A DNA stretch of 61,350 bases, taken from positions 1-61,350 of the forward strand of contig JALSLY010000031.1 of NCBI GenBank assembly GCA_026988035.1. Direction: 5' to 3'. Below, piece after piece: positions 1 to 61,350 of the stretch (positions within the stretch are counted from its first letter, which is position 1; each line of letters starts with the position of its first letter). The translations under genes and the position numbers were made by a program. Source of the stretch: Thermotogae bacterium (GTDB taxonomy: Bacteria > Thermotogota > Thermotogae > Mesoaciditogales > Mesoaciditogaceae). A model generated the notes under the pieces. It had not been told where the DNA came from. It ran no database searches and worked only from the letters and a program-made list of their open reading frames with translations.

Positions 1-146
1 GTTTCCGGAACTCGCATTCCAAACAAACTCTTTAATACATCACCAAAAGGCGTATAAACGGATCCAAATGCTAAGTTTAAAACAACGAAAATTGTAAGCA
101 AAGGAAGGACCAGTAGAAAAGTCCTCCCCCTACCAATTTTCACCAT
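1..146 (-). CDS. btuC: ABC transporter permease, FecCD/BtuC type (partial, N-terminus)
   Basis: Only about the first 48 codons are in the window; the gene runs off the left edge. The visible part has a basic N-terminus followed by a hydrophobic first membrane helix and then an acidic/aromatic loop, as in FecCD-family permeases that import cobalamin or siderophores. The ATG at 144-146 overlaps the end of the upstream substrate-binding gene by 7 bases, so the two are translationally coupled. The B12 riboswitch upstream of the pair points to cobalamin as substrate. Family assignment rests on a short stretch plus context. Confidence 0.7.
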   Translation of the reverse strand, partial: MVKIGRGRTFLLVLPLLTIFVVLNLAFGSVYTPFGDVLKSLFGMRVPE

Positions 147-1030
147 GATCTGCTAAATATATTGTAAAGTTGCTCAAGAAGGTCAACAAGCTTTGTGTTT
201 GGTTGTGAAGCAATGTTTCCATTAATTGCATAAACGTGCCCTTCTTTAACAGCCCTTAAGTCTTTGAAAGCAGGATAGTCCCTAAACGCCTTTATAGCAG
301 CTTTTTGGCCATGTGGAGCATAATAGGGAACTAAGATAATATCCGGATCCTGAGAAACCACAAACTCTGGACTCACAGGCAACCATCCATTGGGTCCAGC
401 GTAATTTCCTGTGATGTTTACACCACCAGCAAGAGAGATAATTTCATTGAGAAAAGAACCCATCCCTGCTGTCCATATCTGTTTGTATGGAGAACCATAG
501 AAAACTTTTGGCCTTTTTGAAATAGGAATTTTGTATGCCGCTTCCGCAATTTTCATAACTTTTGAGCTTAAAGCTTTAACAAGCTTTTGGCCTTTCTTAG
601 GATTTCCCATGATCGTCGCAACGTCTATGATATCTCTGTAAACTCCATTAAGATTTTTGGCATTAAGCACAAATGCTTTTATTCCAAGTTTTGTGAGCTT
701 TTCGTATTGTGGAAGTTGGAAACCACCAAACATGAAAACAACATCTGGTTTCAAAGAAACTATCTTTTCCAGATTCAGTGGATAGAGGAGTCCAATATTT
801 TCAGCTTTAGTGTAAGAATCATACTTTGTCACACCGACTATCTTATTAGCATAACCAAGTTTAATTAAGAAATCCGTGACAGAAGGAGCAGCATCGATAA
901 CGCGTTCTGGTTGACTTTCAAACGTAACCGCATGCCCAGCGTCGTCAACCAGAGTTAATGGGTACGTAACTGCAAGCACAATAGAAAAAAGTAAGATCAG
1001 CAACATACCAAAAACTAAATACTTCTTCAT
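140..1030 (-). CDS. btuF: Periplasmic cobalamin-binding protein of an ABC importer
   Basis: A 296-residue substrate-binding protein of the BtuF/FecB-like helical-backbone class. It begins with a signal peptide (basic M-K-K-Y then a leucine-rich core to about residue 20), followed by the PERVIDAAPSVTDFL segment typical of the first lobe. There is no lipobox cysteine, so it is probably soluble in the periplasm or anchored only by its leader. A purine-rich Shine-Dalgarno (GGGGG) precedes the ATG. The gene is the first of an operon with a FecCD permease, and the leader carries a cobalamin riboswitch, which is the strongest evidence that the ligand is vitamin B12 or a related corrinoid rather than iron-siderophore. 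Confidence 0.85.
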   Translation of the reverse strand: MKKYLVFGMLLILLFSIVLAVTYPLTLVDDAGHAVTFESQPERVIDAAPSVTDFLIKLGYANKIVGVTKYDSYTKAENIGLLYPLNLEKIVSLKPDVVFMFGGFQLPQYEKLTKLGIKAFVLNAKNLNGVYRDIIDVATIMGNPKKGQKLVKALSSKVMKIAEAAYKIPISKRPKVFYGSPYKQIWTAGMGSFLNEIISLAGGVNITGNYAGPNGWLPVSPEFVVSQDPDIILVPYYAPHGQKAAIKAFRDYPAFKDLRAVKEGHVYAINGNIASQPNTKLVDLLEQLYNIFSRSW

Positions 1031-1044
1031 ATTAAAACCCCCTT

Positions 1045-1078
1045 AAAAAAATTTTAAGGCCGACTTCAAAGTCGGCCT
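1045..1078 (-). terminator. Intrinsic terminator of the B12 riboswitch expression platform
   Basis: On the minus strand an 8-bp stem (arms 1057-1064 and 1071-1078, AGGCCGAC/GTCGGCCT) with a 6-base loop is followed by a run of T residues (1045-1055). It lies between the riboswitch aptamer and the btuF start, so ligand-bound riboswitch probably favours this hairpin and stops transcription before btuF. Confidence 0.85.
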
Positions 1079-1089
1079 GATTTCCCTTT

Positions 1090-1285
1090 TTAACCATGCC
1101 AAACACCTTTCCCGAGTGTCGGAGGTATTCAGAACAGGCAGGTCTCCTGACTTCCGGGTCATTCTCCATCTGCGCCTTCCCAGTTTCCCAGTGGCACTTC
1201 ACAGATATTGTCGCCGGTTACAGTGGCGGGACCGTGCCGGATTTTCACCAGACTTCCCTTTTAAACTTTCGTACCTGTTCTGACA
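1090..1285 (-). ncRNA. Cobalamin riboswitch
   Basis: Read on the minus strand this leader contains the conserved cobalamin aptamer pieces: the GCCACTG core (complement of CAGTGGC near 1190), the AGTCAGGAGACCTGCCT B12-box region near 1135-1155, and a closing P1 stem formed by TCAGAACAGG (1129-1138) with CCTGTTCTGA (1274-1283). A further small hairpin near 1105-1126 could be the regulatory P13 element. With the terminator just downstream it forms a transcription-off switch for the B12 importer. The class is recognised with high confidence; the exact 5' and 3' limits are approximate. Confidence 0.92.
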
Positions 1286-1288
1286 TTC

Positions 1289-1317
1289 ATTTTAACACTT
1301 CAAAAACATTTTTCCAA
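1289..1317 (-). promoter_or_regulatory. Promoter of the riboswitch-btuF operon
   Basis: Minus-strand -35 TTGGAA (1312-1317) and -10 TAAAAT (1289-1294) are separated by 17 bases. The predicted start lies just upstream of the riboswitch P1 stem, as expected. Confidence 0.7.
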
Positions 1318-1366
1318 AGACAAATTTTAATTTACAGTATCAATTTTAATAATTTTCAGAGAAAAA

Positions 1367-1396
1367 TTGTCTGATCCGTTTTTATCAGCATATAAT
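1367..1396 (+). promoter_or_regulatory. Promoter of the P-loop kinase-like/ABC exporter operon
   Basis: TTGTCT (1367-1372) and a perfect TATAAT (1391-1396) with an 18-base spacer, about 100 bases before the first plus-strand gene. Confidence 0.65.
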
Positions 1397-1493
1397 TTAT
1401 TCAAAAGCATGACGTAGATGACGTAATCTTTATCGTGTCTATTTCAAAAACAAGTGATGGAAAACAAGGTTGAAGAGAATGGAGATGGTTGGT

Positions 1494-3188
1494 ATGTCCA
1501 ATGTCGTGGTGATAAATGGAACGTTCATGAACAGCTATTCTCAAGTGCTCCTAAGTCCGTTTTTCCAGAAAATCCTCAGGGAGTACATTTCTTATCTGAG
1601 AATGAGTGACCGTGGTTTGTTGGAAGTTCTGAAACCCTTTAAATCCAGAACAAAGTATGACTACAAATCCATAACCGAATTTTTGTACACACTTTCGCTT
1701 GAACCAATAAATGAAATGGTCATGCATAATCAAAAAGGATGTAAGACCTGTCTTTATCAGTTTTTAGAAGGCCTTTACAGCTTTTGGAGGCAAAAACAGC
1801 GATTTGTAGTAAAATTCGAAAAGTACCAAAAAGAGCGTAGTGCAAGAGAAGGTGTTATAAAGGGAGCTATTGAAACAGCTCAAGAATTTGAAAACACCAT
1901 GAGAAATTTCCACAGATCACTTCAATTAAACGTTTCCAAGAGAGAAATGAAAGTCTTCCGACAGGATCCTGGAGGAGTACAAGCTACATTTTTGGTGGAT
2001 AAATCATTGGTCCCCCCTCCAAAAAGAATAGGTAAGAGGTGGATGTACTCTGTACCGTTTATTTGGAGCGTCGTGGTCGAGCCACCTGTTATTTTTTATA
2101 CAAAGTCTAACAAGAGAAAGGGAGTTTTTCCAGTTATAGATGAGGAGATTCTTGACAAAATACAATTTGACACAAAGAAATGGTATGCTTTACCTTTAAG
2201 AGTTGGCAGACATCTCATATATTTTTACATAAACAAAGAATATCTTGTTCACGCAGTTGGATTGGCTAATCTATATGAACTGGCAAGTCCGTCCGAGCTT
2301 GGAGAACCTGATGGACTCATTGTCTTTGGATACCCATTCGAAAAATGTGAACCATCTTACAGAAACGGAATAATTTATCACGATGGCTTCTATGTTGGAA
2401 TAATCCCTGATCTCGAGGAAAACGATTATTTCGGATACGCCAAAAAGATTTTGCTGACCGTTCACAACTTAAAAGTTATAGATGAAGGAAGGCTTCCAAT
2501 TCATGGATCACTTGCCAAAATAACTCTCAAAAACGGAAGAAGTGCAAATGCCATGTTTGTTGGTGACAGCGGAGCTGGGAAGTCAGAAACACTCGATGCA
2601 CTTGGCAGGTTAGATGAGATTGCAAACGTCGAGATCATTATAGATGATATGGGATCTTTGGATGTAAAAGACGGCAAAATAGTTGCTTATGGAACAGAGA
2701 CAGGCGCCTTTGTAAGGCTTGACGACCTCCCGCCTGGTTATGCTTACGCCACTATAGATAGGAGTATATTCATGAATCCCAATCAGACTAATGCAAGAGT
2801 CATAGTACCTTATGACAATTATGCTGAGATAATAGAACCAACCCCCATAGACTTTTTTCTGTATGCCAACAACTATACATTTGTCGAGCGTGAAGAAGAC
2901 AGAGTAAAGTTTTTCAAAAACACAGAAGATGCTCTTAAAGTCTTTTCAGAAGGTGCAAGGATGGCTAAAGGAACAACTGCAGAAAAGGGTTTGTCACACT
3001 CCTACTTTGCGAATCCATTCGGAGCAATTCAAAGAAGAAAAGAGCACGAAGTTATAGCAAAAAAGTTTGTGAAGAGGATGTTTGAAACGGGAGTAAAAGT
3101 TGGAGAAATAAGAACTATGCTTGGAGTTGCAGGATACGAAAAGCAAGGAACAACCATGGCCGCAAGAGCTTTGGCCAAGCTGTTGTAA
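1494..3188 (+). CDS. PEPCK/HPr-kinase-like P-loop protein of unknown substrate
   Basis: A 564-residue protein (from ATG 1494, which has GGAG at 1481-1484; a TTG at 1470 would add 8 residues). The C-terminal half carries a Walker A motif GDSGAGKSE (about residues 357-365 from this start) and an acidic IIIDDMGSL strand shortly after, the arrangement of the HprK/PEP-carboxykinase fold in which P-loop and a nearby carboxylate bind Mg-nucleotide. The N-terminal 350 residues are not recognisable to me. Canonical PEPCK substrate motifs are not evident, so calling it PEP carboxykinase would overreach; related proteins are often so named automatically. It is followed after 2 bases by an ABC-2 export system, suggesting one transcript. 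Confidence 0.6.
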   Translation: MSNVVVINGTFMNSYSQVLLSPFFQKILREYISYLRMSDRGLLEVLKPFKSRTKYDYKSITEFLYTLSLEPINEMVMHNQKGCKTCLYQFLEGLYSFWRQKQRFVVKFEKYQKERSAREGVIKGAIETAQEFENTMRNFHRSLQLNVSKREMKVFRQDPGGVQATFLVDKSLVPPPKRIGKRWMYSVPFIWSVVVEPPVIFYTKSNKRKGVFPVIDEEILDKIQFDTKKWYALPLRVGRHLIYFYINKEYLVHAVGLANLYELASPSELGEPDGLIVFGYPFEKCEPSYRNGIIYHDGFYVGIIPDLEENDYFGYAKKILLTVHNLKVIDEGRLPIHGSLAKITLKNGRSANAMFVGDSGAGKSETLDALGRLDEIANVEIIIDDMGSLDVKDGKIVAYGTETGAFVRLDDLPPGYAYATIDRSIFMNPNQTNARVIVPYDNYAEIIEPTPIDFFLYANNYTFVEREEDRVKFFKNTEDALKVFSEGARMAKGTTAEKGLSHSYFANPFGAIQRRKEHEVIAKKFVKRMFETGVKVGEIRTMLGVAGYEKQGTTMAARALAKLL

Positions 3189-3190
3189 TC

Positions 3191-4129
3191 ATGAAACACG
3201 GAAAAATTCAAAAGCATGGAAAGGTAATAGAAGTTAAAAACCTAAAAAAGTTTTATGGTCGTTTTGAGGCATTAAAAGGTATAAACATAGAACTATATAA
3301 GGGAGAAATATTTGGTTTTCTTGGTCCAAATGGAGCAGGTAAAACCACTACTCTCGAAATTCTCGAAGGCCTTCGACGCCCTTCAGAAGGAGAAATGTGG
3401 TTTTTGGGAGAAAAAATACATGGCGATGTGCCCCCGAAAATCAAAGAAAAAATTGGAGTCGTTCTTCAAGAAACGCGCTTTCTTGATCATCTTAAAGTCA
3501 AGGAAGTCTTAGAGCTATTTGCCTCTTTCTTTAAAAACTCTTTGGGTGTAAAAAATGTTCTGAGGACTGTGAAACTTGAAGAAAAGGAAAACACCTATTC
3601 TGAAAATCTTTCTGGAGGACAAAAGCAAAGATTAGCTATCGCAGTATCGATCATCAACGATCCCGAGATCATCTTTTTAGATGAACCCACGGCAGGTCTT
3701 GATCCTCAATCTCGAGAATCCATCTGGAATCTGATCGAGGAACTTAAATCATATGGGAAAACCATTTTCTTGACAACTCACTACATGGAAGAAGCTCAAC
3801 GACTCTGCGATCGCGTTGCCATCATAGACCATGGACAAATTATAGAGCTTGGCACACCAGCAGAATTGATATCCAAGTATGGTGGAAAGAGCGAAGTGGA
3901 CTTTGAATGTTCGCCGACACCGACTACCGTAGCTCTAAATGCCCTTGGTGAAAATCTCATAATTTCAGGCGACCATTTTAGAATCATGACACAAAATCTC
4001 ACAAAGACTCTTGAAGCTCTCGTCTTATGGTCAAAAAAATTCGATATCTCCCTGACAAACGTATTTCTAATTGAACCAAACCTCGAAGACGTTTTTCTTA
4101 AACTTACAGGTAGAGGTTTAAGAGATTGA
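3191..4129 (+). CDS. ABC-2 exporter ATP-binding protein
   Basis: A 312-residue ATPase of the DrrA/CcmA/NodI class. It shows Walker A GPNGAGKT (residues 45-52), signature LSGGQ (140-144), Walker B IFLDEP (161-166) and the switch histidine in LTTHYMEE. The C-terminal 80 residues after the nucleotide-binding domain match the extra domain common in drug and antibiotic exporters of this class. It lies 2 bases after the P-loop protein and overlaps the first permease gene by 4 bases, so ATPase and two permeases form one export complex in the inner membrane. The exported substrate cannot be read from sequence. Confidence 0.88.
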   Translation: MKHGKIQKHGKVIEVKNLKKFYGRFEALKGINIELYKGEIFGFLGPNGAGKTTTLEILEGLRRPSEGEMWFLGEKIHGDVPPKIKEKIGVVLQETRFLDHLKVKEVLELFASFFKNSLGVKNVLRTVKLEEKENTYSENLSGGQKQRLAIAVSIINDPEIIFLDEPTAGLDPQSRESIWNLIEELKSYGKTIFLTTHYMEEAQRLCDRVAIIDHGQIIELGTPAELISKYGGKSEVDFECSPTPTTVALNALGENLIISGDHFRIMTQNLTKTLEALVLWSKKFDISLTNVFLIEPNLEDVFLKLTGRGLRD

Positions 4130-5310
4130 AAGAGACTTGGAATTTTTTCAAGGTTCATCTTTTGTCAGACTTAAGAAACAAAAGATCCATATTTTGGGTT
4201 GTGATCTTTCCAATCCTATTGTTTACTATATTGGTTTTAACCTTCTCAAACCTTGGAGTGAAAGGTTCCATAAACTTTAAAATAATCTTGATAAACGACT
4301 CTCAAAAGGCCAATGGACCAAACTTTTCAAGGGAACTTGTCAACGCTTTCAGATCTCTTTCATTTCCAAATAAAGATGCCATTTTTACTTTGACCATGAT
4401 GAAAAAGAAAGATACGAATGCGGCCTTTGAAAAGGTCATTTATTCCGAAGCTGATGCTGTACTCATTATACCAAAAGATTTCAATTCTGCCATAGCTCGT
4501 TCTATCCTGTTTAGCAAATTGGGGATCTCAGCACCGCTGGTGCCGATAAAGGTTTTCTATGTTCCAAATCGAGCCTCGTCAAATCTGGCAGAAAGTGCAA
4601 TAGAAGGAACAATTGGTCAAATAAATTCATACCTCACCGCTCGCTTTGGTTACACTCTGAAAGCCATAAAGGTTAAAAGCAAAACTTTTGGCAGCATTAT
4701 GGAATCTCCATCATACACGAATTTTGTCGCACCCGGGATAATGGTAATTGCCGCTTTTATGACTGGTTTGCTTTTAGTTGCACCAAAAATAGCTATGATG
4801 AGACGGTACGCTGTCATGAAAAAGTATGCCTCCACGCCCGTAAATCCCTATTCTTTCTTCTTGGGGTTCACTGCTTCAAGGCTTTTTATAATGATAATTC
4901 AGTACATAGGTCTCGCTTTGTTTTCAACGTTCGTTTTGGGAGCCGTCATTCGTGCCTTTTCATGGCAAGCATTTCTTTATTATCTGTTTTCGTGTGCTGT
5001 TTACGCCGCGATAGGATTTGTTGTGGGCTTTATTGCCTCTGGTCCAACTTCTGTTGGGGCGGTGTCAAGCCTTATCAACCTTCCACTCGAATTTTTGGCT
5101 GGTATATATTTCCCGTTATACAACCTACCTTGGTATATAAATATCTTCGTTTATATAAATCCTTTATGGTATTCAACCAACGCTCTTCGTCAATTTCTTG
5201 GAGTTGCCATGTCAACAACTCCCATGTGGATGAATATTCTGGTTCCAGGAATATGGTTGATAGCATCGATCGCTTTTTCGTCAGTACGGCAAAACCTGGA
5301 GAAGGAATGA
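4126..5310 (+). CDS. ABC-2 type transporter permease
   Basis: A 394-residue membrane protein starting with TTG inside an ATTGA overlap with the ATPase stop. Topology is typical of ABC-2 permeases (NatB/YhaP-like long form): one N-terminal helix (about 20-42), a large external domain of about 150 residues, then five more helices from about residue 195 to the end, including the FVAPGIMVIAAFMTG stretch. It forms a heterodimeric pore with the next gene. The large outer loop resembles that of exporters for peptides, lipids or drugs, but substrate is unknown. Confidence 0.85.
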   Translation: MKETWNFFKVHLLSDLRNKRSIFWVVIFPILLFTILVLTFSNLGVKGSINFKIILINDSQKANGPNFSRELVNAFRSLSFPNKDAIFTLTMMKKKDTNAAFEKVIYSEADAVLIIPKDFNSAIARSILFSKLGISAPLVPIKVFYVPNRASSNLAESAIEGTIGQINSYLTARFGYTLKAIKVKSKTFGSIMESPSYTNFVAPGIMVIAAFMTGLLLVAPKIAMMRRYAVMKKYASTPVNPYSFFLGFTASRLFIMIIQYIGLALFSTFVLGAVIRAFSWQAFLYYLFSCAVYAAIGFVVGFIASGPTSVGAVSSLINLPLEFLAGIYFPLYNLPWYINIFVYINPLWYSTNALRQFLGVAMSTTPMWMNILVPGIWLIASIAFSSVRQNLEKE

Positions 5311-5314
5311 TGAA

Positions 5315-6415
5315 ATGGTTAAAAGTCATTCTCAAATGAAAAACTTTTTCGAGCTTGTACGCAAATCTTTCTATATGTTTATTCGAGATCGCCAGGCTAC
5401 GATCATGATATTTATTTCACCTATAGTCTTTATGTTAATTATTGGGTTCGTTATTTCAGGCATTTCAGGCGGAACGACTTCTGTGAATGTGAAAGTTGCC
5501 GCTTACACTTCAAATTCTTCGAATTACGAGCAACTTTTCAAAAAAGCAGCTGAAAAATCTGGAATTGAGCCAATTTTTGTTAAAGATAAAAATGATGTCA
5601 AAAAACTCGTTAATTCCGGAAAGGTACAAATGGGGATATCACTTGAATCATCCACAGTGACTTTCTTTTACAACCAATCTTTTGGCCAGTATAACAACTA
5701 TCTGAAAGACCTCCAATCGTTCATAGTTCAAGCCATAAGAGAAGAGATATCAGGAATTCCGATGTACATACAAATCGTTCCAAACAGCCTAAAAACAGGT
5801 TCAAGCCTTACTGTCATATCATTTATAGTACCTGGCATTCTCGCAATTGCAATAATGATGGCTGGCGTTTTTGGAATGGCAACAACGCTTGGTACATATC
5901 GCGAAAACGGATCTCTGAAAAGATTAAGAACAACGCCTTTAAATGGTAGCCTCTTTGTTTTCTCAATCGCTCTTAACAGATTCTGGTCTTCAATACTTTC
6001 TTCATACATTACCGTCTTGATGTCTGAATGGATCTTCTCAACTAATTACAACATCAATTGGCCCCTTTTCTCCATTTTGATGGCAAGCGCCGTTTTTATG
6101 TCCCTTGGATTTGGAACTGCTTTTTCAGTTGTTTTTAAGGATTTATGGACAATTTTAAATTTTTCCACAATTGTTTTGGTAATCATGATGCTCTTTTCCA
6201 ACGTTTTTTATCCATTCTCCATTATGCCTGAATATATGAAGGTAATTGCGCGTGTGATGCCCATAACCTATTTTGCTCAAGGCTTACGATATACCCTTGG
6301 CATAGCCCCAGTATATCTGTGGAAATTTACTCTCATCAATATCATTTTCGCCTTTGGAGGATTATTAATGATAGTCCTGGGAGGAAAAGCCATATTCTAT
6401 CTCGAAAAAAGATAA
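5315..6415 (+). CDS. ABC-2 type transporter permease
   Basis: A 366-residue partner permease with the same plan as its neighbour: N-terminal helix (ATIMIFISPIVFMLIIGFV), an external domain of about 120 residues, then FIVPGILAIAIMMAGV and four further helices. GGAGAAGG just upstream of the preceding stop serves as ribosome-binding site; an internal ATG at 5336 is an alternative start. It closes the plus-strand operon and converges on glgC; I see no intrinsic terminator in the 30-base gap between them. Confidence 0.85.
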   Translation: MVKSHSQMKNFFELVRKSFYMFIRDRQATIMIFISPIVFMLIIGFVISGISGGTTSVNVKVAAYTSNSSNYEQLFKKAAEKSGIEPIFVKDKNDVKKLVNSGKVQMGISLESSTVTFFYNQSFGQYNNYLKDLQSFIVQAIREEISGIPMYIQIVPNSLKTGSSLTVISFIVPGILAIAIMMAGVFGMATTLGTYRENGSLKRLRTTPLNGSLFVFSIALNRFWSSILSSYITVLMSEWIFSTNYNINWPLFSILMASAVFMSLGFGTAFSVVFKDLWTILNFSTIVLVIMMLFSNVFYPFSIMPEYMKVIARVMPITYFAQGLRYTLGIAPVYLWKFTLINIIFAFGGLLMIVLGGKAIFYLEKR

Positions 6416-6445
6416 ACGCATTTTTAGTTCTCCACGGAAAAATAA

Positions 6446-7708
6446 TTAACGTTCCCTTAAGTTTTGACCGCTTTCCAAAGTTTTAATTCCAATTTTCTCC
6501 ATATCGAGGAAATTGTCAACGGAGCAGTTCTTGCCTATATGTGCACCTGAAGCTATAAGAACCCTTTCTCCTATAACACTTATGCCATGATTGTAAATAT
6601 CTGGCCGTTCCACGTTTTCAATTTCTTCTCCTACTCCTATGGATACACCATCTTTCACGATCACGTTTTCACTTATTACCGCGTTTTCCACATGGCAGTT
6701 TCGGCCAATATCCACGTTTGTCATAATAACAGAGTTTTTCACCAAACTACCTTCTCCAACTTTGACACCTTGAAAAAGCACGCTTCCCTCCACGTCACCA
6801 TAAACAATACACCCTTCACTCACAAGAGAATTTATGACTTTTGATTTTTTCCCAAAAAAAGCCGGAGGCATCTCTTCGCTGTGTGTATAAAAACGCCAGT
6901 TTGGATCGTAGAGATTAAGAGCCGGCATTGGATGTGTAAGCTCAAGATTAGTTACCCAGAATGAATACACAGTTCCAACATCACGCCAATACCCATCAAA
7001 CTCGTAAGCGTACATATGCCGTTTTTCCAAAAGCATTCTTGGTATCACGTTTCTGCCAAAATCATGTGCAGAATTCGGATCATTTGCATCTTCAATGAGA
7101 GCCTTCTTCAATATTTTCCAGTTAAACAAATATATACCCATAGACACAAGTTGAGAACGCGGGCGAGAAGGTTTCTCTTCAAAATCAACTATACGATAAA
7201 TGTTATCCGTTATGATCGTTCCAAATCTGCTCGCATCTGAAAGTGGAACGCGAACACAGGCAATCGTCGCCTCCGATCCTTTTGATATGTGAAAGTCCAA
7301 CATTTCATTGTAATCCATGGCGTAGACATGATCTCCTGAGAGCACAAGAACATATTTTGGAGAAAATTGATCGATGAAATCCATGTTTTGATGAATGGCG
7401 TGCGCGGTTCCTTTGTACCATTCACCCTTTGAGGAAGCTGCATAAGGTGAAAGAATTGATAAACCACCTTGTTTTCTGTCGAGATCCCAATCTCGTCCTA
7501 TGCCAAGGTGTTTACTTAACACTCGAGGTTTATACTGAGTCAAAACTCCCACCGTGTAGATCGATGAATTTGTACAATTAGACAGCGTGAAATCTATTAT
7601 TCTATACTTTCCTCCAAAAGGTACGGCCGGCTTCACGATATTTTCTGTTAGAACCCCAAGCCTTGTACCTTGTCCACCTGCAAGTATCATGGCAACTACA
7701 TCTGTCAA
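6446..7708 (-). CDS. glgC: Glucose-1-phosphate adenylyltransferase, catalytic subunit
   Basis: Makes ADP-glucose from ATP and glucose 1-phosphate, the committed step of glycogen synthesis. From a TTG start at 7708 (GAGGGGA 7 bases upstream) it is 420 residues, the normal GlgC length. The nucleotidyltransferase motif AGGQGTRL (residues 10-17), the [15 protein letters not shown] segment, the GDHVYAMDY metal site and the C-terminal left-handed beta-helix repeats (from about 300) are all present. A longer frame from 7747 would extend into glgD and lacks a better ribosome site. It follows glgD by 16 bases and is the last gene of the long minus-strand run. Confidence 0.95.
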
Positions 7709-7724
7709 CTTCTCATCCCCTCTT

Positions 7725-8834
7725 TTACATAACCTGCCATTTTCCAAAGATCAAAGGTTCATCATATCCCTTATAGACGCGTTCCGAACGAATCGTGACA
7801 TTCTTATCAAGAATGCAGTTATTGATCTTGGCCCCTTCTTCGATCACGGATCCCTCAAGAACGATGGAGTCCTCTACCACGGCTCCAGATCTAATCTCAA
7901 CATTCCGAAATATCACGCTGTCCACTACATTACCAGAAATTATACTCCCATCGGCAACGATCGAATTTTTCACGGATCCCGTCGAGGTGATCTTGGGAGG
8001 TGCTAAATCCTTTAATTTGGTGAATATCTTCCCATTTTGATAAAAGAGCTCATGGGAAATTTCCTGATTTAACATATCCATATTTATTCTCTTGTATTCT
8101 AAAATGGATTTTTTTGCGTTGCGCCAATAACCGGTGAACTCGTACGACATGATCCGCAGCATATCGAGATTTGAAATTATGATATCACTCACGAAATCGT
8201 AACCTCCGTTTGGCACAGCTGCATACAACAGATCCATGAGCATCTTTTTGTTTACAAAATACACACCCAGATTTATTTTATCTCCCTCAGGATTTGGATG
8301 TTTCTCTTCGAATTTCACTATTTTTCCTTCACTGTTTGTTTTAACAACACCATAAAGTTTCGGATCGTATCCTTCAATTGACTTGGTCATAATAGTTATA
8401 TCAGCCATCGATGTCATATGATAATCGTAAAGAGCGTTGAAATCAAAGTTGAATACGTGATCTCCCGAACCTATAAGGACATAATCTTCACTTCCCCTTC
8501 TAAGAATGGTTATATTCTGATACATAGCATCAGCTGTACCCCGATACCAGTATTGATCATTTTCGCTTACATAGGGTTGAAGAATGTAAAGCCCCCCTCT
8601 TTTTCTATCCAAATCCCATTCTCTACCTGAACCCAAGTGATCCATAAGGCTACGAGGATTATATTGAGTAAGAACACCCACCTTTTTTATGCCAGCCCTT
8701 ACCATATTAGAAAGTGTGAAATCTATAGCGCGATATTTCCCACCAATGGGAACGGCAGCAGACGCCCTTTTAGAAGTCAGCTTTCCAAGACCTTTCCCTT
8801 TTTCTCCGGCAAGGATCAAACCAAGAACCTTCAA
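7725..8834 (-). CDS. glgD: GlgC-like ADP-glucose pyrophosphorylase subunit
   Basis: A 369-residue paralogue of GlgC. It keeps the fold ([30 protein letters not shown], beta-helix C-terminus) but the nucleotide loop reads AGEKGKGLG instead of AGGxGTRL, losing the GTRL arginine, which is typical of the regulatory or weakly catalytic GlgD partner in Firmicutes. I chose TTG at 8834, preceded by AGGTGGTGA; GTG codons 3 to 9 bases further upstream lie inside that site. It probably forms a hetero-oligomer with GlgC, encoded 16 bases downstream. Confidence 0.92.
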
Positions 8835-8889
8835 AATCACCACCTCTTTTTAGATGCAGTGAGTGGCATTCTTACAACCGAATTGGAAA

Positions 8890-10143
8890 TCACATTTCAG
8901 GATACAGTGGAAAATCTCTGCATAGTTTTTCAACTCTTTCACGTGATACACGCTTTATCTCTTCATTATCTGGATTGTGGATTACAGAAGCAATTATATC
9001 CCCTATTTCTTCCATTTGAATTTCTTTCATACCACGAGTGGTAACAGCTGGTGTCCCAAGTCTGATGCCACTGGTAACAAAAGGCGATCTAGTTTCTCTC
9101 GGTATCGTATTTTTGTTCACTGTTATTCCAACTTCTCCAAGTATGGCTTCAACTTTTTTCCCGGTTAATCCTGTTTCTGTGAGATCCACAAGCATCAAAT
9201 GTGTGTCAGTTCCTCCTGAAACTATTCGAATATTTCTATCAGATAATGCCCTTGCTAAAGCAGACGCATTTTTGGCAATCTGGATCTGGTATTGTTTAAA
9301 CGAATCCGTCATAGCCTCTTTGAAACAAACGGCCTTGGCTGCAATTATATGCATCAAGGGACCTCCCTGCATTCCTGGAAAGACTGATTTATCAATCGGC
9401 TTGGCAAGCTCGGACTTCGAAAGTATTAAACCACCACGTGGTCCACGAAGTGTTTTATGAGTTGTTGAAGTTACAACATGCGCGTACTCAACGGGATTCG
9501 GATGCACTTTTGCTGCTACCAAACCTGCAAAATGAGCCATGTCAACAACTAAATATGCCCCCACTTCGTCAGCTATTTCTCTAAAACGTTTAAAATCTAT
9601 TATACGTGCATAAGCACTTCCACCTGTTACGATCACCTTTGGTTTATGTTCAAGAGCCAAACGCTCCACTTCATCGTAATCTATGGTTTCAGTATCTAAA
9701 TTCAACCCATAAGGGATGAAATTATACAATTTCCCGGAAAAATTTACGGGCGATCCATGAGTAAGATGCCCACCTTGGGTCAGCGAAAGACCCATGATCG
9801 TGCTACCGGGTTCGGCAAGGGCAAAGTAGGTAGCCATATTGGCCTGTGACCCGGAGTGAGGTTGAACATTCGCGTGATCTGCCCCAAACAGAATTTTTGC
9901 TCTATCCCTGGCAAGGTTCTCTGCCATATCAACCACTTCGCATCCTCCGTAATAACGTTTCGCTGGATACCCTTCTGCGTACTTGTTGGTCAAAACACTA
10001 CCCATAGTCTGCAATACAGCTTTAGAAACAAAATTCTCAGAAGCAATCAACTCTATCCCGTCTTGTTCTCTCTTCAACTCTTTGTGAATGACATCGTAGA
10101 TTTCAGGATCTACGTCTTTGACTTCCTCCCACAAATCTTTCAC
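8890..10143 (-). CDS. glyA: Serine hydroxymethyltransferase
   Basis: PLP enzyme interconverting serine plus tetrahydrofolate with glycine plus 5,10-methylene-tetrahydrofolate. The family signature [14 protein letters not shown] contains the Schiff-base lysine (about residue 230), and [25 protein letters not shown] and [10 protein letters not shown] are intact. Length is 417 from the GTG at 10143. An ATG two codons earlier directly abuts the AGGAGGT Shine-Dalgarno, leaving no spacing, whereas the GTG sits 7 bases from it, so I prefer the GTG. It follows the PAS/AAA+ regulator gene closely. Confidence 0.96.
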
Positions 10144-10160
10144 AGTCATACCTCCTCTTC

Positions 10161-11867
10161 TTAACGTATTTTGTAAAGTTTTAATTTATAAAACAACGTT
10201 CTCAGGTTAATTCCAAGCGCCTCAGCTGTTTTTGTCCTGTTACCACCATAGGATTTTAACGTGGTTTCTATAAGGTGACGCTCAAAATTCCTCAATGCAG
10301 ATTTAAGTGTCGTTCCAGAAGGAACACGTATATCAGACGAATATTTTCGCGGAACTTCAAAAGGAGGAAGATGAGAAATTTTTATCGTCTTCTCCCCAAT
10401 TTCCATGTTTATCATGGATCGCGCAATAAAATTTTCAAGCTCCCTAACATTCCCTGGCCAAGAAAGGTTTTTGAGTATTTCAAGTGCTCCATCTGTAATG
10501 CTTTCCACAGCTCTTCCATACTCCTGATTCAACTTCCTTATGATATTTTTAACCAATGCCTCAAGATCTTCCATTCTTTCACGCAAAGGAGGAATAAAGA
10601 TTGGAACCACGTTCAACCTGTAATAGAGATCTGGAATAAATTTACCTTTTTTCACCATATCTTCAAGATCAAGATTCGTGGCAGCTATTATTCTAACATC
10701 CAGATGCTTAACTTTCGTACTGCCAAGCCGAACAATCTCCATCTCTTGCAAAAACCTCAAAAATCGTGACTGAGTTCCCACTTCCATTTTTCCGATTTCA
10801 TCAAGAAAGAGTGTACCCTCATTAGCTTCTTCCAAAAGTCCACGTTTCCCGCCTCTTTTGGCACCTGTAAAAGCTCCTTCTTCATATCCAAAAAGCTCAG
10901 ATTCAAGTATCCCTTCAGGAAGAGATGCACAATTTACACTCACAAAGGGATGAGAAATTCGATCACTTGCATTATGTATCGCATGAGCAAAGAGCTCCTT
11001 GCCGGTTCCGGATTCTCCTCTCAGAAGGACAGTGGCACGAGTTTTGGCGACTTTTTTAGCTTGGAGAATGGCCACTTGCATGATGTGCGACTCTCCAACT
11101 ATATCATCAAAGGTATAACGTGCGCTTATTCTACGTATCGTTCGATTTGCCTCTTCAAGTTCGCGACTGAGTGATATGATTTTTGAAACATCGTGTATCA
11201 CTGCAACACTTCCAACAAAATCTTCATCTATAACAAGAGGTGTAGCATCCACAATAACTTCTTTCTTCATCGGCCCAACTTTGATTCTGTGGCCCATTAT
11301 TGATTGTTTCGTTTTTGACACCATCATGTGAACGCTTTTACCTTCCGCAATGTCAACATCGGCCGATTTTCCGATCACATCTTCCTGATTAAATCCCGTG
11401 ATCTTCGTGTACGCACGGTTAACTAATGTAATTTTCCCATTTGAGTCGGCAACACTTATCGCATCATCTGTAGAATCTATAATAGCTTCAAGCATAAGGC
11501 GCACATTCTTCAGATCTGTAACCTCTTCGGCCATGCGTTTAACTCCAGTTATGTCTCTGAAAACGGCAACAGCACCAGCGATTTTACCATTTTCGTCGAA
11601 AAGGGGAACCCTTGAAGTTACAATTTTAACGTTTCCAGCGTTCTGAATTCTATCAAGTTCAGCCTTCCCAGTTCTCAAAACTAAGTGAAGACGAGTGTTT
11701 GGAATGGTATCCACAACATTCTTTCCAATATAATTATGATGAGGAAGTCGAAGGATTTTCCGAGCTGCATTGTTGATGAAAAGCACTCGCGCATTTTCAT
11801 CGATCATTATCACACCTTCAAGCATGGAGTCTAAAATTTTTTGATAATAATCACATTTGTGGCTCAC
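10161..11867 (-). CDS. PAS-containing sigma-54-dependent-type transcriptional activator
   Basis: A 568-residue regulator: two PAS domains (about 8-105 and 122-230), an AAA+ domain with Walker A GESGTGKE (284-291), an intact GAFTGA loop (331-336) and Walker B GTLFLDE (351-357), and a C-terminal Fis-type helix-turn-helix (about 540-562, [20 protein letters not shown]). There is no receiver domain, so the PAS domains probably sense a small molecule or redox state. GAFTGA is the loop that remodels sigma-54 holoenzyme. The gene overlaps nadK by 4 bases, an unusual place for a dedicated regulator; its targets are unknown. Confidence 0.92.
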
Positions 11868-12694
11868 GAATTGTTTCCTCCACAGCCATTATGCAGTCCC
11901 CACCCCAATTTCTTATGTACCAAATCAAAAAAATCTCTGTCCTTTGTACACAAAAATTTTAAAGTTCTATCTGAACTTCCTATCTCAAAAACTTGTGGCT
12001 TGTTAAATTCTTCAAATCTTTCTCCATCGATAACGGAAAAATACCTTTCTTCATCGCGTGGATGCACATGTACACGAATTTTTCTGTGCGACGCTACTAC
12101 AACTGGCCACGGTGAAAACGCATGAGCCATGATTGGAACGATCGAAACGACATTTGCAAGCGGATCAATTACAGAACCCCCAGCCGAAAGGTTATAAGCT
12201 GTAGAACCTGTTGAAGTGGAAAAAATCATACCATCACATAATACACGTCCCATTTCCGTACCGTCGATTTTCACTAAAATTTCCATCATATGTGATCTCA
12301 CGCCACGTTGCACAACAAATTCGTTAAACGCAAACTCTTTCTTTTGAAAAGACTTAGAGATCTCCAAAAAATTTCGCTTCATCACAAAATAGTCACCTTT
12401 GAGAATTCCTTTCAGAACATCATCAATTTCGGAGAATTCATAAGGACTTAAGAAACCGAGATGGCCGAAATTGATTCCTATAACGCTCACTTCATGATCT
12501 GAAAGAATCTTTGAAGCCCTCAAGACGGTACCATCACCACCAAGAACAAAGGCAATGGTGTTCAAATTAGAAGACTCTAACGGAATGATCTCCAAACCAC
12601 TTTTCTCAATTTTTTCTTTGATCGTTTTAGAAGCGTCAATTGCTTGCTTGTTCTTTTCATTTCTGATTATTACCGCGCTTTTGAATTTCATCAT
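11864..12694 (-). CDS. nadK: NAD kinase
   Basis: Phosphorylates NAD to NADP. The 276-residue protein has the invariant GGDGT motif (residues 52-56), the NFGHLGFLS segment, and the second conserved region [20 protein letters not shown], with normal length for bacterial NadK (PpnK). ATG ATG at the start gives two possible initiation codons. It overlaps yggT upstream (4 bases) and the PAS/AAA+ regulator downstream (4 bases), so it is part of a tightly coupled operon. Confidence 0.95.
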
Positions 12695-12987
12695 CTTTTC
12701 AAAACCACACTTAGATCAAAAAGTGTATTGACAAAAAAAGCCTGAATGAATATCAAGATAAGAATAGCCACAAATGTTGAAAAATCGAACATACCGTAAG
12801 GAGGAATGATTCTTCTTAGTGGTCTCAACATTGGCTCTGCCATGTCATCAAAGATTCTTCTCATAGGAAAGCCGTAAGGAACTATAAAACTTAGCAGAGC
12901 ATCTATAACAAGAACAAAAATCGCAAAATACACCACAATATTCAAAATAACGGCAATAGCATACACGAAATTTGCAATCACAAACAA
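12691..12987 (-). CDS. YggT family membrane protein
   Basis: A 98-residue inner-membrane protein with two hydrophobic helices (about 5-33 and 66-90) flanking the conserved YggT loop MAEPMLRPLRRIIPPYGMFDFS. YggT proteins are linked to osmotic tolerance or cell-division/membrane organisation in other bacteria, but the biochemical role is unsettled. It lies 3 bases after ruvB and overlaps nadK by 4 bases. Confidence 0.9.
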   Translation of the reverse strand: MFVIANFVYAIAVILNIVVYFAIFVLVIDALLSFIVPYGFPMRRIFDDMAEPMLRPLRRIIPPYGMFDFSTFVAILILIFIQAFFVNTLFDLSVVLKR

Positions 12988-12990
12988 CTT

Positions 12991-14007
12991 TCATCCCTCC
13001 AAATCTAAATTTTCAAAACCGATCAATGGATTCCCTATCGCGGCATATCCTTTAGGAGTTATTATTCGACCACGTGATGTCCTGGCTACAAATCCACCTT
13101 GAAGTAAATAAGGTTCATAAACTTCCCTAACAGTTTCAGCTTCCATTCCAATAGTGGCTGCCAACGAATTCAAACCCACTGGACCTCCATGGTAATCATT
13201 GGCAATTTTTGAGAGTATCTTCCGGTCAACATCATCAAGCCCATACGGATCTATTTTCATGGCACGAAACGCTTCATTGATCGTTTCAAGCGTTATTTCA
13301 TTCTCGGATTTCACGGTTGCAAAATCTCTTATACGCTTGAGCAATCTATTTGCAACTCTTGGCGTACCTCGAGATCTTTTGGCAATCTCAAGCGCACATT
13401 CATCGCTTACTTTTACCCCAAGTATACCTGCTGTCCTTTTGACTATTAATGCAATATCTACTACATTATAGAAGTCAAGCTCAAGCACCATACCAAATCG
13501 GTTTCTCAGTGGCGGAGTGAGAAGCCCGCTTCTCGTAGTCGCACCAATAAGTGTGAAAGGGCTTAAAGACAGCCTTACGCTTCTAGCTCCTGGCCCTTTC
13601 CCCACAAGTATATCTAACTGAAAATCTTCCATCGCACCGTAAAGTATTTCTTCCACCACATGAGGTAGTCTATGTATTTCATCTATAAATAGAATATCAC
13701 CACTTGAAAGTGACGTCAAAACAGCTGCAAGATCTCCCTGACGTTCTATTACAGGACCACTTGTGGCTCGAAGGTGTCCGCCTGTTTCATGAGCTATTAT
13801 CATGGCAAGAGTTGTTTTTCCCAATCCGGGTGGTCCGGCTAATAAAACGTGATCAAGCACATCTCCTCGCATTTTCGCAGCTCGAATGGAGATTTCAAGG
13901 CGAGATTTTACTTCTTTTTGTCCAATGTATTCACTTAAAGAAATTGGCCTTATACTTATAAAACTTTCATCTTCGTTTTGAGGTTCAGAAGATAGAATTC
14001 TACCCAT
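12991..14007 (-). CDS. ruvB: Holliday junction branch-migration ATPase RuvB
   Basis: AAA+ motor that drives branch migration with RuvA. In 338 residues it shows Walker A GPPGLGKT (58-65), Walker B LFIDEIH (106-112), sensor [18 protein letters not shown] with the arginine finger, and the C-terminal winged-helix domain (from about 260). Length is normal. ruvA and ruvC are not in the window. It sits between asnS and yggT with gaps of 12 and 3 bases. Confidence 0.97.
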
Positions 14008-14019
14008 TAAACCACCACA

Positions 14020-15321
14020 TTAGGGACGTATCCTGTAAATGGTTCTTGCAAAAGGTATAGCTTCACGTATGTGATCAAGTTTACAAATCCAAGCTACCAA
14101 GCGCTCAATTCCCATCCCAAATCCGCTATGTGGAACTGTTCCATACTTTCTCAAATCTATATACCAGTCGTAAGATTCAACTGGCAAATTGAACTCCTTT
14201 ATCCTTTCTATCAATAAATCCGGATCATGAATACGCTGCGACGCCCCTATGATCTCTCCGTACCCTTCAGGAGCAAGCATATCGTTACAAAGAACTACTT
14301 TGGGATTATCTGGATCTGGTTGCATATAAAAGGCCTTTATGCTTCTCGGATAGTTATACACCATAACAGGTCTGTCAAATTCTTCGCTTATACCAGTTTC
14401 TTCATCTCCTCCTATATCATCCCCCCATTTTATATCAAAGTCTTTCTTCTGTAAGAGCTTTATCGCTTCATCGTAACTTATCCTCGGGAAAGGTGTCTGG
14501 ACTTTTTCGAGCGGCTTAATATCCCTACCGATCGCCATCAAATGTTCTGAAGCCCTTTCTAACACTTTTTTGACAACATACGACACCAACTCTTCTTGAA
14601 GAATCATGTTATCATTCGAGTTGTAATAAGCCATCTCGGCCTCATTCATCCAAAACTCTGTGAGATGCCTCCTGGTTTTTGACTTTTCGGCACGAAATGT
14701 TGGCCCAAGATTGAAAACCTTGCCAAGCGCCATTATGGCCGCTTCCAAATACAGTTGCCCTGTTTGAGCAAGATAAGCTTTCCCAAGATCGAAATATTTC
14801 ACACTGAAAAGCTCTCCGGCAGATTCTCCTATTGCCCCTGTGAGTATAGGTGTATCAACAAGCACGAATTTTTTTGAATGATAGAATTCCCGAGTCGCTT
14901 TTATTACTTCGTCACGAACACGTAGTACATGAAACTGCCTTTTTGAACGCAGCCAAAGATGGCGGTGAGTCATCAAAAAATCTATTCCATGTTCTTTTTT
15001 GGAAATCGGATAATCTTCATCAGGAATTTGAATAACCTTTATATCTTTAATATTCATCTCATATCCGTACGGCGATCTTTTGTCCTCTCGAATCATTCCT
15101 CCAACTACCACGCTTGATTCTATTCTTAGCGAGTTAGCTGTTTTGAAAACCTCTTCATCAACAGACGATTTCTCTACAATTGCTTGAATAAATCCAGTTC
15201 CATCTCTCAATTGCAAGAAATAAATTTTCCCACTGGAACGCTTGTTGAACATCCAACCTCTTATCTCAACATTTTCACCAACATGATCGGATACATCTTC
15301 TAAGTACACCCATTTGGACAA
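14020..15321 (-). CDS. asnS: Asparaginyl-tRNA synthetase
   Basis: Class IIb synthetase, 433 residues. An N-terminal OB-fold anticodon domain (about 1-105, RGWMFNKRSSGKIYFLQLRDGTGFIQ) precedes the catalytic core with motif 2 (LGPTFRAEKSKTRRHLTEFWM) and motif 3 (GMGIERLVAWICKLDHIREAIPF). Ending in ARTIYRIRP, and lacking the large GAD insertion of bacterial AspRS, it is AsnRS rather than AspRS. It is the first gene of the long minus-strand run; a TAAAAT sequence about 60 bases upstream could be its -10 element but the -35 is poor. Confidence 0.95.
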   Translation of the reverse strand: MSKWVYLEDVSDHVGENVEIRGWMFNKRSSGKIYFLQLRDGTGFIQAIVEKSSVDEEVFKTANSLRIESSVVVGGMIREDKRSPYGYEMNIKDIKVIQIPDEDYPISKKEHGIDFLMTHRHLWLRSKRQFHVLRVRDEVIKATREFYHSKKFVLVDTPILTGAIGESAGELFSVKYFDLGKAYLAQTGQLYLEAAIMALGKVFNLGPTFRAEKSKTRRHLTEFWMNEAEMAYYNSNDNMILQEELVSYVVKKVLERASEHLMAIGRDIKPLEKVQTPFPRISYDEAIKLLQKKDFDIKWGDDIGGDEETGISEEFDRPVMVYNYPRSIKAFYMQPDPDNPKVVLCNDMLAPEGYGEIIGASQRIHDPDLLIERIKEFNLPVESYDWYIDLRKYGTVPHSGFGMGIERLVAWICKLDHIREAIPFARTIYRIRP

Positions 15322-15386
15322 AATTTATCACTCCCTCACTTGTGTACGGGCAAATTCATGAATTGCTCCTATACACGATTTTACCA

Positions 15387-15414
15387 CAAAAAAGCCCTGA
15401 CACACGGTCAGGGC
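15387..15414 (-). terminator. Terminator of the toga operon
   Basis: On the minus strand GCCCTGA (15408-15414) pairs with TCAGGGC (15394-15400) around a 7-base loop, followed by seven T residues (15387-15393). It lies 21 bases after the stop of the barrel protein gene. Confidence 0.9.
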
Positions 15415-15435
15415 CTTCAAAAACATCAATTATAC

Positions 15436-16875
15436 TCAGAAACTTACACTTGCAGAAGCTTCAACGTACCAATATGGGCTCGCATTGACAACCGTGTAAT
15501 TGCCATTACTGTCCTGACTCAAAGTTCCATAAAAACCTGTGTAAGTCCACATATTAGCAGCATATGTAACTTTTGCATAGTACCCACCGTACGTTGGACC
15601 AGATGTAACACTGGAAACGTATCCTTCAAGAGTGGTTTTACCAAGAGTGTAATCAGCTTTTACATTCCATGTTGGAGAAGCGATGGAAGTTATAAAATCA
15701 CTCCACGCGACATTAGCGTCAAGTGAAACGTTACCAACAGAGGTCTTTGCTTCAACATTGGCGGTAGATGTCGTTACAGAATATGATGGAAGCACACTGG
15801 CTTCGTAATCAACGGATGGTGTGATGGTAAGTGGGCCAGCAGCAAGAGCTACACTGGATTTGATACCAAATCCTGCGGTTGGAGAAGCTGCGGCAACGTC
15901 GTAATTTCCCCAAACCCATGGATTTACCGTAACAATCCCAAAGGTGTTATTGTAGGAAACTTTACCATAAGCATTGTTCTTGTTAACCGGATAATTTGGA
16001 CTATCAGCGTTTCCGTCACCATCTGTGTCAACAAATTCTTCATATTTTGGCGTGAAGTCCTTGAAGTATTTGTACTCTGCCGATACGCTAACTGTACCCA
16101 TCTTAGTCAAAGCAAAATCTTTCGCGTAGTTTACGTCCACTCCAATTTGCTGAACCGGAGCAGTAGCTGCAGTAACCGGCAACCACGTACCAATTTCACT
16201 CGCAGCAGGAGCTGCTGTTCTGAGAAGGTCAGAACCAAATGCAGCATCAACTGTTAAATCTGGAATTCCAGTGTAATTAAGGCCTACAAAATAACCGTAA
16301 CCGTAAAGTGATGTATTAGTTGCATCGTAGTACGCCGCTGCTGAAACAGAGTATCCCGTTCCCGCGTAATTAGCAGCAACTTCATCTTTAAAGAAAGGTG
16401 TTACGAATAACGGTGTGCTTGGAGATGTCGATGCACCATTATTTGTTGTGTCAAGGTATTGAAGAGTGAGTGCCTTCATCGGTTTGTAAACGTAAGTGAT
16501 CCCAGCTGCTGAGCCGTTGTCCCATATCATTGGATTGAATGTCCTGTCGTAAGCAGGCTCAAACGTCAACTGCTGAATGGCGGATTCATAAGCTACTTTG
16601 CTAATAGACACATTAGGAGTTGCTCCCCAATTAAAAAGCGAAAAATCGAATGTCCAGGTTGCAGGTTGAGTGAAAGTACCAAAATTACTCGACCAAGCCG
16701 CACTAACACTTAAATTACTAAAGCTGTTCGTTAAGTCAAACCCTTGGTTGCCAACAACGAAGCCAAAGCTGTAAGAACCGCTCACAGATAGAGACGGTGT
16801 CAACGTATAGTCTGCCGCAAACGCACCAATCACCAAAAGTGAGGCGATGGCCATTACAAGAACGAATTTCTTCAT
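15436..16875 (-). CDS. Beta-barrel outer-membrane (toga) protein, Omp-beta type
   Basis: A 479-residue exported protein with a signal peptide (KKFVLVMAIASLLVIGAFA, cleavage after AFA about residue 21). The mature part is rich in alternating hydrophobic/polar strands, Tyr, Thr, Ser and Asn, has almost no cysteine, and ends in a terminal phenylalanine (ASVSF) as outer-membrane barrels do. A D-T-D-G-D-G-N-A-D loop near residue 285 looks like a calcium-binding thrombospondin-type-3 repeat. I chose the second ATG (16875), 7 bases from GGGGG; the first ATG abuts that site. It lies downstream of the SLH tether gene, matching the Omp-alpha/Omp-beta sheath pair known from Thermotoga. Confidence 0.8.
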   Translation of the reverse strand: MKKFVLVMAIASLLVIGAFAADYTLTPSLSVSGSYSFGFVVGNQGFDLTNSFSNLSVSAAWSSNFGTFTQPATWTFDFSLFNWGATPNVSISKVAYESAIQQLTFEPAYDRTFNPMIWDNGSAAGITYVYKPMKALTLQYLDTTNNGASTSPSTPLFVTPFFKDEVAANYAGTGYSVSAAAYYDATNTSLYGYGYFVGLNYTGIPDLTVDAAFGSDLLRTAAPAASEIGTWLPVTAATAPVQQIGVDVNYAKDFALTKMGTVSVSAEYKYFKDFTPKYEEFVDTDGDGNADSPNYPVNKNNAYGKVSYNNTFGIVTVNPWVWGNYDVAAASPTAGFGIKSSVALAAGPLTITPSVDYEASVLPSYSVTTSTANVEAKTSVGNVSLDANVAWSDFITSIASPTWNVKADYTLGKTTLEGYVSSVTSGPTYGGYYAKVTYAANMWTYTGFYGTLSQDSNGNYTVVNASPYWYVEASASVSF

Positions 16876-16896
16876 TTCCATTCCCCCTTCTTTAAG

Positions 16897-16926
16897 CCTC
16901 TCTGTATTCGCCCTTTTACAGGGAGG
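16897..16926 (-). promoter_or_regulatory. Intergenic hairpin between the two toga genes
   Basis: A 10-bp inverted repeat (16897-16906 with 16917-16926, one G-T pair, 10-base loop) lies between the tether and barrel genes. There is no T-run after it on the minus strand, so it is not a strong terminator; it may stabilise or process the mRNA and set the ratio of the two proteins. Confidence 0.55.
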
Positions 16927-16941
16927 ATTTCATAATGAGAT

Positions 16942-17988
16942 TTAGTATTGCCAGTAATTCCAAACCCAGTACAGGAATGTTCCAAATCCTATCGCACCTA
17001 TCGCAATGCCAGCAACGCCAGTCCACATTGCAAGGTTAGCTTTGTTATTAGCTTGAGAGATTTCTTGCTCAAGCGCAACTTTTGTGTTAGAAATTTGACT
17101 GGAAAGCTGAGCTTTGCTGTTCTTGAGATCATTCTTAATAAAACCGATCTGGTTGGAAAGAGAATTTCTTACGCTTGGAATTGTTGTGCTAAGAGCAATG
17201 TAATCATCAGATTCCTTTTTCTTCAAGGAAGCGAGCTGGGACTGAAGATCTTTAATGGCTTTCGAATTGTCCGCTATTGGTTTTGTAGCAACTGCGATCT
17301 TTCTGTACAAGAAAGCACTATCTTGGTTTAACTCAGCCTCGAGCTCCCCTTTTGCCTTTGCAATAAGAGCACTGGCGTTTTGGCTCGCTTTCAAAGCTTT
17401 AAGGCTTTGACTGATAGATGCAATCTCTTTAGCTTGATTGGCGATCATGTTATTATTTATATTTGCGAGTTTAACAGCTTTCTCAGCGTTAGCCGCGGCA
17501 GCACTAACTTCGTTGGAAAGATCGGTCTTTATGCTGATTAACATGGTTTGAAGAGTGCTAAGCGTTTGATTATTGTTGGCAACGACCTTTGCAAGCTCAG
17601 GCACATTTTTGAGTTCGCCAACAACCACCTTAAGAGAATTTACCTCTGTCTGAAGATTGGCGACAATTGAATTCGTATCGCCGAGTTTTTTCACGATCGA
17701 GTTCACAACCGTTTGAAGAACTGTTATATCTTGCTCTTTTGCGAGAACTGGATCCTTCTCAATGTAATTGAGGAGATTATACGCCGTCTGCGCGAGTTGA
17801 TAACGGTTAACGGTTGCCGAACCGTTGAAAAGTCCATTGGAGCCCACCATGATCTTTGCCTTGGAAAGGGCTTCAACGGCCGGGGCGTAGATGCTTGACG
17901 AAGGCACATCTGAATAAGCTGCGGCCATAGCAAGAGATGCCACCAACAAAACGGCAACTATAGCACCTACCATCAGGCTTTTTTTCAT
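16942..17988 (-). CDS. SLH-domain coiled-coil toga tether, Omp-alpha type
   Basis: A 348-residue protein with a signal peptide (KKSLMVGAIVAVLLVASLAMA), one SLH domain right after it (about 24-76, YSDVPSSSIYAPAVEALSKAKIMVG...VNRYQLAQTAYNLL), a long heptad-rich rod with no proline-rich breaks (about 85-320), and a C-terminal hydrophobic helix (about 322-343). This matches Thermotoga Omp-alpha: SLH binds the cell wall, the coiled coil spans the periplasm, and the C-terminal helix anchors in the outer sheath. It is the first gene of a two-gene operon with a strong promoter and the barrel protein next. Confidence 0.9.
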   Translation of the reverse strand: MKKSLMVGAIVAVLLVASLAMAAAYSDVPSSSIYAPAVEALSKAKIMVGSNGLFNGSATVNRYQLAQTAYNLLNYIEKDPVLAKEQDITVLQTVVNSIVKKLGDTNSIVANLQTEVNSLKVVVGELKNVPELAKVVANNNQTLSTLQTMLISIKTDLSNEVSAAAANAEKAVKLANINNNMIANQAKEIASISQSLKALKASQNASALIAKAKGELEAELNQDSAFLYRKIAVATKPIADNSKAIKDLQSQLASLKKKESDDYIALSTTIPSVRNSLSNQIGFIKNDLKNSKAQLSSQISNTKVALEQEISQANNKANLAMWTGVAGIAIGAIGFGTFLYWVWNYWQY

Positions 17989-18057
17989 TTAGACCATCCT
18001 CCTTCTTTCTTTGAATAGTAAACTTCGAAGACGTGGGACTGATTAATTCCTTTTAGG

Positions 18058-18086
18058 ATTATACCACCACAATACTAAGATTTCAA
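18058..18086 (-). promoter_or_regulatory. Strong promoter of the toga operon
   Basis: Minus-strand TTGAAA (18081-18086) and perfect TATAAT (18058-18063) with exactly 17 bases between, 70 bases before the tether start; a purine-rich AAGGAGGATGG ribosome site follows. It overlaps the space just downstream of tyrS. Confidence 0.85.
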
Positions 18087-18089
18087 GGT

Positions 18090-19271
18090 TTAATGGATCT
18101 TCACCTTGTAGAACTTTAGCTTCCCAACACGAATTATTTCGTTGCCTTTAAAATTCGTCACAAAAAATGGATCCTTGATCGCAACGTTATCAATTTTAAC
18201 GCCACCTTGATTTATTAATCGTTTGGCTTCACTCGAAGATGAAACTGCACCTATTTGCTTAAGAAAATGAGAAAGTTTTACACCATTAACTGCCAAAATT
18301 TCTTTTACATTATCTGGAACCTCATGATTGGAAAAAGTCCTAACAAAACGTTCTTGCGCTTTTTTGGCTTTACCTTCATCATGGAGCCATTTTGTGATTT
18401 CAAATGCAAGTTGTTTTTTAAATTCCATTGGGTGCAATTCATTTGAAGCGATTTTTGCTTGAGCCTCTTCAACGTTCAAGTCTGTGAGTAAACGCGCATA
18501 TTTGAACATCAATTTATCCGGTATAGACATGATCTTTCCATACATATTTTCTGGTGTATCATCGACAGCGACGTAGTTGTTATAACTTTTAGACATTTTA
18601 AGCGTCCCATCTGTACCTTCTATAAGCGGCATAGTCATAACTATTTGGGGTTTTTGCCCAAATTCTTCTTGATACTTTCTCCCCACAAGCAAGTTAAACT
18701 TCTGATCCGTACCACCCATTTCAACGTCAGCGTGAACCGCAACTGAATCATACGCTTGGGCTATAGGATAAAGAAACTCGGCTATACTGATAGGTTCTCC
18801 AGAATGATAGCGCTTTTCAAAGTCATCTCGCTCCAACATACGAGCAATAGTGTATTTTGCTGCAAGTCTTATTACATTCTCAAAGTTCAGTGGTTCTAAC
18901 CACTCAGAGTTAAAACGCAATTCTGTTTTTGAATGATCAAGAATCTTAAAAGCCTGCTTTTGATAACTCATAGCGTTTTCCTTAGCCTCTTTAGCAGAAA
19001 GCATGGGGCGTGTTTTAGATCTACCGGAAGGGTCTCCTATCCTTGCTGTGAAATCTCCTATTATAAGGACAACAGTGTGACCCAGATCCTGGAATTGTCT
19101 CAATTTTCTCAAGACTACTGCATGCCCTAAGTGAAGATCGGGTCGAGAAGGATCCACTCCAAGCTTTACACGCAAAGGCCTGCCGGTTTTTATCCTTTCA
19201 AGAAGTTCCCCGACAGTTATCAACTCTTCGGTGTTTCTTTTCAAAATCTCTATCTGTTTTTCAGGACTCAA
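18090..19271 (-). CDS. tyrS: Tyrosyl-tRNA synthetase
   Basis: Class I synthetase, 393 residues. The HIGH motif reads HLGH (47-50) and the KMSKS motif is exact (225-229); the GGTDQKFNLLVGR segment binds tyrosine/adenylate. A C-terminal S4 RNA-binding domain (about 330-393, LSHFLKQIGAVSSSSEAKRLINQGGVKID) is present. The sequence style is that of the TyrZ-like group. It follows secG by 17 bases and appears to be the last gene of a minus-strand transcript that ends just before the toga promoter. Confidence 0.95.
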   Translation of the reverse strand: MSPEKQIEILKRNTEELITVGELLERIKTGRPLRVKLGVDPSRPDLHLGHAVVLRKLRQFQDLGHTVVLIIGDFTARIGDPSGRSKTRPMLSAKEAKENAMSYQKQAFKILDHSKTELRFNSEWLEPLNFENVIRLAAKYTIARMLERDDFEKRYHSGEPISIAEFLYPIAQAYDSVAVHADVEMGGTDQKFNLLVGRKYQEEFGQKPQIVMTMPLIEGTDGTLKMSKSYNNYVAVDDTPENMYGKIMSIPDKLMFKYARLLTDLNVEEAQAKIASNELHPMEFKKQLAFEITKWLHDEGKAKKAQERFVRTFSNHEVPDNVKEILAVNGVKLSHFLKQIGAVSSSSEAKRLINQGGVKIDNVAIKDPFFVTNFKGNEIIRVGKLKFYKVKIH

Positions 19272-19288
19272 TAGATTTCTTCCTTTCT

Positions 19289-19558
19289 TCAGTGCACCGT
19301 TGGAAGATTCACTACATACGCCGTAATCACACTCATAACCATAAAAGTTATGGCTAAAGCAAGCGTGATCCTCCCAAGCGTGTCGAGTCCCTTCTCACGC
19401 CCAAAAACGGTGTAAAGAGAGCCAGAACCAAACGCACCTCCAAGCCCCGCATGCTTGGACATTTGCATCATAACGCTCCAGATAAGACTAACAGCCACTG
19501 ATATGTAGATTGCCACAATTACAATGACTAACGCACTCAAATTTAAACCTCCCTTCAA
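19289..19558 (-). CDS. secG: Protein translocase subunit SecG
   Basis: An 89-residue inner-membrane protein with two hydrophobic helices (about 7-30 and 62-84) and the conserved SecG loop GLGGAFGSGSLYTVFGREKGLD between them. SecG assists SecYE-SecA in protein export. It sits between the cyclodeaminase-like gene and tyrS. Confidence 0.93.
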   Translation of the reverse strand: MKGGLNLSALVIVIVAIYISVAVSLIWSVMMQMSKHAGLGGAFGSGSLYTVFGREKGLDTLGRITLALAITFMVMSVITAYVVNLPTVH

Positions 19559-19594
19559 AAATACCGAATTTGAAAGATTATACCAGAAAAACTA

Positions 19595-20206
19595 TCAATT
19601 ATTTTCACAATTGGCGATACACTTTTCAACATTTCCTTTCAATTCATTTACCGCTTCTCTCATTGAAGAAACAAAATTTTTGTCCTTTATTGAGCCAAGA
19701 TTTATTTCCACATTGGCAATTGCAGATTTGAAAGCAGCTTCCAACAATGCCAGTGCACTCTTGGCATCGCTCTTGGCATTTCTGTTTCCAAATTTATTCA
19801 CAGATTTCGCCAATGGACAAATCTTTGATATCTCACGTGCAAGGTCATATGGAACTTCGCATGCTTTTTTAAGACTCTCTTGTAACTTCTCCGAACGAAC
19901 TTTTTTATTCTCTACTGTATCCTTTGGAAGTTTAAGTGCATTCATAACTTCATTAAAAGCTTTTATATCTTCATCAGCGATTTCAAGGATTCTTTTTCTC
20001 CTATAAGAAGACTCACTGATCACCCTCTCCATTTCAGCTTCGTACTCCTCGTAACCTTTCTTTTCAACAGTCAAAAGTGCTACCATTTCAACAAGCGCTG
20101 CACCTAAAGCCGCAACAATAGCACCAACAGCTCCTCCTCCAGGAGTTGGAGATTTTGAAGCAACGTCTTTGATAAAATCGCTAACGCTTTTATCTGATAT
20201 ACTCAT
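19595..20206 (-). CDS. Formiminotransferase-cyclodeaminase C-terminal-like protein (FTCD_C/FchA)
   Basis: A 203-residue helical protein starting with the family signature SVSDFIKDVASKSPTPGGGAVGAIVAALGAAL. Stand-alone members act as formimido-THF cyclodeaminase or methenyl-THF cyclohydrolase in one-carbon folate metabolism. The glycine-rich PTPGGGA segment and the NKFGNRNAKSDAKSALALLEAAFKSA helix pair are intact. Together with glyA elsewhere in the window it suggests folate one-carbon flux. Which of the two reactions it catalyses cannot be decided from sequence alone. Confidence 0.85.
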   Translation of the reverse strand: MSISDKSVSDFIKDVASKSPTPGGGAVGAIVAALGAALVEMVALLTVEKKGYEEYEAEMERVISESSYRRKRILEIADEDIKAFNEVMNALKLPKDTVENKKVRSEKLQESLKKACEVPYDLAREISKICPLAKSVNKFGNRNAKSDAKSALALLEAAFKSAIANVEINLGSIKDKNFVSSMREAVNELKGNVEKCIANCENN

Positions 20207-20256
20207 TTTATCACCTTCTATTTATATGGATGATTGTAATTATTGATTGCCTATAC

Positions 20257-20982
20257 TTAACTTACAATTTCCACAGAATGAGAAGCGCCTATTCTGGTTG
20301 CTCCAGCCTGTATCATTTTGACTGCATCCTCATAAGTATGAATGCCACCAGAAGCCTTAACACCGATTTTATCACCGACAACGAATCTCATCAAAGCAAC
20401 ATCTTCAGCTACAGCTCCACCTTTGGAATATCCAGTTGAAGTTTTCACAAACAGAGCACCGGCTTCTTTGGAAATCACACACGCTGCAATTTTTTCTTCA
20501 AAGCTTAACAGAGCACTTTCTATTATAACTTTTACGATCCGACCACTTGCTTCTTCAACAACAGCTTTTATATCATCGTAAACCTTTTCATATTCAGAAT
20601 CTTTAAGAGCGCCTATATTTATCACCATATCAAATTCATCAGCTCCGTCAGATAACGCCTGTCTGGTTTCTTCGGCTTTAGCTTTTGAAGAGGTAGCACC
20701 AAATGGAAAAGCGATCACGCTTGCAACTTTGACATTTGTACCTTCTAATTTTTCAGAGGCAAGAGAAACTCTAAAAGGATTTACACATACAGAATGAAAT
20801 TTATAATTCACTGCCTCGAGGCATAAATTTTCTATTTGCCTTGCCTTGGCATCTGGAGAAAGTAGAGTATGATCGATTATTGAAGCGACTTCAGATTTGG
20901 AAATTTCTTGTTTATGTGGTAAAAATGCAAATCCCCTTGCTCGAATTATTTCGCTTTTAATTTTTTCCAACAGATCTTCCAT
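20257..20982 (-). CDS. deoC: Deoxyribose-phosphate aldolase
   Basis: Cleaves 2-deoxyribose 5-phosphate to glyceraldehyde 3-phosphate and acetaldehyde in deoxynucleoside salvage. The 241-residue TIM barrel has [10 protein letters not shown], the Schiff-base lysine in FVKTSTGY (K180) and the second lysine in VKASGGIHT. It lies first in a run with the cyclodeaminase-like gene, secG and tyrS, 260 bases downstream of the nucleoside-importer operon, and its role in nucleoside catabolism matches that neighbour. Confidence 0.95.
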
Positions 20983-21127
20983 ATATTATCACCACTCCTC
21001 AAATAAATCTTTAAATTCATTTTGGCAAGACTTTTCAAGTTAGAAATTAAAACCAAGGTACTATTCCAGCCACCGAAGCTTTAATAGAACCTTTAACTGC
21101 GCGGGTTTGACAGTCATAACTGAGTCT

Positions 21128-21216
21128 TTGACCATAATGTCATTTCGGCCTACGAGCCGGAATCTGAGGATGAGATCCCGGATCAGGTCCGGGACGACCT
21201 ACGGTCGGTTCAGGAT
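21128..21216. repeat. Dispersed palindromic repeat, copy 1
   Basis: About 90 bases almost identical to 50486-50550 plus 50608-50639. The core reads CCGGCCTACGAGCCGG-like, then ATCTGAGGATGAGATCCCGG, then GATCAGGTCCGGGA, with nested short palindromes (CCCGGA/TCCGGG; CGACC/GGTCG). It is richer in G+C than its surroundings and lies in the 260-base gap between the HD gene and deoC. No gene is seen in that gap; short frames there are by-products of the repeat. Confidence 0.85.
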
Positions 21217-21242
21217 GAAACTATGCTTAAGACTATCACAAA

Positions 21243-21794
21243 TCACAAACCGATTTCTTCATGAATATCTTTCATGGCATTCAAAGACAGGTTCAAAAAT
21301 TCTTCCAAATCCAATCCAAGATCAGAACAACTCAACATTTGCTCACGACTTGCACCTTTTGCAAATGCCTTTTGCTTAAACTTCTTTAACAAGAAGCTTA
21401 CATCTAATGGTTCTAAAAGTTTTTCAGGACGTATGAGCGCTGCCGCAACAATAAACCCAGTAGTAGGATCTGCAGCGTATATTGCTTTCTCTATCGGTTT
21501 TTCGCGGCTTTTTTTGTCACAATGGGCAAGAATCGCATCATAAATGTCTTGAGGAAGATCATATTTTTTGAGAAGTTTTACGCTCTCAAGACCGTGCCGC
21601 GATGATTCTTCTTTCGTTTCCGGATAATCGTAATCATGAAGAATTCCCGCAATTTCCCATAAATCCACGTCATATCCAAACTTTTTTGCCAATGCACGCA
21701 TAATAGCACCCGTCGCTATCATATGATTCACTAAATTTCTTGAATCGACGTGCGATCTTACCAATGCGATAGCTTCACTTCTTGTCATGCCCAT
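21243..21794 (-). CDS. HD-domain phosphohydrolase
   Basis: A 183-residue (or 181 from ATG 21788) HD-superfamily protein. Metal ligands are visible as H24, the H53-D54 pair in GILHDYDYP, H67, H91 and D109, giving a possible two-metal site of the HDIG type. Proteins of this shape are annotated as predicted hydrolases, possibly acting on nucleotides or phosphate esters. AAGGGGTG supports either start. It overlaps the end of the TPR gene and is last in the nucleoside-importer operon, so a role in nucleotide turnover is plausible but inferred. Confidence 0.8.
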   Translation of the reverse strand: MGMTRSEAIALVRSHVDSRNLVNHMIATGAIMRALAKKFGYDVDLWEIAGILHDYDYPETKEESSRHGLESVKLLKKYDLPQDIYDAILAHCDKKSREKPIEKAIYAADPTTGFIVAAALIRPEKLLEPLDVSFLLKKFKQKAFAKGASREQMLSCSDLGLDLEEFLNLSLNAMKDIHEEIGL

Positions 21795-23001
21795 ACACCC
21801 CTTTACAGCTTCTGTAACCAAAAAACATTCGAATAATGTGATATCTCCGAAGTCTTAAATTAAAGTTTACTTTAGATGGAAGTGTGTTCTTCAACTTTGC
21901 AAACTCAAATATAATCCTTCTCAATGAATTGTAGTAATCATCCTTTAACGTTGAAAGTTTCACTCTCAAAAGGGCAGCGTTTTCATCCGCCATTCCAAAG
22001 GTCTTAACTCGCTCATTTGACAAAGATAAAGAAAGTACCGATTGTGGCTCTATCTTAAGTATTTCATTAATAGCTGAATTGAAACCATTAGACTCGTCCA
22101 TGGAAAAATGGCATAAAGCTTCTAAATACAAGAACTCAGGGTCTTTAACTTTGGGAACAGTTCTAAGCGCACCTGAAAAATTTCCATCGACGTACATCTT
22201 CAACGCATGAGCATATTCTTCAAGAACACAATAACCATTTCGAATAGAAGAAAGCTCCACTCCATTTTTGGCTTTCACGACATCACAAAAGCCGCAACTG
22301 CAAGGATTATAATTTCTCTCGCAAATTCGCTTTGCCAAAGCTTCCATCATAGAAGCTTTATCAGAAAAATCAAACGTACCCACATCTAAAAGATATTTTC
22401 GCTGGTCGGTACGCAAAAATTTGACATCACTCGACTTGTTAAAAATTTTCCAGATAAAGCCTGCAACTTGATCCTTTGTCATTGCGATGTAAAGTTTGAA
22501 AGACTCTTCCCATCGCGGATCTTCGAGAAAAAACAGAACATGAGCAAGTGCCAAATAACTAAAAGATGAAGTTGGATGAGCGTTTTTCAATTCTACCGCT
22601 TTTTCAAGCGCTTCTTTTAATGCACCCGATCCCATTAAAACCATGAAAGTATTGTACATCGATTCAGGATCATCTCGCCTGGAAAATATGTTGAGAGCTT
22701 TTTCAAAATTTCCCCGAAGATAAGCTATTATTCCCAACATGTTATTGGAGAACTTAGAATTTTCTATTATGCCAGCTAAAGTTTCATCTGATATGGCAAA
22801 GTCCAATTTGTACAAATCATCGATGGTTGAAATTTCACTAAAATCCAAATTATAAGATTTCTGGATTGAAAAAGAAATACGGCTACTCTTATCTTCTTTT
22901 TTCCCAGCCTTTGAAGATTCACGACCCAAGTCTTGCTCTATTTTTTTCTTTAATTCAAACACAGCTTTCAATTTGGAATCTTCATCCAACAAGGTTATCA
23001 A
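21775..23001 (-). CDS. TPR-like repeat protein of unknown function with a Cys cluster
   Basis: A 408-residue, probably cytoplasmic helical protein. Several segments have TPR-like A/G/Y spacing (for example NNMLGIIAYLRGNFEKALNI, residues about 86-105, and SFSYLALAHVLFFLEDP near 150). A C-S-C-G-F-C motif near residue 237 could bind a metal with Cys 229-region residues. The start overlaps the end of the second nucleoside permease by 4 bases and its end overlaps the HD gene, so it is translated as part of that operon. I do not recognise a family beyond TPR-like repeats. Confidence 0.7.
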   Translation of the reverse strand: MITLLDEDSKLKAVFELKKKIEQDLGRESSKAGKKEDKSSRISFSIQKSYNLDFSEISTIDDLYKLDFAISDETLAGIIENSKFSNNMLGIIAYLRGNFEKALNIFSRRDDPESMYNTFMVLMGSGALKEALEKAVELKNAHPTSSFSYLALAHVLFFLEDPRWEESFKLYIAMTKDQVAGFIWKIFNKSSDVKFLRTDQRKYLLDVGTFDFSDKASMMEALAKRICERNYNPCSCGFCDVVKAKNGVELSSIRNGYCVLEEYAHALKMYVDGNFSGALRTVPKVKDPEFLYLEALCHFSMDESNGFNSAINEILKIEPQSVLSLSLSNERVKTFGMADENAALLRVKLSTLKDDYYNSLRRIIFEFAKLKNTLPSKVNFNLRLRRYHIIRMFFGYRSCKGVYGHDKK

Positions 23002-23957
23002 TCCTTGATATATGGAATCCCATCAGAACTCGGTGCGCGACTTTTTCCAACTAAGCCTCCAACAACGATAAGAGTTATTATATAAGGGATCATACCAAAT
23101 AGATATTGAGTGTTAGTGGCAAGGTGAAGAATTCCTTGACTTTGAAGCTGATCGTTAAATGCAGAGGCCGCTCCAAACAAAATAGATGCCCACATCGCAC
23201 CAGTTGGACTCCAATTTCCTATGATCATCGCCGCTAATGCGATAAAGCCTCGACCGTTGGACATGTTTTCAGTAAATTGCCCAAGTTCGCCTATACTCAA
23301 GAATGCACCACCAAGCGACGCAAAAACCCCACTCATGAGAACGCCAAAATATCTAACATTGTAAACGTTGACTCCCAAGGTATCAGCTGCCTCGGGATTG
23401 TTGCCAACTGAACGCATTCTCAATCCAAGCCTGGTTTTATATATGAGAAACCAACTAAAAGCAACAGAAGCAAATGCGATATACACTAACGGAGAAAGAG
23501 AATTGAAAATCTTCCCAAAAAACGGAACATTTTCAAATGAACCAAGGTTTACCAAGGGAATAGATCTGACAAGATCAGTGGATCCAGGTTTACCAAAGAG
23601 TTCAACAAGGGAAAATCCTGTTATTCCTTGTGCTAACAGAATCAAAGCAGCTCCACTTATGATCTGGTCTCCAGCGTATCGTATAGAAGCCCACGCATGA
23701 AGAGCTGCCATAGCTACCCCGAGCAACACGCCAAGCGCAAGACCGTACCAAGGATTGCCAGTAAAATAACTTCCAACAACACCACCAAAAGCTCCTATAA
23801 GCATTATACCTTCAAGTGCTATATTAACTACGCCTGTTGTTTCACTGTAAACTCCACCCAACGCTGCCAATATCAAAGGTGTTGATTGATTCAGCGTGGA
23901 CTTGTAAAAGATTGGATTGATGAATACATTTATTATCGCTTGTATCCAAGCATTCAC
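22998..23957 (-). CDS. Nucleoside ABC transporter permease (NupQ/YufQ-like)
   Basis: A 319-residue BPD_transp_2-family permease with about eight to nine helices, including TTGVVNIALEGIMLIGAFGG and AGDQIISGAALILLAQG, motifs shared by the Bmp-linked nucleoside/guanosine importers. It forms the inner-membrane channel with the upstream permease, with which it overlaps by 4 bases. The context (Bmp-type binding protein, double ATPase, two unequal permeases) is the standard five-part layout of these importers. Confidence 0.9.
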   Translation of the reverse strand: MNAWIQAIINVFINPIFYKSTLNQSTPLILAALGGVYSETTGVVNIALEGIMLIGAFGGVVGSYFTGNPWYGLALGVLLGVAMAALHAWASIRYAGDQIISGAALILLAQGITGFSLVELFGKPGSTDLVRSIPLVNLGSFENVPFFGKIFNSLSPLVYIAFASVAFSWFLIYKTRLGLRMRSVGNNPEAADTLGVNVYNVRYFGVLMSGVFASLGGAFLSIGELGQFTENMSNGRGFIALAAMIIGNWSPTGAMWASILFGAASAFNDQLQSQGILHLATNTQYLFGMIPYIITLIVVGGLVGKSRAPSSDGIPYIKD

Positions 23958-25015
23958 GCCTCTTCGACCTCTTTTCTCTTCCAGAACATGAACGTTTTCA
24001 CCAACCTGTTAGTTGCAACGAGGAAGATGATTATACCCTGGATTATTATAACTATATTCTTTGAAACGCCAGCAATTTGCATTTGATTAGAACCAGCTCT
24101 TATTGATGAAATTAGAAACGCCGCAAACGCTATACCTATTGGGTCATTTTGCCCTATCAACGCAATCGTTATTCCATCAAAACCCATACTTCCTCCAAGA
24201 GCTCCAAGATATCTGTAATACAAACCCATAACCTGCATCGTCCCTGCAAGTCCTGCCAACGCTCCACTTATAGCCATAGCCATAACGGTATTTCTTCCTA
24301 TGCTTATTCCACCATACTCGGCGGCATAAGGGTTAAAGCCAACTGCTTTAACTTCATATCCCATTTTTGTTTTCTCGATGAGAATATAAACCACTACCAC
24401 AGCGGTAAGTGCCACGAATATTCCAGCACTAAGCCAAGTTGCTCCAGAAGTAATAAGATTTGGAAATCTCGCAGAGTAGGCTATCTCAGGTGACTTAGGA
24501 ACCCCGCCAGGTGCTTGAAAGGGACCATTAACCACATAGTTAGCAATAAAAACAGCAACATAGTTAAGCATTATAGTCGTAATAACCTCATGTGCTCCTC
24601 TAGCAACCTTGAGCCATCCCGCAATTGCCGCCCACAATGCTCCGCCAACCATTCCGGTTATGAGCATGATAGGTATTGAAAGGTAAAATGGATACGCTAT
24701 CATCTTTGTTCCAATATAAGTCGATAAAAGTGCCCCAATTATCAGCTGCCCATTAGCTCCTATGTTGAAGAGGCCTGCTCTGAATCCTAACCCAACTGAA
24801 AGTCCGGTGAGTATTAAAGGAGTTGCTTTCATCAAGTTATTTATCAAGGCACCTTTTGTTCCAAAAGCCCCAAAAAGCAAGGCTCCGTAAGCCACTATCG
24901 GATTTTTACCGATCATGATCATGACAATTGCAGCAATAAATAAAGAAGTAATAACTGCAAATACTGGGACCACTATTTTATCGTTCATGTAGAATTTCTT
25001 CAGTCCATTTGCCAT
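23954..25015 (-). CDS. Nucleoside ABC transporter permease (NupP/YufP-like)
   Basis: A 353-residue permease with about nine helices and the characteristic FRAGLFNIGANGQLIIGAL and EVITTIMLNYVAVFIANYVV stretches of the larger permease in Bmp/Nup importers. It begins 3 bases after the ATPase gene and overlaps the second permease by 4 bases. It works with the ATPase and the Bmp-type receptor to import purine or other nucleosides. Confidence 0.9.
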   Translation of the reverse strand: MANGLKKFYMNDKIVVPVFAVITSLFIAAIVMIMIGKNPIVAYGALLFGAFGTKGALINNLMKATPLILTGLSVGLGFRAGLFNIGANGQLIIGALLSTYIGTKMIAYPFYLSIPIMLITGMVGGALWAAIAGWLKVARGAHEVITTIMLNYVAVFIANYVVNGPFQAPGGVPKSPEIAYSARFPNLITSGATWLSAGIFVALTAVVVVYILIEKTKMGYEVKAVGFNPYAAEYGGISIGRNTVMAMAISGALAGLAGTMQVMGLYYRYLGALGGSMGFDGITIALIGQNDPIGIAFAAFLISSIRAGSNQMQIAGVSKNIVIIIQGIIIFLVATNRLVKTFMFWKRKEVEEA

Positions 25016-25018
25016 CTT

Positions 25019-26578
25019 TCAAGCCTCCTGAGTCCGCAGATCTTCAAGTCTATGCCCTGCCATCATCAAACCAACTTCTTCAGTTGTCGTCTCTTGAGGG
25101 GTAACTTCTCCCATAATTTGTCCTTCATACATAACCAATATTCTATCGCTTAACGAAAAAATTTCTTCGAGCTCCATCGATATCAAAAGCACTCCAACAC
25201 CTTTATCACGCATAGAAATGATCGTTTTGTGTATGAACTCAATAGCTCCTATATCCAATCCGCGAGTTGGTTGAGAGACAACCATAAAATCCGGACCAAA
25301 AGAAATTTCCCGGGCCACTATAACTTTTTGTTGATTCCCACCGCTCAAATTCGCTCCAAGCAAATTTATGAGCGGAGGTCTCACGTCAAAACGTTTCACA
25401 AGTTCGTCCGAAAACCGCTTAATATCAGGCATTTTTAAGAATTCTCCATCACAGAACTGTGGATCATCGTGCTTCCCAAGTATAAAATTGTAATAAAGAG
25501 GAAAGGCCGTCACTAAGCCATGCTTAAGCCTGTCTTCTGGTATATGGCCCATTCCCATGTCACGCCTTTTCTTTGGCGAAAAATTGGTTATATCTACACC
25601 TTTAAAAATTACATGCCCTTCCTCTACTTTTCTCAAACCGGTAATGGCTTCTACCAATTCTGTTTGACCATTCCCAGCAACACCTGCAATACCAACAATT
25701 TCACCGCGTTTCACAGAGAGAGTAAGACCTCTTACCGCTTCCAATCCTCTATTCTCATTAACGTGAAGATCTTCAACTCTAAGAATTTCTTTGCCAACCT
25801 TTGCTTCTCCTTTCTCTACCCTGAGAAGTACATCCCGACCTACCATCATACGGGCAAGTTCTCTTGGGTTGGTATCAACAGTCTTAACCACACCCGTGAC
25901 TTTCCCAAGTCGCATGACCGTTACAGAATTGGTTATAGCCATAACCTCGTGAAGTTTATGAGTTATAAATATAATGGTTTTTCCCTGAGATTTTAAAGCT
26001 CTTAAAATCTCGAAAAGTTCCTCTGTTTCTTGAGGAGTGAGAACTGCTGTTGGTTCGTCAAGGATAAGTATTTCCGCTCCTCGATACAAAACTTTTATAA
26101 TTTCCACACGTTGCTGTATTCCAACTGGAAGATCTTCTATAATCGCATCAGGTTCTACAAACAATCCGAATCTTTTGGATAATTCATTGATCTGTTTGCG
26201 AGCTTTGTCTCTTGCAAAGAAAGGTCCGTAAACCGGCTCCATTCCTAAAACAATGTTTTCAACCACACTTAGTCTATCGACAAGCATGAAATGTTGATGC
26301 ACCATTCCAATCTTCGCATTTATCGCATCATTTGGATTCCTAATTTTGATTTCTGCTCCGTTTATGTAAATTTTTCCAGAATCTGAATTTATTAAACCGT
26401 AAAGCTGATTCATTAACGTGGTTTTACCCGCACCATTTTCGCCAACTATCGCGTGGATCTCGCCTCGTTCTACAAAAAGATCGACGTGATCGTTGGCGAG
26501 AACTCCTGGAAATCTCTTGACGATTTTTTCCATAACAACTGCATATTTGGAATAATCTTTTTTATTCGCTTTATCCAC
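25019..26578 (-). CDS. Nucleoside ABC transporter ATP-binding protein (double NBD)
   Basis: A 519-residue fused ATPase of the NupO/YufO (MglA-like) class. The first nucleotide-binding domain has Walker A GENGAGKT and ILILDEPTAVLT; the second has the degenerate Walker A GVAGNGQTE typical of this class and LSGGNQQKVIVARE. I moved the start to GTG 26578, which has GGAG 7 bases upstream, instead of a start 10 codons earlier. It follows bmpA across a hairpin terminator, so it is probably expressed by read-through at a lower level than the receptor. Confidence 0.93.
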   Translation of the reverse strand: MDKANKKDYSKYAVVMEKIVKRFPGVLANDHVDLFVERGEIHAIVGENGAGKTTLMNQLYGLINSDSGKIYINGAEIKIRNPNDAINAKIGMVHQHFMLVDRLSVVENIVLGMEPVYGPFFARDKARKQINELSKRFGLFVEPDAIIEDLPVGIQQRVEIIKVLYRGAEILILDEPTAVLTPQETEELFEILRALKSQGKTIIFITHKLHEVMAITNSVTVMRLGKVTGVVKTVDTNPRELARMMVGRDVLLRVEKGEAKVGKEILRVEDLHVNENRGLEAVRGLTLSVKRGEIVGIAGVAGNGQTELVEAITGLRKVEEGHVIFKGVDITNFSPKKRRDMGMGHIPEDRLKHGLVTAFPLYYNFILGKHDDPQFCDGEFLKMPDIKRFSDELVKRFDVRPPLINLLGANLSGGNQQKVIVAREISFGPDFMVVSQPTRGLDIGAIEFIHKTIISMRDKGVGVLLISMELEEIFSLSDRILVMYEGQIMGEVTPQETTTEEVGLMMAGHRLEDLRTQEA

Positions 26579-26603
26579 AGTGACGCTCCTTTCAATTAAG
26601 AAA

Positions 26604-26635
26604 GGCACAAAGGGGGAATAGGCCCCCCTTTGCGC
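26604..26635 (-). terminator. Partial terminator between the nucleoside receptor and ATPase genes
   Basis: A GC-rich stem of about 11 bp on the minus strand (GCAAAGGGGGG against CCCCCTTTGTGC, 26605-26616 with 26623-26635) lies 3 bases after the bmpA stop. The following tail is only weakly T-rich, so it probably attenuates rather than stops transcription, favouring the receptor over the ATPase and permeases. Confidence 0.7.
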
Positions 26636-26638
26636 TTG

Positions 26639-27649
26639 TTAGAATTGAATCTGTGGAACTTGGAAAGCTTGAAACGCTTCTTTAGTCCCAGGAACCACCA
26701 ATTTACCGTCTATTATGGCTTTTTTGAGGACATCCAACTGATGGAAAATTGGTTTAGGAACGAGTTGTTTCGTGTAAGTCATCGGACTCATACCTATACC
26801 ATTGTCTTTCAACGTCAGAGTGATCGTACCACCTTTAAAAGTTCCTTCAACAACAGATTTAATACCATCAAAAACAGCAACGTTTACTCTCTTCATGGCA
26901 CTTGTAAGAACATACCCTGGAGCTAAGTAATCTTGATCCTGGTCAACACCAATGGCAAAATGCCCCTTTCCAGCGTCTTTTGCAGCTTCTATTGTTCCAA
27001 GTCCGCTCAAACCCGCAGCCGCAAAGACAATATCTGCACCTTCTGAAAACTGACTGTTAGTCATGGATTTCCCAGCAGCGGGATCGTCGAAACTACCGAC
27101 ATACCCCGAGAGAACCTGAACATTAGCCCCATTGAGAACATTGTAGGTCTTAACACCTGCTTCATACCCATATTGGTATCTCAAAACAGGTGGTATTGGA
27201 ATTCCGCCTACATATCCCACCTTTCCAGTTTTGGTCATCGCAGCTGCAAGGTATCCAACTAAAAACGCTCCCTGTTGTTCCTTAAACAAAAAGTTCTCAA
27301 CATTTGGTGATTTGACAACACCATCTATGAATATGAACTTCGTATTTGGGAACTGTGGTGCAACTTTTGCGAGCGCGTCTTGCATCATGAATCCAACAGC
27401 AACAACCACATCTGAAACTTGGGCAGCGGCTGTAAGATTTGGAATGTAGTCAGCCTGCTCGTAAGACTGAATGACGTTCGCAGTCACATCGTACTTTTTG
27501 GCTGCCATTTCCACTCCAGCCCACGCACTGTCGTTAAAGGATTTGTCACCAAGTCCACCTGTGTCCGTGACAAAAAATACTGTGATAGACATGCCGATTG
27601 TACCTAAAACAAGCACCAATGCCAGAAAAGCTACAAGATACTTCCTCAT
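26639..27649 (-). CDS. Bmp/PnrA-type nucleoside-binding protein
   Basis: A 336-residue substrate-binding protein with a signal peptide (RKYLVAFLALVLVLGTIGM) and the family signature TDTGGLGDKSFNDSAWAGVE at the start of the mature chain. ADYIPNLTAAAQVSDVVVAVGF and the conserved GVDQDQDYLAPGYVLTSAMKR match the Bmp (basic membrane protein)/PnrA purine-nucleoside receptors. No lipobox cysteine is visible, unlike most Gram-positive members, fitting a periplasmic protein. It overlaps the large membrane protein gene upstream by 4 bases. Confidence 0.93.
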   Translation of the reverse strand: MRKYLVAFLALVLVLGTIGMSITVFFVTDTGGLGDKSFNDSAWAGVEMAAKKYDVTANVIQSYEQADYIPNLTAAAQVSDVVVAVGFMMQDALAKVAPQFPNTKFIFIDGVVKSPNVENFLFKEQQGAFLVGYLAAAMTKTGKVGYVGGIPIPPVLRYQYGYEAGVKTYNVLNGANVQVLSGYVGSFDDPAAGKSMTNSQFSEGADIVFAAAGLSGLGTIEAAKDAGKGHFAIGVDQDQDYLAPGYVLTSAMKRVNVAVFDGIKSVVEGTFKGGTITLTLKDNGIGMSPMTYTKQLVPKPIFHQLDVLKKAIIDGKLVVPGTKEAFQAFQVPQIQF

Positions 27650-29853
27650 ACTTCACCCTCCTCTTTCTCAAATTGTTTTTTACCTGAAAGGCGCGTGTAC
27701 AGCGCCTCGAAGGCCACAAATAGGCTCACAACTACCACGATCCAGATCATAACTACGTTAGGTCCTTCTCCTTTCTGCAGGACGTGCGAATATGTTGGAA
27801 ATCCATATTCAACAAAGATCTCTATGGCTTTAGGCATCAACAACATGAAAGAACCAACAACAGTGATGATCGAGATAATAAATCTGTAAATCCAATTTTT
27901 TCCAAAGAAAGTTATTGAAATGAGTAGCAATGCAACAAGTATAAAAAGCTTTGAACCCTCTCTGGTTTGAAAAAAGAAAATATTTGGCGCCTTCTCTGGA
28001 ATCATATTTGCCTTTTTTACAATTCCATTGATGGTACTGGAAATCTCTTTTAAATTGCTTGACAGTACTTGATCCTCAATGTGCTTCGAAATTTCATCTC
28101 TCAACGCTGGAGCGGCCAAGGTGTATATGCCATCGATAGTATTGGAAAAAATCAATTCTTTGTTGGACATGGCCTTCAAACGATTTTGAATATCTGAAAG
28201 TGCCGCATCTGCTCTATCCCTTACTATTTTTAACAGGTTTGTCGACGTTGAAAGATTAGTATACCCAAAATAAGGTGAGTTTCTATCAACGTTAACACGA
28301 AGTGCTGCAGGATACTCAATAATTCCACGATAAACTTTCGCCCTTTTCATGGTTGACAGATAAGAAGAAATTGTCTGAGATATGAAGTTGTAAGGATCAA
28401 GTCTTAAAGCTGTCAGATCAGAGCTTATACCCTTTAAATGGTAAGTCAATATTCCATTTTGACCGTAAATTTCGCTTTCATATATTTTCGCGTAAGCACT
28501 TCTAAGGAAATTATTATTTTTTGACATACGAGTAGATGGAAGATTACTGTATAAAGGCACAAAAAGTAACGATATGAAAAGCACTATCACAGCAGATGAG
28601 GAAATCATAAGTAAAACTTTTTTGCTTTTTAGTATGCCAAACCACGAAAGCATTGACAAAAACGCCACCATAACAACCAAAAAACCATATATAGTAGAAT
28701 CAAAACGACTTAACATCGGATCAATCTCAAACAGAATAATCAGAGATTCAAAAGTTAGAATTGACAGTAGAACGTACTTGACAGCACGGATCTTGTAGAA
28801 AATAAAGAAAATTAACACCAAAGCGTAGATTAACCATCGCCAGATTAAGGGAGAAGAAGATGTTTTACTTTGACTTGCCAGTCTATTTTCCAATTTCAAC
28901 ACTCTATTGTTAACTTTCCTTGAAACAGCTCTCTTGACTGTATTAGCAGCAAGCAACTCCTGAATTTTCAAAGAAGAAACCACAGAAGACATCGCATGAT
29001 CAACTGCTACAGATGTAGACCGACCCGTAGAGATAAAAAGCTTTATGCCTCTCACAGTGCTATCCATAACCCTTGTCATATGATCTTTGAAGTCTTCGAT
29101 TGCTCCATTAATCTCTTTCTGGCTGAGAGCGTCAAATACCAAACCGGCGAGTGTACTTGGTATTTCTATCTTATCAACTGCTGGCACTTTTAGCTTAAAT
29201 TTTTTGATCGCATCTGCTATATCTTTCGGAACTACACCACCATAGGATTTTGAAAGAGAAGACAATAAAAGTTTTTTCAGATCAACACTATTATAAGAAT
29301 AATCGCCTAATACGTTGCCATAAGCCCCCACTGATTTCTGAATGTAGGTTTTGACAAGACTTGCAGCATGTTCACTGACAGTGTTTACGAGATTAAAAAC
29401 GGCTTCGGCAAAAGTGGGAGATTGTGGAAAATCAGTTGGACCAACGTTTTGTCTGTAAAGATTATCAACCACATAAACAAGAAAAGCAGAAAGTGCCAAA
29501 TTTTCAACCGGATCTTTCGTTTTGTATCTCTCATATATGTTCTTCGAAATATATTGCATATCAATTTTTTGAAAATTTCCAATAGCTCCTGCTGGAATTT
29601 GGAAACTTCTCATTCTGATCCAACGGTAATAAGCCGCAGGTTCTAACTCACCAACTATGGTGTAAACGGCGCGATCGATTCTATTCGTAGGTTGAACATC
29701 AAGCTTTCCGGTTTTTTCCACTATGGAAATATAGTTATTGAATGTCTTAACGTATTCTTCGTAGTTGGAAAGAATCCTGGATTCGAAATTTGCGGCGATC
29801 ATAACAACAGAAACGGTTAGAAGGAGTGTAAACACAAATAGGACTTTTTTCAC
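27646..29853 (-). CDS. Large membrane protein of unknown function upstream of the nucleoside importer
   Basis: A 735-residue protein not recognised as any family. From GTG 29853 (GAGGTG 5 bases upstream) it has a cleavable-looking N-terminal helix (KKVLFVFTLLLTVSVVMIAA), an extracytoplasmic helical domain to about 335, four helices between about 337 and 435, a second external domain of about 200 residues, and three C-terminal helices (about 634-720) ending in a charged tail. It overlaps bmpA by 4 bases and so is co-translated with the receptor. It could be a sensor, chaperone or accessory subunit of the importer; nothing in the sequence decides this. Confidence 0.75.
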   Translation of the reverse strand: MKKVLFVFTLLLTVSVVMIAANFESRILSNYEEYVKTFNNYISIVEKTGKLDVQPTNRIDRAVYTIVGELEPAAYYRWIRMRSFQIPAGAIGNFQKIDMQYISKNIYERYKTKDPVENLALSAFLVYVVDNLYRQNVGPTDFPQSPTFAEAVFNLVNTVSEHAASLVKTYIQKSVGAYGNVLGDYSYNSVDLKKLLLSSLSKSYGGVVPKDIADAIKKFKLKVPAVDKIEIPSTLAGLVFDALSQKEINGAIEDFKDHMTRVMDSTVRGIKLFISTGRSTSVAVDHAMSSVVSSLKIQELLAANTVKRAVSRKVNNRVLKLENRLASQSKTSSSPLIWRWLIYALVLIFFIFYKIRAVKYVLLSILTFESLIILFEIDPMLSRFDSTIYGFLVVMVAFLSMLSWFGILKSKKVLLMISSSAVIVLFISLLFVPLYSNLPSTRMSKNNNFLRSAYAKIYESEIYGQNGILTYHLKGISSDLTALRLDPYNFISQTISSYLSTMKRAKVYRGIIEYPAALRVNVDRNSPYFGYTNLSTSTNLLKIVRDRADAALSDIQNRLKAMSNKELIFSNTIDGIYTLAAPALRDEISKHIEDQVLSSNLKEISSTINGIVKKANMIPEKAPNIFFFQTREGSKLFILVALLLISITFFGKNWIYRFIISIITVVGSFMLLMPKAIEIFVEYGFPTYSHVLQKGEGPNVVMIWIVVVVSLFVAFEALYTRLSGKKQFEKEEGEV

Positions 29854-29896
29854 GCTAACACCTCGCTCAAGAACATCCAACTCTGTAATGTATGCA

Positions 29897-29902
29897 ATTA
29901 TA
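29897..29902 (-). promoter_or_regulatory. Candidate -10 element for the nucleoside-importer operon
   Basis: A perfect TATAAT on the minus strand, 44 bases before the GTG start of the large membrane protein. No convincing -35 hexamer is seen at the usual distance. Confidence 0.45.
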
Positions 29903-29928
29903 TCATAAACCAATTTGAAACATTAACG

Positions 29929-29958
29929 AAAAAGGAATGCAGGGTTAAACCCTGCATT
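29929..29958 (-). terminator. Terminator after kbl
   Basis: On the minus strand a 9-bp stem AATGCAGGG/CCCTGCATT (29950-29958 with 29936-29944), 5-base loop, then CCTTTTT. It lies 5 bases after the kbl stop. Confidence 0.85.
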
Positions 29959-29962
29959 TTGT

Positions 29963-31138
29963 TCAGATCACTTTTAATTCTTTTCCTACATGTTCAAAAC
30001 GTTCCAAAGCAAAATCAAGATCATCCTTTGTATGACTCGCGCTAATCATAACACGAATACGCGCTTTTCCTCTTGGAACTGTCGGATAACCTATGGATTG
30101 GGCAAAAATCCCGGAATCGAAGAGCTTTCTGCTAAATTCTGTAGAAACTTTTGCATCATAAAGCATAACAGGCGTAATTGGAGTTTGACTGTGACCAACA
30201 TCAAAGCCCATGCTCTTCATCTCTTTCTTAAAATAATCGGCGTTACTCCAAAGTTTCTTAACTAAGTCATCACTTTCTTCAAGTACTTTAACTGCCGCAA
30301 GTACTGCTCCAACATCTGGCGGTGTTGGGGCACTTGAAAAGAGGAATGGTCTGGCTTTTTGCTTTAAATATTCAATCAACGTGGAGTTTCCAGCAACATA
30401 TCCACCAACAACACCAAATGCTTTGGACATGGTACCTATGTCTATATCAACTTTTCCTTCGAGCTCAAAGTGAGCCACTATTCCACGGCCATATGGTCCA
30501 AGCACTCCCTCACCATGCGCATCGTCAACCATAACAAGTGCGTCGTACTTCTCACCCAATTTCACGATATCGGGAAGGGGGGCTATATCTCCATCCATGC
30601 TAAAAACACCGTCTGTCACGATTAACTTTCGCCGCGCATCTGTATAACTTTTGAGCCTTTCTTCAAGATCTTTCACATCGAGATGACCCCATCTAATTAT
30701 CTTAGCTCCAGAAAGTCTGCATCCATCTATTATGGAAGCGTGATTGAGTTCATCACTAAATATAAGATCTTGTTTCCCCACAACAGAAGGAATGACAGCC
30801 TGATTAGCATTAAATCCAGATTGGATCAGCAATGCAGCTTCAGCGCCTTTGAATTGTGCCAATTCTTTTTCGGCCTGCTCATGTAAAGACAAGGTGCCAG
30901 CTATTGTCCTAACCGCTCCAGGACCAACTCCCCATTTTTCGATGGCTTCAACAGCAGCTTTTTTCAACCTTTCATCATTGGCTAAGCCAAGATAATTGTT
31001 GGAACAGAGATTAAGCACCTTCTTACCACTAATTGTCAACCATGAGCCTTGAGGACCTTCCAAAGTACGTATATAAGTGTAAAGCCCCCTATTTCTCAAA
31101 TCCTCAAGCTCATCTTTAAAAGCTTTCCAATTAAACAT
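29963..31138 (-). CDS. kbl: Glycine C-acetyltransferase (2-amino-3-ketobutyrate CoA ligase)
   Basis: PLP enzyme that splits 2-amino-3-ketobutyrate with CoA to glycine and acetyl-CoA, second step of threonine degradation. The 391-residue sequence has the Schiff-base lysine in [12 protein letters not shown] (K239), the [11 protein letters not shown] motif (from 204), and [12 protein letters not shown] near the N-terminus. Related alpha-oxoamine synthases (BioF, serine palmitoyltransferase) share these motifs; the adjacent threonine dehydrogenase settles the assignment. GGAGGAGG precedes the ATG. Confidence 0.94.
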
Positions 31139-31223
31139 ATCACAACCTCCTCCTCATTGTTAACGGGCAAACAGTGCCTACCCTTACCTTGCCCCTCTAT
31201 CTCAGAGAGGAACGATTCATCCA

Positions 31224-32279
31224 TCAAAGTTTTAAAACAATCTTACCACATTTTCCCTCTTCCATAAGGCGAAATCCTTCTTCAAAATTTTCAAAATCCA
31301 AAACGTGCGTTATAACATTTGACAAATCAAGTTTTTTGTTTTTGAGAAGTGCTCCCACTTTGTACCAAGTGTCAAACATTTTTCTTCCGGTTATACCGTA
31401 AATCCTTATGGCTTTAAAGATCACAAGATCATTGAGATTGATCTTCACGTCATCGTCATTGTAAACACCCAAAAGAGAGGCTCTTCCACCTGGAGTGAGT
31501 GAAGCAAGTCCATCAGTAAGAGCCTTTTTATTTCCACTCATTTCTATAAGTACATCCACACCATCTCCATTCGTTTCGCGTTTAACAACATCGATCAAAG
31601 ATTCTTGTGAAGGGTTCACCACAACATCTGCACCTATTTTTTTTGCAAGGTTTCTTCGATAGGAATTGATCTCACTAACGATTAATTTGGCCACGCCTGC
31701 AGTTTTGAGAACTTCGATTCCAAGCAACCCTATTGGACCTGCGCCAGTAACAAGTACATTTTTTCCTGCAACATCTTCAACAAAAATTGTATGTACTGCA
31801 TTCCCCAATGGTTCTTGAACAGAAGCCCAAATGTGCTCAACAGAAGGATCATTTTTCCAAAGAACCACTTCTGGAACACGAATGTACTCAGCAAATGCAC
31901 CATCCATATCAACACCAAGAATTTTCAGATGCTGGCATACGTGCATATTTCCAGTCCGACATTGCTTACATTTACCACATGGAATATGCGTTTCGGAAGA
32001 AACAAAATCGCCAACTTGAACCATGCTCACTTCTTTCCCAACAGCCACCACTTCACCCGAAAATTCATGTCCCATCGTCTGGGGTGGCTTTATATGTTCT
32101 TGAGCCCACTTGTTCCACAAATAAATGTGTAAATCTGTCCCACATATCGACGTAGCATAAATTTTTACGAGCACATCACGTGGGCCGAGAGCCTTTGGAA
32201 CATTCACAACCGCAAGTTTGGCACCACGCTCAGGTTTCTCTTTTATAATGGCTCTCATCTTATCTGGTATGATCACCAT
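31224..32279 (-). CDS. tdh: L-threonine 3-dehydrogenase
   Basis: Zinc alcohol-dehydrogenase-family enzyme oxidising threonine to 2-amino-3-ketobutyrate with NAD. The 351-residue chain (ATG 32279, GGAG 8 bases upstream) shows the catalytic zinc ligand and threonine-specific SICGTDLHIYLWN segment, GHEFSGEV, structural zinc cysteines in CGKCKQCRTGNMHVC, and a Rossmann VTGAGPIGLLGIEV motif. It is followed by kbl after 85 bases, forming the two-step threonine-to-glycine route. Confidence 0.95.
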   Translation of the reverse strand: MVIIPDKMRAIIKEKPERGAKLAVVNVPKALGPRDVLVKIYATSICGTDLHIYLWNKWAQEHIKPPQTMGHEFSGEVVAVGKEVSMVQVGDFVSSETHIPCGKCKQCRTGNMHVCQHLKILGVDMDGAFAEYIRVPEVVLWKNDPSVEHIWASVQEPLGNAVHTIFVEDVAGKNVLVTGAGPIGLLGIEVLKTAGVAKLIVSEINSYRRNLAKKIGADVVVNPSQESLIDVVKRETNGDGVDVLIEMSGNKKALTDGLASLTPGGRASLLGVYNDDDVKINLNDLVIFKAIRIYGITGRKMFDTWYKVGALLKNKKLDLSNVITHVLDFENFEEGFRLMEEGKCGKIVLKL

Positions 32280-32342
32280 CTTCACCTCTCCTCACCAAAA
32301 ATAGAAAACAAGTATATATAAAAATTTTACCACCAAACTGCA

Positions 32343-32364
32343 TTTTAGAAATACTGATCTAAAA
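32343..32364. promoter_or_regulatory. Inverted repeat upstream of the DUF1659 cassette
   Basis: Seven-base arms TTTTAGA (32343-32349) and TCTAAAA (32358-32364) with an 8-base spacer, abutting a TATAGT candidate -10 (32365-32370) on the plus strand. It lies between the divergent tdh gene and the cassette, so it could be an operator for either. Confidence 0.45.
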
Positions 32365-32390
32365 TATAGTATATTTTTGTACCATTAATA

Positions 32391-32402
32391 TGAGCCGGCT
32401 CA
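32391..32402. promoter_or_regulatory. Perfect 12-base palindrome before the DUF1659 cassette
   Basis: TGAGCCGGCTCA is a perfect palindrome, notably GC-rich in an AT-rich leader, 28 bases before the DUF1659 start codon and near the expected transcription start. An operator or an mRNA 5' element are both possible. Confidence 0.5.
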
Positions 32403-32429
32403 AAAAATCAATAGAAAGGACTGACGGAA

Positions 32430-32672
32430 ATGGCAGCAGGAGACACTGTAACTGAACTTGATAAGAAAGAGTCGATCGTGGTTTATCTCAACACAGGGAA
32501 TTTGGACGCTAACGGCAAGCCCATAATCAACAGAGCGACGGTAAACGGCGTCAATCCACAAGCGCAAGAACAGGATAAGTACGATTTCGCTTACACACTC
32601 GCAGGCTTAACATCTAAAACTGTTGACGCTGTCGATGTGAGAACCAACACGTCGCTCGGGCCGATAAGCTGA
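32430..32672 (+). CDS. DUF1659 domain protein
   Basis: An 80-residue soluble protein with the DUF1659 look: a short acidic N-terminus, a LNTGNLDANGKPIINRATVNGVNP beta segment, then YDFAYTLAGLTSKTVDAVDVRTNTSL. Members are small, usually paired with DUF2922 proteins and of unknown function. AAAGGACTGACGG precedes the ATG. It is the first gene of a four-gene plus-strand cassette. No signal peptide or membrane helix is present. Confidence 0.8.
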   Translation: MAAGDTVTELDKKESIVVYLNTGNLDANGKPIINRATVNGVNPQAQEQDKYDFAYTLAGLTSKTVDAVDVRTNTSLGPIS

Positions 32673-32690
32673 TTGGAGGTGGTGTGATAT

Positions 32691-32933
32691 ATGGCAACTA
32701 CAACGACTAAATATTTGAGTATGAAGTTCATAGCATCTTCTGATGGTTCTACAAAGATAATAAGATTAGCGGATCCAAAAGATGGATTGACAGATTCCGA
32801 AGTGCAAAATCTTATGAACGCGGCTGTGTCAGCACATCTACTCTACACATCCAAAGGATCACTTTGCGATACGGTAGATTCTGCGAACGTGATAGACAGA
32901 AACAACAACGAACTGTTTAACCTCGTACAATAA
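32691..32933 (+). CDS. DUF2922 domain protein
   Basis: An 80-residue soluble protein containing the DUF2922 features: KYLSMKFIASSDGSTKIIRLADPKDGLTDSEVQNLMNAAV, followed by a variable C-terminus. It lies 18 bases after the DUF1659 gene with GGAGGTG as ribosome site. The two are equal in length and look like distant relatives, suggesting a hetero-oligomer; that is inference. A strong terminator directly follows, so these two proteins are probably made in excess over the next two. Confidence 0.82.
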   Translation: MATTTTKYLSMKFIASSDGSTKIIRLADPKDGLTDSEVQNLMNAAVSAHLLYTSKGSLCDTVDSANVIDRNNNELFNLVQ

Positions 32934-32936
32934 TTG

Positions 32937-32962
32937 AAGGGGGCGGAAGCCCCCTTTTAAAA
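32937..32962 (+). terminator. Internal terminator of the DUF1659/DUF2922 cassette
   Basis: An 8-bp stem (AAGGGGGC with GCCCCCTT, 32937-32944 and 32949-32956, GGAA loop) followed by TTTTAAAA. The stem starts 4 bases after the DUF2922 stop and lies before the ribosome site of the third gene, so downstream genes need read-through or their own promoter. Confidence 0.85.
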
Positions 32963-32975
32963 TGGAGGTGATCGA

Positions 32976-33236
32976 ATGGAAGAAGCCTTAAGTGTTTTAA
33001 AAGACGTTAAGTTGATAATAGATTCCGCGGTTGTACTCGTTGAACATCCTGGAGACGGTGAAAACAAAAAGAAAAAAGTCATGGAAATGGTAAACAAATT
33101 CATAAAATCAAACAACATAGTTATTCCAATTCCTGCGATGATATTTAACTATATACTCGCCTCTGCGATCGACTGGATAGTGGAATGGTTGAACAATAAT
33201 GTCTGGAAAAAAGAAGACCAAAAACAACCTGAATGA
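32976..33236 (+). CDS. Small membrane protein, holin-like, of the DUF1659 cassette
   Basis: An 86-residue protein with an amphipathic N-terminal half (VLKDVKLIIDSAVVLVEHPGDGENKKKKVMEMVNKF is summarised by alternating hydrophobics and a Lys run near 31-34) and one hydrophobic segment at about 47-72, ending in a charged tail. The layout resembles small phage-type holins or the YvrJ peptide that accompanies DUF1659/DUF2922 genes in Firmicutes, but I see no decisive motif. GGAGGTG precedes the ATG. Its last 38 bases overlap the sigma-like gene in another frame. Confidence 0.6.
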   Translation: MEEALSVLKDVKLIIDSAVVLVEHPGDGENKKKKVMEMVNKFIKSNNIVIPIPAMIFNYILASAIDWIVEWLNNNVWKKEDQKQPE

Positions 33237-33666
33237 AATTGAACGTGTTGTACATGTTCTTGCCAAAAAGTACAGCCATTCCGTGTATCATTACGAATTC
33301 GAAGATCTATGCCAAACGATCTGGTACTTGGTACTTGTGGCTAAAAAGAAGTACGATCCGTTAAGAGGAACATTCAAAAGATTTGCGTTCTATTTTGCGG
33401 ATCTGAAGCTCAAAGATCATTTCTGGAGAGGTGCAAATTTTCCAGAAGTAAAAGGGGAATTTTCTCTTTTACACATCAAAGCTTGTTTTATCGATGAGGT
33501 GGGAGATTTTTCCAACAAAGGTTCTGAAATCACAGAAGAGCTCCCAGATATCGCACGTTTGAGGGTTGAAGGATATACACTTGTTGAAATATCTCAAAAG
33601 TTGAAAATTCCTTATGGAACGTTAAAAAGAAAATGGAGGACTTATACAAAAAGCTTGGGCGCCTGA
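33199..33666 (+). CDS. Sigma-70-family-like regulator of the DUF1659 cassette
   Basis: A 155-residue protein with the two-domain plan of small (ECF/SigO-like) sigma factors: a region-2-like helical segment (about 30-78, with YEFEDLCQTIWYLVLVAKKKYDPLRGTFKRFA) and a C-terminal helix-turn-helix of region-4 type (about 122-150, GYTLVEISQKLKIPYGTLKRKWR). A linker separates them. The start overlaps the small membrane protein by 38 bases and lacks a clear ribosome site, suggesting translational coupling. It probably directs transcription of its own cassette or a small regulon. No anti-sigma factor is evident unless the membrane protein plays that part. Confidence 0.72.
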   Translation: MSGKKKTKNNLNEIERVVHVLAKKYSHSVYHYEFEDLCQTIWYLVLVAKKKYDPLRGTFKRFAFYFADLKLKDHFWRGANFPEVKGEFSLLHIKACFIDEVGDFSNKGSEITEELPDIARLRVEGYTLVEISQKLKIPYGTLKRKWRTYTKSLGA

Positions 33667-33685
33667 GGGCGCTCAATTTTGTTTT
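33657..33685 (+). terminator. Terminator after the sigma-like gene
   Basis: Seven-bp stem GGGCGCC (33657-33663) with GGCGCTC (33668-33674, one G-T pair), TGAG loop, then AATTTTGTTTT. The stop codon of the sigma-like gene lies within the loop, so the terminator overlaps coding sequence. Confidence 0.85.
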
Positions 33686-33813
33686 AAAATTGACAAAAAT
33701 GAGAAAAAAGAAGAATTCCAGAGCATTTCCACGTTAACAAGCTTAAGAGATTGAAAACAGATGCTATCTAGGGATTTTGGATTTATTTTGCTGTAATTCG
33801 TCTGTAATCGAAT

Positions 33814-33842
33814 TTGACTTTTGGACAGCATGAGCATAAAAT
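33814..33842 (+). promoter_or_regulatory. Promoter of the ribose-type transport operon
   Basis: TTGACT (33814-33819) and TAAAAT (33837-33842) separated by 17 bases, 31 bases before the LacI start codon. The predicted start point falls at the operator described next. Confidence 0.8.
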
Positions 33843-33848
33843 TTTGTT

Positions 33849-33860
33849 GAAAACGTTTTC
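33849..33860. promoter_or_regulatory. LacI-family operator
   Basis: GAAAACGTTTTC is a perfect palindrome with the central CG typical of LacI/CcpA-family operators. It covers the expected +1 region of the promoter and ends directly before the ribosome site TGGAGGT, so a bound repressor would block initiation of its own operon. Confidence 0.75.
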
Positions 33861-33872
33861 TGGAGGTTTTAA

Positions 33873-34889
33873 ATGGCAAGTATTAAAGATGTCGCTAAAA
33901 TGGCAGGTGTATCTATTTCAACAGTTTCAAGGGTTATAAACGGAACAGCAAATGTAAGAGAAGATCTTAGCGCTCGAGTTATTGAAGCTATAAAAACTCT
34001 TGGATATCATTCAAATCCCCTTGCTCGTGGCTTAAAAGGATTGCCAACAAAAACCATAGGGCTTATCATTCCAGATATAGAAAATCCTTTTTTCCCAGCA
34101 ATGGTAAGAGGAGTACAAGATGTGGCAAAAGCAAATGGATACGCTATATTTTTATGCAACACAGATGAAGACGCAAAATTAGAGGAAATACAGTATTCTT
34201 TATTACTCGAGAAAAAAGTAGATGGGATATTGTTGGTCACATCAACTTCAAATACTCCTTTTTTGCAAAAAAAGCTCACTATTCCGGTGGTTCTATTAGA
34301 TAGATATGTTAAAGGAGCTAATTTATCTGATTTATCTTATGTTGTCGTAGATCACACATTTGGAATGAATTTAATCCTTAATCATTTGAGAGATGTAGGA
34401 AGGCAGAAAACTGTATTTTTAGGCTCAAAACCGATAACCTCTGGAGCTAGAGAACGTTTTCAAACCTTTCTGGCTTACCATAAGGGAGATCCGAAGATTA
34501 GATCTCGCGTTTTCTTTGGAAAATATACAGAAGAAAGCGGTTTTGAAATGGCTGAAAAACTTTTGAAAAGCGGGATCGATTTTGATTCCGTGGTGTGTGG
34601 AAACGACTTGATTGCTTTTGGAGCCATAGAGGTGTTGGAAAAAAACGGAATAAATGTTCCAAATGACGTCTCGATTGTTGGTTACGATGATATATCATTT
34701 TCTCTCTATCATTCTCCAAAGCTCACCACGATCCATCAGCCAGTTTATGAAATTGGAGAAATAGCATCCCATCTGATAATAGATGCCATCGAAAAAGGAT
34801 ATTCTGAACCTAAACACATAAAATTAGAACCGAGGTTGGTCATTCGCGAAACCAGTGTTCCAAGGAGTGTGAAAAATGCCAATACTTAG
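33873..34889 (+). CDS. LacI-family sugar-responsive repressor
   Basis: A 338-residue regulator with an N-terminal HTH and hinge (IKDVAKMAGVSISTVSRVINGTANV, residues 4-28) and a periplasmic-binding-protein-like effector domain (from about 60) with typical GLIIPDIENPFFPAMVRG and SIVGYDDISFS segments. It is first in the operon with an ABC importer, overlaps rbsA by 14 bases, and has a palindromic operator at its own promoter. It probably responds to the sugar imported by the following genes. Confidence 0.93.
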   Translation: MASIKDVAKMAGVSISTVSRVINGTANVREDLSARVIEAIKTLGYHSNPLARGLKGLPTKTIGLIIPDIENPFFPAMVRGVQDVAKANGYAIFLCNTDEDAKLEEIQYSLLLEKKVDGILLVTSTSNTPFLQKKLTIPVVLLDRYVKGANLSDLSYVVVDHTFGMNLILNHLRDVGRQKTVFLGSKPITSGARERFQTFLAYHKGDPKIRSRVFFGKYTEESGFEMAEKLLKSGIDFDSVVCGNDLIAFGAIEVLEKNGINVPNDVSIVGYDDISFSLYHSPKLTTIHQPVYEIGEIASHLIIDAIEKGYSEPKHIKLEPRLVIRETSVPRSVKNANT

Positions 34890-36378
34890 AGTTGAGAATA
34901 TCCATAAATCTTTTTCCGGGGTTGAGGTTCTTAAGAACATTAATTTGGGGATCGAAAAGGGAGAAATACACGCCATTGTTGGAGAAAATGGAGCAGGAAA
35001 GTCTACTCTCATGAAAATCATTGCCGGAGAGTATGAGCCGACTGAGGGGAAATTATTCATAAACGATGAAGAAAAACATTTTGCTTCTCCATTAGATGCT
35101 ATAAACAGCGGAATTGCCCTCATCCATCAGGAATTTAGTTTGGTACCTCAATTAACCGTATATGAAAATATACATCTTGGTAGAGAACCATCTCGAAGAT
35201 TTATTGGTATTGAATTCGTTGACAAAAAGAAGATGAAAAGGGAAACCACAGAAGTGCTATCAAAACTCGAAGCTCTTCATATTTCTTCTGAATCACGAAT
35301 CAGAGATTTAAGTGTGGCAGACAAACAACTTGTTGAAATAGCAAAAGCTCTTTCAGTTAATTCAAGAATCCTAATAATGGATGAGCCAACTGCTGCGTTG
35401 ACGCTGAAAGAAACTGAAAATCTTTTTACAATATTAAAAAATCTCAAAAATCATGGTGTAACAATCATCTTCATATCTCACCGACTGGAAGAAATATTTG
35501 AAATAGCCGACAGAGTAAGCGTTTTAAGAAACGGCGAACTGATAGGGACTAAGAATATAGAAAAAGTTGTTATGGAAGACGTTGTTAGCATGATGGTAGG
35601 AAGGAGTTTAAAACACAGGTTTCCTGAAAAAGTTAAACACAACATTGGTGAAGTTATATTAAAAGTTGAGAAAGCATCGTCAGAGTCATTCTTTAAAAAT
35701 GTAAGTTTTGAGCTTCACAAGGGTGAAATACTTGGAATAGCGGGACTTGTGGGATGTGGAAATTCACAATTAGGAGAAGCCATTTTCGGGTTGAGGGAGT
35801 TAAATGGCACTGTCAAATTCGAGGGTCAGAATTTAAAAATCAAGAATCCAACTGATGCTATAAAGCATGGTATTCTGCTTGTTCCAGAAGATAGACACAC
35901 TTTAGGGCTTGTACTTCAACGCAACATAAAGGAGAATCACGCACTTCCAAATCTGGATTTCCTGACCAAACTTGGTTTTATCCGCTCAAAAAGAGAGAAG
36001 AAATCTGTTCTCTCAACAATAGGTTACCTCAACACTCAAGTCAGAGGAATAGGGCAAAGAGTTGAAACTCTCAGTGGTGGCAATCAGCAAAAGGTTGTAT
36101 TAGGGAAATGGATTGCTCGTTCCCCAAAAATATTAATACTTGACGAGCCAACGAGGGGAATAGACGTTGGAGCGAAATTCGAAATATACAAATTCATATA
36201 TGATCAGGCAGCAAAGGGGGTATCAATCATCATCATATCATCTGAGATTGCAGAAATTCTGAACCTTAGCGATAGAGTATTGGTCATGAGCGAGGGTCGA
36301 ATAACAGGTGAGCTCGATCCTAAAGAATCAACACAAGAAGATGTTCTATCACTTGCGGTAAAACGAAAGGAGAGTTAG
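34876..36378 (+). CDS. rbsA: Sugar ABC transporter ATP-binding protein, RbsA/MglA type
   Basis: A 500-residue fused double ATPase. The N-terminal domain has Walker A GENGAGKST (about 36-44), signature-like LSVADKQLVEIAKAL and Walker B LIMDEPTAALT; the C-terminal domain has the degenerate loop GLVGCGNSQ and LSGGNQQKVVLGKW, as in RbsA. It energises import through the next permease. The class handles ribose, galactose, xylose, allose or autoinducer-2; the sugar cannot be fixed from this sequence, so the symbol is by class. Confidence 0.9.
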   Translation: MPILRVENIHKSFSGVEVLKNINLGIEKGEIHAIVGENGAGKSTLMKIIAGEYEPTEGKLFINDEEKHFASPLDAINSGIALIHQEFSLVPQLTVYENIHLGREPSRRFIGIEFVDKKKMKRETTEVLSKLEALHISSESRIRDLSVADKQLVEIAKALSVNSRILIMDEPTAALTLKETENLFTILKNLKNHGVTIIFISHRLEEIFEIADRVSVLRNGELIGTKNIEKVVMEDVVSMMVGRSLKHRFPEKVKHNIGEVILKVEKASSESFFKNVSFELHKGEILGIAGLVGCGNSQLGEAIFGLRELNGTVKFEGQNLKIKNPTDAIKHGILLVPEDRHTLGLVLQRNIKENHALPNLDFLTKLGFIRSKREKKSVLSTIGYLNTQVRGIGQRVETLSGGNQQKVVLGKWIARSPKILILDEPTRGIDVGAKFEIYKFIYDQAAKGVSIIIISSEIAEILNLSDRVLVMSEGRITGELDPKESTQEDVLSLAVKRKES

Positions 36379-36379
36379 A

Positions 36380-37330
36380 ATGTCAAAAACAATGAACTCG
36401 GACTTTATAAGAAAATATGGTGTCATTTTTGGATTAGGTGGAATTATTGTATTCTTCGCGATTGAATCCCCACAGTACTTTTTTACAATCTCTAACTTTA
36501 TGTTGATATCCAAGCAATCTTCTATAAACGCTCTCCTTGCTATAGGACAAATGTTCGTGATACTGACGGCAGGTATTGATCTGTCTGTAGGCTCAATGGC
36601 AGGATTGACAGGAGCTATTGCTGCTGGTGTCACGATCTTAACGGGTAGTGTCTTTTGGGGATTTCTCGCCGGACTAGCAGTAGGTGCGGGACTTGGAGCG
36701 GTTAATGGAATCATAGTTGCTCTGGCAAAAGTTCCAGCTTTTATAGCCACACTTGCGACCATGTCCGCCATTGCCGGTATTACTTTAATATACACGCAAG
36801 GACAGCCAATTTGGAATTTACCAAAAGAATTTACCTTTGCGGGTCAAGGAGAAATTGGTGATATTCCCTTTCCCATTATACTGATGGCCATAGTTTTCAT
36901 AATTGCATGGATCATTCTCACTTTCACTAAATATGGTCGACATGTCTACGCCGTTGGTGGCAATATTCGGGCATCTCGCGCAGCTGGAATAAAAATAAAA
37001 TCTGTTTTGATCAGTGTTTATACCATAAGCGGCTTTCTCGCAGCACTGGGTGGAATTGTACTCGCTTCCAGACTTGGAACTGCAGAACCAACAGCTGGCA
37101 CCGGCTACGAGTTAGATGCTATAGCAGCTGTTGTTTTAGGAGGAACAAGCCTTTTTGGGGGCGAGGGATGGATAGTTGGAACAATAGTTGGAGCTTACAT
37201 AATAGGTGTCCTAAACAACGGCATGACTATTATGAACATATCACCGTATTATCAAGAAGTGGTAAAAGGTGTTGTTATCTTGTTAGCTGTTATGCTAACG
37301 AGTTTTGGAAAGAAATTCTGGAATGAGTGA
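36380..37330 (+). CDS. rbsC: Sugar ABC transporter permease, RbsC type
   Basis: A 316-residue BPD_transp_2 permease with about nine to ten helices. The segment VILTAGIDLSVGSMAGLTGAIAAG is the family hallmark, and GRHVYAVGGNIRASRAAGIKIK is the cytoplasmic coupling region that contacts RbsA. It begins one base after rbsA stops, with GGAGAG overlapping the rbsA end as ribosome site. Confidence 0.92.
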   Translation: MSKTMNSDFIRKYGVIFGLGGIIVFFAIESPQYFFTISNFMLISKQSSINALLAIGQMFVILTAGIDLSVGSMAGLTGAIAAGVTILTGSVFWGFLAGLAVGAGLGAVNGIIVALAKVPAFIATLATMSAIAGITLIYTQGQPIWNLPKEFTFAGQGEIGDIPFPIILMAIVFIIAWIILTFTKYGRHVYAVGGNIRASRAAGIKIKSVLISVYTISGFLAALGGIVLASRLGTAEPTAGTGYELDAIAAVVLGGTSLFGGEGWIVGTIVGAYIIGVLNNGMTIMNISPYYQEVVKGVVILLAVMLTSFGKKFWNE

Positions 37331-37373
37331 TGTGGGGGGAGAATCCCCTTAAAATCTTAGGAGGTGTTCGTGC

Positions 37374-38291
37374 ATGAAAAGGTATCTGATTCTATTAGCG
37401 GTGATGTTGGTTGGCGTTACAGCCATCTCTGTAGCTTTAACAATCGGATTCTGTGTTTCAACTCTCAACAATCCTTTCTTTGTTTCTTTTACAAATGGAG
37501 CAAAAGCTGAAGCGCAGATCCTCGGTATTAATCTGATCGTCGAGAATGCTAGAAACAGCAACAGCACTCAGTACAGTCAAGTAGAAGATCTCATACAAAG
37601 GAAAGTAGATGCTATAATTCTCAACCCAACAGATGCTGATGCACTCGTTCCCGCAGTTAAAGACGCAAATAAAGCGGGGATTCCAGTAATTACTCTGGAC
37701 AGATCTGTCAATGGCGGAGAGGTAGCGGTTTTCATAGCATCCGATAATGTAGCAGGTGGAAGAATGGCAGCCAATTATATAGCAAAGATACTGAAAGGAA
37801 AAGGAGATATCGTTCTGCTAACAGGAATCCCAGGAGCATCCGCAACTAGGGAAAGAACAAAGGGTTTCATGGAAGTCATATCAAAGTACCCAAATATCCA
37901 CATTGTGGCAAACCAAACAGCCAACTTCGACATGGCTCAAGGGTTAACCGTTACTGAATCAATACTTGTGGCCCACCCCAAAATAGATGCCATCTTTGCC
38001 GAAAATGATTCAATGGCTCTCGGAGCAATTCAAGCAATAAAATCAGCAGGCAGAAAGGGAATAATCGTTGTAGGTTTTGACGGAATTCCACAAGGCGTCC
38101 AAGCTGTGAAAGAGGGCACGGAGGCCCTTGATGTTGCTCAACAACCATACAGAATGGGAGCCCTTGGTGTATCAGCAGCCTTTTTCACTGTTAATGGACT
38201 AAAATTCACTCCCGCTCACCTTGCAATGCCACTTTTCCCTCTTACCAAAAATAACGTTGATGCGTGGATTGCAGCTCATCCATCTCATTAA
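37374..38291 (+). CDS. rbsB: Sugar-binding protein of the ribose-type importer
   Basis: A 305-residue Peripla_BP_4-type receptor with a signal peptide (KRYLILLAVMLVGVTAISVA). The start of the mature chain, GFCVSTLNNPFFVSFTNGAKAEA, and the DAIILNPTDADALVPAV and VITLDRSVNGG strands match RbsB-like proteins, with the Asp/Arg pattern of pentose/hexose sites. AGGAGGTG lies 7 bases from the ATG, stronger than its neighbours, fitting high receptor expression. A small GGGGA/TCCCC hairpin in the 43-base gap before it is too weak to be a terminator. Confidence 0.92.
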   Translation: MKRYLILLAVMLVGVTAISVALTIGFCVSTLNNPFFVSFTNGAKAEAQILGINLIVENARNSNSTQYSQVEDLIQRKVDAIILNPTDADALVPAVKDANKAGIPVITLDRSVNGGEVAVFIASDNVAGGRMAANYIAKILKGKGDIVLLTGIPGASATRERTKGFMEVISKYPNIHIVANQTANFDMAQGLTVTESILVAHPKIDAIFAENDSMALGAIQAIKSAGRKGIIVVGFDGIPQGVQAVKEGTEALDVAQQPYRMGALGVSAAFFTVNGLKFTPAHLAMPLFPLTKNNVDAWIAAHPSH

Positions 38292-38314
38292 AGTAAAATA
38301 TTCTTAACTAATTG

Positions 38315-38337
38315 AAAAGCCCCCAATGGGGGCTTTT
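38315..38337 (+). terminator. Bidirectional terminator between convergent sugar importers
   Basis: AAAAGCCCCC/GGGGGCTTTT with a 3-base loop; T residues follow on both strands, so it serves rbsB (plus) and the MalG-like gene (minus), whose stop is 13 bases away. Confidence 0.92.
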
Positions 38338-38350
38338 ACCTATCTTTTAC

Positions 38351-39166
38351 CTATCCCTTAACTGCTCCACCAAGCAATCCTTTGATGAAATATTTCCCCA
38401 TTATAAGATAAACGATAATAGTTGGTAAGGCCGTCAAAAGCGCACCAGCCATTAATGTATTCCACTGTGATATCATCGAACCCTTGAGATTGTTAAGCAT
38501 AACCGTTACAGGCCGTATGTTGGGCATAGATCCGAGAGTTAAACCGAAAAGAAAATTGTTCCATATATTTGTGAATTGCCATATTACTGCAACTACTATA
38601 CCTGGAACGGATATGGGTATCATGATTTTGGTGTATATCTGCCACACATTAGCTCCGTCAACTTTTCCCGCTTCTATCAAACTTGTCGGCACAGAGCTGT
38701 AAAAATTTCTAAAAATCAACGTTGTTATGGGTATCCCATAAGCTGTGTGCGTAACGATCAGAGACCATATATTACCGTAAAGGTGTACTGTTGCCATGAA
38801 TTTCACTAACGGTATCAGTACTACCTGATATGGCAAAAACATTCCGAATAAAATGAAGAGAAAAACCGTATTCGCTCCCTTGAATCTGATCTTTGTCAGA
38901 GCAAATCCTCCCAACGACCCCAAAAAGACAGAGAATATAACAGCGGGTATGGTAAACTCAAAACTATTGATGAAACCCTGTTTCAACCCATGCCATGCTA
39001 CTACAAATCCAGACCAATCTATGTGAGTTGGAAAGCTCCACGAACTTGTTGAGTATATTTCTGAAAGTGACTTCAAGGATGTAACTACCAAAAAATATAT
39101 AGGAAAAAGAAAAAAGATTGTTGCCACAATTAAAATCACATATACTCCTACCCTTGATAATTTCAT
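38351..39166 (-). CDS. Sugar ABC transporter permease, MalG type
   Basis: A 271-residue permease (ATG 39166 with GGAGGA 6 bases upstream, forming an ATGA overlap with the preceding permease). It has six helices and the EAA loop EAGKVDGANVWQIYTKIMIPISVPG near residue 170 that docks on the shared ATPase. A frame extending 62 codons further upstream is non-coding: that stretch is basic, Cys-rich and lies opposite the MalF-like gene. No ATPase gene accompanies this importer, so it probably uses a shared MsmK-type ATPase elsewhere. Confidence 0.92.
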   Translation of the reverse strand: MKLSRVGVYVILIVATIFFLFPIYFLVVTSLKSLSEIYSTSSWSFPTHIDWSGFVVAWHGLKQGFINSFEFTIPAVIFSVFLGSLGGFALTKIRFKGANTVFLFILFGMFLPYQVVLIPLVKFMATVHLYGNIWSLIVTHTAYGIPITTLIFRNFYSSVPTSLIEAGKVDGANVWQIYTKIMIPISVPGIVVAVIWQFTNIWNNFLFGLTLGSMPNIRPVTVMLNNLKGSMISQWNTLMAGALLTALPTIIVYLIMGKYFIKGLLGGAVKG

Positions 39167-40044
39167 GATTCTTCCTCCGTTATTTTTCCAGCTATAAACA
39201 AATACGGAATGACTACTGCGAGTGTCAATAAAAAGACTATAACAGCGATCGCTGCACCTTGAGCCACAAAGTTCTGTTTGAAAGCTGCGATAAACATATA
39301 AACTGCTGGCATATCTGTTGCAAATGCAGGCCCTCCGGATGTCATAACCCAAATAATATCAAACATCTGCAAAGAAAGTTGAACCATCAACACAAAAGCG
39401 GTAACGGTCGAAGATTGAACCATTGGAATTATTATATTCCAATAGAGTCTGAATCCATGAGCTCCATCCAACTTTGCTGCTTCTATTATTTCTTGAGGAA
39501 TGCCTCTCAGACCAGCGAGATATATCGATGTTGTAAAACCGGTGTACTGCCATATCGTTGCTATTATAATCGCAGGAAGGGCAAAGGACATACTTCCCAG
39601 CCAATTTATCGTTGGCAACCTTATTGCTTTTAAAAGTACATCTATAGCTCCATTTGTGGGATCGTAAAGCCACACCCAAATGGTTCCTGACACCACAAGC
39701 GATATAGCCATGGGAAGAAGGAATACTGTTCTGAAAAAGCTTTCGAACTTCACACCTTTGTTGAGCAAGGATGCAAGAAAAAAACCAAGTACCATTGATC
39801 CCAAAACAAAAAAAGGCAAAAAAGTGAAGTTGTTTATGAGATCCATCCGAAATCTCAAATTATTTGTAAAAAGTGAAAAGTAGTTACTCAATCCAGCAAA
39901 AGACCAATTGGGTAGTAACGTGTTCCAATTTGTGAAAGAAACTGCCACTGTCCATGCTATGAAAGCATAAACGAAAGTTCCAACTATTATAACTGACGGT
40001 AGAATGAATCCAATCCATTCAAATGATCTCTTATTCATCAACAA
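39163..40044 (-). CDS. Sugar ABC transporter permease, MalF type
   Basis: A 293-residue permease with six helices and the EAA loop EAAKLDGAHGFRLYWNIIIPMVQSS. It lacks the long periplasmic loop of enteric MalF, as usual for Thermotoga-type importers. It is preceded by GGAGG and follows the binding-protein gene across a hairpin terminator; it overlaps the MalG-like gene by 4 bases. Confidence 0.92.
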   Translation of the reverse strand: MLMNKRSFEWIGFILPSVIIVGTFVYAFIAWTVAVSFTNWNTLLPNWSFAGLSNYFSLFTNNLRFRMDLINNFTFLPFFVLGSMVLGFFLASLLNKGVKFESFFRTVFLLPMAISLVVSGTIWVWLYDPTNGAIDVLLKAIRLPTINWLGSMSFALPAIIIATIWQYTGFTTSIYLAGLRGIPQEIIEAAKLDGAHGFRLYWNIIIPMVQSSTVTAFVLMVQLSLQMFDIIWVMTSGGPAFATDMPAVYMFIAAFKQNFVAQGAAIAVIVFLLTLAVVIPYLFIAGKITEEES

Positions 40045-40050
40045 TCCTCC

Positions 40051-40085
40051 AAAAAATTAAAGGGAGGAGAGAATTATCTCCTCCC
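40051..40085 (-). terminator. Partial terminator after the sugar-binding protein gene
   Basis: On the minus strand a 9-bp stem GGGAGGAGA/TCTCCTCCC (40077-40085 with 40062-40070, 6-base loop) is followed by TTTAATTTTTT. It separates receptor from permeases and probably limits permease expression. Confidence 0.85.
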
Positions 40086-40100
40086 GTAGTTATTTTCTGC

Positions 40101-41366
40101 TCAGTGAACCAACTTTTGGGGTGTCAAGTATTGAGCATTAATGGCATTGAGATAGTTAACAGCCTGCTCAATTGACATACTTGGATGATACTGAACAACG
40201 GTCAGTGCATTCTCCCACGCTGTTACAAATGGCGCCGGAGCTTCACTGCCGTGAACAGCAGAAGCAACAAGTATATCTGTTTTGAGTTCTTTCATATTAG
40301 CAACCTGTACAGAATTAAATCCAGTAGTTGGCACATCTATTCTTGCCGGGATAGAGCCTTTTATTTGGTTGAATATTGCTTGGCCCTTTACGCTTGCTAT
40401 CGTTTTAAGCCAGTCGTACGCGTACTTTTTTTGAGTTGTGGATAATCCTTTTGGAACCGGAAACGCATCTATAACGAGATTGTACACACCTTGGCTTCCG
40501 GGAACAGCTACAGCACCATAATCAATGCCGGCTTTAAGACCTAATCCCATGAAGTATCCATTTGCCCAGTCTCCCATGATCGTCATGGCAGCTTTACCAT
40601 TTGCGACCAAGCCACATGCTTGATCCCATGTGAGAGAAGCATGATTTTCATTTACATAATTTTCCATTATGTATCTGAAATCCTCAAGCGCTTTCTGAAC
40701 TTTTGAATTGGAATAATTCACTTTTCCTTGAAAGAAATCATCATAAGTTTTGGGTCCTGCAATGGCAAGTAATCCTTCTTCAAAAACCATAGCTGCTGGC
40801 CATTGGTACCTATCGCCAACCGCAAGTGGTGTGTATCCAGCGGCCTTTATTTTTTTCATGGTATTCATGAGACCTTGAAATGTCGTAGGCACTTTTAACC
40901 CCAACTTTTTGAAGATCGACATGTTATACCACAACATGTTAGCTCTGTGGATATCCATTGGAACAGCATAAAATTTCCCACCGTAACTACAAAGTTCCTG
41001 AATTCTCTTTGGAAAAACTTTTGTCCACCCTTCAGATTGCCAAAGATTAGTTATAGGGTCTAAAAGTTTGGCACTGGTATATTCATACATCTCCCATCCA
41101 GCATGAACTTGGAACGTTGTTGGTGGAAGACCAGCAAATATCAACGACTTTATAACTGCATGCATATTAACACCAGCACCACCTGCAACTGGATTTTGCG
41201 TAATTTTAATCTCCGGATAGAGTTGATGGAAGTAATTAAGCTCAGCCGTTATGGCCTGCTTCTCCCCACCTGCAGTCCACCAATCGTAAATGGAAAACTG
41301 TGCTGCAATAACCGCGAGAGATCCAACAAGCGTTAGGATCACGAACAGAATCCCTATTTTCTTCAT
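40101..41366 (-). CDS. Glucose/mannose-type sugar-binding protein
   Basis: A 421-residue SBP_bac_1 receptor with a signal peptide (KKIGILFVILTLVGSLAVIAA). The mature start FSIYDWWTAGGEKQAI, then VAGGAGVNMHAVIKSLIFAGLPPTTFQVHAGWEM, and later IHRANMLWYN, MGDWANGYF and KGSIPARIDVP match, from memory, the Thermus thermophilus glucose/mannose-binding protein closely, including the WW, HAG and HR sugar-contacting regions. ATG 41366 is preferred over a GTG two codons earlier because GGAGGG lies at the right distance. It follows the ROK gene by 53 bases. Confidence 0.88.
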   Translation of the reverse strand: MKKIGILFVILTLVGSLAVIAAQFSIYDWWTAGGEKQAITAELNYFHQLYPEIKITQNPVAGGAGVNMHAVIKSLIFAGLPPTTFQVHAGWEMYEYTSAKLLDPITNLWQSEGWTKVFPKRIQELCSYGGKFYAVPMDIHRANMLWYNMSIFKKLGLKVPTTFQGLMNTMKKIKAAGYTPLAVGDRYQWPAAMVFEEGLLAIAGPKTYDDFFQGKVNYSNSKVQKALEDFRYIMENYVNENHASLTWDQACGLVANGKAAMTIMGDWANGYFMGLGLKAGIDYGAVAVPGSQGVYNLVIDAFPVPKGLSTTQKKYAYDWLKTIASVKGQAIFNQIKGSIPARIDVPTTGFNSVQVANMKELKTDILVASAVHGSEAPAPFVTAWENALTVVQYHPSMSIEQAVNYLNAINAQYLTPQKLVH

Positions 41367-41419
41367 TACCATCCCTCCTTAAAAATTAAAATGTTGGCCA
41401 ATGGCCGCAATTGGAAAAT

Positions 41420-42595
41420 TCATAACACTTTCAATGTTTCTATCATGTGCTCTATCGCCATGATATTTCCACCAACAATGGAAGCTGTTCTTCCACTGAA
41501 AACGGTATCTCTGAAGATCACACCATCTAAAGTTTTAGGCATTGACCGTTCAGAAATTCTTTCATACAACTCTTCTCCAAAGTTTCTCCATATCGAATCT
41601 GAATCTCCACCCATAATGATTATTTTGGGATTGAAAGTATTTACAATATTAATAATACCTATCGACAAATAATAGAGAAAGTCCTTCAAAGCTCTTCGTG
41701 CTTTTTGTTCTCCACGTTTGTTTGCTTTCACCAGTGAATCAAATTTTTCAGCAAGTGTCTTTCCGGTCAATTTTTTACCACTTTTCTCATACTCAGCAAC
41801 AGGTAAAGACAAAGAGGCAAAACGTTCAAGGCATCCATAATTTCCACAATGGCATTTCACATCAGATCTCGCTTCGACAACCGTGTGACCTACCTCAGCA
41901 CCTGCAAATCTTTCACCCCTCAAAATTTGGTGATTGATCATCACTCCTCCACCTATGCCTTGACTTACATAAAGAAAAAAAGCATTTCCGGATTTTTTCA
42001 CATCTTCTGAAATGGCACTCTCTGCAAGTATTGAAAGATTCGCCTCATTGTCAGCAAAAATAGGTTGACGACAATGGATCAAATCGCGTAATCTCACATT
42101 TCTCCAATTGAGGTTTGGAGCATATACGATTTCTGCTTTTCGAGGATCTACAATACCCGGGAATGCAAAAACGACTGATGTACGTTCCGGATCAACTGGT
42201 TGCTCTTTCTCAATTAATTCTAAAAAATCATTGACATGGACTATGAATTTCGAGAGTGTTTCTGTTGGAAATTCGTACAACTTTTCAGTTGACTTGTCAA
42301 GATAGCCAATCGCCACTTCAGTTTGTTCAACCCCAACATTAAAAACAACACTCGAGCAAAATTTTTTGGTCAAGAACAAACTTGTTGCCTTTCTACCAAG
42401 TGGGCTTGTTTGTACTTGAGCACCTTCTTCGACAAAACCCATTTCGACAAGATCATAAATGATCCTTCCTATTGTGCTTGGAGTTAACCCCGTTGTTCGA
42501 GAAAGTTCTATACGAGTAAGAAAGCCCTTTTCAACAAGAGTTTTTAGAATCAAGCGTTCATTTAGTAATTTCATACTCTGAGAATTTATTTTCAT
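41420..42595 (-). CDS. ROK-family transcriptional repressor (NagC/XylR-like)
   Basis: A 391-residue regulator: winged HTH (about 14-62, ILKTLVEKGFLTRIELSRTTGLTPSTIGRIIYDLVEMG), then a ROK sugar-binding domain with DNEANLSILAE, GIGGGVMINHQILRGERFAGAEVGHT and the zinc motif CHCGNYGCLE (about residue 245). The start ATG 42595 has GGAG 6 bases upstream. As first gene of the operon with a glucose/mannose-type importer, it probably represses that operon and responds to the sugar. Confidence 0.93.
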   Translation of the reverse strand: MKINSQSMKLLNERLILKTLVEKGFLTRIELSRTTGLTPSTIGRIIYDLVEMGFVEEGAQVQTSPLGRKATSLFLTKKFCSSVVFNVGVEQTEVAIGYLDKSTEKLYEFPTETLSKFIVHVNDFLELIEKEQPVDPERTSVVFAFPGIVDPRKAEIVYAPNLNWRNVRLRDLIHCRQPIFADNEANLSILAESAISEDVKKSGNAFFLYVSQGIGGGVMINHQILRGERFAGAEVGHTVVEARSDVKCHCGNYGCLERFASLSLPVAEYEKSGKKLTGKTLAEKFDSLVKANKRGEQKARRALKDFLYYLSIGIINIVNTFNPKIIIMGGDSDSIWRNFGEELYERISERSMPKTLDGVIFRDTVFSGRTASIVGGNIMAIEHMIETLKVL

Positions 42596-42624
42596 GGACA
42601 ACTCCTAATATTTTTTTCGTTAAA

Positions 42625-42653
42625 ATAATAAACTCCTCTTACCATAAAAACAA
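42625..42653 (-). promoter_or_regulatory. Promoter of the ROK-sugar importer operon
   Basis: Minus-strand TTGTTT (42648-42653) and TATTAT (42625-42630) with a 17-base spacer, 30 bases before the ROK start. Confidence 0.7.
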
Positions 42654-42744
42654 GCCTCATTTTTGTCGAATTTTTGCTGTTATAGTTGGTTGTGAGAAAT
42701 TAGCGGATATTAGAAGCCTGATGCTCAAATTCTCTTGAATTTGC

Positions 42745-44193
42745 TTAAAAAAACTTTGTTTTTGGGCTAAACAAAGTAATATTTACACTTTCAAGCTGAG
42801 ATTTTCCGATTTCTTTCACGATTGGAACAACAATCTTGGAACCTTCGCGTTTTTTATCCATATCAAGCCATTTTTCGAGAATCGGGATCTCGATTTTTTT
42901 AAAATTTAGCATCTCAACAACGTTTCTTATTCTGTCAACAATTGAAGGGCTGAATTTTTCAGACTCTACGATCATACCAATAGCAACAGCATGTCCATGC
43001 GAAATTCTGTTCTGACTTGCACTTTCTATCGCATGTGCAATCGTATGCCCAAAGTTCAAAATATGTCTGAATTTTTTATCGAACGGATCTTTACTTACCA
43101 CTTCTATTTTATCTTTCACAGCAAGTTTCACCATTTCATCAACGCTTTCAAGATTTCTCTTCAGGATTCTTTTTATATTATTTTCTATGTATTCGAAGAG
43201 TTTTTTATCGTAAACGATTCCCATCTTCAACGCTTCGACAATTCCTTCTTTGAATTTTTCATCGCTTAAACTCAGTGAAAATATTGGATTCACGAAAACC
43301 TTTGGTTTTCCAAAAGCGCCTATCAAGTTTTTAGCTCCCTTAAAATTGATTGCGAACTTCCCACCGATCGATGCATCGACCATCCCAAGTAAAGTCGTTG
43401 GCACCAGTTCAAAAGGAACTCCACGCATAAACGTTAGAGACGCAAACCCAACCGCGTCGGTAAGAGTTCCTCCACCGATTGCACGAATTCGAGATGTTCT
43501 GGAAATTCCGAAGTTTAAAAATTTCTCCCATAGTTCCTCTATACGGTTAACACTTTTGAGATCTTCTCCATCCTCAACAACAATGCCTGATGCTCCCCAA
43601 ATTCTATTGACGTTTTTTGCCAAAACAACTACGCCATCATTCGGAGGCAACGAACCATGAAAGATCTTGACTTCCTGAAAAGTATCCATTTTCTCAATTA
43701 TCTTGTCAGATACGACCTTATTCACTATCTTAGCCGCTACTTCATAAGGTGAAAGTTTGTCCGCATTGATTGTTTCAAAGAGCTTGTACAAATTCCTTCT
43801 CTTTTTTTGAAGAGACATAAAGTATGCTTTCCCTTTTTTAACCAACGGTCGCGAAGAATTTTTAACTCTTCTCCATAGCTCTTCTGGTTGAATTTCAAGG
43901 TAAAAAGTTCTCATTGCTTTGAGAATTTCCAGATTTTTCGGCTTTTCAATGACTCCTCCTCCTGTCGAAATAACAATGTTTTTGCGTCTACAAAATTTCT
44001 CAAGCAATTCCTCTTCCTTTTCTCTAAACTTCCCTTCACCATGAGTCTCAAAAAAAATAGATATCGATCCGTATCTTTTTTCAAATTCTTCATCCAAATC
44101 CACTTGAGTGAATCCAAGCATGTCAGCAAGCTTTTTCCCAATTTCACTCTTTCCACTCCCCATCATGCCAACTAAAGCAATCCTGTCATCCAT
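42745..44193 (-). CDS. aroKB: Bifunctional shikimate kinase / 3-dehydroquinate synthase
   Basis: A 482-residue fusion. Residues 1-165 are shikimate kinase (Walker A GMMGSGKS at 9-16, DLDEEFEKRYG, STGGGVIEKPKN). From about 175 it is 3-dehydroquinate synthase: AIGGGTLTDAVGFASLTFMRGV, PTTLLGMVDASIGGK, and the zinc ligands in EALKMG, HILNFGHTIAHAIE and SHGHAVAIGM. It therefore supplies pathway steps 2 and 5. The AroK-AroB fusion is known from Thermotoga. The start overlaps aroC by 8 bases, and the end carries an operon terminator inside the coding sequence. Confidence 0.95.
   Translation of the reverse strand: MDDRIALVGMMGSGKSEIGKKLADMLGFTQVDLDEEFEKRYGSISIFFETHGEGKFREKEEELLEKFCRRKNIVISTGGGVIEKPKNLEILKAMRTFYLEIQPEELWRRVKNSSRPLVKKGKAYFMSLQKKRRNLYKLFETINADKLSPYEVAAKIVNKVVSDKIIEKMDTFQEVKIFHGSLPPNDGVVVLAKNVNRIWGASGIVVEDGEDLKSVNRIEELWEKFLNFGISRTSRIRAIGGGTLTDAVGFASLTFMRGVPFELVPTTLLGMVDASIGGKFAINFKGAKNLIGAFGKPKVFVNPIFSLSLSDEKFKEGIVEALKMGIVYDKKLFEYIENNIKRILKRNLESVDEMVKLAVKDKIEVVSKDPFDKKFRHILNFGHTIAHAIESASQNRISHGHAVAIGMIVESEKFSPSIVDRIRNVVEMLNFKKIEIPILEKWLDMDKKREGSKIVVPIVKEIGKSQLESVNITLFSPKTKFF
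42746..42777 (-). terminator. Terminator of the aroF-aroKB operon, inside the aroKB end
   Basis: Minus-strand ACTTTGTTT (42770-42777 region) pairs with AAACAAAGT (42753-42761) and is followed by seven T residues (42746-42752). The stem covers the last codons of aroKB and the T-run contains its stop codon. Confidence 0.75.
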
Positions 44194-45283
44194 TTATCCT
44201 CACACGCCTTCTGTAAAGATCAACTCTCTCACAAAGTTCCTCAAATGTAGAACTGCCAAATTCCTTCATGAGTTCTGAAAACAAAACGGTTGAAAGTATC
44301 GCTCTCGATACAATGGCAACAGCTGCTACCACACATGTATCAGATCTTACGTAATTCGTGATGGTTTCCAAACCATCATTCATATCGATCGTAGTTACTC
44401 CTCTCTTTTGTGTTGGAACGGGTTTTACGAGCAGATCGATCGAAATAAGCTGACCATTCGACATTCCTCCTTCTATTCCACCTGCATGATTGGTCCTTCT
44501 CATACCTACTTTGCGTATTTCATCGATCGTTTCATAACCCTCAAGTTTGTAGGTCTCCAAAATATCTCCAAATAAAACTCCGCGTACGGAAGGTATATCA
44601 AAGAGTGCATGAGCGATCTTGGAAGTAAATCTACCTTGATAGGTATTGAACGTTCCTAACCCAATTGGAACACCACTTGCCATTACTCTGATTTTCCCGC
44701 CCAAGGAACTTCCGTTTTTTTCAGCTTCATCTATCTTTGTGATCATGAGTTTCTCAATTCTCGAATCCGGACATAACAAAGGATGTTCTTCGATCAAAGG
44801 TGTTTGTAGCGTTTCCTCATCCGTTTCAAAATTTCCAATTCCAACAGTGTATCCCCACACCTTGATCCCCACCTTTTCAAGTGCTTGCCGAAAAAATTCT
44901 CCAATTGCCACATCCATTGCGGTCCTTCTTGCACTTGCACGTTCTGTCACAATTCTTGCATCGTTAAAATCATACTTAAGCATGCCAGCAAAATCCGCGT
45001 GGCCAGGGCGTGGAACAGAAGTTTTTCGATTTGGTGGCGTCGTGGAAACGTTCTTTATAAAAAATGTTAATGGGGCACCTGATGTTTCACCATTCCACAT
45101 CCCAGAAAGTATCTCTACATGATCAGATTCGAGCTTCATTCTTGCGCCTCTGCCATAAACTAATCGTCTCAATTTTAGCGCACGGTTTATGCCTGACAAG
45201 TCAGGCTTAAAATGAGCCGGAAATCCCTCTACAATCCCAAAGAGTCCTTTCCCGTGCGAATCACCCGCTGTTGTTATTCTCAT
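44186..45283 (-). CDS. aroC: Chorismate synthase
   Basis: Last common step to chorismate, FMN-dependent elimination of phosphate from EPSP. The 365-residue chain starts MRITTAGDSHGKGLFGIVEGFPA, with the GRGARMKLESD, RPGHADFAG, ARRTAMDVA and MRRTNHAGGIEGGMSNG signatures intact. ATG start overlaps the aroA stop by 4 bases; the C-terminus overlaps aroKB by 8 bases. Confidence 0.97.
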   Translation of the reverse strand: MRITTAGDSHGKGLFGIVEGFPAHFKPDLSGINRALKLRRLVYGRGARMKLESDHVEILSGMWNGETSGAPLTFFIKNVSTTPPNRKTSVPRPGHADFAGMLKYDFNDARIVTERASARRTAMDVAIGEFFRQALEKVGIKVWGYTVGIGNFETDEETLQTPLIEEHPLLCPDSRIEKLMITKIDEAEKNGSSLGGKIRVMASGVPIGLGTFNTYQGRFTSKIAHALFDIPSVRGVLFGDILETYKLEGYETIDEIRKVGMRRTNHAGGIEGGMSNGQLISIDLLVKPVPTQKRGVTTIDMNDGLETITNYVRSDTCVVAAVAIVSRAILSTVLFSELMKEFGSSTFEELCERVDLYRRRVRING

Positions 45284-46545
45284 TTTGCAACCATCCTTTC
45301 AAGATCAGAATAAAATGAAGGATAGCTAATGGAAACACTTTCAGCTTCCCTAACATTCACACCTTGAGAACAAATTCCAGCGATACTTGCGAGCATCGCC
45401 ATTCTATGATCATTAAAAGTTTCTACCGTACCATTATGTAATAGGTGTCCACCTTCGACAACAAATCCATCTTCATGTTCTTCAACATTGGCCCCCATTT
45501 TGGACAATATTTGTACGGTAGTTTTTATCCTGTCCGATTCTTTTTTCCTGATTTCAGAAGCTCCATGTACCACCGTTTTTCCAGCCGCAAAAGCGCCTGC
45601 AAGAGCAATAAGAGGTATTTCATCTATCATTGAAGGTATTTCTTCGGCATTCACATCGATCCCATAAAGTTCGGAACTTTCGACAATGATTGTGCCATAC
45701 GGTTCAACATCTTGGTGAAAATCCACAATTTCAAATTTCGCTCCCATTCTCTTCAAAACTTCCAAAAATTTTGTTCTCGTTGGATTCAATCCCACATTTT
45801 CTATCTTAATGCGTGCATTTGGATGGCAAACTCCAAGGGTCAAAAAGAACGATGCAGATGAAAAATCCCCCACAATATTTGTACTGAACGCAGGAACAAC
45901 TGAGGGAGTCACTATCACAGAGTTGCCTTTCACTTCAACAGCATCAAATTGTTCAAGGAATCTCTCTGTGTGATCTCGACTTTTTAGAGGTTCTGTATAT
46001 ATAGAAACATCATCTCCGGCAAGAGCAGCAATGATGAATGAAGTCTTAACCTGAGCACTCGCAACTTCAGAAGTGTATTCGGCAGAATGCAAATTTCCTC
46101 CCATCACCGACATCGGAAGGTTTAAAGAACCATTTCTGCCATTTAACTTCGCTCCTAATGTTTTCAAGGGCCTCACAACCCTACCCATTGGCCTTTTCGA
46201 AAGAGAATTATCCCCATAAAGCACCACAAAAATGGGGCTTCGCGCGATCAATCCTAGAGATATCCTAGCAGTCGTACCAGAATTTCCACAAAATAAAGGA
46301 ATAGAAGGTTCAGAAAACTTAGAGGGTTGCACAACGATCTTTCCATCGTCTTCATTTACAACAGCTCCCAATTTTTTTATCACATCTATTGTCCTTCTGA
46401 TATCGTCTGATATTAGTGGATTGTATATTTTACACGTTCCAGCTGCGATCGACGCAAAGAACACGGTTCTATGCGTTATAGACTTATCCGGAGGTGGGAC
46501 AACCGTTCCTCTTATTTCTTTTGCAGCTTCTATTTTCAGCTCCAT
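45280..46545 (-). CDS. aroA: 3-phosphoshikimate 1-carboxyvinyltransferase (EPSP synthase)
   Basis: Transfers the enolpyruvyl group of PEP to shikimate 3-phosphate. The 421-residue sequence has PPDKSITHRTVFFASIAAG (Lys and Ser for substrate), the GNSGTTARISLGL loop, EVASAQVKTSFIIAAL and the C-terminal NDHRMAMLASIAG. Thr/Ala variants at the glyphosate loop (GNSGTTARI) resemble class II-like enzymes more than the E. coli GNAGTAMRPL form. It overlaps aroF by 10 bases and aroC by 4. Confidence 0.97.
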   Translation of the reverse strand: MELKIEAAKEIRGTVVPPPDKSITHRTVFFASIAAGTCKIYNPLISDDIRRTIDVIKKLGAVVNEDDGKIVVQPSKFSEPSIPLFCGNSGTTARISLGLIARSPIFVVLYGDNSLSKRPMGRVVRPLKTLGAKLNGRNGSLNLPMSVMGGNLHSAEYTSEVASAQVKTSFIIAALAGDDVSIYTEPLKSRDHTERFLEQFDAVEVKGNSVIVTPSVVPAFSTNIVGDFSSASFFLTLGVCHPNARIKIENVGLNPTRTKFLEVLKRMGAKFEIVDFHQDVEPYGTIIVESSELYGIDVNAEEIPSMIDEIPLIALAGAFAAGKTVVHGASEIRKKESDRIKTTVQILSKMGANVEEHEDGFVVEGGHLLHNGTVETFNDHRMAMLASIAGICSQGVNVREAESVSISYPSFYSDLERMVAK

Positions 46546-47555
46546 ATGAACTCCCCTATCATTTGGTACAATTTCATGCTTGCTCTGTATGTAACCTCAA
46601 ACTCTTCAAAATTCAAACTTTGTTGCCCATCTGATAATGCTTTTTCTGGATCGGGATGAACTTCTATCATTGCTCCATCTGCACCGGAAACAACTACTAC
46701 TTTTGAAAGCGGCCTAATAAGATCTCTGCGGCCAGTGGAATGGCTTAGATCCACAATAACAGGTAAGTGTGAAAGATTCTTGACAAGAGGAATTGCCGAT
46801 ATATCTAAAGTATTCCTTGTATACTTTTCAAATGTTCTTATTCCTCTTTCACAGAGAATCACTCGATCATTCCCATGATGAAAAAGATATTCTGCAGCTA
46901 ATAACCATTCCTCAATGGTTGACATAAAACCCCGCTTTAAGAGAATCGGTTTTGTCGATCCTCCTAATTTTTCCAACAGCCTAAAATTTTGCATACTGCG
47001 TGCTCCTACCTGAATCACGTCCACATATTCTTCAAAAAGGTCCAAATCTTGCTCAGACATTATTTCACTAACAACCTTCATGCCATGCTCATTGGCAACT
47101 TTCCTTAAGATTTTTAAACCCTTAACACCTAATCCTCGAAACGAATATGGAGATGTTCTCGGTTTAAAAGCACCACCTCTGAGAAACTTCACACCTAAAC
47201 CAGATAAAAACTCTGCTTCCATTTCCATTTGTTTCATCGATTCAACCGAACAAGGTCCTGCAATGAATTCAAAATTTCCATTTCCAATTTCCGCATCTCC
47301 TATGTTGATTACCGTATCTCCTGGATGAAATTCTCTCGAAACAAGTTTGAATGGTTTAAGCACAGCCACAATTTTTTCCACACAGCTGAGAGCTTCAAAA
47401 GAGTCACGTCTTTCATACACGTTGTCGCCTATTATTCCTATGATCGTTTTCTCTGCTCCTTTGGATATGTTTACATCAAAACCAAATTCTTTTGCAAGTT
47501 TCACGACCTTTGATATGTCTTCATCAGTGGTTCTAGGTTTTAAAACTACTATCAT
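46536..47555 (-). CDS. aroF: 3-deoxy-7-phosphoheptulonate (DAHP) synthase, type I-beta
   Basis: First step of the shikimate pathway, joining PEP and erythrose 4-phosphate. The 339-residue protein has an N-terminal ferredoxin-like regulatory domain (about 1-68), as in Thermotoga maritima DAHPS where it mediates Tyr/Phe inhibition, and a catalytic barrel with GPCSVESMKQ, RGGAFKPRTSPYSFRGLG, KPILLKRGF and DLSHSTGRRD. GAGG precedes the ATG. It is the first gene of the operon and lies directly behind an aromatic leader-peptide attenuator. Confidence 0.96.
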   Translation of the reverse strand: MIVVLKPRTTDEDISKVVKLAKEFGFDVNISKGAEKTIIGIIGDNVYERRDSFEALSCVEKIVAVLKPFKLVSREFHPGDTVINIGDAEIGNGNFEFIAGPCSVESMKQMEMEAEFLSGLGVKFLRGGAFKPRTSPYSFRGLGVKGLKILRKVANEHGMKVVSEIMSEQDLDLFEEYVDVIQVGARSMQNFRLLEKLGGSTKPILLKRGFMSTIEEWLLAAEYLFHHGNDRVILCERGIRTFEKYTRNTLDISAIPLVKNLSHLPVIVDLSHSTGRRDLIRPLSKVVVVSGADGAMIEVHPDPEKALSDGQQSLNFEEFEVTYRASMKLYQMIGEFIWS

Positions 47556-47573
47556 TTACCTCATCCCCTTTCA

Positions 47574-47614
47574 AATAAAAAAATCGGGGATTCCTTTGAA
47601 GGAGTCCCCGATTT
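47574..47614 (-). terminator. Attenuator terminator of the aroF operon
   Basis: A 14-bp stem on the minus strand (arms 47601-47614 and 47581-47594, one G-T pair, 6-base loop) followed by TTTTTTTATTT. It stands between the leader peptide and aroF, so transcription stops here unless the alternative hairpin forms. Confidence 0.95.
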
Positions 47615-47665
47615 ATGGTTGAATTAGTGCAAAACTAAACTTCGCACACCATAAATCGGGTGCGA
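47607..47665 (-). promoter_or_regulatory. Antiterminator and protector hairpins of the aro leader
   Basis: CCCGATTTATGG (47649-47660, minus) is exactly complementary over 12 bases to CCATAAATCGGG (47607-47618), which also holds 8 bases of the terminator stem: antiterminator and terminator exclude each other. A third hairpin, TCGCAC/GTGCGA (47660-47665 with 47642-47647), holds the antiterminator arm in its loop. The three structures are arranged as regions 1-2, 2-3 and 3-4 of a classical amino-acid attenuator. Confidence 0.88.
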
Positions 47666-47724
47666 TGATAATACCAAAAATTGTATTCAAATATCGTTGA
47701 AATCAAAAACAAAGCCATACACAT
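47635..47724 (-). CDS. Aromatic-rich leader peptide controlling the aroF operon
   Basis: A 29-codon frame from ATG 47724 to TAG 47635 (a second ATG at 47718 is possible). Codons 12-19 encode F-E-Y-N-F-W-Y-Y, with further Phe at codons 6 and 24: eight aromatic codons in 29. It lies 29 bases after the predicted transcription start; a GAGAAG-like purine run is upstream as a weak ribosome site. The stop codon lies between the two antiterminator arms, so a ribosome reaching it would block the antiterminator, whereas one stalled at codons 12-17 would cover the protector hairpin and free it. Not derived from a known database entry; the call rests on codon content and RNA geometry. Confidence 0.85.
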   Translation of the reverse strand: MCMALFLISTIFEYNFWYYHRTRFMVCEV

Positions 47725-47759
47725 CACTTTCTTCTCAAAATAAAGAACTATTGTTTTTC

Positions 47760-47788
47760 ATTTTACACCAAAGAAGAACTCTTGTCAA
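47760..47788 (-). promoter_or_regulatory. Promoter of the aro leader and operon
   Basis: Minus-strand consensus -35 TTGACA (47783-47788) and -10 TAAAAT (47760-47765) with a 17-base spacer, in the gap after aroE. Transcription would start near 47753, before the leader peptide. Confidence 0.85.
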
Positions 47789-47841
47789 ATTAAAGTCAAG
47801 AAAAAAATCACGTTGCCTTTTTGATATTTTTAAAGCGACCT

Positions 47842-48609
47842 TCAAAGCGGATAATTACCTTTCAATTCTTCTGCTAATTCTTTAAATGACCACAAGCTCA
47901 GATTCAAAATTGCCTGTTGAATGAGCATTTCATATCCATCTATTGTCCTCATACCAAGTTTCTGGGCTTGACGAAGAAATTTAGTTGGTCTTGGATTGTA
48001 TACAACATCGTAAACGAGGCACTTTTTGGAAAACCGTGAAAGATCAAGATCGGGCATTGAATCAACATTTGGATACATTCCTAAAGGAGTTGCGTTAACG
48101 ATGATCGCCACTTCAGATGGAGCAGGTATTCCAACCTGAGCATCAAACTGCTTTGCTAAAATTACAGCCTTTTCACGGGTACGATTTTCCACATACACGT
48201 TCAATCCCATATCTTTAAGGGCATAGCACACAGCGCGTGCTGCTCCACCCGCACCTATGATCACGGCACTGCTCCCATACAGTTTTCGACTTTTCACACT
48301 TTCAAGAAAGCCTTTCCAATCCGTGTTGAACCCCATTTTCCTGGAATTTACAACGTTGACAGCACCAATTTTTTCCGAATCTTCAGATACGTATTTCAAA
48401 TACGACATTATCCGCGTCTTGTACGGTATGGTAATATTAAATCCATCAAGATTCTTGATAACATCCTTGATGAGAGAATCAAAACTATTTTGAGGAATTT
48501 CTATGACTCTGTACTCCGCGTTTATTTTGTATCTTTTGAAAAGGGAGTTGTAAATTTTGGGCGACAAAGTGTGTGGAAGATGTTCTCCTATTATTCCATA
48601 GTTCAACAT
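47842..48609 (-). CDS. aroE: Shikimate dehydrogenase
   Basis: Reduces 3-dehydroshikimate with NADPH. The 255-residue sequence shows the shikimate-binding HTLSPKIYN and NITIPYKT motifs (catalytic Lys), the nucleotide loop GAGGAARAV and VNATPLGM, and the C-terminal DGYEMLIQQA. The DVVYNPRPTKFL segment is standard. It overlaps tyrA by 7 bases and is the last gene of that two-gene minus-strand operon, just upstream of the aroF promoter. Confidence 0.95.
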   Translation of the reverse strand: MLNYGIIGEHLPHTLSPKIYNSLFKRYKINAEYRVIEIPQNSFDSLIKDVIKNLDGFNITIPYKTRIMSYLKYVSEDSEKIGAVNVVNSRKMGFNTDWKGFLESVKSRKLYGSSAVIIGAGGAARAVCYALKDMGLNVYVENRTREKAVILAKQFDAQVGIPAPSEVAIIVNATPLGMYPNVDSMPDLDLSRFSKKCLVYDVVYNPRPTKFLRQAQKLGMRTIDGYEMLIQQAILNLSLWSFKELAEELKGNYPL

Positions 48610-49316
48610 TTTCTCATCTCATCCGCAATTTTTCTTATCTCGACAGCAACTTTTTCAAGAACATTAGCAACATTCTGAGAGTTATATTTTTTAAAAACTC
48701 TTCCGAGTTTCGGATTTTGATTCGCAAGTCTTGTCATAGAAGCATAACCCGGTCCGGACAGCTCTTCATAAGGAGTTCCAAGTTTTTTCAAAACGGCGGA
48801 GATGAAATATGGAGCATGACTAGTATAAGCGAGAGCTACATCGTGTTTGAAAGCTTCTGTCCATACTGCACGTGCACCAAGAATTCCAACAAATTTTTCA
48901 ACAATCTCCTTCTCACTCTCAGAGGCACTAACACTTATAAGAGCAAATGGCTTCCCGTTAAACATTTCGCTGTCCCACGAATCTGGTCCAACTCTTTCAT
49001 TTCCTGCAATTGGATGCCCACCAATAAAATTCAAACCCATCTTTCTTACTTTCTCCATAATTGGGAACTTTATCGATGCAGTATCAAGATAAAGATTATC
49101 TTTTGGAAGTTTTTCAATTTTCCTCAACAGTACAGGAACATGTAATGCAAGAATCACGAGATCGTACCCATGTCCATTAAATTCCTCACATTTGGCATTT
49201 AACAAAGCACATACTTTTGGGTCAATATCGAAAAGTTCCGGCCGTAATCCCATTTTTTGTAACTTGAGTGCTATTGAACCACCTATCTGTCCAAGACCAA
49301 CTATCGCAATTTGCAA
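48603..49316 (-). CDS. tyrA: Prephenate dehydrogenase (TyrA family)
   Basis: Converts prephenate to 4-hydroxyphenylpyruvate on the way to tyrosine (or arogenate to tyrosine). A 237-residue protein from TTG 49316 (GGAG 8 bases upstream): Rossmann GLGQIGGS at 7-14, then the TyrA signature DTASIKFPIMEKV and GGHPIAGNERVGP with the catalytic His. Frames starting up to 47 codons earlier run into the promoter region between tyrA and aroH and were not used. There is no chorismate-mutase or ACT domain; the mutase is a separate gene (aroH) on the other strand. Confidence 0.9.
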   Translation of the reverse strand: MQIAIVGLGQIGGSIALKLQKMGLRPELFDIDPKVCALLNAKCEEFNGHGYDLVILALHVPVLLRKIEKLPKDNLYLDTASIKFPIMEKVRKMGLNFIGGHPIAGNERVGPDSWDSEMFNGKPFALISVSASESEKEIVEKFVGILGARAVWTEAFKHDVALAYTSHAPYFISAVLKKLGTPYEELSGPGYASMTRLANQNPKLGRVFKKYNSQNVANVLEKVAVEIRKIADEMRKC

Positions 49317-49434
49317 ATCATCCACTCCTTTCATTGTATTTTTATTGTACCAAAGAATGTTTGATGTAGTTAAAAATCTTTCTTGTGATAGGATATAGAT
49401 CAGAATCAAAATACTTATGAGGGGAGGAATCAAA

Positions 49435-49788
49435 TTGCTGGCAATAAGAGGAGCCATCTTTGTGGATAAAGATACGCCTCAAGAGATAGAGAAAAGAACA
49501 AACCAGCTCATGAATAAGATTTTCAGCGTTAACTCTATAGAATCTGAAGAAGTAGTGGCTGTTATTTTTAGCGTAACACCTGATTTGAGATCCATGAATC
49601 CCGCTACAGTTTTCAGAAAATCTGGTCGTGCTTTCTCTTCAATGTGCTTTCAGGAAGCAGACTTTTCTCACTCTCCTAAACGAGTTTTAAGGGTGATGGT
49701 GTTACTCGAGAGAAACCGTTTTGGCAATGTGGTACACGTATACGAAAATGGTGCAGAATCTCTCAAGGAATGGAGGTGGAGTGATTGA
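49435..49788 (+). CDS. aroH: Chorismate mutase, AroH type
   Basis: A 117-residue monofunctional mutase turning chorismate into prephenate. The start LLAIRGAIFVDKDTPQEIEKRT, the middle VVAVIFSVTPDLRSMNPATVFRKSG and the RVLRVMVLLERNR strand match Bacillus subtilis AroH, including the active-site arginine in IRG and the ATPDL-like loop. TTG 49435 has GGGGAGGA 6 bases upstream; an ATG 18 bases earlier precedes that site. It overlaps aroQ by 4 bases. Confidence 0.92.
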   Translation: MLAIRGAIFVDKDTPQEIEKRTNQLMNKIFSVNSIESEEVVAVIFSVTPDLRSMNPATVFRKSGRAFSSMCFQEADFSHSPKRVLRVMVLLERNRFGNVVHVYENGAESLKEWRWSD

Positions 49789-50228
49789 AAGTTCATATAA
49801 TAAATGGACCTAATTTGAATGTACTTTCGAGGCGCGATTCAAAGGTATATGGTACATTAGGATATGATGAAATCATAAAACACATAAGGGAATGGGCAAA
49901 ACTTGAAGGAATAGAAGTCGACTTTTTTCAGTCAAATTATGAAGGAAGTCTTGTGGACCATATTCAAAATATTTCTGACACAGATGCCATTGTCATAAAT
50001 CCAGGAGCACTTGCACACTACAGTTATGCGCTTCGGGATGCGTTGGAATTTTTTAAAGGCCCAAAGGTAGAAGTACACATTTCCAATATCTTCAAGCGTG
50101 AAGAATTTCGTTCTCATAGCGTAACTGCTCCTGTTTGTAATGGTATTGTATCTGGTTTCGGAGGTTACGGCTACATTCTCGCTATTCAATTTATTATTCA
50201 AAAAGGTAAGACTAACCACCATCTTTGA
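49785..50228 (+). CDS. aroQ: 3-dehydroquinate dehydratase, type II
   Basis: A 147-residue dodecamer-forming dehydratase. Signature elements: INGPNLNVLSRRDSKVYG (with catalytic Tyr), FFQSNYEGSLVDHIQ, INPGALAHYSYALRDAL (Asn/His), and EVHISNIFKREEFRSHSVTAP. It starts from TTG 49785 inside an overlap with aroH, after GGAGGTGGAGTG. With aroF, aroKB, aroE, aroA and aroC it completes the seven shikimate-pathway activities inside this window. Confidence 0.96.
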   Translation: MKVHIINGPNLNVLSRRDSKVYGTLGYDEIIKHIREWAKLEGIEVDFFQSNYEGSLVDHIQNISDTDAIVINPGALAHYSYALRDALEFFKGPKVEVHISNIFKREEFRSHSVTAPVCNGIVSGFGGYGYILAIQFIIQKGKTNHHL

Positions 50229-50246
50229 CAATTTTCGATTCTCCAC

Positions 50247-50447
50247 GATATTGCGCAGTACGCAATATCTTTCCCGCTTTTCTGGACGAAACGAAGTTAA
50301 GAGCAACGTCTTTTCCACCCCCTTTGTGTCTGAGGTGGCAACCGAGTAGTAGGCGCCAGCGATAGCTGAGTGGGATTGCACGGTGTGCAATGTCTTTCCC
50401 ACTTCCATGACCGAAGCGATAGCTGAGAAGGGGGACCGCATAGCGGT
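50247..50447. repeat. Array of variable-stem hairpin modules
   Basis: Three related hairpins in similar flanks: GATATTGCG/CGCAATATC (50247-50269), ATTGCAC/GTGCAAT (50375-50391) and ACCGC/GCGGT (50435-50447). The first two are followed by a TCTTTCCC-like tail, and AGCGATAGCTGAG occurs twice (50358-50370, 50415-50427) before the second and third. The stems differ but stay paired, as in mobile or REP-like palindromic repeats. This makes up half of the 580-base non-coding stretch after aroQ; no gene is supported there. Confidence 0.65.
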
Positions 50448-50485
50448 GGAAAGTGTTAGGTATGCAGTGTGCTTTAACAGAATCC

Positions 50486-50639
50486 TTGACCATAATGTCA
50501 TACCGGCCTACGAGCCGGAATCTGAGGATGAGATCCCGGATCAGGTCCGGGATGACATGTCGGTTTAAGACTCTATCAGATGTATCAAGTACAGCATGAT
50601 CTGCGGTCGGTCCGGGACGACCTACGGTCGGCTCAGGAT
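50486..50639. repeat. Dispersed palindromic repeat, copy 2 (with a second fragment)
   Basis: Bases 50486-50550 match 21128-21192 almost perfectly (TTGACCATAATGTCAT, then the CCTACGAGCCGGAATCTGAG and GATCCCGGATCAGGTCCGGG cores). After about 55 unrelated bases, 50608-50639 matches the end of copy 1 (GGTCCGGGACGACCTACGGT, then CGG and TCAGGAT). So copy 2 looks interrupted by insertion or assembled from two partial copies. Short frames reading through it (for example 50383-50568) are repeat by-products. Confidence 0.85.
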
Positions 50640-50743
50640 AACGCTTGATAAAACTTCGAAAAAAATTCTTTTATCGCTTGAAAAGCGATACTCATTTGAT
50701 AAATATTCATAGGTTGTAAAGTTGATGCACAACGTGAGTGAGT

Positions 50744-50771
50744 TGGAAAAAACAAACCGTTATTTAATATA
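50744..50771 (+). promoter_or_regulatory. Candidate promoter of the LacI-lar operon
   Basis: TTGGAA (50744-50749) and TAATAT (50766-50771) with a 16-base spacer, 80 bases before the regulator start. No perfect LacI-type palindrome with a central CG stands out near it, unlike at the ribose operon. Confidence 0.5.
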
Positions 50772-50850
50772 ACTGTTACAAACTATTATGCTTTGTATGT
50801 GTTGAAATATGATAGAATTTGGTAAAGCGTTTGCTCAACGAGGTGCTTAT

Positions 50851-51843
50851 ATGGTAACAATAAACGATATAGCCAAAATGGCAAATGTTTCGATTTCTAC
50901 GGTTTCCCGGGTTCTTAATGGAAAAGGAAGAATAAGCAAAGCAAAAAGAGAAGAAATACTAAAAATTGCGAATGATCTCAGTTACATTCCAAATTATCAT
51001 GCAAGATGCATGACGAAGGAAAGCACCATTACTATTGGATTCATAGTTCCCGACATTACCAATCCATTTTTTGCAGAAGTCACAAGAGGAATAGAAATTG
51101 CCCTTTCGAGCAAGGCTTTGCTCATGTTAATGGATTCTTTCAGAGATTCAAAAAGAGAAGAAGAGATGGCCGAACGGCTCAAAACAAATGGTGCAAAAGG
51201 GATAATATTTGGAAATTCCAGAGTCGAGGATAACTTTGTCAAGTATATCTCTAATTTTTTGCCCATTGTGGTTTTCGATAAAGAGTATGAATCTAATAAC
51301 ATCGCATCTGTTCTTTTGGACAATTATTATGGTGCCTATACGGCAACTAAACATCTTTTGAACAACGGTTGTAAAGAGATCGTCCATTTTGGAGGTACGG
51401 ATGAGCTTCTTGTTTCTATTCAAAGAGCTCAAGGTTATGAAGAAGCTATGAAGCAAGCTGGACTACAGCCAAAAACTTTAAAGATTGGATATGACGAAAA
51501 AGCTGGATACGAGAAGATGAAAAAAATAATAAAGAAATCCGAAAAAGTCGAAGTTGACGGTGTTTTCTGTATGAATGACCTTGTCGCAATAGGTGTGATC
51601 AAAGCTTTAAAGGAGGAAGGGCTGAGAATTCCACAAGATGTGGCTGTCGTTGGATTTGATGATACCAATTTGTGTGACTTTATCTTTCCTTCTCTAACTT
51701 CTGTTAAACAACCTGCTGAAGAAATGGGGAAAGTTGCTGCCAAAATGCTTATTGAGCTTATTGAGAAAAGAGCCAATATTCGAAAATATGTATTTTCTCC
51801 TACTCTTGTGGTTAGAGAATCGAGTTTGAAAGCGAAAGGTTGA
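50851..51843 (+). CDS. LacI-family regulator of the nickel-pincer cofactor operon
   Basis: A 330-residue repressor: HTH and hinge VTINDIAKMANVSISTVSRVLNGKGRI (2-28), then an effector domain with GFIVPDITNPFFAEVTRG and VAVVGFDDTNLCDFIFPSLTSVKQP. ATG 50851 has GAGGTG 5 bases upstream; a frame from 50809 would add 14 residues without a ribosome site. It is the first gene of a long plus-strand operon (larE-larB-larC-nickel permease-redox genes). The family normally senses a sugar or sugar derivative, which hints at the substrate class of the missing Ni-enzyme. Confidence 0.92.
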   Translation: MVTINDIAKMANVSISTVSRVLNGKGRISKAKREEILKIANDLSYIPNYHARCMTKESTITIGFIVPDITNPFFAEVTRGIEIALSSKALLMLMDSFRDSKREEEMAERLKTNGAKGIIFGNSRVEDNFVKYISNFLPIVVFDKEYESNNIASVLLDNYYGAYTATKHLLNNGCKEIVHFGGTDELLVSIQRAQGYEEAMKQAGLQPKTLKIGYDEKAGYEKMKKIIKKSEKVEVDGVFCMNDLVAIGVIKALKEEGLRIPQDVAVVGFDDTNLCDFIFPSLTSVKQPAEEMGKVAAKMLIELIEKRANIRKYVFSPTLVVRESSLKAKG

Positions 51844-51848
51844 ACTGC

Positions 51849-52661
51849 ATGGATATAATGCAAAAATACGAAAAATTGAAGGAAGAAATTGGGAAAATGA
51901 AAAAAGTTGTGGTCGCTTTTTCGGGAGGTGTGGACAGTACATTTTTGCTTAGGGTGTGTAAGGATACACTCGGCATTCAAAACGTCATAGCTGTCACGAT
52001 AACATCACGCATAAGATTTCAAGAAGATCTTGAAAATTCTAAGCTCTTGGCAAAAGAAATGGGTGTCAGACATCTTGAAATAGAAATGGATGAACTCAAA
52101 GATGAACGTTTCACCAAAAATGATGAATTGAGATGTTACTATTGCAAATTGGGCCTTCTCTCAAAAATCAAAGAAATTGCAAAATTCAACAAAGTGAATT
52201 ATATATTAGACGGGACAAACTACGATGATGTAAGAACGGATTATCGTCCAGGCATAAGAGCTCTTGAGGAATTGGGAATCTCAAGTCCTCTTAAAGATTA
52301 CAAATTCACAAAAGAGGAAATAAGAGAACTTTCAAAAAAACTCAAACTTAAAACTTGGAATAGACCACCGTTGGGTTGTTGTATAGCAACGCGATTTCGC
52401 TATGATCTTGAAATAAATAAGGAAAGACTTGAAAAACTGCGAAAAATTGAAAATTATTTACGTTCGCTTGAATTAACTTTGGACAGGGCAAGATATCACG
52501 ATGAACACACGATAAGGATCGAAGTTTTGCCTCAAGAAATGGATGTGATCATGAGGAATAGAGAGCAAATCGTGAAAATGGTAAAAAGTCTTGGTTTCAA
52601 ATACGTTTCCTTGGATCTCCAAGGTTACAGAACAGGAAGCATGAATGAGGTGTTGAAGTGA
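51849..52661 (+). CDS. larE: ATP-dependent sulfur insertase LarE
   Basis: Third enzyme of nickel-pincer nucleotide synthesis, inserting sulfur into the pyridinium dithiocarboxylate precursor after adenylating it. The 270-residue PP-loop protein has SGGVDS (25-30) and LDGTNYDDVRTDYRPGIRA. Cysteines sit at 37, in the pair R-C-Y-Y-C (96, 99) and the doublet G-C-C (177-178); the latter aligns with the sacrificial Cys176 of Lactobacillus LarE. The regulator stop overlaps an upstream TTG; ATG 51849 with AAAGG upstream is my choice. Only C177/C178 plus the CxxC are candidates for an iron-sulfur site. Confidence 0.93.
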   Translation: MDIMQKYEKLKEEIGKMKKVVVAFSGGVDSTFLLRVCKDTLGIQNVIAVTITSRIRFQEDLENSKLLAKEMGVRHLEIEMDELKDERFTKNDELRCYYCKLGLLSKIKEIAKFNKVNYILDGTNYDDVRTDYRPGIRALEELGISSPLKDYKFTKEEIRELSKKLKLKTWNRPPLGCCIATRFRYDLEINKERLEKLRKIENYLRSLELTLDRARYHDEHTIRIEVLPQEMDVIMRNREQIVKMVKSLGFKYVSLDLQGYRTGSMNEVLK

Positions 52662-53398
52662 ATTTGATAGAGCTTTTAAAGAATTTTAAAAATGGAAAGA
52701 TGTCTTTAGAAAATGTTGCCAAAGCGATAGAAAATATTGGATATGAAGATCTCGGATTTGCCAAGATCGACCATTTACGTGAGAGAAGAAGAGGATTTCC
52801 AGAGGTGTTGCTTTGCCAAGGAAAAACCATTGAACAGATAGTCAAAATCATGAAAAGTTTGACTCAGCAACACGAAAATATTTTAGCGACACGAGCTGAA
52901 CAAGAAGCTTATGAAAAAGTTAAGGAATCCATAAGTGATGTTAGGTACAATCCTATTGCAAAAACAATGGTAGTTGAGAGAAATCCTTTGCCTAAAGTTG
53001 GAAGGATCCTTGTTGTCAGTGCGGGTACATCAGATCAGGCAGTTGTAGAAGAAATTCGAGAAAGCGCTAACGTAATGGGAAACAACGTCGAGATATTGTT
53101 GGATGTTGGAGTAGCAGGTATCCATAGGCTCTTAAGAAATGTCGAAAAGCTTAGGGAAGCCAAAGTAATCGTTGTGGTAGCTGGTATGGATGGAGCACTT
53201 CCAAGTGTTGTGGCAGGTCTTGTAGATAAACCCATTATCGCTGTTCCCACAAGCGTGGGATATGGTGCGAATTTCAACGGAATTGCACCACTTTTGGCAA
53301 TGTTAAATAATTGCTCAGGGGGCATTGGTGTGGTGAACATAGACAACGGTTTTGGTGCAGCACATCTCGCTTCTCTGATAAACAAGATAAAGGAGTGA
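52658..53398 (+). CDS. larB: Nickel-pincer cofactor biosynthesis carboxylase/hydrolase LarB
   Basis: First enzyme of the pathway, carboxylating nicotinic acid adenine dinucleotide and hydrolysing its phosphoanhydride. The 246-residue protein has an N-terminal helical segment and a C-terminal PurE/AIR-carboxylase-like domain: VVSAGTSDQAVVEEIRESANVMG (about 117-139), AKVIVVVAGMDGALPSVVAGL, and PTSVGYGANFNGIAPLLAMLN. GTG 52658 (GAGGTG upstream) overlaps the larE stop by 4 bases. Confidence 0.95.
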   Translation: MNLIELLKNFKNGKMSLENVAKAIENIGYEDLGFAKIDHLRERRRGFPEVLLCQGKTIEQIVKIMKSLTQQHENILATRAEQEAYEKVKESISDVRYNPIAKTMVVERNPLPKVGRILVVSAGTSDQAVVEEIRESANVMGNNVEILLDVGVAGIHRLLRNVEKLREAKVIVVVAGMDGALPSVVAGLVDKPIIAVPTSVGYGANFNGIAPLLAMLNNCSGGIGVVNIDNGFGAAHLASLINKIKE

Positions 53399-53404
53399 TA
53401 AAAG

Positions 53405-54583
53405 TTGGACGCTTATTTTGATATCTTTTCTGGTATCAGTGGAAATATGGTGTTGGGAGCTTTGATCGACGCTGGCCTTTCACTTGAAATCCTCAAAAAG
53501 GAGCTTTCCAAGCTTGGAATGGATGAAGAGTACAGAATCGAGTCAAAAAAAGTCCTGAAAAACGGAATATCTGCCACTTATGTCAATATGGAGTTGAAAA
53601 AACATGAACATACACATAGAAGTCTTCGTGATATTCAAGAGTTGATAGACAAGAGCAGCATCTCAAAGAATGTAAAAGAAAAAAGCAAAAATATATTTTT
53701 TCAACTTGCGAAAGCTGAGTCAAAAATACATGGTGTTGATATAAATGAAATCCATTTTCACGAGGTTGGTGCCACAGATGCAATTGTCGACATTGTCGGA
53801 TCGGTTATTGGCATGGAACTCTTATCGATAGAACGAATAAAAGCTTCCCCCATTCACGTGGGGAATGGATTCGTTGAAAGCGCACATGGCAAAATACCCG
53901 TTCCGGCTCCGGCAACAATGGAACTTCTCAAAGGGATCCCCATCTATTCCATAGGCATAAAATCTGAACTCACAACACCAACTGGGGCAGCGATAATATC
54001 AACTCTTGCTGAAGATTTTGGTCCAAGGCCCGAAATGCAGATATCAAGTACTTCTTACGGTGCGGGAACTCGTGATCTCAAAATTCCCAATCTGCTGAGG
54101 TTGAATTTAGGAGAATTCGTTGAATCAAATTTTAAAATGGACTTCGTTGATGTAGTTGAGGCTAATATCGACGATTTGAACCCACAATTTTACGACTACG
54201 TTATGGAAAAACTCTTTGAAGCTGGAGCGTTAGACGTGTTTCTGACTCCCATTCAGATGAAAAAAAACAGACCCGCCTCAAGAATTACGGTGTTAGTCAC
54301 AGATGAACTTCTTGAGGAAATCGTAAAGATCCTTCTAACAGAAACCACGACACTTGGTGTAAGAGTAACAAGGAAAATCCAAAGATATTGCCTCGAAAGG
54401 GAAAGTAAAATTGTTGAAACCAAATGGGGAAAGATCAGGATAAAGATTGCAAAAGATCGAGATTCCATCCTAAACATTTCCCCAGAATACGAAGATTGCA
54501 GAAAGGTGTCTTTGGAAAACAATATTCCGTTGAAAGTCGTTTACAATTCTGCCCTAAAAGCCTGTATAGAAGAGATGGAGTGA
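53405..54583 (+). CDS. larC: Nickel insertion protein LarC (undivided)
   Basis: CTP-dependent cyclometallase that inserts nickel into the pincer nucleotide. The 392-residue chain starts LDAYFDIFSGISGNMVLGALIDAG and contains HFHEVGATDAIVDIVGS and TTPTGAAIISTLAEDFGPRPEM, followed by DVVEANIDDLNPQFYDYVMEKLFEAGALDVFLTPIQMKKNRPA. Here LarC1 and LarC2 parts are in one frame, unlike Lactobacillus plantarum where a frameshift joins them. TTG start with AAGGAGTG 7 bases upstream, 6 bases after larB. Confidence 0.96.
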   Translation: MDAYFDIFSGISGNMVLGALIDAGLSLEILKKELSKLGMDEEYRIESKKVLKNGISATYVNMELKKHEHTHRSLRDIQELIDKSSISKNVKEKSKNIFFQLAKAESKIHGVDINEIHFHEVGATDAIVDIVGSVIGMELLSIERIKASPIHVGNGFVESAHGKIPVPAPATMELLKGIPIYSIGIKSELTTPTGAAIISTLAEDFGPRPEMQISSTSYGAGTRDLKIPNLLRLNLGEFVESNFKMDFVDVVEANIDDLNPQFYDYVMEKLFEAGALDVFLTPIQMKKNRPASRITVLVTDELLEEIVKILLTETTTLGVRVTRKIQRYCLERESKIVETKWGKIRIKIAKDRDSILNISPEYEDCRKVSLENNIPLKVVYNSALKACIEEME

Positions 54584-54589
54584 AAAAAA

Positions 54590-55603
54590 GTGAATACTCT
54601 GCATAAGCGTATGTGGAGCTTACTTGGAGTTGTTTTCGTTTTCAACACAGTTGTGTGGTTTCTACCGTTTTTAATGAGATTTTCCGGAACTTTTTTAGCC
54701 ATAGGGGCACTTGCGTATTTTTTCGGGCTCAGACATGCATTCGACGCAGATCACATAGCCGCCATTGACAACGTAACGAGAAAGTTAAGGCAAGACGGGA
54801 AAAAACCTGTGGCGGTTGGTTTTTTCTTCTCGATGGGACATTCAACAGTTGTAATATTGTTATCGTTGGCGTTGATCTTGATTACAAAAGAAGTGCAAGG
54901 ACAGATGGGGGCTTTAAAAGAGATCGGTGGTTTAATCGGAACTATTGTCTCAGCAAGCTTTTTAACCTTCATAGGACTCATCAATTTTTTTATTTTTTGG
55001 AAAGTGTATCGCGTTTTCAAAGACTACAAAGAAACGAAAGAAATCAGTGAAGATATTCAAAAAAGTGTGGATAATGTCCTTCAAAAACGGGGATTAATGG
55101 GAAATTTTTTTAAATTCTTGTACAAAAAAATGGATGTCAGCTGGAAGATGTATCCAATAGGATTTTTGTTTGGTTTGGGTTTTGACACGGCAACAGAAAT
55201 AGCAATATTGGGAATATCCGCAACGATGGCGCAAAATGGCCAGGCCGTATGGCAGATCATGATTTTCCCTTTGCTTTTCACGGCAGGTATGAGCATGATG
55301 GATACATTAGATGGGATCGCGATGATGAAGATCTACGATTGGGCAATGGTAGATGTGATAAGAAAACTTTTTTTCAACATGACAATCACTGGCCTTTCTG
55401 TTTTTATAGCTTTAATCGTTGGAATGATCGAATGGCTTCAGGTTTTCGCAAGTCGTCTTAAACTCAACGGTATATTTTGGAATTACGTTGAAAATATCAA
55501 CTTTGGCGTACTCGGAATCGTGATTGCGGTTTCGATGATTTTCGTATGGCTTTTCTCTTATCTTTACTACAGAAAAGTTTTAGCTCCAAATAAGGGGGAG
55601 TGA
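54590..55603 (+). CDS. Nickel/cobalt permease (NiCoT family)
   Basis: A 337-residue eight-helix inner-membrane permease for Ni2+ or Co2+. The diagnostic motif RHAFDADHIAAIDNVTRKL (His-x4-Asp-His, about residues 49-67), GFFFSMGHSTVVILLSLAL and LGFDTATEIAILG are all intact, as in HoxN/NixA. Its place right after larC (6 bases; GTG start with GGAGTG) indicates nickel supply for LarC, so nickel is more likely than cobalt. Confidence 0.94.
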   Translation: MNTLHKRMWSLLGVVFVFNTVVWFLPFLMRFSGTFLAIGALAYFFGLRHAFDADHIAAIDNVTRKLRQDGKKPVAVGFFFSMGHSTVVILLSLALILITKEVQGQMGALKEIGGLIGTIVSASFLTFIGLINFFIFWKVYRVFKDYKETKEISEDIQKSVDNVLQKRGLMGNFFKFLYKKMDVSWKMYPIGFLFGLGFDTATEIAILGISATMAQNGQAVWQIMIFPLLFTAGMSMMDTLDGIAMMKIYDWAMVDVIRKLFFNMTITGLSVFIALIVGMIEWLQVFASRLKLNGIFWNYVENINFGVLGIVIAVSMIFVWLFSYLYYRKVLAPNKGE

Positions 55604-55606
55604 TTT

Positions 55607-56740
55607 ATGAATCATAGAAAATTTGGAAAACACGGTTTTGAAGTTTCGGTGCTTGGTTTTGGATGTATGAGACTTCCCATCATCAATGATGACTATTCCA
55701 AAATAGACGAAAGAGAAGCTTTCAAAATGGTGAGATATGCAATCGACAACGGAGTTAATTACGTAGATACGGCATATCCTTATCACAAAGGAAACAGCGA
55801 ATTATTCGTTGCCAAGGTTTTAAAAGATGGGTATAGGCAAAAAGTATATCTTGCCACGAAATCACCAGTTTGGCTTGTAAAATCTCACAAAGATTTTGAT
55901 AAATATCTCGATGAACAGCTTTCAAAGTTGGAAACAGATCACGTCGACATGTATCTCCTCCATGCGTTGAACAAAGACAGATGGGCAAAATTGAAAGAAT
56001 ACAAAGTTTTTGATTTCATAAAACGAGCCTTGTCTGATGGAAGAATTCGATACATAGGTTTCTCATTTCATGACGATTTGAAAACATTTAAAGAAATTGT
56101 CGATTCATACAATTGGGATTTTTGCCAGATCCAATTCAACTACATGGATGAGCACTATCAGGCAGGAATCACCGGACTCAAATATGCGCATAAAAAGGGC
56201 ATGGCTGTCATTGTAATGGAACCTATAAAAGGTGGAAAACTCGCGAATCGAGTTTCGAAAGAAGCTATGGAAGTTTTTAAAAGTGCATCTACCGAGAGGA
56301 GTGCGGCTGAATGGGCACTAAGATGGGTCTGGTCTCATCCTGAGGTAACACTCCTTCTAAGCGGAATGAGTACCTTGGAACAAGTTGTAGAGAACGTGAA
56401 AATCGCAAGCAATCCTGACTACACACTTAGAAGAGAGGAAATGAAAACGATCGATACCGTGAAAAAAATATACAGAGACAAGGTAAAAGTCGATTGCACA
56501 GGTTGTGGATACTGCGTTCCATGTCCAAGTGGTGTTGCCATTCCAGATGTTTTTCAGCTTTACAACGACGCTTTCATTTTCAACAACTTGAAAGATTCGA
56601 AAGCAGAATACAAATTTCTGATTGATCAAAAGTCAGATGCTTCTCAATGTGTTGAATGCGGTCAGTGTGAGAGTGTTTGTCCACAACATCTTTCAATAAT
56701 AGCATCCTTGAAAGAAGCAAGAGCAATTCTTGAAAGTTAG
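55607..56740 (+). CDS. Aldo/keto reductase with C-terminal ferredoxin-like domain (1)
   Basis: A 377-residue oxidoreductase. Residues 1-295 form an aldo/keto reductase barrel with catalytic Asp/Tyr in VDTAYPYHKG, Lys in ATKSP and His in LLHAL. The C-terminus (about 298-377) has C-T-G-C-G-Y-C-V-P-C-P and CVECGQCESVCP, ligands for one or two [4Fe-4S] clusters. Similar proteins are widespread in anaerobes without proven substrates. AAGGGGGAGTG precedes the ATG; it starts 3 bases after the nickel permease. Confidence 0.9.
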   Translation: MNHRKFGKHGFEVSVLGFGCMRLPIINDDYSKIDEREAFKMVRYAIDNGVNYVDTAYPYHKGNSELFVAKVLKDGYRQKVYLATKSPVWLVKSHKDFDKYLDEQLSKLETDHVDMYLLHALNKDRWAKLKEYKVFDFIKRALSDGRIRYIGFSFHDDLKTFKEIVDSYNWDFCQIQFNYMDEHYQAGITGLKYAHKKGMAVIVMEPIKGGKLANRVSKEAMEVFKSASTERSAAEWALRWVWSHPEVTLLLSGMSTLEQVVENVKIASNPDYTLRREEMKTIDTVKKIYRDKVKVDCTGCGYCVPCPSGVAIPDVFQLYNDAFIFNNLKDSKAEYKFLIDQKSDASQCVECGQCESVCPQHLSIIASLKEARAILES

Positions 56741-56753
56741 GGAGAGTGGAAAA

Positions 56754-57866
56754 ATGGAAAAACGGATACTTGGAAAAACCGGAATTGAAGTTTCGATATT
56801 GGGTCTTGGTGGCTTTCACATGCTCGAAATTTCAAAAGAGCTTGTGTCACAACTCGTCGATATCTACCTCGATCACGGTGGGAACTACATCGAAACTGCA
56901 GCGGAATATGGAGATGGAGAATCAGAAAAGAAACTATCTTATGCCATCAAAAACAGAAGAAACGACGTGGTCTTGGTAAGTAAGTGCCATATCAGAGACA
57001 GAGAAGGAGCCAGAAAATTCGTTGAAAGGACTTTAAGAAACCTTAAAACGGATCATCTTGACATTCTTTTTTTACATCATGTCACAATGCAAGAAGATGT
57101 TGATGTCCTTTTGAAAAGGCCGTCCGCACTTGATTATGTTTTTGAGGCAAAAGAAAAGGGAATGATCAGGGCAATTGGTGTATCTTTTCACGGTTTACCG
57201 GATTACGCTTTGAAATTGTTGAAAGCACAAGAGCTGGATGTGGCTATGACGGGATTTAACTATTACGACAGATTCAACTTTCCATCTATTTTTGAAGAAT
57301 TCTTGCCCTACGCTCGATCAAAAAACATGGGAATAGTTGGAATGAAGGCAGTAGCAGACGGATATCTTTACAGATCAACTGAAGACGCATTCAGATATGC
57401 ACTCTCCCAAGATATAGATATCATGGTCGCTGGGACTAATTCTAAAGAAATACTTCTCAAAGACATTTCTATTGTCGACAATTTTAAGCCCATGAGCAAA
57501 AAAAGTATGGAAAATTTGTACTTCAGAGCTCCCGAATTGAACAGCTATGTTTGCAGACAGTGCAATAAGTGCCTGCCGTGTCCAGAAGGAATAAATATAC
57601 CAAAAATATTCGAATATGAAGGTTGGTACGATAGACAAATGAGGGATTACAAACCACATGAAGCGCCAGATTACGCCTTGAGAGAAAGGTTGGCATTTTG
57701 GTTTGGAAATCAAAATGAAGCGAAGGAAGCGTACAAAAGCATGGACAAAAATTACACAGACTGCACAAACTGTGGCTTGTGTGAAGAAAGATGTCCTTAC
57801 GACTTGCAAGTTATTGATAAGCTCAGACTTGTGCATTTTAAACTCGCTAATGGTGATATATTTTGA
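56754..57866 (+). CDS. Aldo/keto reductase with C-terminal ferredoxin-like domain (2)
   Basis: A 370-residue paralogue of the previous gene. Barrel residues are Tyr in ETAAEYGDGESEK, Lys in VSKCH and His in LFLHHV, followed by a C-terminal domain with CRQCNKCLPCPEGINIPKIF and CTNCGLCEERCPYDL. The barrel lacks some of the long loops of copy 1, so substrate probably differs. ATG 56754 (GGGAGAG upstream) is preferred over a TTG 24 bases earlier inside the previous gene. Two divergent paralogues side by side suggest a heteromer or two sequential reactions. Confidence 0.88.
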   Translation: MEKRILGKTGIEVSILGLGGFHMLEISKELVSQLVDIYLDHGGNYIETAAEYGDGESEKKLSYAIKNRRNDVVLVSKCHIRDREGARKFVERTLRNLKTDHLDILFLHHVTMQEDVDVLLKRPSALDYVFEAKEKGMIRAIGVSFHGLPDYALKLLKAQELDVAMTGFNYYDRFNFPSIFEEFLPYARSKNMGIVGMKAVADGYLYRSTEDAFRYALSQDIDIMVAGTNSKEILLKDISIVDNFKPMSKKSMENLYFRAPELNSYVCRQCNKCLPCPEGINIPKIFEYEGWYDRQMRDYKPHEAPDYALRERLAFWFGNQNEAKEAYKSMDKNYTDCTNCGLCEERCPYDLQVIDKLRLVHFKLANGDIF

Positions 57867-57883
57867 AACGGAGGGAGAAAGAA

Positions 57884-58960
57884 TTGTCCACAGTTTATTT
57901 CACCGACTTGACAACAACTCCCGGAATGGGATTAATGAAAAAAGTTGAAATTCTTCTAAAAGAGGTAGGCATAAGTAAAATTGTTAAAAAAGGTGATCTG
58001 GTGGCAATAAAAATTCACTTTGGAGAATATGGAAATCTTGCTTACATAAGACCTAACTATGTTAGAGTGGTAACTGATATGGTCAAAAAGCTGGGAGGTA
58101 AACCTTTCGTCACGGATGCCAACACTCTTTACAAAGGAAGTAGATCCAACGCAGTCGATCATTTGCAAACCGCCACTTTGAATGGTTTTACCTCAGAAGT
58201 TATTGGGGCCCCAATAATAATCGCAGATGGTTTGCGTGGTAGTGATGAAGTTGAAGTGGAAATAGACGGTGAATACGTCAAAAAAGCAAAAATAGGATCT
58301 GCAATAGCACTTTCAGATGCTTTAATCGTCATGACACATTTTAAAGGGCACGAGCAAACGGGCTTTGGAGGAACTTTGAAAAACATTGGAATGGGATCGG
58401 CAGCAAGAGCTGGAAAGCTTGAGCAACACTCAACTTCCAAACCGATTGTAATGACAGAAAATTGTGTAGCATGTGGAATGTGTGAAAAATACTGTCCAAC
58501 CGGTGCCGTTAAAGTTAGCGATCACGCCATCATAGATTACAACGCATGCATTGGTTGTGGACAATGTGTGGCAATGTGCAATTATGGGGCCATGGTACCA
58601 GAATGGAACGCATCCTCAGAACTTTTGAGTAGAAAAATTGCTGAGTACTCGAAAGCCGTTTTGAAAAGCAAAAAAGCAATTTTCATATCTTTTATAACCC
58701 AAGTTTCTCCAGATTGTGATTGCTGGTCCATAAACAGACCTCCAATCGCTCCGGATATAGGCATAGCTGCAAGCGCGGATCCCGTTGCTTTAGATCAAGC
58801 TTGCGTTGATCTCGTCATAAACTCTGTTGGTGAAGACCCGTTTCACAAGGCTCATCCGGGTATTTCGTGGAACGAACAATTGAAGCACGCACAGAAAATA
58901 GGTTTGGGAAATAGGAAATATGAATTAAAAAAGGTAGCCATTTTCCTTGGAAAAGGATAA
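57884..58960 (+). CDS. DUF362 protein with two [4Fe-4S] ferredoxin motifs
   Basis: A 358-residue protein from TTG 57884 (GGAGGGAG 6 bases upstream). The DUF362 part, with VAIKIHFGEYGNLAYIRP, DALIVMTHFKGHEQTGFGG and GIAASADPVALDQACVDL, surrounds a 2x[4Fe-4S] ferredoxin insert: CVACGMCEKYCPTGAV and CIGCGQCVAMCNYGAM. Such proteins are thought to pass electrons to partner oxidoreductases. As last gene of the lar operon, overlapping the second reductase frame region by none but only 17 bases away, it may be their electron partner. Function is inferred. Confidence 0.88.
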   Translation: MSTVYFTDLTTTPGMGLMKKVEILLKEVGISKIVKKGDLVAIKIHFGEYGNLAYIRPNYVRVVTDMVKKLGGKPFVTDANTLYKGSRSNAVDHLQTATLNGFTSEVIGAPIIIADGLRGSDEVEVEIDGEYVKKAKIGSAIALSDALIVMTHFKGHEQTGFGGTLKNIGMGSAARAGKLEQHSTSKPIVMTENCVACGMCEKYCPTGAVKVSDHAIIDYNACIGCGQCVAMCNYGAMVPEWNASSELLSRKIAEYSKAVLKSKKAIFISFITQVSPDCDCWSINRPPIAPDIGIAASADPVALDQACVDLVINSVGEDPFHKAHPGISWNEQLKHAQKIGLGNRKYELKKVAIFLGKG

Positions 58961-58973
58961 CAAGACAAGTATC

Positions 58974-60086
58974 TTAGTTTGATTCATACACAGTTTCTCC
59001 GTTCAAATAAGTTCTGATAACGTTCAATTCCTTATCCAAAAGAACTATATTGGCTTTGTAACCTTCTTCTATTCTTGCAACATCTTCAATTGCAAGGTTT
59101 CTTGCTGCGTTGTAAGAAGAAACCTTTGCTAACTCTCTTAACGAGCAGTTGGTGAACTTCTTGAAATTTTTTATTGCTTTGTTGAAAAGCAACGTACTTC
59201 CAGCAAGCGTTCCATCTGGAAGAGTAGCCTTTCCATTCTTAACTGTGACATCCAGCCCCCCAAGATTGTATTTTCCATCTTCCAACCCAGCAGCATCTAT
59301 TGAGTCGGTTATGAGCATTATTTTGTCCGCACCTTTTATTCTGTAAATCATATCCACAAATTCAGGAGCAAGGTGAATGCCATCAACTATCATCTCTATC
59401 TCAAAATCAAGATAAAGTCCTGCCCCAACCCCACCAAGTTCTCTGTGATGAAGTCCTTTTATGGCATTTGGAAAATGTGTTATTCTATTTACACCATACA
59501 AAAATGCACGTCTCATGTCTTTAAAACCTGCATTCGTATGTCCTAAAGACACAACTGTTTTGTTTTCTTTTAAAACAGTAAGTACATCGTAAAATCCTTC
59601 AACTTCAGGAGCCATCGTGATGAGTTTTACCACTGAAGAAATGACTTCTCTTATTTCTTCTGTTGTGGCAGCACGTATCATGTCAGAATTCTGGGCACCC
59701 TTTTTCTCTATGTTTATGTAAGGTCCTTCGTAGTGAATTCCATACACAGACGTATATGCTCTTTCGTGAACGTACTCATCAACGAATTTCGAAACTCGAA
59801 GCATATCTTCTTTCTTCGCTGAAACGGTTGTGGGAAGAAATGCGGTCACACCTTGAGAATACAGAAATTTTTCCCATCCTTCAAGATCTTCAGCCGAAAG
59901 TCTCATCGTGTCTTTCCCTATACACCCATGAGTGTGTAAATCAATAAAACCGGGCATAGCTATATATTTGTAAACATCGGAATTTTTTGGGATTACACTT
60001 TCAATTCTTCCACCGTCTACCAACACATTACCAACGAATTCACCTTTTATGGGATCAACTATCAAAATATTACCTATCTTTTTCAC
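58974..60086 (-). CDS. nagA: N-acetylglucosamine-6-phosphate deacetylase
   Basis: Removes acetate from GlcNAc-6-P in amino-sugar catabolism and wall recycling. The 370-residue amidohydrolase has the PGFIDLHTHG metal motif (residues 51 and 53), IHYEGPYIN with the metal-binding Glu, SLGHTNAG and RITHFPNAIKGLHHRE histidines, and catalytic Asp in LITDSIDAAG. GTG 60086 with GAAGG 9 bases upstream is my start; a GTG 16 codons earlier has no ribosome site. It converges with the DUF362 gene, 13 bases apart, with no visible terminator. Confidence 0.93.
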   Translation of the reverse strand: MKKIGNILIVDPIKGEFVGNVLVDGGRIESVIPKNSDVYKYIAMPGFIDLHTHGCIGKDTMRLSAEDLEGWEKFLYSQGVTAFLPTTVSAKKEDMLRVSKFVDEYVHERAYTSVYGIHYEGPYINIEKKGAQNSDMIRAATTEEIREVISSVVKLITMAPEVEGFYDVLTVLKENKTVVSLGHTNAGFKDMRRAFLYGVNRITHFPNAIKGLHHRELGGVGAGLYLDFEIEMIVDGIHLAPEFVDMIYRIKGADKIMLITDSIDAAGLEDGKYNLGGLDVTVKNGKATLPDGTLAGSTLLFNKAIKNFKKFTNCSLRELAKVSSYNAARNLAIEDVARIEEGYKANIVLLDKELNVIRTYLNGETVYESN

Positions 60087-60170
60087 GATCTTCTGCCTTC
60101 TTTCTCGGAACTTTCCATTAATATATTTTGCCACAAATGATCAAATGAAAAAAATTATTCGTAACAGATC

Positions 60171-60200
60171 TTGAGTGCACGATCTCTTTTGTGATATACT
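60171..60200 (+). promoter_or_regulatory. Promoter of the tRNA-DUF177-rpmF-plsX unit
   Basis: TTGAGT (60171-60176) and TATACT (60195-60200) with an 18-base spacer, 68 bases before tRNA-Ser and divergent from nagA. No other promoter is evident between the tRNAs and DUF177. Confidence 0.7.
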
Positions 60201-60267
60201 ACATCACGGGCTCAGAGGTATTTACTGTTAGATAAATAGCAGGTTTTTTCGAGACTTTCAATGAAAT

Positions 60268-60356
60268 GGAGAGATGGCCGAGTGGTCGAAGGCGCTTGCC
60301 TGCTAAGCAAGTGTAGGATTTTCCTACCGTGGGTTCAAATCCCACTCTCTCCGCCA
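60268..60356 (+). tRNA. tRNA-Ser (anticodon GCT)
   Basis: A class II tRNA with a long variable arm. Acceptor GGAGAGA pairs with TCTCTCC, followed by discriminator G and encoded CCA. The anticodon loop CTGCTAA (stem CTTGC/GCAAG) gives GCT for AGC/AGU. The variable-arm stem GTAGGA/TCCTAC and T-arm GTGGG-TTCAAAT-CCCAC are intact. Confidence 0.97.
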
Positions 60357-60361
60357 GAACT

Positions 60362-60438
60362 GTGCCCGTAGCTCAGCTGGATAGAGCGATAGATTGCGGA
60401 TCTATAGGCCGGGAGTTCAAATCTCCCCGGGCACGCCA
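60362..60438 (+). tRNA. tRNA-Arg (anticodon GCG)
   Basis: Acceptor GTGCCCG pairs with CGGGCAC; discriminator G and CCA (60436-60438) are encoded. The anticodon loop TTGCGGA within stem ATAGA/TCTAT reads GCG for CGC/CGU arginine codons. Five bases separate it from tRNA-Ser. The usual bacterial ACG (inosine) anticodon is replaced by GCG here. Confidence 0.95.
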
Positions 60439-60448
60439 GGTGTTGAAA

Positions 60449-60985
60449 ATGCTAAAAATAAAACTTGAAAGCTTAAAACATGAGAAAATCGTACGAATAA
60501 ATGAAAGCCTCGATTGGAAAGGAATAGATTTAGAAGGTGAATTTTATCCGTACGATAAACCAGTAAATGTAAATTTGAAAGCCGAATTTTTCCAGAACAG
60601 AATAAGGATTTCTGGCTTTGTAAAAACGGTGCTAATTCATCCATGTGATAGATGTTTAGAACCTGTCTATTTGGAGATTAATGGAAAAATAGACGCTTTG
60701 TATCTTCCAAAAGAAAAAAAATCAAATTATTTTGAAAAGAGCATTGAACTTGTATCTCTTGATAACACGTTTGATTACGATCAAAACGAAGAATTCATAG
60801 ATGTAGAAGATAGGATTGTTGAAGCAATTGTGGTTGAAATACCAATAAAGGTTCTATGCAAAGAGGATTGTAAGGGACTGTGTCCATATTGTGGTATAAA
60901 TCTTAATGAGCATCCTGATCATGTGTGCGAACAAAAAACGGAAAAGGTTTTACCGTTTTCCGTGCTTAAAGGTAAGTTCAAATAG
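60449..60985 (+). CDS. DUF177 (YceD-like) zinc-motif protein
   Basis: A 178-residue protein of the family usually found upstream of rpmF and linked to 23S rRNA processing or large-subunit assembly. It has PCDRCLEPVY (about 68-77) and, near the C-terminus, C-K-E-D-C-K-G-L-C-P-Y-C-G-I-N-L-N followed by DHVC, likely zinc ligands. The ATG at 60449 has AGGTG at 60438-60442, whose first base is the terminal A of tRNA-Arg CCA. A longer frame from 60329 runs through the tRNA and is not used. Confidence 0.9.
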   Translation: MLKIKLESLKHEKIVRINESLDWKGIDLEGEFYPYDKPVNVNLKAEFFQNRIRISGFVKTVLIHPCDRCLEPVYLEINGKIDALYLPKEKKSNYFEKSIELVSLDNTFDYDQNEEFIDVEDRIVEAIVVEIPIKVLCKEDCKGLCPYCGINLNEHPDHVCEQKTEKVLPFSVLKGKFK

Positions 60986-61007
60986 AATCCGAAGGGAGAG
61001 TTTGTAA

Positions 61008-61190
61008 GTGGCTGTACCAAAGAAGAAACCTTCTAAGGCTAGAACAAGTCGGAGAAGAGCAACATATTATAGAGCGATAAAGATCAAAGTTGTGAAATGC
61101 CCAAATTGTGGAGAACCTATGCTTCCCCATCATGTTTGTTTGCATTGTGGATATTACAATGGCAAGCAAATTCTTGAAGTCAAGGAGTGA
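61008..61190 (+). CDS. rpmF: Ribosomal protein bL32
   Basis: A 60-residue basic protein starting AVPKKKPSKARTSRRRATYYR, then C-P-N-C-G-E-P and H-H-V-C-L-H-C-G-Y-Y-N-G-K, the C-x2-C zinc ribbon form of L32. GTG start with GAAGGGAG upstream. It lies 22 bases after DUF177 and 9 before plsX, the conserved DUF177-rpmF-plsX order. Confidence 0.97.
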   Translation: MAVPKKKPSKARTSRRRATYYRAIKIKVVKCPNCGEPMLPHHVCLHCGYYNGKQILEVKE

Positions 61191-61199
61191 CTCGTTCAC

Positions 61200-61350
61200 T
61201 TGGCAAAAATAGCCCTCGACGCTTTTGGCAGTGATCACGCTCCCTACGAAGAGGCGAAGGGAGCGCTTTTGTTCGTGGAGAGAACGCAACATAGCGTTGT
61301 TCTGGTTGGTGACAAAGAAAAAATAAAGCCTTTAATTCCGAAAGGGACAG
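61200..61350 (+). CDS. plsX: Phosphate acyltransferase PlsX (partial, N-terminus)
   Basis: The first 50 codons, running off the right edge. KIALDAFGSDHAPYEEAKGAL corresponds to the KIALDAMGGDHAP start of PlsX, which makes acyl-phosphate from acyl-ACP for phospholipid synthesis. TTG 61200 is the only in-frame start after a stop at 61188; GGAG lies 12 bases upstream, a somewhat long spacing. Position after rpmF supports the call. Confidence 0.88.
   Translation, partial: MAKIALDAFGSDHAPYEEAKGALLFVERTQHSVVLVGDKEKIKPLIPKGT

Follow-up and report, generated by a model that had tools for sequence, protein, structure and literature searches.

A predicted aromatic leader-peptide attenuator upstream of the aroF operon in Thermotogae

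In the DNA analyzed here (the window, 61,350 nucleotides from a Thermotogae bacterium, genome G000), a leader on the minus strand lies directly 5' of the DAHP synthase operon, between aroE and aroF (47788-47574), and combines a short frame rich in aromatic codons with an intrinsic terminator. The question raised by this locus is whether a ribosome on the frame could determine if RNA polymerase enters the operon. Based on sequence comparison and RNA folding, we suggest that the leader is very likely a ribosome-mediated transcription attenuator of the E. coli trp type acting on aroF-aroA-aroC-aroKB. This function is inferred, and there are no expression, start-site or translation data.

Leader parts and the predicted switch

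The operon downstream of the leader encodes DAHP synthase with an N-terminal ferredoxin-like regulatory domain (aroF, 46536..47555; PF00793, 8e-79; PF18152, 3e-22), EPSP synthase (aroA, 45280..46545; PF00275, 2e-105), chorismate synthase (aroC, 44186..45283; PF01264, 2e-89) and a shikimate kinase fused to 3-dehydroquinate synthase (aroKB, 42745..44193; PF01202, PF01761, PF24621), all on the minus strand and with overlapping gene ends. Upstream of the leader are aroE (47842-48609, minus strand) and, on the same strand, tyrA, while aroH and aroQ diverge from these two genes. Elsewhere, the window contains a cobalamin riboswitch (1120-1293, minus strand; RF00174, 115 bits) and two adjoining tRNA genes (60268-60435, plus strand).

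The leader, all parts of which are on the minus strand, begins with a sigma-70-type promoter, TTGACA-17-TAAAAT (47760..47788), that matches 11 of 12 consensus positions and is the top-scoring site within the 6.9 kb scanned (42600-49500); it is a consensus match without a mapped start site. The leader peptide frame (47635..47724; ATG at 47724, TAG at 47637-47635) encodes MCMALFLISTIFEYNFWYYHRTRFMVCEV and has eight aromatic codons in total, with the control cluster F-E-Y-N-F-W-Y-Y at codons 12-19 (47668..47691). Its Shine-Dalgarno match is weak; an alternative ATG at 47718 is preceded by GTGAT, a possible Shine-Dalgarno match, and translation of the frame is inferred. Three hairpins follow. The protector (segments 1:2) spans 47642..47665 (-11.1 kcal/mol). 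The antiterminator (segments 2:3) spans 47607..47660 (-27.1 kcal/mol), with 13 bp between 47660-47648 and 47619-47607, and also encloses an inner hairpin at 47647-47627. The intrinsic terminator (segments 3:4; about 47577..47614; -20.5 kcal/mol) consists of a hairpin at 47614-47581 followed by T7. All three energies are predictions at 37 C. The presence of these parts and the mutual exclusivity of the three overlapping hairpins are shown by sequence and comparison, whereas termination in the cell is inferred.

A preliminary description of the locus had claimed a consensus promoter, an aromatic-rich frame with this cluster and eight aromatic codons, and three mutually exclusive hairpins including the protector at 47642-47665 and a T-run terminator, and all of these claims held. 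Its perfect 12-bp antiterminator also held, with the length corrected to 13 bp. The locus meets what is expected of a leader-peptide attenuator in that codons for the pathway products are clustered, a terminator lies between the frame and the first gene, and a mutually exclusive protector and antiterminator overlap the frame; the placement of the codons such that a stall selects the antiterminator is met as a prediction of ribosome-masked folding.

In masked folding, the RNA 3' of the ribosome was folded for each A-site codon, with the mask extending through the A-site codon plus 12 nt. In G000, a stall with W17, Y18 or Y19 in the A site is predicted to abolish the protector and open the terminator; these are the predicted effective stall codons (47676-47668). 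With the ribosome at codons 12-16, both protector and terminator stay, and a stall at F16 falls 2 nt short of freeing the antiterminator. Once the ribosome has moved past codon 20, the terminator is restored. The preliminary claim that stalling at codons 12-17 masks the protector therefore failed in this folding for all codons bar codon 17, the predicted codons being 17-19. Because F16 lies just outside the stall window, sensing of Phe in G000 is less certain than sensing of Tyr and Trp.

By the same procedure, the antitermination window of the related genome G001 has the same position as in G000, and windows lie over YYYFW (family f11) and YYW (family f7) in several leaders of Thermotogaceae and Petrotogaceae, which we take to be f11 and f7, respectively, an assignment that rests on gene content and the context of the leader. 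The test based on full-length minimum-energy folds was too strict, the window being clear only in some leaders of Mesoaciditogaceae, Thermotogaceae and Petrotogaceae; therefore, to approximate the co-transcriptional choice, folding was cut at the terminator loop. Among 24 representative leaders, the antiterminator was below threshold in three, and the other 21 made up the register test set. In 14 of these 21, the last codon permitting the antiterminator in truncated folding lies at most one codon from the end of the aromatic cluster, a count that none of 20,000 random cluster placements reached. Thus, the register between cluster and switch is shown by sequence comparison, while stalling itself remains an inference. 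Because the minimum-energy fold of the whole G000 leader without a ribosome favors the antiterminator, the state of an untranslated leader is not settled.

In the model that we propose, a ribosome that slows down where the cluster ends in W-Y-Y would cover the protector's 5' arm. Segment 2, thus freed, would pair with segment 3 over 13 bp and take the 5' arm of the terminator, and with this arm captured, RNA polymerase would read into aroF. The signal sensed would be charged tRNA-Tyr, tRNA-Trp and probably tRNA-Phe; that charged tRNA is the signal and that read-through depends on charging are both inferred.

Conservation and control codons across the class

The AroF type encoded in the window was found at E <= 1e-60 in 58 of 103 genomes of class Thermotogae. 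By our count, 45 of these 58 genomes, spread over nine families, carry a frame with aromatic codons ahead of aroF, of aroH-aroF or of an aro-trp cluster, and in nearly all 45 a terminator between frame and gene was recognized by script or by eye. The peptides include NFWYYHRTRF in G000, NYWYYGCARF in Athalassotoga (G008), KKFFYAYWFRG in G060, NNFWWFYYAGVHP in G078 and NKYYWYFSKTPILV in f7, as well as NYYYFWFNRGTCP in f11, GCFWFYYIDTCP in f6, FEYYYYFRWGVYP before aroH in G012 and NAYSYYYNNRSICL in genus g28 of f9, the last four shown up to their stop codons. The N-termini are not conserved across leaders; the C-terminal parts, which also encode the first RNA segments, are more so. This class-wide conservation is shown by comparison: nine families keep the aromatic cluster, while the hairpins differ in sequence, the N-terminus varies and not even the RNA segments are constant in number. 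The preliminary description covered the leader of one genome; the element is in fact found throughout the class, and trpE has a Trp-only sister of it. That description had also named a refuting case, in which the hairpins persist in relatives without the aromatic codons; nine families show the opposite.

The leader is absent upstream of aroF in all examined genomes of f7 genus g10 except G086, in G065, G047 and G013, and at the nearest non-Thermotogota AroF genes found (L036-L038). Two f10 genomes, G034 (L049) and G095 (L149), have an f7-type leader peptide, NEYYYYYCSTPILVPL; in their relatives G096 and G078 the leader is different and AroF is shorter. Possibly, the aroF region was transferred into G034 and G095 together with its leader.

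Within the window's own family, which close loci place as the one that includes Athalassotoga and Mesoaciditoga, pairing was counted over the four segments of nine aro leaders. Paired cells amount to 96% for the antiterminator, 87% for the protector and 96% for the terminator, and to 16-76% when partners are slid by 1 to 3 columns. On their own, these nine leaders give modest compensatory change at few positions, including one in the protector. When the family's trp leaders are counted together with its aro leaders, antiterminator helix positions 7-12 vary and yet mostly stay paired (160 of 168 cells), a count that none of 5,000 shuffles reaches.

The agreement between control codons and biosynthetic genes was tabulated for the 8-codon cluster in 21 mostly genus-level units, with G086 omitted, and is shown by this comparison. 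Trp codons match the presence of trpE/trpF in 20 of 21 units (Fisher p = 1.3e-4), Phe codons that of pheA in 18 of 21 (p = 0.003) and, again without G086, Tyr codons that of tyrA in all 21. The p-values are indicative only, as the units share ancestry and the genomes are drafts of 60-100% completeness. The exceptions are a Trp codon missing from the aro cluster despite trp genes (G003/G006), Phe codons despite the lack of pheA (G002, G017), and genus g28, which has pheA, yet carries Phe codons solely upstream of the cluster. G086 fits poorly, with a YYYY cluster, an interrupted trpE and no tyrA found. In the window's genus, G000, with trp and pheA, reads FEYNFWYY, and G001 and G002, which lack both, read EYNYGYYQ and NYGYYYFR, respectively. 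In relatives that lack trp or pheA genes, the cluster is mostly Tyr-only. G096, added once the pattern had been seen, carries trp, pheA and tyrA, and its cluster NYWWFYYY is as expected; G095 has EYYYYYC, like its relative G034. The preliminary claim that the operon is tuned by all three aromatic amino acids held in part: it fits G000 and the 12 of 21 units that have all three within the 8-codon window, and Tyr dominates, with 71 of the 110 aromatic residues of the clusters.

Five-segment and Trp-only forms

The leaders of f11, f6, f4 and related leaders have five RNA segments, namely 1, GGCACCTG (the last codons); 2, GCTCCGGGCAGGTGCC; 3, CTGCCCGGAGC; 4, GCTCCGGGCAG; and 5, GGAGCCC. Counted over eight sequences from three families, helices 1:2, 2:3 and 4:5 reach 98-100% pairing and show compensatory changes, and the 3:4 antiterminator reaches 92% and shows no excess covariation. 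At five loci (L011, L017, L019, L020, L010), segments 2 and 4 of the leader 5' of aroF repeat each other almost exactly (GCTCCGGGCAG). In this form, a ribosome at the last codons would block segment 1, segment 2 would take segment 3, and the terminator 4:5 would form; with the ribosome stalled or absent, 1:2 would form and 3:4 would prevent termination. It is possible, as inferred from pairing only, that the five-segment leader is ON by default, that is, of opposite parity to E. coli trp. The f9 leaders (L028-L030, L041, L042), which are misaligned at segment 3 in the all-leader alignment, have palindromic TCCGGA segments; their antiterminator may conceivably take the 3' arm of the terminator and not the 5' arm.

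A sister leader of the same design with Trp as its only aromatic control residue precedes trpE in G000 (contig C46, ~43295-43369; L065, L130, L147). It encodes NNGWWYRARC before its stop codon, and has the antiterminator CCCGGTGTTG/CAACATCGGG and the terminator ATCGGGGATCTTA. Four relatives have a Trp-only leader encoding NNNWWWYRTRC and a stop codon before a trp-operon gene resembling trpD. Together, these Trp-only leaders bear on what the aro leaders sense, as a control for specificity from inside the family. In f7, the Trp leaders of trpE (L074, L078, L088, L132) end in NWWWHL, one in NWWWHLG, and then carry a terminator of the GGGCATCC...GGATGCCC type. In G059 (L131), in which tyrA and pheA gave no hits, an aroF-aroB-aroA-aroC-trpE cluster is preceded by the Trp-only leader ISWWNSKTSDRWL, ending at a stop codon and with the core ISWWNSK. 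The shared antiterminator pattern matched the aro and trp copies alone in ten genomes, and the reversed control gave 0 matches; searching with a pattern built from the trp leader returned trpE and otherwise background alone. No such leader was found at pheA of G000 or at trpE of two Thermotogaceae genomes.

A bolder reading takes these observations jointly: an attenuator family of the Thermotogota's own, present in most of the class, would comprise an aromatic sensor on the common pathway (for Tyr, and for Trp and Phe in genomes that make them) and a Trp-only sister on trp genes, would have had its codons edited with pathway loss and gain, and would have adopted a five-segment, default-ON form in Thermotogaceae and several other families. 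On balance we lean toward this reading, by a narrow margin.

Alternative readings and known systems

Among the alternatives, the one that survives best is a possible variant of our model, in which Tyr, together with Trp, is what the leader mainly senses, the Phe codons being incidental. The preponderance of Tyr in the clusters, the Tyr-only clusters of some relatives, and the W-Y-Y stall window of G000, with F16 just outside it, support this variant. Against it, Phe codons follow pheA in most units, and twelve units have all three amino acids in the window of eight codons.

In a second alternative, the trigger for ribosome arrest by the nascent aromatic peptide would be a free amino acid, as in TnaC, and not starvation for charged tRNA. 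The RNA anatomy would serve equally well, and arrest peptides are also encoded by short leader frames. However, arrest peptides keep particular residues at fixed spacing, whereas these leaders keep only the class of aromatic residues, with F, Y and W interchanging and the flanks varying; moreover, induction by surplus has the wrong sign for a biosynthetic operon. We consider this alternative unlikely.

Still less likely is a riboswitch or protein-bound leader with an accidental short frame. Stable conserved hairpins and a terminator would be compatible with it, but the window leader and 16 representative loci have no Rfam match, in-frame aromatic codons are kept in nine families while helix sequences diverge, and codon identity tracks the pathway genes. 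The T-box reading was rejected, as no T-box covariance model matched at gathering score in the window or at these 16 loci.

Chance was assessed with 2,000 dinucleotide-preserving shuffles of the leader, of which 1.1% had at least six aromatic codons in eight, 9% had five in eight, 0.25% had an inverted repeat of at least 12 bp, and one combined aromatic density with the inverted repeat. Aromatic codons are AT-rich, five in eight are not rare in shuffles, and decoy frames are present near other leaders, but a frame that arose by chance in AT-rich DNA ahead of an ordinary terminator is all but excluded by the low joint frequency, by the presence of TGG codons where trp genes are, and by the recurrence of the aromatic frame in nine families, a conservation that makes a chance origin untenable.

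The attenuator reading, which we prefer, has no counterpart among the Rfam covariance models tried at gathering score (Trp_leader, His_leader and others), none of which matched the window leader or the 16 loci. In the open-access literature searched, we found no prior description in Thermotogota, and the main text of the T. maritima genome-organization paper does not mention attenuation; most subscription papers were outside this search, and an earlier report is possible. Leader-peptide attenuation has been seen mainly as a mechanism of Proteobacteria and Actinobacteria (PMC2965389, PMC3766115), and for the amino acid leaders listed in Rfam, one survey suggested that they originated in the gamma-proteobacteria (PMC3766115). 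A set spread through a whole class of a deep-branching, thermophilic phylum would extend the known range of this mechanism and bears on whether it is old or arose repeatedly. The agreement between codons and pathway branches would be a natural experiment in the retuning of a regulator by codon change, and leader sequences could help to predict auxotrophies.

The histidine leaders of hisS/hisZ in bacilli (PMC2965389) also extend leader-peptide attenuation past the classical phyla; they concern histidine and Firmicutes, however, and the main text of that survey does not mention Thermotoga. The uORFC-13-1 motif before aroF of Acholeplasma, a proposed sensor of Phe incorporation (PMC8632094), is similar in having an upstream frame and an intrinsic terminator before aroF. 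It differs in being restricted to Acholeplasma and unassigned environmental sequences and in having a U-run coding for at least one Phe, and neither a Tyr/Trp cluster nor a Thermotogota set was reported for it (PMC8632094). A Tyr-tRNA attenuator has been attributed to aroF (PMC2659441, citing Camakaris 1980).

Classical enterobacterial attenuators and the multivalent ilv leader have been described (PMC1183508, PMC3783181). As in the E. coli trp and pheA attenuators, the Thermotogae leader has a four-segment chain of protector, antiterminator and terminator, control codons beside segment 1, and a stop codon set such that a terminating ribosome covers segment 2. Unlike these, it belongs to another phylum, matches no Rfam leader model, and would control the common pathway and not a terminal branch, with mixed aromatic codons in place of codons for one amino acid. 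In this last respect it resembles the ilvGMEDA multivalent attenuator (Lawther and Hatfield 1980, cited in PMC3783181) and thrABC, which is likewise a multivalent attenuator, in that a single leader carries control codons for several end products of the pathway under its control. In the Thermotogae, by contrast, the set is Tyr, Trp and Phe, and it is trimmed across species to the products that each genome can make.
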